Shown: positions 1 through 22,672 of the stretch, piece after piece
How positions within the stretch are numbered: position 1 is the first letter of the stretch
Layout of the letters: each line of letters starts with the position of its first letter
Position numbers and translations under genes: made by a program
The notes under the pieces: generated by a model
Databases searched by the model: none
Told to the model about the DNA's origin: nothing
The model's input: only the letters and a program-made list of their open reading frames with translations
Source: a virus
Strand: one strand, 5' to 3'
Virus record (IMG/VR): IMGVR_UViG_3300009154_000300
Span: 1 to 22,672 of that record
Length of the DNA stretch: 22,672 bases

Positions 1-262
1 CATTTTGAATGATTGCTTCGTTGACAATATCATCGATTGCTGCCTCGATCTCTGGCTGCATCGCCATTTCACGATATCTAGAAATTAATTCAACCTCATT
101 CTTTGCCGTGCCATCTAAATCAACATATGTACCATAGTATGCCGCGGCAGAGATAGTAAGAGCACCGTCTTCATTGGACGGAGGCGTAAATGTTTTTTGA
201 GACTGTTCTTCCGATTCAGTCTTGTTTCTGGTTATTTGAAAACCAAATAGATTTATGGCCAT
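1..262 (-). CDS. 20: Portal vertex protein, T4 gp20-like (partial, N-terminal 87 residues)
   Basis: The reading frame starts at an ATG at 262-260 and stays open to the window edge, so the C-terminal part is missing. A strong Shine-Dalgarno AAGGAG lies just upstream. The translation begins MAINLFGFQI and contains the stretches GALTISAAAYYGTYVDLDG (about residues 33-51) and EIEAAIDDIVNEAI (about 71-84). These match the conserved N-terminal part of T4-like portal proteins, where the portal forms the dodecameric DNA channel at the unique head vertex and docks the terminase. T4 gp20 is about 524 residues, so roughly one sixth is visible. Its place after sheath and tube genes is the T4 order. The identification rests on sequence resemblance plus gene order and is strong despite truncation. 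Confidence 0.93.
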   Translation of the reverse strand, partial: MAINLFGFQITRNKTESEEQSQKTFTPPSNEDGALTISAAAYYGTYVDLDGTAKNEVELISRYREMAMQPEIEAAIDDIVNEAIIQN

Positions 263-286
263 ACTACTCCTTCATATACAAAGAAT

Positions 287-310
287 TGGAAGGCACGTGA
301 ATGCCTTCCA
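287..310 (-). terminator. Hairpin between tube (gp19) and portal (gp20) genes
   Basis: A perfect 9-bp inverted repeat (TGGAAGGCA and its complement, loop of 6 nt) fills most of the 54-bp gap after the gp19 stop. On the minus strand it is followed by AATTCTTTG, which is T-rich but not a true U-tract. It could be a weak intrinsic terminator or an RNA-processing/stability element that lowers portal expression relative to the abundant tube protein. No late-promoter motif is seen in this gap. Confidence 0.55.
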
Positions 311-316
311 TCAAAA

Positions 317-859
317 TTAATTTGTTGTGTCTGATTCCCACCACTGATATGCTAGAGTGACAGAGAACTCTTCGATAGAATCGTTCGAACCCCAATCTAG
401 ATCAATAGGTGAAAGATCAACAGGAAAAGCACCAACAAATTTATACGACTTAATAACATCACCAACTTTATTGTATTGTTCAACTTTAGCATCTGCCGAG
501 TAACCCGATGGTGATACTGCTGCACCATTTCTAAAGTTGGATGTGTGTGAATTGATTGCATTCATCCAAGTCTCAAAACCCTTACGGATCTTAAAGTTCT
601 CATCGTTGATGATTTGAATAGTCCAATCAGCAAAGTTTCTATTACCCGCAAACTTTAACTCACGACCAAAGTAAAACAACGGAACAGTTCCAACTGTTGA
701 TCCAGGAATTTGTGCCGACTTAGCCAAGAAAGTTAATGCTTGACTTGTTGTTGCTGGGTCTGCCGTATAAGTTGGAAGATTCATTGTAACTTGGAACAGG
801 TTAGGGCGAGCACCATCTCCAATCAGATTCGCCCTAAATTCCCCTACGTTAAATGCCAT
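317..859 (-). CDS. 19: Tail tube protein, T4 gp19-like
   Basis: This 180-residue protein forms the inner tube of the contractile tail through which DNA passes. It begins MAFNVGEFRANLIGDGARPN and ends with a beta-rich stretch containing EEFSVTLAYQWWES, the pattern expected of gp19-type tube proteins (T4 gp19 is 163 residues). The segment FKIRKGFETWMNAINSH (about residues 88-104) is also typical. The ATG is preceded by AGGAGAT at good spacing. It follows the sheath gene with a 28-bp gap that contains a late-promoter-like motif, and it precedes a hairpin and the portal gene, as in T4. The slightly greater length is within the family range. Confidence 0.95.
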   Translation of the reverse strand: MAFNVGEFRANLIGDGARPNLFQVTMNLPTYTADPATTSQALTFLAKSAQIPGSTVGTVPLFYFGRELKFAGNRNFADWTIQIINDENFKIRKGFETWMNAINSHTSNFRNGAAVSPSGYSADAKVEQYNKVGDVIKSYKFVGAFPVDLSPIDLDWGSNDSIEEFSVTLAYQWWESDTTN

Positions 860-881
860 GTTTATCTCCTATATCTTTTTA

Positions 882-889
882 TATTTATT
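882..889 (-). promoter_or_regulatory. T4-type late promoter candidate upstream of gp19
   Basis: The minus strand reads AATAAATA, one mismatch from the T4 late-promoter consensus TATAAATA. It overlaps the sheath stop codon and lies 22 nt upstream of the gp19 ATG, leaving room for a short leader with the AGGAGAT ribosome-binding site. The same ATAAATA core occurs in other gaps of this window. Confidence 0.45.
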
Positions 890-2624
890 AGACACCACCA
901 ACGATCTCGGAGAAGTTAACACCAGTTCTAACAGCAACGAAGTTCAACTGAATGAAGTTAATTGAACGTGCTGGTTTGATGTAGATATCTCCAACGAATT
1001 GGTTGTTGTCGATAACTTGCGCTGTGTTGTTTATATCATCACACACAACTCGATAATCATAGATACCACGGCGACCTTTAATGTCACGTAGGAATGGTTC
1101 AATTAATCCAACAAACTGTGATCTAGTGAATTCATCATTGAGTTCGAACAACGAATACTTTGATGCATTTGCGATTGCTTTCTCTAGAACAATAAACAAT
1201 CTACGAACGTTGATTCTGTTGAATGCAGAAGGTTGTAGAGTCAAAGTCTTGTCACCAAACAAGAGTGTGCCTTGTCCTGGAACAGAGATGACTGGATTAA
1301 CAGCAGACTGATACAATGTATCACGTTGAGATTTGTTTGGATTCCAAGCAAGTTTAACAACGTTCTTGATACCGCCACGTGAGTAACCTGCTGGCGAGAA
1401 CCATGGATCTCTTGTCTCATCTGTACGGACACATAGGCCTGCGATATCACCGTTTAGAGGAATCCAACGATACGTGTTGTTGTACTTATCGAACATGTAT
1501 TTCCAACCAGAATCAGCAACAGCATAAGATGTTGCACGATTAAGTGATGTGTACCATGTAGAAATCGAATTCGTTTCACTACCAGCGTTATTGACAACAT
1601 CCGATTTGCGTGGAGAAACAAACGCAACACAATCTTTACGAGTTAATGCTAGATCGATAATCGTCTGTTGAACAGTAGTTGATACATCACCAGAAACAAC
1701 TAAAGAAACATCAATTTCTTCTGGATTTGAAAACAATGCAATCGCAGTGTTTAGATTTGCATCAGATGCAGTTTCATATGTACCACCAATAAACGAGTAA
1801 TTCTTTGTTCCAGTTGTCGAACCAAAGTTAGTCACTGCTGCTACTTGTCCAGCGTTTGCAGAGATTAACGTTGTGTTACCCATGTACAAATACTTAGATT
1901 TCTGTCTGATGACATTCGATATGTATGCAGAAGATCCGTCATCATATGCTGCGTCTGACGCTAGAGATAAGAATCCAAATGTTTCTAAAACAGTGCCTCT
2001 TTCGCCAGAGAATAGGCCGTCTTCGTCAATAACGACTAAGTGTACTTGATCGCCTGCACCACCAACTTTTGCAACATACGAAGATGTGTTTGGTGCAGTC
2101 GAGAATAGTTTGCCGTATGCACCACTTGAACCCCATGCACCAAATGCTGAAGTGTTAGCACCCGCAACGTTAGCCGTGCAGATAGAAACATTTAATGAGT
2201 TGCCGATATCACCAGGATAACGAGCGACGAATAGTGATGTGTTTAAACCTGATGTTTCGTTGACAATAATATTATCATACGAATCTTCGTTTTTTAACTG
2301 ATATCCAACTGATGTGCCTGTATTATTGGCAGTAGCATTTTTAGAATTAGAACTTACTGCACGAACAACTTGGAGATTGTTACCGTATGCCAAGAAACTG
2401 GCTGCTGTAAAGAATGATGTAGCAGTGTTGCCCTGTTGAGCGTTTGCTGATGGTTCACCGAAAAAACTAACTAATTCTGTCTCGTGTGTCACGAGTTTTA
2501 CTTTTCCTGCTGGACCCCACGCGAAGTCTCCAGCAAATGCACCGGCTGTAGTTGATACTGAAGGGACAACTGTGGTTAAGTCGATTTCAGAAACATTTAC
2601 ACCTGGAGATAATTGAAATGCCAT
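888..2624 (-). CDS. 18: Contractile tail sheath protein, T4 gp18-like
   Basis: This 578-residue protein polymerises around the tail tube and contracts to drive the tube into the host envelope. The N-terminus (MAFQLSPGVNVSEIDLTTVV) is the classic sheath start. Other family hallmarks are WFSPAG at 408-413, a region around 456-520 with RRLFIVLEKAI, and a C-terminal stretch KPARSINFIQLNFVAVRTG (about 550-568). The middle, about 100-300, is the variable surface-exposed part, shorter than in T4 (659 residues). An AAGGAGAAT ribosome-binding site precedes the ATG. The 76-bp gap upstream carries a late-promoter-like motif, consistent with strong independent expression. Confidence 0.97.
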   Translation of the reverse strand: MAFQLSPGVNVSEIDLTTVVPSVSTTAGAFAGDFAWGPAGKVKLVTHETELVSFFGEPSANAQQGNTATSFFTAASFLAYGNNLQVVRAVSSNSKNATANNTGTSVGYQLKNEDSYDNIIVNETSGLNTSLFVARYPGDIGNSLNVSICTANVAGANTSAFGAWGSSGAYGKLFSTAPNTSSYVAKVGGAGDQVHLVVIDEDGLFSGERGTVLETFGFLSLASDAAYDDGSSAYISNVIRQKSKYLYMGNTTLISANAGQVAAVTNFGSTTGTKNYSFIGGTYETASDANLNTAIALFSNPEEIDVSLVVSGDVSTTVQQTIIDLALTRKDCVAFVSPRKSDVVNNAGSETNSISTWYTSLNRATSYAVADSGWKYMFDKYNNTYRWIPLNGDIAGLCVRTDETRDPWFSPAGYSRGGIKNVVKLAWNPNKSQRDTLYQSAVNPVISVPGQGTLLFGDKTLTLQPSAFNRINVRRLFIVLEKAIANASKYSLFELNDEFTRSQFVGLIEPFLRDIKGRRGIYDYRVVCDDINNTAQVIDNNQFVGDIYIKPARSINFIQLNFVAVRTGVNFSEIVGGV

Positions 2625-2675
2625 TTTATTCTCCTTGTTTTATACTGATATAATTTGCAGTAATAATCTATGTTG

Positions 2676-2683
2676 TATTTATG
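2676..2683 (-). promoter_or_regulatory. T4-type late promoter candidate upstream of gp18
   Basis: The minus strand reads CATAAATAC, one mismatch from TATAAATAC. It lies 51 nt upstream of the sheath ATG within the 76-bp gap between terminase and sheath genes. This is the best-placed late-promoter candidate in the window, given that sheath protein is needed in large amounts. Confidence 0.55.
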
Positions 2684-2700
2684 AAACAGTAGATTTGTAG

Positions 2701-4365
2701 TTATAGTTCGAAAACATTCTGCATTTTGCCATACTCTTCGTTGTTTAACCACACATCACCGTCTTCCTGGATGTATGGAACGTCAAGTCCATCGTCGTAT
2801 ATTCCAAACGATGGAACATCATCATTAGATTGATTCAACATTTCCAATTGCATCTGCCTTCTCAGATCATGATTCACAATTTCTCTAAAGAAATTCTGAG
2901 TAGATAACCATGCAAATAGTACAAGAGTCATTACCAAGTCATCATTTGCAGTCTCTTCTGCCTTGAATGTGTTGTTTACAGAGACAAATGTTGTCAGTTG
3001 AGAAATGGTGTCGAAATCATGCACCAATAACTTATCTGATTCTATTAGAGTCTTTAGATTAGAACATCCAATTCTTTTTACAAGAGGCGACATTCTTAGA
3101 CCAAGTTGAGTTCCACGATCAAAACCAGCAGAGATCGCCTGTGCTTTCTTGTTACCTGTCGCCACTTTTAACAGATTTTCATACTCTAATTCTTGATGAA
3201 GAATATCAGCAATCTGTGGGGTATTATTTATCTCAACCAGCACATATGCATCATTGTATAGTCTGGCTGTATTATAAATGATGGTTGGATATAACATTGG
3301 CGCTATAATCGAACTATTGTATTTTGCAACTTGTTTATATGGTATCGTAGATATATCGAACACAGAGAATGCAGAAGCGTCTAGATTACGGCCTTCTGAA
3401 ACGTCAACTGTGATTGCATAGATATGATCTTTATTGACCTCATCATCACCTTTAATTGGATACTCATAGATATCCAGATTCTCATGTTTTGTAATTGGAT
3501 CATTATATACCATCATTCCAAGTTTAGAACCAGAGATTAATGTATTTGTCGAACCTAAAAATTCACAACTAAATTCTTGTCTAAATTGTTCTTCTGATGT
3601 ATTCCTGATTGTCTCTTCTTTCCACTTCTCATCTCGCCCAGGCACCATCGACCAGTGAATCTCAAACGTCTTGTATCCGTTTCGTTTATTGATAGCATCA
3701 ACCCATAACTTGTAGAACAAGTTCATACCATTAGGAGTAGAAACAATAATAATCTTTGTAGTTTTACCGGATGATATAACTGGATAAACTGAGTTGAAGA
3801 ACTCGTGTGCAATGTTTGCAGGAACGAATGCAAACTCGTCTAGGAACACTACGTTGAATGATCCTCCACGAACTGCTGATGATGATGTAGATGCAGCAAT
3901 GATCTTAGAACCATTCTCAAGTTCTACGTTACCTTTGTTCCATGTGATAACGCCTTGTTGCATCCACATAGGTAGATTTTCATATGCAAGTTGATACTTT
4001 GAAAGAATGTCTCGCGCAAGAGAACCTTTGTTTGCAAGAACTGCAATATTCTGTGAATGTTCAAATAGAGTTAACCAAAGTAGATATGCAACAGATGTTG
4101 TTGTCTTACCAACCTGACGAGGACATTTAGTTATGACAAATCGATTCTCATGAAATGTTTGAATCATTTCTTTTTGAAAATCCCACATATCAAAGTTCAT
4201 CAAACCTTTATCGACGTTGACGATCTTGATATATTTTGATGCGAAGTATACTGGATTTTTAGCACATTTGATGTACTCTTCTACTTGATCTTCTGTATAT
4301 GAAAGTTCTACACCAGCACGTTTTAAAAGTACGTTATCTCTGTAAGATTCTTTATTCGTCGTCAT
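2701..4365 (-). CDS. 17: Terminase large subunit (ATPase/nuclease), T4 gp17-like
   Basis: This DNA-packaging motor protein uses ATP to translocate DNA into the prohead and cuts the concatemer. The ATPase domain shows a Walker A motif PRQVGKTT (about 82-89), Walker B VVFLDEF (about 172-178) and a coupling motif STPNG (209-213). The RNase H-like nuclease domain shows three acidic positions: D321 in TVDVSEG, E379 in LVEIN and D475/D476 in ANDDLVM. The full catalytic set is therefore present. Length is 554 residues against 610 in T4. The start overlaps the small-subunit gene by 14 bp, which suggests translational coupling and a fixed subunit ratio. An ATAAATA-like sequence inside the gene (3225-3232) is probably chance. 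Confidence 0.98.
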   Translation of the reverse strand: MTTNKESYRDNVLLKRAGVELSYTEDQVEEYIKCAKNPVYFASKYIKIVNVDKGLMNFDMWDFQKEMIQTFHENRFVITKCPRQVGKTTTSVAYLLWLTLFEHSQNIAVLANKGSLARDILSKYQLAYENLPMWMQQGVITWNKGNVELENGSKIIAASTSSSAVRGGSFNVVFLDEFAFVPANIAHEFFNSVYPVISSGKTTKIIIVSTPNGMNLFYKLWVDAINKRNGYKTFEIHWSMVPGRDEKWKEETIRNTSEEQFRQEFSCEFLGSTNTLISGSKLGMMVYNDPITKHENLDIYEYPIKGDDEVNKDHIYAITVDVSEGRNLDASAFSVFDISTIPYKQVAKYNSSIIAPMLYPTIIYNTARLYNDAYVLVEINNTPQIADILHQELEYENLLKVATGNKKAQAISAGFDRGTQLGLRMSPLVKRIGCSNLKTLIESDKLLVHDFDTISQLTTFVSVNNTFKAEETANDDLVMTLVLFAWLSTQNFFREIVNHDLRRQMQLEMLNQSNDDVPSFGIYDDGLDVPYIQEDGDVWLNNEEYGKMQNVFEL

Positions 4366-4789
4366 TCTTTCTCTTTAACAATTTAGATAATTCAGACGTT
4401 GATCCAACAAAGATCGCTTTGTCAACTGTGACATTTGATTCTTTGTTCTTGAGTCCTTTTAGTTCACGGAATGATTTCTGTAGATTCATTAATTTTTCAT
4501 TTGCTTCTGCTGTGTTTTTAATCAGAGTTGCAACAACTTCAAATGCACGTGGATGTTCAGTTTCAGATGCAATTGCTAATAGATGATCGATAGCATCGTT
4601 GCCCTTTCTTACAAGAGACTGAAGTGTTTTTCTTGATTCAGCATAATCTTTCTCAAGATCTGATTCAAGATCTTTTGAGATAGATGCAATCTCGACAATA
4701 TCTTTTGGTGTTTCTTTTTGCACAACTGGTGTCTTGATAGATGGTGCAACATCAAAGATTTCTTCCATAGATTTTTCAAATTTAGACAT
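4352..4789 (-). CDS. 16: Terminase small subunit, T4 gp16-like
   Basis: This 145-residue, highly charged and mostly helical protein should recognise viral DNA and stimulate the large subunit. The central part, about 45-115, has predicted long helices (for example ESRKTLQSLVRKGNDAID and FEVVATLIKNTAEANEKLM) that fit the coiled-coil oligomerisation core of T4 gp16 (164 residues). The tail AIFVGSTSELSKLLK resembles the conserved C-terminus of this family. The ATG follows the LamG gene stop by 3 bp with no clear Shine-Dalgarno sequence, so translation probably depends on coupling. Its 14-bp overlap with the large subunit supports the call. Confidence 0.93.
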   Translation of the reverse strand: MSKFEKSMEEIFDVAPSIKTPVVQKETPKDIVEIASISKDLESDLEKDYAESRKTLQSLVRKGNDAIDHLLAIASETEHPRAFEVVATLIKNTAEANEKLMNLQKSFRELKGLKNKESNVTVDKAIFVGSTSELSKLLKRKNDDE

Positions 4790-4792
4790 AAC

Positions 4793-5494
4793 TTAGTAAC
4801 CAAATCTTGCTTTATATGTAGCGTGTAATGATTGAATATCGGTAAGAGATAAGACACCATTATATACTTTGATGAATGCAATATTACCTGACTGAACTTC
4901 AGTTCCTGCTGCGCGACTGAATAGTCTTAATTGATTAAATCCACCACCTGAAGAACTTATAGTAGAAAATGCAGCACCACCCGATGGACTGCTTGTTGCT
5001 ATGTATAATTTACCATTTTTTGTCGTGTCATCCCAAGTTGCAACATCTAAGTGCCAAATATTATCTGCGCCAGTGGATGGTAAATTGACTGTATAGTTTG
5101 GATAAAAAGTATTTGGATTACCATTATATGCACCCATTAACCAATCTTTAGTCGATTCACTTTGCGTATTTAACAATCTGCCAGAAGAAGTTACAGATAG
5201 TTTGTAGGCCATGAAGACTGAATAACTTTGTCCAGTGACATAGTTTGGACCACCATAAATATAATCTGTACCTGTAGAGTTTGACTTGACAAATGAACCA
5301 CCATTACCACTATTATATGAGATAGAAGATCCTGCATTCGACACAGACAATGTGAATCCATTGACTAATGTACCATTCGTTGGCATAGCACCAAAGTTTG
5401 CAGCATCTAAATCGTATACTAAAGTTGCCGACAAAGCACCAACAATTCCAGGCGATTTCAGATTATTGGCAGCAATAGCCATTATTGCACTCAT
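4793..5494 (-). CDS. LamG/concanavalin-like domain virion protein (putative adhesin)
   Basis: This 233-residue protein appears to be one LamG-like jelly-roll domain. Signs are YDLDAANFG near residue 27, GTLVNGFTLSV near 41, GGSFVKSNS near 65, a central beta-rich part with WHLDVATWDD near 147, and the terminal VYNGVLSLTDIQSLHATYK (210-228). This is the usual pattern of LamG-3-type domains in phage fibres and surface proteins, which bind glycans. Its ATG overlaps the stop of the upstream fibre gene (TAATG), so it is likely translated with that fibre and may sit at the fibre tip. The gene lies between gp15 and gp16, which are adjacent in T4. The fold is a confident inference; the adhesin role is inferred from context. 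Confidence 0.75.
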   Translation of the reverse strand: MSAIMAIAANNLKSPGIVGALSATLVYDLDAANFGAMPTNGTLVNGFTLSVSNAGSSISYNSGNGGSFVKSNSTGTDYIYGGPNYVTGQSYSVFMAYKLSVTSSGRLLNTQSESTKDWLMGAYNGNPNTFYPNYTVNLPSTGADNIWHLDVATWDDTTKNGKLYIATSSPSGGAAFSTISSSGGGFNQLRLFSRAAGTEVQSGNIAFIKVYNGVLSLTDIQSLHATYKARFGY

Positions 5495-5498
5495 TACA
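5494..5498 (-). promoter_or_regulatory. TAATG stop/start coupling, fibre to LamG protein
   Basis: The fibre stop TAA shares one A with the ATG of the LamG gene. A GGAGT sequence lies a few bases upstream, inside the end of the fibre gene, and can serve as ribosome-binding site. The arrangement is almost the same at 19687, which supports termination-reinitiation and linked expression of the pair. Confidence 0.7.
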
Positions 5499-7056
5499 CT
5501 ACTCCAGTGCCGTTAATCATCCATGTGTTTGCAGCGACTTGAATGAGTGTAGCCATACCGTATGTTGTCACGTTGCGTGAGGCTGACGTTGTGTTGCCAG
5601 CAAGATACATTGTGACGCCAGTATTTGGTGTTACGGTCACGTTTGCGCTTGATGTTGTTCTAGAAACAATCATAATTGTAGTGCCGTTTGCAAATGATGC
5701 ATTTGATGACCAAGGAATGTATAAGTTTACGTTCGATGATTGTGTGTAATATAAATGTTTACCAGCATCGGATGCAACTAGAGTGTAATTGGAAGATTGT
5801 GCATTTTGTGGAACAGTTTGTGCTGATGTGTTTGCTGCATTTAATGCGGTGTTGATTAAAGTGGAAACATCTTGGCCAGCAAGAGTAATTTTAGGTGCAA
5901 CAATATTCGCAATAAAAGTTGCTGTATTTCCAGAAATTCTGAGTCTAGTGTTAGTTGACTCTAACCCTCCAGTACTAAAAATAATGTCGTTATTAACATA
6001 TCCTGTACCTATAATTAAGTTGCCGCCTTTTGTTGATGTATTTCCCGTGACAAATAGATAACCATCATTTGGTTTAATTATACTATAACCTAAATAATTA
6101 TAATTACTACTCGCAAGACCCAGATCAAGATATCCTTCTAGTGATGTTCCATTGTCTGCGGTAATAAATAAGTCAAATGATGCATTTGCTCCAGTATTGA
6201 TATTCTGCATATTAAGTCCAGAATAACCATCATAGTTTGATGTAAACTGTGCGACAGTTTGCGGTTCAACTAAATAACCCGTTGGAATACCAGAATATAA
6301 TGCATTGAATCCATTTGACGTATAACCAAAAAATTGTCCAGTATTGCCAGAAACTGTAACAGATGTTACGTTACCAACGTATGATACGTTGCCTTGAACA
6401 GTTAAATTTTGTTGGATTACAACAGATCCAGAAATTGTTCCACCAGTAGATGATAACTTTGTATTAGAAGAATTGAATACTAATTGTGCTAAATTCGATG
6501 CGTTGTTGGCTGCATCAAAAGCTAGTGTAGCTGTATTAGTCGCTGTGTTTGCTTGTGTGAAAGCTAAAGATCCTAGATTTAGTCTAGTGTTCGATGAATT
6601 AAATGCTGCATTAGCGTGTAAAAAAGAAACGTTAGCTGCATCGAATGCTATATTAGCTTGTGAAAGGGCTGCAATTGAACTATTATATGCACCACTTGCA
6701 TATGTGAATGCGCTTCCCGATTGAATGTATGCAACGTTCGCTGTATTCTGTGCAATATTTGCTGCATCGAATCCAGATTGTGATCTAATTATTGCAGTAT
6801 TTGATTGACTGTATGCCAGAGTTGCAGTATTAGACGCAACGTTTGCTAAACTATAAGCAGCATTAGCGTAAATAGAAACAAGATTAGATGAATTTGAAAC
6901 ATACTTTTCAGATGCCATTCGAACGCCACCAGCAGTATTGCCTGTGTGGACAGTAACAATATTGTTAGTTGTTTCAATAATTAATTCACCTGCTGCACCA
7001 GTTGTGTTTGCAACTACTGTGTTTGCATATCTTTTAAATTGAAGTGTTCTTGACAT
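5494..7056 (-). CDS. Tail/neck fibre protein with 14-residue repeats
   Basis: This 520-residue fibre-like protein has three parts. The N-terminus (LQFKRYANTVV, then AGELIIETTNNIVTVHTGN) resembles the Mtd-type N-terminal domain found at the start of many phage fibres. Residues 67-200 hold nine to ten 14-residue repeats of the form A-[YF]-x-x-[AS]-N, probably a trimeric fibrous shaft. The rest is beta-rich; the last 95 residues or so (with AGKHLYYTQ and MYLAGNTTSASRN) match the end of the large fibre at 19687. An AAAGGTAG ribosome-binding site precedes the ATG. It is inserted between gp15 and gp16, next to neck genes, so it could be a neck whisker-like or side fibre; where it attaches cannot be told from sequence. 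Confidence 0.8.
   Translation of the reverse strand: MSRTLQFKRYANTVVANTTGAAGELIIETTNNIVTVHTGNTAGGVRMASEKYVSNSSNLVSIYANAAYSLANVASNTATLAYSQSNTAIIRSQSGFDAANIAQNTANVAYIQSGSAFTYASGAYNSSIAALSQANIAFDAANVSFLHANAAFNSSNTRLNLGSLAFTQANTATNTATLAFDAANNASNLAQLVFNSSNTKLSSTGGTISGSVVIQQNLTVQGNVSYVGNVTSVTVSGNTGQFFGYTSNGFNALYSGIPTGYLVEPQTVAQFTSNYDGYSGLNMQNINTGANASFDLFITADNGTSLEGYLDLGLASSNYNYLGYSIIKPNDGYLFVTGNTSTKGGNLIIGTGYVNNDIIFSTGGLESTNTRLRISGNTATFIANIVAPKITLAGQDVSTLINTALNAANTSAQTVPQNAQSSNYTLVASDAGKHLYYTQSSNVNLYIPWSSNASFANGTTIMIVSRTTSSANVTVTPNTGVTMYLAGNTTSASRNVTTYGMATLIQVAANTWMINGTGVV
6457..6858 (-). repeat. Tandem 14-residue (42-bp) repeats in the fibre shaft
   Basis: About 9.5 copies, residues 67-200 of the fibre, in phase without gaps. 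Examples are AYSLANVASNTATL, GFDAANIAQNTANV, AFDAANVSFLHANA and AFTQANTATNTATL. Each unit is two heptads with small Ala at repeating positions and conserved Asn. The DNA copies have diverged, so the repeat is old and held by protein structure. Confidence 0.85.
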
Positions 7057-7067
7057 TTTAACTACCT

Positions 7068-8159
7068 TTAATTAAGTAAGTCTATTACTTTTTCGTTTTC
7101 TAATTGTAGATCATCTTTACCCATCTCAAATGGCAAATCGCCAGAGAAATCTGATGATGTTGTAATTGTCGATGGGAAATCTGGATATTCAAATATCTGC
7201 GTAGTGTATCCATAATCATTATTACCTGTAGCATCTGTTGGCGTTGGAGTAATAATAGTCTGCACAAGTTTATTTGGTTTGAGATTGATATTTGATGGTG
7301 TCCAATTTGAATCGGTTGACATTCCAATCAATGGTGTTCCCGATTGAAAATGTCCATGAGTGAATCCAATTTCTAACAAATGAGAATCATTATTCCAATC
7401 GATTACCGTGCCAGTCGCTGTAGCTGTGTCAAGTGAATAACCTTGATATACTTTTTCACCGTATTTATATTTACCCCAACCACCACTCGTCATCGTCATA
7501 ATCATATTTCTTTCTGTCAATGTGTTATCATCATAGATGTTTGTGATTGCAGTACGGATTATCTTAGGTTCACGAATCGCACCATAGATGTATGCTTTGA
7601 CTGTGAAGTTTAATGTCCAAATAACTGTTCTAATCTTACTGTTATAATCACCCTCATACTCAATATCATGTGAAATTCCCTTAAATACGATAGGTACTTC
7701 TTTAATTAAACCCATTTCTTCGACTAGATTTACATTGATCGTATAGTCCGGTGTGAAATACGGAAGTATCTTTTCAATAATCTGTGCCGAATCCTCAAAG
7801 TTACGAACATAAAGATACAACGAAAAATCAAAGTCAAATGGCACTGGATTATAAACAGAAAGAGTTGTGCCACCTTCTGAATGTTTGTTTCTATAGTTCG
7901 TGTTTAACTTTCTTCCTGCATCATAACTCATATCTGTCATTTCATATGACAACATGGGCAACGTAACTTGAACTTTCTTATCAAGCAGTGGATCACTCTC
8001 TAGACGAGAAACATATTTCTCTTTTGGACCATAGATAATTGGAACTAAAAAGTTCTCAAATTCAACACCAGTTTCTGTGTATCTGGTGAGTTTAATCTGA
8101 TTGAAAAAATCACCAAAAGCTACGATTACTTTTCGGATAGTTTTATGATACGAATACAT
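7068..8159 (-). CDS. 15: Tail sheath stabiliser / tail completion protein, T4 gp15-like
   Basis: gp15 caps the finished tail and joins it to the neck. The first 205 residues match the family: MYSYHKTIRKVIVAFGDFFN at the start, IIYGPKEKYVSRLESDPLL (41-59), LPMLSYEMTDMSYD (67-80) and a beta-rich part to AYIYGAIREPK. Length is 363 against 272 in T4. The excess is mainly a domain at about 230-287 (YGEKVYQG, ATATGTVIDW, GHFQSGTPLIGMSTDS) that also occurs in gp14 of this phage, followed by an acidic tail. The ATG overlaps the gp14 stop as TAATG. The stop is followed 11 bp later by the inserted fibre gene. An exact late-promoter consensus lies within the extra domain (7461-7469). Confidence 0.95.
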   Translation of the reverse strand: MYSYHKTIRKVIVAFGDFFNQIKLTRYTETGVEFENFLVPIIYGPKEKYVSRLESDPLLDKKVQVTLPMLSYEMTDMSYDAGRKLNTNYRNKHSEGGTTLSVYNPVPFDFDFSLYLYVRNFEDSAQIIEKILPYFTPDYTINVNLVEEMGLIKEVPIVFKGISHDIEYEGDYNSKIRTVIWTLNFTVKAYIYGAIREPKIIRTAITNIYDDNTLTERNMIMTMTSGGWGKYKYGEKVYQGYSLDTATATGTVIDWNNDSHLLEIGFTHGHFQSGTPLIGMSTDSNWTPSNINLKPNKLVQTIITPTPTDATGNNDYGYTTQIFEYPDFPSTITTSSDFSGDLPFEMGKDDLQLENEKVIDLLN

Positions 8160-9034
8160 TATAATCTACCGAAAGGGTTATGCTCTATGGTATCATCAAC
8201 GTAATTAGTGGCTTCAACTTGTATAACTTTATTGTCATACATCTCTCTTTCTTGTGGATCAGTCAATTCGTCTGTGGCAGTATTTGCAATATAGAATGCA
8301 TTTGATGTGTTGCCACGAATGTACATTCCAGGTCCAAATTCACCAACTAAATCAGTAATCTTTATGACACCAACACTAACATCCCAGAAAGTACAAAGTC
8401 CAAATGCCGTGTTGGATGAATTATGAACGTATTCACCAACTAGATAATTTCCATTACCAGATGCAGTATTGACATTCATAGAGATTGTGTAGGAGTCTTG
8501 AACAACGATATCGTCAATACGTGGTACACCAACATCGATTGTCTCTTGTGAGTACTTGTATTTCTCTAATTCTAATTTATAGAAATATGGATACTTGTTA
8601 CCTAACACGTAGAATGCATCAGTATAGTTGACGTATTTAATCTCATACATTTCACCAGTTTGTGACATGAATGGAATATAAATCAGATCACCTTCTCGTG
8701 GACGCGCATATGTTTCTCTTGGGACCCATCTAGTAAAAGATCTCTTAGAGATAATGACTGACATGTTATTACGAATTTCAAGACCAAACTTAGAAAAGAA
8801 TTCTCGTTCGCCTTCGTAACCATCTACGTTTGTGATGTATAATTCTAATGGATATGCAGCAGTAAACTCTTTGAGTGGATCTTCACCATAGATTAGATCT
8901 CGTGCCTGATCATTAGTGTTAGGAATATAGTAACAATCCACGCCATAAATCTTGATGGACTCAACCATCAAATCTTCAATGAGTCTTTGCTCAGGATTCG
9001 AAGAAAAATTATTAAAATAAACGTTCGTCGGCAT
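8159..9034 (-). CDS. 14: Neck protein, T4 gp14-like (head completion)
   Basis: gp14 forms a ring with gp13 below the portal and lets the tail attach. The N-terminal region is diagnostic: NVYFNNFSSNPEQRLIEDLM (4-23), GVDCYYIPN (31-39) and the block around FFSKFGLEIRNNMSVIISKR (79-98). Around 105-150 lie GDLIYIPF and LGNKYPYFYKLELEKY. Length is 291 against 256 in T4. The extra length corresponds to a small beta-domain at about 192-252 (YLVGEYV, VGEFGPGMYIRGNTSNA), also present in gp15. The protein ends NPFGRL, as neighbouring phages' gp14 tends to. The gene starts 1 bp after the gp13 stop and overlaps gp15, so 13-14-15 form one translation unit. Confidence 0.95.
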   Translation of the reverse strand: MPTNVYFNNFSSNPEQRLIEDLMVESIKIYGVDCYYIPNTNDQARDLIYGEDPLKEFTAAYPLELYITNVDGYEGEREFFSKFGLEIRNNMSVIISKRSFTRWVPRETYARPREGDLIYIPFMSQTGEMYEIKYVNYTDAFYVLGNKYPYFYKLELEKYKYSQETIDVGVPRIDDIVVQDSYTISMNVNTASGNGNYLVGEYVHNSSNTAFGLCTFWDVSVGVIKITDLVGEFGPGMYIRGNTSNAFYIANTATDELTDPQEREMYDNKVIQVEATNYVDDTIEHNPFGRL

Positions 9035-9035
9035 G

Positions 9036-9815
9036 TTAGTTTAGATAGAAGTCAACGGGTAATGAATAAGAATCAAGCATTTCTTGTTCTAACTTTGTGA
9101 TTTCTTCAGATGCCTCATCAAAGATCTTATCACCATTCAACATTACACCGCCAGGTAATTGAACGCCTTGAAACTTCTTCAAGTTTGCACCCCAATTACG
9201 CTTGATAAGTGCAGTTGCGTATTCTTTTAACCAACGATCATTCCATACAGAAACATAGTCTTCTGGTTTAACCAGTGCATGACACTCTGCAATCACAACA
9301 GTTCCTGCATTGACTGCTGTACCCCAACCCCAATCACAGAATAACTTATGCATATGACGTTGAAATCGAATAGGCACTTCACCAGTAAACATCAACTCAA
9401 GTGAACGCAGATGTTGCATCGTCAAAGTATAGTTAATATATGATGCAGAAGTGAAATCATATAGTTCGTTCAATCTAAGTTGATATCTAAGATCGAACAT
9501 ATTATTCTGTGCAATCGAATCAGAGATTGGAAATATTCTGGTAACACCAATAATATTAACAGATGCATTTGACGTATCTCTTGTCACATCTGGTGACATG
9601 TTGATGTACTTGTTTGCAATATCAGTAGCGTCTAATCTCTTGATGTAATATACTTTCTGAAGTGCATCAAAGTGATAGTCTTGCCAATATTGAAGTGCAT
9701 CATCGATTCTGTCCTCGACTTGATCATCATCAACGTTAATTTCAATGACAGGAAATCCCAGTCTTCTTAGACAATAAGATTTAAATATATCTCTTGTAGA
9801 TACTAATGTTGCCAT
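9036..9815 (-). CDS. 13: Neck protein, T4 gp13-like (head completion)
   Basis: The 259-residue product should join the portal to the neck and close the filled head together with gp14. Recognisable parts are the start (TRDIFKSYCLRRLGFPVIEI, about 7-26), the acidic VDDDQVEDRIDDALQYWQDY (28-47) and the middle LMFTGEVPIRFQRHMHKL. T4 gp13 is 309 residues, so this is a shorter form. The Shine-Dalgarno is weak (GGAAAT), but the gap upstream has a late-promoter-like motif 28 nt before the ATG. This gene begins the conserved block 13-14-15. Confidence 0.94.
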   Translation of the reverse strand: MATLVSTRDIFKSYCLRRLGFPVIEINVDDDQVEDRIDDALQYWQDYHFDALQKVYYIKRLDATDIANKYINMSPDVTRDTSNASVNIIGVTRIFPISDSIAQNNMFDLRYQLRLNELYDFTSASYINYTLTMQHLRSLELMFTGEVPIRFQRHMHKLFCDWGWGTAVNAGTVVIAECHALVKPEDYVSVWNDRWLKEYATALIKRNWGANLKKFQGVQLPGGVMLNGDKIFDEASEEITKLEQEMLDSYSLPVDFYLN

Positions 9816-9843
9816 ATTGCATTTCCAAAAATAGTTATTATAC

Positions 9844-9851
9844 TATTTATC
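9844..9851 (-). promoter_or_regulatory. T4-type late promoter candidate upstream of gp13
   Basis: The minus strand reads GATAAATA, one mismatch from TATAAATA, in the 82-bp gap between the IPT/TIG gene and gp13. It sits where a promoter for the 13-14-15 block would be expected. The rest of the gap shows no hairpin with a T-tract. Confidence 0.5.
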
Positions 9852-9897
9852 TATCGTGGGCCAAATGATATTATATGGATCAGATTGGGTAGTAATG

Positions 9898-10248
9898 TCA
9901 CGCATAGATTATACCAGGAATATGCGTTGCAGATCCGCTACCATCGGTGTTGTATAGATACACAATATATGAACCTGCCGTTTTAGCTGGAGCTACAAAA
10001 GATAGTTGAGTTTGTGATAGATATGTAACAACACTCGCCCGAGTTCTATCAACATATACTGTAGTGAAAGATACAAATCCAGAACCATTTACTGTAATTA
10101 CATCTCCACCACTAACATTCGCAGATGTGCGACCAGAAGGATATTGAATAGAAAATACCTTTAAAGTAAGAAAAGGAACACTTGCTGAAAATTTATCCGC
10201 TGTTATTGCATTATTAGCGATTGACTTTTCTTTAATCTTACTTACCAT
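9898..10248 (-). CDS. Stand-alone IPT/TIG domain virion protein
   Basis: This 116-residue protein has a short N-terminal segment containing NNAITADKF (12-20), a pattern often seen near the start of phage fibres, then one IPT/TIG immunoglobulin-like domain (about 27-116). Domain marks are GGDVITVNGSGF (48-59), TVYVDRTRASVV, LSFVAPAKTAGSYIVYLYN (82-100) and the final HIPGIIYA. It is a clear paralogue of the first 110 residues of the protein starting at 17880, which has GGQTITINGINF, LTFPAPARSAGTYNLYVYN and FIPGISYS in the same places. No signal peptide is visible. It starts 8 bp after the preceding gene, with a TAGGG-like ribosome-binding site. Probably a small decoration or fibre-associated protein. 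Confidence 0.75.
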   Translation of the reverse strand: MVSKIKEKSIANNAITADKFSASVPFLTLKVFSIQYPSGRTSANVSGGDVITVNGSGFVSFTTVYVDRTRASVVTYLSQTQLSFVAPAKTAGSYIVYLYNTDGSGSATHIPGIIYA

Positions 10249-10256
10249 CTTATTGA

Positions 10257-10751
10257 TTACCCTATAGGATCAGTACGAGGAGGTGGAATATTATGAAAGA
10301 TAGTTGACGGATGAGGTAACTTATACTCACGCGGATCTTCTACATCCACAATCGTAGAATCTTCTACGAATCTAATATCTTTCTCTGGATTAGGAATGCG
10401 TTCGCCTACCAGTCTGAATGGTATAGAATCATGACATGTTGCACAATCTAAATGACTCACTGGCCACCAATCATTAATATTGTCATATTCACCCAATGGA
10501 CCGGTGAAATACGTCAAGGCTTGACCATCGATATGAGTCTTTCCATTAAAATGCATCGTCGGATGTGTATCAGTTTTGGAAAATTTAGTAAATGCAGTCC
10601 AATCGTAAAGTTCAATCACAGTTAAGCCGTCAAAATTTACTCCTCCAAACTCAGATGTTTGAATTGTCTCTCCGGCAGGATCGGTGGTTGGATCATATGG
10701 AAATTGTGATTCTAGTTCATCCAGTGATGGTATTAATGTATAATCGATCAT
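10257..10751 (-). CDS. Hypothetical protein with CATCH (CxxCH) motif
   Basis: I do not recognise this 164-residue protein. It is acidic and Pro-rich, rich in Asp/Thr, and has a block of His, Trp and Cys: HPTMHFNGKTHIDG (63-76), DWWPVSHLDCATCHDSIPF (94-112). The only two cysteines form CATCH at 103-107. CxxCH is the heme-attachment motif of c-type cytochromes, but no signal peptide is present, so covalent heme in the periplasm is unlikely; metal binding by Cys and the nearby His residues fits better. The C-terminus is Pro-rich (NIPPPRTDPIG). Its ATG overlaps the previous stop as ATGA, so it is coupled to the Cys-rich gene upstream. That pairing suggests a shared metal-related role, which is inference only. 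Confidence 0.6.
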   Translation of the reverse strand: MIDYTLIPSLDELESQFPYDPTTDPAGETIQTSEFGGVNFDGLTVIELYDWTAFTKFSKTDTHPTMHFNGKTHIDGQALTYFTGPLGEYDNINDWWPVSHLDCATCHDSIPFRLVGERIPNPEKDIRFVEDSTIVDVEDPREYKLPHPSTIFHNIPPPRTDPIG

Positions 10752-10954
10752 GGCGATTCCTCAGTTGGTTCAGACGATGGTGAACTTCCCCGCCATTTGT
10801 CTAATGGACAATTAGATTTAACAAACTTGGCTTTAAATGGCATAACACAACCACATTCTCGACAACGATTCAAAAACTTTTGAAAAGAGTCACATGTCAT
10901 ACAGGTTTGTAATCTGTCGTAATATGTGACTTTATCTACTAAAATATTAGCCAT
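10748..10954 (-). CDS. Small Cys-rich (zinc-ribbon-like) phage protein
   Basis: This 68-residue protein has six cysteines: C18 and C21 (CMTC), C31, C34 and C36 (CRECGC), and C49 in NCPLDKW. The arrangement CxxC, then CxxCGC, then CPLxKW matches a small family common in marine and freshwater T4-like phages; its function is unknown to me. The cysteines suggest a bound zinc or similar metal. The Ser/Glu/Pro-rich C-terminus looks disordered. It begins 3 bp after the Bug-type protein stop and overlaps the next gene by 4 bp, so it belongs to the same operon. Confidence 0.75.
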   Translation of the reverse strand: MANILVDKVTYYDRLQTCMTCDSFQKFLNRCRECGCVMPFKAKFVKSNCPLDKWRGSSPSSEPTEESP

Positions 10955-10957
10955 AGA

Positions 10958-11902
10958 TTATTCCAATACTTTTTCGAATTTTTCTCGATACACACCAACT
11001 CCTGCTGTATAACCTGCAGGTGTTAGTTCGCTTTGTATAACAACTAGTCCTGAAGAATTGTAAAATGACTTGGCTTCTTCACTTTGAATTGCCTTGGTAA
11101 ACTTCTCCTCAAACCAATCTCTAATTTCTTTTGCGGTATTTTTAGGTAGTCCAATTCCCCAAGAAGAATAAAATACCAAATTTTTATCAAAGTCACGAGC
11201 TAATGGTACTGATGCAAAGTCTTTGATTTTTGATTCGCTGAATATACTGATAAACTTGGTTTTGCCAGAGTCGCGTAAGTTGATTGCTGTTGTTAACGGT
11301 ACAAATGCGATTTTTGTTTCCTTCTGTGCAACTGCAACTTGTTGCTCGACTGGTCCTTTATAATTAACTATAGTTACTTTATCTTCAGTTACATCTATTA
11401 TCTTAATAAAATATTTTAATACTACTTCGGGCATGCCACCACTTGATGATATCAATATTGGAGTTGAAGAAGATTTTATTAGATTTTTTAAATCAACCAA
11501 ATTATTTAAAGGAGAATCGGCGCTAACTACCGCCACCACCGGACTTGCGGCCATCGTAAGGACTTTATCAAAATCTGATTCCTGATATTTTACGATCCCT
11601 TTGTCTACAATATGTGAGAAAGTGAAAGCACCTCTGCCAATTACTTTTAAATGCTGTCCATCATTTGGTTTACCAACAAATGCGTTCAAGTCAACGATAC
11701 CACTGGCCCCTGGTCTGTTGTTGATGGTAAATTTAACTTGTGGATTTTGTTTTTCAACAATACTAGACAAATTACGTATGACGGTATCATCACCAGATCC
11801 AGGTGGGAATCCTACATATGCAGTAATTGGTTTTGTAGGTTCCCAGGCAAAAGCTTGTGTGCAAAATAAAGCAAATATCAATAATAATTTTTTAAAAATC
11901 AT
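10958..11902 (-). CDS. Bug/TctC-type periplasmic solute-binding protein (auxiliary metabolic gene)
   Basis: The 314-residue protein starts with a Sec signal peptide (basic MIFKK, a hydrophobic core, AFA at 17-19 before W20). The mature part shows the Bug family layout: YVGFPPGSGDDTVIRNL (29-45) for the ligand-binding loop, NNRPGASGIVDLNAF (61-75), PNDGQHL (79-85), SSSGGMPEV (152-160), VNYKGPVEQQVAVAQ (179-193) and a late stretch DFASVPLARDF (228-238). Family members bind carboxylates (citrate, tricarballylate, glutamate, nicotinate and others) for tripartite tricarboxylate transporters or signalling. The length is normal for the family, and no transporter membrane subunits are nearby. A strong AAGGAGAG precedes the ATG, and the outer-membrane barrel gene lies 17 bp upstream. 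Presence in a T4-like structural region is unusual. The ligand cannot be read from sequence. Confidence 0.9.
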   Translation of the reverse strand: MIFKKLLLIFALFCTQAFAWEPTKPITAYVGFPPGSGDDTVIRNLSSIVEKQNPQVKFTINNRPGASGIVDLNAFVGKPNDGQHLKVIGRGAFTFSHIVDKGIVKYQESDFDKVLTMAASPVVAVVSADSPLNNLVDLKNLIKSSSTPILISSSGGMPEVVLKYFIKIIDVTEDKVTIVNYKGPVEQQVAVAQKETKIAFVPLTTAINLRDSGKTKFISIFSESKIKDFASVPLARDFDKNLVFYSSWGIGLPKNTAKEIRDWFEEKFTKAIQSEEAKSFYNSSGLVVIQSELTPAGYTAGVGVYREKFEKVLE

Positions 11903-11919
11903 TTAATCTCTCCTTCAGA

Positions 11920-12534
11920 TCAAAATTTACGAGTGTATGTTAATTGATAAGCAGTTTGATCTGCACTGGTAGCGTTGCTTACTTTATCGAGGTTAATTCC
12001 AATCGTATCTGTTTTGGTCAAATCATACGACAAACCCATTCTCAAAGTTTTGTTAGTGTCGTTTTGAACATCGGTGGTGCTGAATGCTTGTCTCCAACGA
12101 TACCCTAATTTGGCATGAAGATCAAAAGGCGCATGATAAATCACACCCAATTCTTCGCTGTTATAAGGAAACGACTGTGAACCGTTTACCGTCTTTACGC
12201 CAATACCTAAACGAGCATAAGCGTCAACTGGTCCAAACACTGCTCGTTGTACAGTAAGTCCAGTCTCAACACGATTTCCTGCTCTATAAGATTTGGATGT
12301 TACTTTACCTGCAGCATCGACGTTACGTTCGTTTTGATTTGGTGCAAGTCCAAAATCTGCTGCAAAAAGATCTGTAAATTTTTGCTTAACCTGTAGGTTG
12401 ATCTGTTGTTGATCTGGTCCAGTGTGATTGTCAACTGATTGGTTTTGATAACCAACAGTTACAGATGTGCCTGCTGCCAGGGCAGTCGAAGTGATCGCAG
12501 TGCTAAGTGCTGCAGCAATAATAATTCTCTTCAT
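11920..12534 (-). CDS. Outer-membrane beta-barrel protein, phage-encoded
   Basis: The 204-residue protein has a clear Sec signal peptide (MKRIIIAAALSTAI, with ALA near 18-20). The mature part alternates short polar and hydrophobic residues as beta-strands do, for example SVTVGYQNQSV, QQINLQVKQKF, VDAYARLGIGVKTV, HAKLGYRWRQAF, TLRMGLSYDL and AYQLTYTRKF. It ends in Phe, the usual signal for insertion by the BAM complex. The strand count is about ten, similar to small porin-like or OmpW/OmpX-sized proteins, but no specific family is recognised. A strong AGGAGAT ribosome-binding site precedes the ATG. It sits in one operon with the Bug-type protein, which suggests that both act on the host envelope. 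Alternatives are a receptor-masking or superinfection-exclusion protein. Confidence 0.82.
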   Translation of the reverse strand: MKRIIIAAALSTAITSTALAAGTSVTVGYQNQSVDNHTGPDQQQINLQVKQKFTDLFAADFGLAPNQNERNVDAAGKVTSKSYRAGNRVETGLTVQRAVFGPVDAYARLGIGVKTVNGSQSFPYNSEELGVIYHAPFDLHAKLGYRWRQAFSTTDVQNDTNKTLRMGLSYDLTKTDTIGINLDKVSNATSADQTAYQLTYTRKF

Positions 12535-12602
12535 GTGTATCTCCTGTATAATGAGTCATTCAATAAATTGATAAGAAAACAAAGAACGTTTTTAGTATAT
12601 AG
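12535..12602 (-). other. 68-bp gap before the outer-membrane barrel gene
   Basis: This AT-rich stretch holds the ribosome-binding site AGGAGAT near its end. No ATAAATA core is visible. A short 5-bp inverted repeat, TCAAT/ATTGA, is the only hairpin. A promoter is possible but not clear. Confidence 0.3.
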
Positions 12603-14063
12603 TCACGAATTAAAATTAAAGGTTGTAGGATTAATTGGTTCACAATTTTCGTCTGGAAGAAATAATGTTTGGATGGTAACATCATATGATCCTGAGTGTT
12701 CATCTCCGACTATCTTTACGGGATTTAATATTTCAAGTTCATTAACATTTTGTTTCAAAATTATTGTTTTTTGCACAGTTGATTCGTTGAGAATCGACAC
12801 CATTTCTCCAACAAAAACAAAAAAGTTATCTTTAGTCTTCGATTTATTTATTTGATATCCACAGACGATGATTGATTTTCCAGTAGGTTTGCCAGAAGAA
12901 CTTATTGATTGATGAAAACGATATACTTTCCAGTCAATCAATGATTTTATTTCAGAAAAATTATTGTGATTATTAATGATCACACCACCCGGATCCATAC
13001 TATATGGATATTTGCATGGTTGATCAAGAATGTAATCGGTACCTTGATTTTCAGAATAATTTAATTTTAATTGCTTTTTATTCCATTCAACATCAATACA
13101 ATTTGCTTGTATCAGTGTCATATTTCTAGACCACGCATATCCTGTTTTGAGTTTAACATCATAATATTCTTGATCATTAGTATACTCTAAGATTAATCGT
13201 TTAAGTGGTAGTTTAATTCGAGCAGAATCTTCCATACCCATCTCTTCAAGTGATAGACCCAACGCATAGTGGTTAAAATCTCGATTATCAAAAAAATGAA
13301 ATAAGTTGTGATTCAATTTGGACTCACTAAACCTCGCACACATTCTCAGTTGAACTTCTTGATACCGCATGTTAAATCTCAAACTTCTCCCAAACTCTTG
13401 AGCTGTCGTAATCTCTGTGGGAAAATTACTCACATAATTTTCAGCATATTGATGATACTCGGAAGTTTTTGGATTTAATAATATTCGCCAAGAATCATTC
13501 GTCCAATTTATTATTTTTTCATACGGTCCTGATACTGGTTTAGCACCAAAAAGTTGATCACATATTTCTCCAGTAACTGTTATACTTTTATCATTAATTA
13601 ACTGATTCAGATTTTCATTAAACTTATCAATCGTGATATCTATGAATTGATGATTTGTTATTATTTCCTGATATAGTTTAGGATATTCTCGTCGAGAATT
13701 ATCATTACCCAATATAATCAATTGATTAGGATTTTTTAAGTGCATTTTTAAAGCGCAATATACACTAGTACTGTCTATTCCTCCACTCCACATCAATTGG
13801 ATTGGTACGTTTCTTTGATTACTGAGTTCTATTAATTCAAGAGATCTATCTTCAACTAATTGATTAAAATTGTATTTTTTTGTAATATCATAATTTTCTA
13901 TTGGTTGCATAACTTCAATATTTGCATCATTGCCGATGATGTTCATTCGATCCACAAAATATAAAAATGTAAAATCGTTGAATACATCAGGACGAAAGGC
14001 TCTTCTAAAATTCACCATTGGAATATGATTTGCTGTTAGATATATGTGATAGTAGTATTTCAT
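12603..14063 (-). CDS. Asparagine-synthase-type PP-loop ATP pyrophosphatase without glutaminase domain
   Basis: This 486-residue protein carries the PP-loop SGGIDS (93-98, in QLMWSGGIDSTSVYCALK) that binds ATP pyrophosphate. The later motif TGEICDQLFGAKP (164-176) matches the acidic SGxxxDExFGG element of asparagine-synthase C domains. FHFFDNRDFNHYAL (255-268) and KLPLKRLILEYTND (284-297) fit the conserved end of that domain. No N-terminal Cys nucleophile is present, so the glutamine amidotransferase half is missing; ammonia or another nucleophile may be used, or the enzyme may adenylate a different carboxylate. Residues 370-486 form an extra beta-rich C-terminal part that I do not recognise. 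The region is visibly more AT-rich than its neighbours. The substrate is unknown; asparagine synthesis is one option. Confidence 0.78.
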   Translation of the reverse strand: MKYYYHIYLTANHIPMVNFRRAFRPDVFNDFTFLYFVDRMNIIGNDANIEVMQPIENYDITKKYNFNQLVEDRSLELIELSNQRNVPIQLMWSGGIDSTSVYCALKMHLKNPNQLIILGNDNSRREYPKLYQEIITNHQFIDITIDKFNENLNQLINDKSITVTGEICDQLFGAKPVSGPYEKIINWTNDSWRILLNPKTSEYHQYAENYVSNFPTEITTAQEFGRSLRFNMRYQEVQLRMCARFSESKLNHNLFHFFDNRDFNHYALGLSLEEMGMEDSARIKLPLKRLILEYTNDQEYYDVKLKTGYAWSRNMTLIQANCIDVEWNKKQLKLNYSENQGTDYILDQPCKYPYSMDPGGVIINNHNNFSEIKSLIDWKVYRFHQSISSSGKPTGKSIIVCGYQINKSKTKDNFFVFVGEMVSILNESTVQKTIILKQNVNELEILNPVKIVGDEHSGSYDVTIQTLFLPDENCEPINPTTFNFNS

Positions 14064-14106
14064 TTTTTTATTTCACTTGTATTGAATGTGAACGAGATCT
14101 AAATAT

Positions 14107-14114
14107 TATTTATC
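14107..14114 (-). promoter_or_regulatory. T4-type late promoter candidate upstream of the PP-loop gene
   Basis: The minus strand reads GATAAATA, the same octamer as before gp13. It lies 43 nt upstream of the PP-loop gene ATG and overlaps the stop codon of the upstream adhesin. It could drive the accessory cassette PP-loop, barrel and Bug protein as a late transcript. Confidence 0.45.
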
Positions 14115-17100
14115 AACCGCCAGAAGAACAGTTGGCATTTACATCACATGTAGTATATGAACCACAACTACCGTCAGGCCAATACTTTGTATTGTCGCAA
14201 CTGCCATTGCCAGCACAATTAGAATTGTATACTGTACCATATACGTTGTTAAGATCATAACCACCTCTAGTTGGACACGTTTGTCCAACATACGCGCCAG
14301 TACTAGTGCCATAACTGTTAAATGCATATACATATGCTTTAATATTATATTCTCTTTGATTGTAAGGAATACTAGATTGGTAACCTGATTTATTTGAATC
14401 ACTTGGTTGTATGATGCCATATTGATTTGTTACTGGTTTACTTGTAACTGTTCCATATCCAACAGTTGAAAACAAGAATGTTCCATCTGCTGGCTGACCT
14501 GGCCAAGCCTTCACGCCATAATAATAGTCAACTCGATATCCAATTATAGGCAAAGTCACCGCAGTGGGAGCGGTCCACTGAACTGCTAAAGTTCCTACAT
14601 ATAAACCTATGCTTGGGTTGCGTGGTACTTGAAAATAAGTTGGGCTAACTGGAGGATTTGGCACTGTGATGGTTGCAGGTCCCCATACTATTTCTCCTTT
14701 AATAAGTTCTGGATCTACTCCGCTCGAATATGGGTCGACCCAACCACTAACTTGTGATTGTCCAGTGAATGTATAAACTCGATACCCCGAACGTGTAGTG
14801 GTGTTAACAGTGTAGGTCAAATTAGATGAAATGTAGACAGGGGCAGCATATGTCGTAGGATATGCTATAATAACTACTCCAGAAGAACCTATTCCGCCTG
14901 AACCGTATGTATAACTCTCAGCTCCGGCAAGGAAACCTTGTTCGCCGCCCCCGCCGCCACTGCCTCTATTAGGAATTGATGCCGAAAATCCATTTACATT
15001 CGTGGTGCTAGTAGAAGCGCTTGCACCCGCTCCCGCACCTCCTCCCCCACCGGCACCGCCGAGTGCGGCCGCACCCGTGGAACCAAGTCCTGCGCTACCT
15101 CCACCACCGCCGCCACCGTATTCGACGGAAACTCCAGTTATACTACTGGTATAAGCAAGACCTCCTCTTCCTGCACCAGAAGTATTGCCATTTTGCCCAC
15201 TACCACCTGCTCCTGCACCACCACCACCGACAGCATATCCACCGCCACCATTATATGTAAATCCCGTTTTACCTGCAGTAGCACCACCAAATCCAGGACC
15301 GCGAGTGTCTCCTCCGTATCCTCCTTGGCCAATGTACTGTTCTGTGTTGCTAGTTGAATACTGCATAGCATAAACGTATCCACCATTTTTAACAGTGTAT
15401 GCGCCAAATATGGTCGGCGAACTTCCACGTTTACTGTAATCTAGGTAAAAAGTTTGTGAATCGGGATTGGAGATTCTAACACTCGTAACAACGCCACTGC
15501 TGACTGAAACGCTTCCTGTTATAATTTGTCCCCCCGCGCCGCCGCCGCCGCCGTTAGGCGCGCCGGACGCGCCCTGTCCACCAGCACCAATCATGAATAA
15601 TTCAACTGTTGTTGGTGCTGATAAGTTAGGAGTAATACTATTACTTGAGCCACTACTAGACCCATTACCTGCAGCATTAGTTGCATACACTGTAAATGTG
15701 TAACTTGTTCCAGCGGTCAATCCAGACACCGTTATTGTACCACTTCCAGCTTGACTTAGTGTACCAGTTATGTTTCCAGGACTTGAAACTGCGGTATAAC
15801 TAGTGATTGCTGATCCACCATTACTTCCAGGCGCAGTGAATGTAACCGTTGCACTTGTTGCACTAGCTACTGTTGCAGTACCAATTGTTGGTGCACCAGG
15901 TATAGTATATGGTGTGGCACTATTACTTGCAGAACTTGCAGAACCTGTACCGATAGCATTCGTAGCTGTTACTGTAAATGTGTATGCAGTTCCATTAGTC
16001 AATCCTGATACTGTGATTGTACCACTTCCAGCTTGACTTAGTGTTCCTGTAATACCACCCGGACTACTGGTTGCGGTATAACTGGTGATTGGAGATCCAC
16101 CATTGCTCGCGGGCGCAGTAAATGAAACTTGTACGGTTTGACTCGCAGATCTTGTTGCAGTACCAATTGTTGGTGCTCCAGGTACAGTAGTTGTTGCGAT
16201 ACTGTTACTTGGAGCACTACTTGCACTATTACCAACTGAGTTTGTAGCATATACTGTAAATGTATATGATGTTCCTGAAGATAGACCATTAACAGTAATA
16301 GGACTTGTCGATGATGTTCCTGTTATATTACCAGGAGATGATACGGCAGTGTATGATGTGATAAGTGCGCCACCGTTACTAGCTGACGCAGTGAATGTAA
16401 CTGATGCACTTGTTGCGCTTGTTGCGGTTGCGGTACCGATTGTAGGTGCGCTTGGTACGGAAACAGGAGTTACACTATTACTTGAAGAACTTGCAGAACT
16501 TTGACCTGCAGCATTGACTGCTTTTACTGTGAATGTGTACGCAGTTCCAACCGTTAATCCAGATACTGAAATAGGACTTGATGTTGATGTTCCTGTTATA
16601 TTTCCTGGAGATGATGTTGCAATATATTGTGTTATAGGAGAATTACCATCATATGCAGGAGGTGTAAATGCAACCGATGCTGTTGTTGAACTAATCGTTG
16701 CAGTACCAATCGTTGGTGCATTAGGAACAGTCTTAACATAAAACAATAATATACGTGTTGATGTTCTGTTTGTAGTTGCAGATGTTGCCGTAATCAAAGA
16801 AGTTGTGTTTGCTTGAGCTGATAAAGTTCCTGTGATTGTACTACCAGAAATACTTAGTCCAGCTGGTAAAGTGTTTGCAGTATATGATATAGATCTACCA
16901 GCAGCAGAAGATGCACTTAAAGTTTGAGTAATTGAAGAACCAACGTTACTGTTGATTAGTGTGCCATCTGCTGGTGAATTCCAAGTAACAACGTCTGAAT
17001 TAACTTGAAACTTAATATTTCTAGTTGATGTTTTATTTGTTGTTGCAGAATTTGCAGTAATTAAACTATTAGTTGTTCCTATTGATGACGGTGTACCTGA

Positions 17101-17880
17101 TATAGTATTACCAACTATACTCACACCTGTTGGTAAAGTATTTGCAGTATATGATATAGATTTACCAGTAGCAGAAGATGCACTTAAAGTTTGACTTATT
17201 GAACCGTATTCATAAGAAGTTACTGTTGTACCATCCGCTGGAGAAATCCATGTAACAATATCAGGACTTATTGTGATACTAAATGGCCTAATAACACCCT
17301 GATTTTCTAAGTCATAAGCTTCAATTGAAAATGAATATGTGGTTGATCCGACAACAGAACCAGATATGCCAGTTATTGCACCAGTGTTTGCATTTAAGGT
17401 AGCGCCAACCGGTAATGTTCCACTATACAATCTATATTTAATTGTTGAGTCACTTGATGCGGATAAAACAGTAACATTTGAAGATAACTCTACAGTCTCG
17501 TAAGATGTACCAATAGACCCAGATGGAGTTGACCATAATGGTATTCCCGAATAACTAATACCTGGAATGAAAAGTGTTGTAGCACCATCTGGATTATAAA
17601 CATAAAGATTATATGTTCCGGCACTTCTTGCGGGTGCAGGGAATGTTAATTTATTCGAAGAAACAAATGTTACATTAGTTACTAATGTTGTATCAATGTA
17701 TACATAACAACCGAAAATGAAGTTTATGCCATTAATTGTTATAGTCTGCCCACCAGTAGTATCTGCTGCAGTGTCATCATCAAAATATCCAACAGAAGTT
17801 ATTACTGGAAACTTGACAGCTATCTTATCTAACGATATTGATCCGGTTCCAAATGCACTCGTTTTTGCTTTATTTACCAT
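14113..17880 (-). CDS. Modular adhesin: IPT/TIG, He_PIG-like, FN3 x4, glycine-rich, Cys-rich tail
   Basis: The 1255-residue protein is a chain of surface domains. Residues 1-111 are a fibre-like start plus an IPT/TIG domain, paralogous to the gene at 9898-10248. Residues 112-384 hold three He_PIG/Ig-like units (for example TANTLPTGVSIVGNTISG at 245-262 and again near 334). Residues 385-752 are four FN3 repeats starting PxAPTIGTAT. Residues 765-1005 are glycine-rich with runs such as GGGGGAGGQ and GGGGGGG, like the polyglycine tips of S16/T2-type gp38 adhesins. An FN3-like segment follows (about 1075-1200), then six cysteines in the last 55 residues. No signal peptide is present, as expected for a virion protein. 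It starts 4 bp after the previous adhesin. Most likely receptor recognition; position on the virion is unknown. Confidence 0.82.
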   Translation of the reverse strand: MVNKAKTSAFGTGSISLDKIAVKFPVITSVGYFDDDTAADTTGGQTITINGINFIFGCYVYIDTTLVTNVTFVSSNKLTFPAPARSAGTYNLYVYNPDGATTLFIPGISYSGIPLWSTPSGSIGTSYETVELSSNVTVLSASSDSTIKYRLYSGTLPVGATLNANTGAITGISGSVVGSTTYSFSIEAYDLENQGVIRPFSITISPDIVTWISPADGTTVTSYEYGSISQTLSASSATGKSISYTANTLPTGVSIVGNTISGTPSSIGTTNSLITANSATTNKTSTRNIKFQVNSDVVTWNSPADGTLINSNVGSSITQTLSASSAAGRSISYTANTLPAGLSISGSTITGTLSAQANTTSLITATSATTNRTSTRILLFYVKTVPNAPTIGTATISSTTASVAFTPPAYDGNSPITQYIATSSPGNITGTSTSSPISVSGLTVGTAYTFTVKAVNAAGQSSASSSSNSVTPVSVPSAPTIGTATATSATSASVTFTASASNGGALITSYTAVSSPGNITGTSSTSPITVNGLSSGTSYTFTVYATNSVGNSASSAPSNSIATTTVPGAPTIGTATRSASQTVQVSFTAPASNGGSPITSYTATSSPGGITGTLSQAGSGTITVSGLTNGTAYTFTVTATNAIGTGSASSASNSATPYTIPGAPTIGTATVASATSATVTFTAPGSNGGSAITSYTAVSSPGNITGTLSQAGSGTITVSGLTAGTSYTFTVYATNAAGNGSSSGSSNSITPNLSAPTTVELFMIGAGGQGASGAPNGGGGGAGGQIITGSVSVSSGVVTSVRISNPDSQTFYLDYSKRGSSPTIFGAYTVKNGGYVYAMQYSTSNTEQYIGQGGYGGDTRGPGFGGATAGKTGFTYNGGGGYAVGGGGAGAGGSGQNGNTSGAGRGGLAYTSSITGVSVEYGGGGGGGSAGLGSTGAAALGGAGGGGGAGAGASASTSTTNVNGFSASIPNRGSGGGGGEQGFLAGAESYTYGSGGIGSSGVVIIAYPTTYAAPVYISSNLTYTVNTTTRSGYRVYTFTGQSQVSGWVDPYSSGVDPELIKGEIVWGPATITVPNPPVSPTYFQVPRNPSIGLYVGTLAVQWTAPTAVTLPIIGYRVDYYYGVKAWPGQPADGTFLFSTVGYGTVTSKPVTNQYGIIQPSDSNKSGYQSSIPYNQREYNIKAYVYAFNSYGTSTGAYVGQTCPTRGGYDLNNVYGTVYNSNCAGNGSCDNTKYWPDGSCGSYTTCDVNANCSSGG
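14866..15588 (-). repeat. Glycine-rich region (residues 765-1005)
   Basis: Repeated runs of Gly with Ala, Ser and single aromatic residues. On DNA level several runs use GGC, GGG and GGT in G+C-rich islands (15531-15580 and 14945-15120) that stand out from the AT-rich surroundings. The likely structure is bundled polyglycine helices, as in gp38-type adhesins (inference). Confidence 0.7.
15538..15553. repeat. (GCC)5 trinucleotide run in the glycine-rich region
   Basis: Five GCC units plus one G on the plus strand encode consecutive Gly codons GGC on the minus strand. Such an in-frame run could gain or lose units by slippage without breaking the frame. Confidence 0.7.
15637..15699 (-). repeat. 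63-bp block shared with the neighbouring adhesin (copy A)
   Basis: Matches 18842-18904 at 62 of 63 bases. It encodes the end of an FN3 unit (TFTVYATNAAGNGSSSGSSNS) in both genes. Third codon positions are kept too, unlike other FN3 copies. Confidence 0.9.
15854..15902 (-). repeat. 49-bp block shared with the neighbouring adhesin (copy A)
   Basis: Identical over all 49 bases to 19050-19098. It encodes the start of an FN3 unit (PGAPTIGTATVASAT). Confidence 0.9.
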
Positions 17881-17884
17881 AATA

Positions 17885-19687
17885 TCACGGATAAGGATAT
17901 CGAATCACCACACGACCTGAACCACCACCGTTTCTAGCAGGAGCAGGACTTAACCAAGTCCCACCTCCGCCACCACCACCAAATCCATCAGTTCCTTTAT
18001 ACTGTACAGGACTAGTACCACCTCCTGGCGATCCTCCTCCTGCACCACCTGTTCCATTCGTTGTCGGCGCTGGCGCGACCGGTGATTTAGATCCACCACC
18101 ACCGCCACCATATTTTTGACCATTAACTGGACAAAGCAATCCTCCTGCGCCTGGTGTGCCGTACCCGACAACTCCATACTGATATGTTGAAGGATCCCAT
18201 CCTTCTGGATTATTTTGAGCACCGCCTCCACCACCACCTTTTGTTTGATTAGATAGACCTCTTTGTAATTGAGTTCCTTCTCCTCTTGTATCGGAACCTA
18301 TCGGATAAGCAGCACCAGATCGATCTGGTCTAAAGAATGCTGTTCCACTGTATGCACCATCTTGTGATCCTCCTGATCCGGGGGCCCATCCTGGAATATT
18401 TACTATTCCTGTACCACCTCCAGTTGCTTCGTATCCAGGATTAAAACCACCAGGAACATATGCACCATTAATATGCGTGTCCATCACAAAATAACTGGAT
18501 GTTGCAGCATTCTGTATTGCATAAATTGGAACTGCCGATGCCGAACCACTTGCTCCAGAACCTATAATTACTTGATGTGTTGATCCTGATGCGAGCACTC
18601 CAATATCTGGCACATCTCCAACTCCGCCACCGCCACCGCCAGATCCACCATAACTAGTCTGTAAACCACCAGCACCACCTCCACCCACTATAATCAAAGC
18701 AAAAGGTTGACCACCTAGATTACTCGGTACCCTAAATGTTCCTGGAGAGGTAAAGGTATGAAATCTATAACCAGCATATGCTCCAGTACCGCTGCTAATT
18801 GTTCCGCCGGATGCTACGACTGAAGGTCTGACAGGTGTAACACTATTACTTGAACCACTACTAGACCCATTACCTGCAGCATTAGTTGCATACACTGTAA
18901 ATGTATAGGCAGTTCCAGTGGTCAATCCAGATACTGTAATGGGAGAAGTAGTTCCTGTGGCGGTTATATTGCCTGGAGATGATACGGCAGTATATGATGT
19001 AATTGCTGATCCACCATCGCTCGCGGGTGCAGTGAATGCAACTGATATGCTTGTTGCACTAGCTACTGTTGCAGTACCAATTGTTGGTGCACCAGGTACA
19101 GTAAATGGTATGACACCGTTGCTTGTAGAACTTAGATCGCTATTACCTGCAGCATTAGTCGCATACACTGTAAACGTATATCCAGTTCCATTACTCAATC
19201 CAGTTATAGTAATTGGTGAAGTGGATCCAGTTGCAGTAATACCACCAGGAGAAGATGTTACTGTGTATGATGTAATTGCTGATCCACCATTGCTCGCGGG
19301 TGCAGTGAATGGAATTGTCGCTTGTCCATTACCAGCTGTTACGGTACCAATTGTTGGTGCACCAGGTATAGTGTATGGTGTGACACTATTACTTGCAGAA
19401 CTGCTTATGCCATTACCGATAGAATTTGTAGCATATACTGTAAATGTGTATGCAACTGTATTAGACAATCCAGATATTCGAAACGGAGAAGTGGTTCCTG
19501 TGACAGTTATATTGCCTGGAGATGATACTACTGTGTAGCTGGTTATTGGAGATCCACCATCACTAACTGGTGCGGTGAATGTCACATCTACTGTCTGACT
19601 TGATGCTCTTGTTGCAGTACCAATTGTTGGCGCGCTTGGAGTACTAATTCCTCCACCAGATATGATAATACCTAAAACTCCACTCAT
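17885..19687 (-). CDS. FN3-repeat, glycine-rich adhesin (gp38-like position)
   Basis: I place the start at the ATG 19687-19685, giving 600 residues (MSGVLGIIISGGG). A GTG at 19717 would add ten residues, but the ATG forms a TAATG overlap with the fibre stop and has GGAGT upstream, as at 5494. Residues 17-105, 106-196 and 197-286 are three FN3 repeats (PxAPTIGT). From about 305 the motif HTFTSPGTFRVPSN is followed by LIIVGGGGAGG and many glycine runs up to the final GGGSGRVVIRYPYP, a layout common in phage receptor-binding tips. There is no signal peptide. Directly downstream of a large fibre gene is the gp38 position of T2/S16-type phages, so a role at the fibre tip is likely. The two adjacent adhesins share near-identical FN3 DNA. 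Confidence 0.82.
   Translation of the reverse strand: MSGVLGIIISGGGISTPSAPTIGTATRASSQTVDVTFTAPVSDGGSPITSYTVVSSPGNITVTGTTSPFRISGLSNTVAYTFTVYATNSIGNGISSSASNSVTPYTIPGAPTIGTVTAGNGQATIPFTAPASNGGSAITSYTVTSSPGGITATGSTSPITITGLSNGTGYTFTVYATNAAGNSDLSSTSNGVIPFTVPGAPTIGTATVASATSISVAFTAPASDGGSAITSYTAVSSPGNITATGTTSPITVSGLTTGTAYTFTVYATNAAGNGSSSGSSNSVTPVRPSVVASGGTISSGTGAYAGYRFHTFTSPGTFRVPSNLGGQPFALIIVGGGGAGGLQTSYGGSGGGGGGVGDVPDIGVLASGSTHQVIIGSGASGSASAVPIYAIQNAATSSYFVMDTHINGAYVPGGFNPGYEATGGGTGIVNIPGWAPGSGGSQDGAYSGTAFFRPDRSGAAYPIGSDTRGEGTQLQRGLSNQTKGGGGGGAQNNPEGWDPSTYQYGVVGYGTPGAGGLLCPVNGQKYGGGGGGSKSPVAPAPTTNGTGGAGGGSPGGGTSPVQYKGTDGFGGGGGGGTWLSPAPARNGGGSGRVVIRYPYP
18842..18904 (-). repeat. 63-bp block shared with the neighbouring adhesin (copy B)
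   Basis: Partner of 15637-15699, one mismatch in 63 bases. Confidence 0.9.
19050..19098 (-). repeat. 49-bp block shared with the neighbouring adhesin (copy B)
   Basis: Partner of 15854-15902, no mismatch in 49 bases. Confidence 0.9.
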
Positions 19688-19691
19688 TAAC
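19685..19691 (-). promoter_or_regulatory. TAATG stop/start coupling, large fibre to FN3 adhesin
   Basis: The stop TAA of the large fibre (19689-19687) shares its last A with the ATG of the next gene (19687-19685). GGAGT lies a few bases upstream. The junction is nearly the same as that at 5494 and decides the start of the adhesin. Confidence 0.75.
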
Positions 19692-22672
19692 TTACTCCAC
19701 TTCCCGAAACATACCACGTATCAGTCGCAACTTTAATCATACTGCAAAGTCCATATCCAATAACAGTTCTATTACCAGTTGATGTGGTACCAGATAATCT
19801 TAATGTTACGCCAGATCCTTGTGTGATTGTTATAGTGGATGCACTCGAATTTATGACAGTTATTACTGTTCCGATATTAAAAGCAACAGTTGAGTTTGGT
19901 GGCACCGTAATTCCTGAACCGACATAAAGGTGTTTTCCGTTGTCGGTTAAAACTAAGTTACCAGATGTTGTTGTACTTTGAGGTAATTCTTTAAATCCAA
20001 CTGTATATGAACTTGATCCGCCATCATTAATTGTGGTTGTGCTTGCTAAAATAGAAGCAGCAGTATATACTTCTCTCCAAGCTGACCATGCGCCGGAATC
20101 ATTATCACGTTTACTTCGAACATACACTGGAGCATCAGCGCCATCTGTTCCACTCCAACCAATCAACAGTTGACCAGCACCAGCACCATACATATGAAGT
20201 AGATTTCCATATGTTGTAGGATAACCATTGGCATATACTTGATACATGTTTAAGCCAGTGGATCCTCTTGTGGTTCCTATTGTTGAAGCGGCATAATCTC
20301 CTTGACTATTAATTTTTGTAACAGCGGAGATATAGCTTGAATAATTACTGGAGTCTAGAACAGTCCGCCATGATTGCCATGTTCCATTGTTCTTTCCTCG
20401 AATCGCTATTTGGCCTGTTCTAAAATCTCCGTAAATTTGATGAATCCAATTTGAACTATAAGCAGAAGAATATAAACCACCATCTGTTTGACCAAATAGA
20501 CTCACATTCGTATTATAACCAAGTTGATTCTGAGTTACATTGTCTGGATTAATTGATGCAGAACTACTGTTTAGTGTTAGACCAGTAACTGAACCCGAAC
20601 TGCCATCAATATTAACACCAGTTAATGATTGAGATGCACTCGTTCTTGCTAGACCAATAGCTGTTGTGCCAACATAAGTTGTATAACCAGCATAGTTAGT
20701 AGAGTCTAATATCTTTTTCCATGAACCCCAAGATGTGGATGATCCGCTACGTTGCCAAACATTACCATTATCTGTAAATCCTAGTTGATGACTTAATCCA
20801 CCAGTCCAATCTGTAGAAGAACCATATTGACGAAACGTCATCTCGCCGAAATATGTTCCACCATCACTTAGACCTTCTGTGGTGTTTTGTTTAAAGTCAA
20901 ATACTACACCTTTATCAATCGTCTCAGGAGTAGTTACTATTGATCTGGAATCTTTTACATCAAATACACCAGCGAATATGTTTGATGAAATTGACGTAAG
21001 ACCGGCCAACGTTGTAGAATTAGATCCTAGTGATATTTGAGTTGATCCAATCGTAATATTGTTGTTAGACAACATATTGTTTGTAATACTACCAGTATCA
21101 CCTGTTGAGATAATATTACCACTTGAAGAGGGAAAACTTAAAACTGTTCCATCTAATTTTGTTATAGAGTTTACAGTTAATTTTCCGGTTAATACAATAT
21201 TATCAGCATAAACATTTCCTTTAATACCCACACCACCAGAAAGTAACAATGCACCTGTTGTGTTACTAGTACTTGATGTAGTATTCGTTGATATTATTTG
21301 ACTTGTAATATTGTTTGTTGTGCTCGTAAATGTGACTGTATTCGTTGATGAATTTGTCGTGATTATCATTCCAGATCCAGCAGCAAATGATAATGTTCCT
21401 CTATTGCTAGTTGCGGATAATGTAGATTGACCATTAACAGCGAAGTTTAAGAAACCATTTGCTGGCGAAGATGATGAAATTGTGATTGAATTTGATGATG
21501 GATTTGTCGTGATATTAATATTTGATCCAGATATCAAAGATAAAGTGGCATCACCACTATCTGCACTTAATCTTTGTTGTCCAGCTACTGCAAAATTTGC
21601 CCACGAAAAAGCTGATCCACTACCACCACCGGTTGATGAAAATGTAACAGTTTTTGTTATATTATTAGTTGTCAATCTCATTCCGGAACCAGCAGCCAAC
21701 TTTAGTGATAATGGAGAATCTATCACTATTGTTTGTTCTCCTGTGACAGCAATTGAAGTTATTGAATTTTGGGCTAGAGGAGATGTGGAAGTAAATGTTC
21801 GAACGCCAACAACATATCCAGCAGTAACGGCTGTGTTGAATGTTAAGATGTTTCCATTATTTACTGAATAATTACTTGTTGGCTGAACTATACCGTTGAA
21901 TGATACCAATATATCAGAAGCTGATACTGTATTTGATAGTGCAAACGTAGTCTGAGCTCCATTCGCAGTAAAAGATTGATTGATTACTGGATTTGAAGCA
22001 AATGGAGTACCATCGTAAAAGTAATATTTACTAGCATAAACGGATGAAGAATATATCTTGTCAGTGTATACATTACCGGTAATCGATATATACCCATTAC
22101 CAGCATAAGAATTACCAAATGTACGAACGCTAATGGTTGAACCGTTCGATGGCGGATTAGTAAACGTTAAATTCAATCCATCAATATAATAGTTCGTCAA
22201 CGGTTGTTGAGGGATAGTATTAACAAGAACCAGTAAATCTGTCGCAAGAACATATCCACTTAGTTCAAATGCTGTCTGAGAACCATTTGCAGTAAATGTT
22301 TGCGCGATGATTGGAATTATATTTGATAGTGGTGTTGCTGTACCAAATGTACGAACTGCGATAACAGCATTTGCATCTGGTGGTGAATCAAAAGTCATTC
22401 GAGCACCAGACATTGTATAATCAACGTTTGGAATTTGTGGAATATTTTCAACCGTAACAAGAATGTCAGTTGCTGAAACGGTTGAACTCAAAACAAAAGA
22501 AGTCTGAGCACCGTTAGCAGTAAATGTTTGACTTAGGAAAGGTACTGTGTTACCGTATGTCGTTGCAATAGTAATCGTGTTCGATATACCATTCGACGAT
22601 AATGTGATACCGGAACCGGCAGAGAATGTTAGAACTGCGTTGTTACTGTTTGCGATTGCAGAAGGTTGTCCA
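19687..22672 (-). CDS. Large tail fibre protein (partial, N-terminus outside window)
   Basis: The frame is open from the window edge to the stop at 19689-19687, about 994 residues. No true start is inside: the first apparent start is an internal TTG at 22491, and codons upstream continue a repeat unit. At least three units of about 70-80 residues carry TFTANGxQT, then DILVxxNxIxQ and VRTF (near 22534, 22305 and 21985). At least four shorter units have GQxxLSAxS and AGSGMxxTTN. The C-terminal half has three pyocin-knob-like segments ending WGSWKKILDSTNYAGY, WQSWRTVLDSSNYSSY and AWSAWREVYTAASI, typical of fibre shafts near receptor-binding tips. The last 95 residues match the end of the 5494-7056 fibre. 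Likely the long or main host-recognition fibre. Confidence 0.88.
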   Translation of the reverse strand, partial: GQPSAIANSNNAVLTFSAGSGITLSSNGISNTITIATTYGNTVPFLSQTFTANGAQTSFVLSSTVSATDILVTVENIPQIPNVDYTMSGARMTFDSPPDANAVIAVRTFGTATPLSNIIPIIAQTFTANGSQTAFELSGYVLATDLLVLVNTIPQQPLTNYYIDGLNLTFTNPPSNGSTISVRTFGNSYAGNGYISITGNVYTDKIYSSSVYASKYYFYDGTPFASNPVINQSFTANGAQTTFALSNTVSASDILVSFNGIVQPTSNYSVNNGNILTFNTAVTAGYVVGVRTFTSTSPLAQNSITSIAVTGEQTIVIDSPLSLKLAAGSGMRLTTNNITKTVTFSSTGGGSGSAFSWANFAVAGQQRLSADSGDATLSLISGSNINITTNPSSNSITISSSSPANGFLNFAVNGQSTLSATSNRGTLSFAAGSGMIITTNSSTNTVTFTSTTNNITSQIISTNTTSSTSNTTGALLLSGGVGIKGNVYADNIVLTGKLTVNSITKLDGTVLSFPSSSGNIISTGDTGSITNNMLSNNNITIGSTQISLGSNSTTLAGLTSISSNIFAGVFDVKDSRSIVTTPETIDKGVVFDFKQNTTEGLSDGGTYFGEMTFRQYGSSTDWTGGLSHQLGFTDNGNVWQRSGSSTSWGSWKKILDSTNYAGYTTYVGTTAIGLARTSASQSLTGVNIDGSSGSVTGLTLNSSSASINPDNVTQNQLGYNTNVSLFGQTDGGLYSSAYSSNWIHQIYGDFRTGQIAIRGKNNGTWQSWRTVLDSSNYSSYISAVTKINSQGDYAASTIGTTRGSTGLNMYQVYANGYPTTYGNLLHMYGAGAGQLLIGWSGTDGADAPVYVRSKRDNDSGAWSAWREVYTAASILASTTTINDGGSSSYTVGFKELPQSTTTSGNLVLTDNGKHLYVGSGITVPPNSTVAFNIGTVITVINSSASTITITQGSGVTLRLSGTTSTGNRTVIGYGLCSMIKVATDTWYVSGSGVS
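21800..22540 (-). repeat. Repeated beta-domain units in the large fibre
   Basis: Three units share the layout TFTANG(A/S)QTxFxLS, DILVxxNxIPQ-like, YxxxGxxLTF and (I/V)xVRTF. Edges are approximate. DNA similarity is clear around the first motif (22502-22534, 22275-22303, 21949-21978). Confidence 0.75.

Follow-up and report, generated by a model that had tools for sequence, protein, structure and literature searches.

A gene block shared by two unrelated phages encodes a TctC-type binding protein, an outer-membrane barrel and a PP-loop enzyme and may augment host solute uptake

The locus described here raises the question why a T4-like phage should carry, between the genes for its tail fibres and those for its neck, an AsnB-like enzyme, an outer-membrane protein and a periplasmic solute-binding protein, and whether these three serve a common purpose. 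The window, by which we mean the whole stretch of DNA that was analysed, is the 22,672-nt record IMGVR_UViG_3300009154_000300, a fragment of a T4-like phage whose recognisable genes all lie on the minus strand. After three fibre genes comes the trio, in the transcription order PP-loop protein, outer-membrane barrel (OMP) and TctC, then genes for a DUF6171 protein, a 164-aa protein and a TIG-domain protein, and gp13, gp14 and gp15; beyond these come two more fibre-type genes and gp16, gp17, gp18 and gp19, the last four named by position and homologues. The preliminary description had announced three consecutive genes between fibre genes (the nearest at 14113-17880, upstream) and neck genes (here gp13/gp14, downstream), a late-promoter-like motif ahead of them and two small Cys-containing genes behind them, and all of these are present (Table 1). 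The terminase gp17 is closest to that of T4-like cyanophages (about 55% identity), but a cyanophage reading of the window is unsupported, psbA being absent from 24 related records. Searches for RNA families and tRNAs returned none.

Table 1. Coordinates of the trio and of the features that adjoin it in the window
Feature	Position	Strand	Evidence
AsnB-like PP-loop ATP-pyrophosphatase/ligase, 486 aa, without glutaminase domain	12603..14063	-	WSGGIDST, weak Asn_synthase matches, phage homologues
Outer-membrane beta-barrel (OMP), 204 aa, signal peptide, C-terminal Phe	11920..12534	-	PF13505 E 1.6e-5, strand-like alternation, L002 homologue 64%
TctC/Bug-type periplasmic solute-binding protein, 314 aa, signal peptidase I-type signal	10958..11902	-	PF03401 E 8.6e-17, structure-profile matches, phage clade
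DUF6171 small Cys (zinc-ribbon-like) protein, 68 aa	10748..10954	-	PF19668 E 9.7e-8; phrog_13558 E 1.2e-15
164-aa protein, two Cys, last gene of shared block	10257..10751	-	L002 homologue
Cys-rich C-terminal tail of upstream FN3/Gly-rich fibre protein	14113..14290	-	resembles fibre tail upstream of L002 cassette
Late-promoter-like GATAAATA	14107..14114	-	overlaps fibre stop codon, 51 nt upstream of PP-loop start

Judged from its sequence, the membership of the binding protein in the TctC/Bug family is secure. It matches PF03401 with 62 bits (cut-off 27) over profile positions 4-244 of 274, and a profile of eight phage TctC sequences matches the structures of BugD, Bug27 and TphC-type (terephthalate-binding) proteins with E-values of 1e-23 to 1e-24, and that of 25hk, another TTT binding protein, with 5e-29. 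A cleavable export signal, MIFKKLLLIFALFCTQAFA^W as judged by eye, precedes the mature protein; the same AxA^W end recurs in the TctC of contig L002 (see below), and close variants are found in other phage homologues. The signature loop of the TTT family has been defined as PFxAGGxxD (PMC8556258). The window protein has GFPPGSGDD, in which the F, the first G and the D are kept and the P, the A and the second G are missing, and this partial conservation would count against a role in uptake.

No partner for the binding protein was detected among the phage genes. The TctA permease (PF01970) is absent from 16 phage records, among which are all the large TctC carriers, in a search whose positive controls matched, and neither TctA nor TctB occurs among the ORFs of the window. 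Consequently, a phage TctC could act only with a TctAB permease of the host. Such orphan binding proteins are compatible with membership of the TTT family, for which large numbers of binding proteins per genome are known (PMC5994714).

In a phylogenetic tree, nine phage TctC sequences, including that of the T4-like phage G031, form a group separate from the 22 bacterial sequences (support 100/100); the bacterial sequences are mainly from one order, the G031 protein forms a long branch with unusual composition, and the root is arbitrary. The TctC pair of another T4-like phage, G026, sits among the bacterial sequences and outside the phage-only clade, which implies at least two captures by phages. 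A scan of genome contigs gave no bacterial relative of the phage clade, and the nearest TctC proteins of Burkholderiales lie outside it, so that no host was assigned. Within the clade, dN/dS is 0.07-0.14, which indicates purifying selection, synonymous sites being near saturation for the window and L002. The invariant peptide EKQNP of the phage proteins is partly a search artefact, as it was itself a search pattern. On sequence grounds, a phage lineage kept under purifying selection fits a role in uptake.

The second exported protein appears to be a small barrel. Its match to PF13505 (25.6 bits) is just below the cut-off of 28.7 bits, that of its L002 homologue reaches 20.7 bits against the same cut-off, and the window protein matches Phage_OMP (PF24653) with an E-value of 0.011. 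Its signal peptide ends in AxA and the terminal Phe is shared with the L002 homologue; the export signals on both barrel and binding protein that had been described beforehand, and this terminal residue, are thus all in place. The alternating hydrophobicity typical of barrels was seen in 54 ten-residue windows versus 19.8 in shuffled sequences (0 of 1000 as high); TctC and gp14, taken as controls, were not raised, and for gp13 the value was 39 of 500 shuffles. AlphaFold2 models on shallow alignments (pLDDT 33 for the OMP, from two sequences, and 40 for a second model) were not used. The OMP profile found no match in 300 Burkholderiales genomes, in a search run without a positive control. The L002 protein weakly resembles Lom of phage lambda (phrog_108, E 0.018), and dN/dS for the gene is 0.26. 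A length of 204 aa is that of 8- to 10-stranded barrels, which are often non-conducting. The protein therefore need not be a porin, as the preliminary description had taken it to be in its pathway, and its role may lie in permeability or in exclusion.

The first protein of the trio contains a PP-loop that begins at residue 92 with WSGGIDST. Four divergent phage homologues share this motif and the residues D169, K284, K288, K304 and K306 without exception. Homologues are found on L002 (43% identity), on L186 from G031 (24% over 331 aa, E 3e-22) and on L190. The SGGIDS loop, a GExxDQLFG segment recognised by eye and a Lys pair near the end of the domain are shared with the synthetase domain of AsnB and with PP-loop ligases, although the G031 copy lacks the Glu of GExxD. 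Unlike AsnB, the protein has an extra C-terminal region and gave no match to an N-terminal glutaminase domain, and its family scores are below threshold (Asn_synthase, E 0.043, 13.9 bits, cut-off 21; asn_synth_AEB TIGR01536, E 0.0067, 15.5 bits, cut-off 267); hence we call it AsnB-like and not an asparagine synthase. Foldseek with a model of the protein gave weak PP-loop-type matches (LarE and GMP synthetase, E about 4e-3). The dN/dS value is 0.26.

A search of 50,697 deposited phage records with each of the three proteins found none. Only the 99-kb siphovirus contig IMGVR_UViG_3300032249_000925 (genome G001, locus L002) has close relatives of the trio; there, a fibre ORF with a Cys-rich tail is followed by genes for the PP-loop protein, TctC, OMP, DUF6171 and a homologue of the 164-aa protein, the order of TctC and OMP being swapped relative to the window. 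The identities are 43, 70, 64 and 55% for the first four, respectively, and 41% over 150 aa for the last (ORF 9904-10359, E 1.5e-31). G001 is not T4-like: it has a lambda-type J tail protein, an HK97-type head protease and other portal and terminase families, and gp13 was looked for and is absent. The same five-gene block in unrelated phages with a swapped order makes the trio more than a set of chance neighbours and implies that the block has moved between them and was rearranged internally, and the concern that the trio might not be conserved elsewhere is answered by this second, unrelated phage. Between the OMP and DUF6171 genes, L002 also has an inverted repeat at 9608-9700 (TATTGCTGTA/TACAGCAATA), possibly a terminator or a processing site.

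The trio is absent from the same position in close relatives of the window. In seven contigs whose gp14 is 90-94% identical (L004-L010) and in an eighth with 87% (L011), the gap between fibre gene and gp13 is covered and is either empty or holds other genes, in one case a DUF6171 variant. In other relatives (L083:4184-9927) the gap is filled by ORFs that resemble, by eye, glycosyltransferases, sugar-nucleotide enzymes and kinases, which makes it a general cargo position.

The fibre tip was probably transferred together with the cassette. In both phages the fibre protein directly upstream of the PP-loop gene ends in a Cys-rich tail with related spacing; the similarity is modest (an equally good alignment was obtained with 3 of 2000 composition shuffles), and none of the other loci retrieved has the motif. 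As to the small genes downstream, DUF6171 homologues occur in L002, L004 and L023, so that the gene is part of the shared block yet is also present without the trio. A CATCH (CxxCH) motif in the 164-aa protein, which has no signal peptide, was considered as a haem site and rejected, since the L002 homologue lacks it. The stand-alone TIG-domain ORF (9898-10248) is paralogous to the N-terminal part of the 1255-aa fibre (E 7e-22, 39% across 116 aa) and looks like a fibre base that became detached or was duplicated.

A wider search recovered TctC, at 31-34% identity, from a further ten viral contigs of other lineages, with neither a PP-loop nor a barrel gene adjacent. In eight of the ten (L160-L167) the gene lies near nrdA-, nrdB- and glutaredoxin-like genes and adjoins a methyltransferase-like ORF, and in the other two it adjoins other non-fibre genes. 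The methyltransferase-like ORF (L161:5697-6425) is on the strand opposite to TctC throughout L160-L167, and a similar ORF is found in L168 and L169. Altogether, TctC is present in 7 of 46 related or TctC-bearing records, including the near-complete T4-like G026 and G031, which were not chosen for TctC, and in two of the seven T4-like records longer than 150 kb. G026 has two tandem TctC genes that are 56% identical (L185:7923-9841), a capture independent of the clade of the window. In G031 a homologue of the PP-loop protein and a second PP-loop ORF precede TctC, the PP-loop relative at about 1.1 kb from it, and the gene for a barrel of the YfaZ type, which has a signal peptide, is found some 3.9 kb beyond. 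BLASTP detected no homology between this barrel and the window OMP, which makes it a recurrence of the type and not of the gene. The whole run (L186:5797-13032) comprises the two PP-loop ORFs, TctC, a GNAT-like ORF, several small unassigned ORFs that resemble 2OG-oxygenases by eye, and the YfaZ-type barrel. G013 has a PP-loop homologue, and TctC was not detected there.

The trio is probably expressed late in infection, together with the structural genes, considering that the motif NATAAATA is also found 30-59 nt ahead of gp13, gp18 and gp19 and that an endolysin gene follows the cassette in L002. In total the motif is near chance on the minus strand (7 versus 5.4 expected), and four of the seven copies lie within 60 nt of a gene start, where about 0.3 would be expected (p about 2e-4, by our own arithmetic). 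Late expression fits a change of the cell surface, or release, at least as well as the supply of nutrients; a late-type motif and a location among structural genes are not what one would expect if a gene is to supply replication.

Of the single functions in the block, the capture of solutes by TctC has the best support, and it forms the basis of our main explanation. We tentatively favour, while holding it at somewhat less than an even chance, that the trio is a horizontally exchanged and probably late cargo cassette whose core is an augmented uptake of solutes by the host. TctC would be exported to the periplasm, bind a small carboxylate with high affinity and pass it to the host's own TctAB permease, the presence of which is assumed here, much as the PstS of cyanophages passes phosphate to the permease of the host. 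The barrel would insert in the outer membrane of the host, where it may either help the same solutes, or related ones, to enter or alter the cell surface, and the PP-loop protein may be a cytoplasmic enzyme of the AsnB/beta-lactam-synthetase type that adenylates a carboxylate. That enzyme could act on the imported acid, the tie being proximity in two contexts; PP-loop and TctC genes also occur separately, which counts against reading the block as an uptake cassette. The preliminary description had gone further and proposed a single pathway from porin to binding protein to amidation or adenylation. What stands of it is a conserved trio of non-structural genes, by their families, with exported products and a TctC lineage compatible with uptake; that the three genes form one pathway is not supported, given the TctC genes without PP-loop or barrel neighbours and the PP-loop gene of G013. 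A mobile uptake route in the full sense, in which the barrel admits a carboxylate, TctC captures it for the TctAB of the host, the AsnB-like enzyme converts it and the whole is exchanged between unrelated phages with the fibre tip, seems to us rather improbable.

Alternatively, the barrel, alone or jointly with the periplasmic protein, may mask the receptor or exclude superinfection by altering the surface of the host; sister phages and debris would then no longer compete for the progeny. We consider this unlikely as an account of the trio. The cassette would in that case travel with the fibre tip, as an exclusion function has to correspond to the receptor in use, and the related Cys-rich fibre tails upstream of both trios, the promoter motif common to gp13, gp18 and gp19, the endolysin gene of L002 and the weak likeness of its barrel to Lom all agree with this. 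In fact, the joint transfer with the fibre tip leans slightly towards exclusion or surface change for the barrel. However, a TctC-family protein and a PP-loop enzyme are left unexplained, the similarity of the fibre tails is modest, no fibre gene adjoins TctC in the other phages that carry it, and a PADLOC search for a defence system gave no match.

Equally unlikely, in our estimate, is that three separately useful morons were gathered at one tolerated site by the fibre genes and moved together once, with no pathway in common. Different genes occupy the same gap in close relatives, TctC and PP-loop homologues occur independently, and the PP-loop protein diverges much faster than TctC (43 versus 70% identity), as loosely linked cargo would allow. 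On the other hand, the block was kept despite the internal swap of order, and a PP-loop relative and TctC are again close together in G031 among other neighbours. That the three proteins are parts of the virion, as their location among fibre and neck genes might suggest, is very improbable in view of the signal peptides on OMP and TctC, the fact that none of the three matches a structural family and the TctC genes that other phages carry outside structural clusters.

The closest known counterpart of the augmented solute uptake proposed here is PstS of cyanophages and other phages; this gene for a periplasmic binding protein is found in nine cyanophages, and its function has been validated (PMC10987575). 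Both are phage genes for a periplasmic high-affinity solute-binding protein, PstS phages usually lack the rest of the transporter (PMC10987575, PMC6359870), and by analogy phage TctC would likewise use a permease of the host. In contrast to PstS, the window TctC is of the TTT type and not of the ABC type, belongs to the carboxylate and not the phosphate class, has a separate evolutionary origin and is accompanied by genes for a barrel and a PP-loop enzyme. With bacterial BugD, Bug27 and TphC it shares PF03401, a signal peptide and a near full-length profile match to solved structures, whereas its separate phage clade, its deviating loop and the lack of TctAB nearby set it apart. Like lambda Lom, the Phage_OMP of cyanophages and the CsgG pore of methylophages, the OMP is phage-encoded and aimed at the outer membrane of the host; it differs from Lom and Phage_OMP in having no above-threshold match, and from CsgG, which its authors tie to lysis (PMC9004378), in fold. 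In the open literature searched, no previous description of a phage TctC came to light, the nearest published case being a TctA domain match on a SUP05 virus contig (PMC4164917). Thus PstS, Lom-type barrels and CsgG pores are precedents for the parts, and the combination and its exchange appear to us to be new.

The binding proteins encoded by phages have so far been mainly those for phosphate (PstS). A deep lineage of TctC proteins in phages would extend viral binding proteins to organic acids in heterotrophic hosts, and would point to the supply of carbon or of cofactor precursors as something that is managed by the virus. That a myovirus and a siphovirus have exchanged the block, probably with the fibre tip, provides a defined gene set for a direct test of nutrient versus exclusion roles, and suggests that viruses trade a set of genes to alter the food uptake or the surface presentation of the infected cell.
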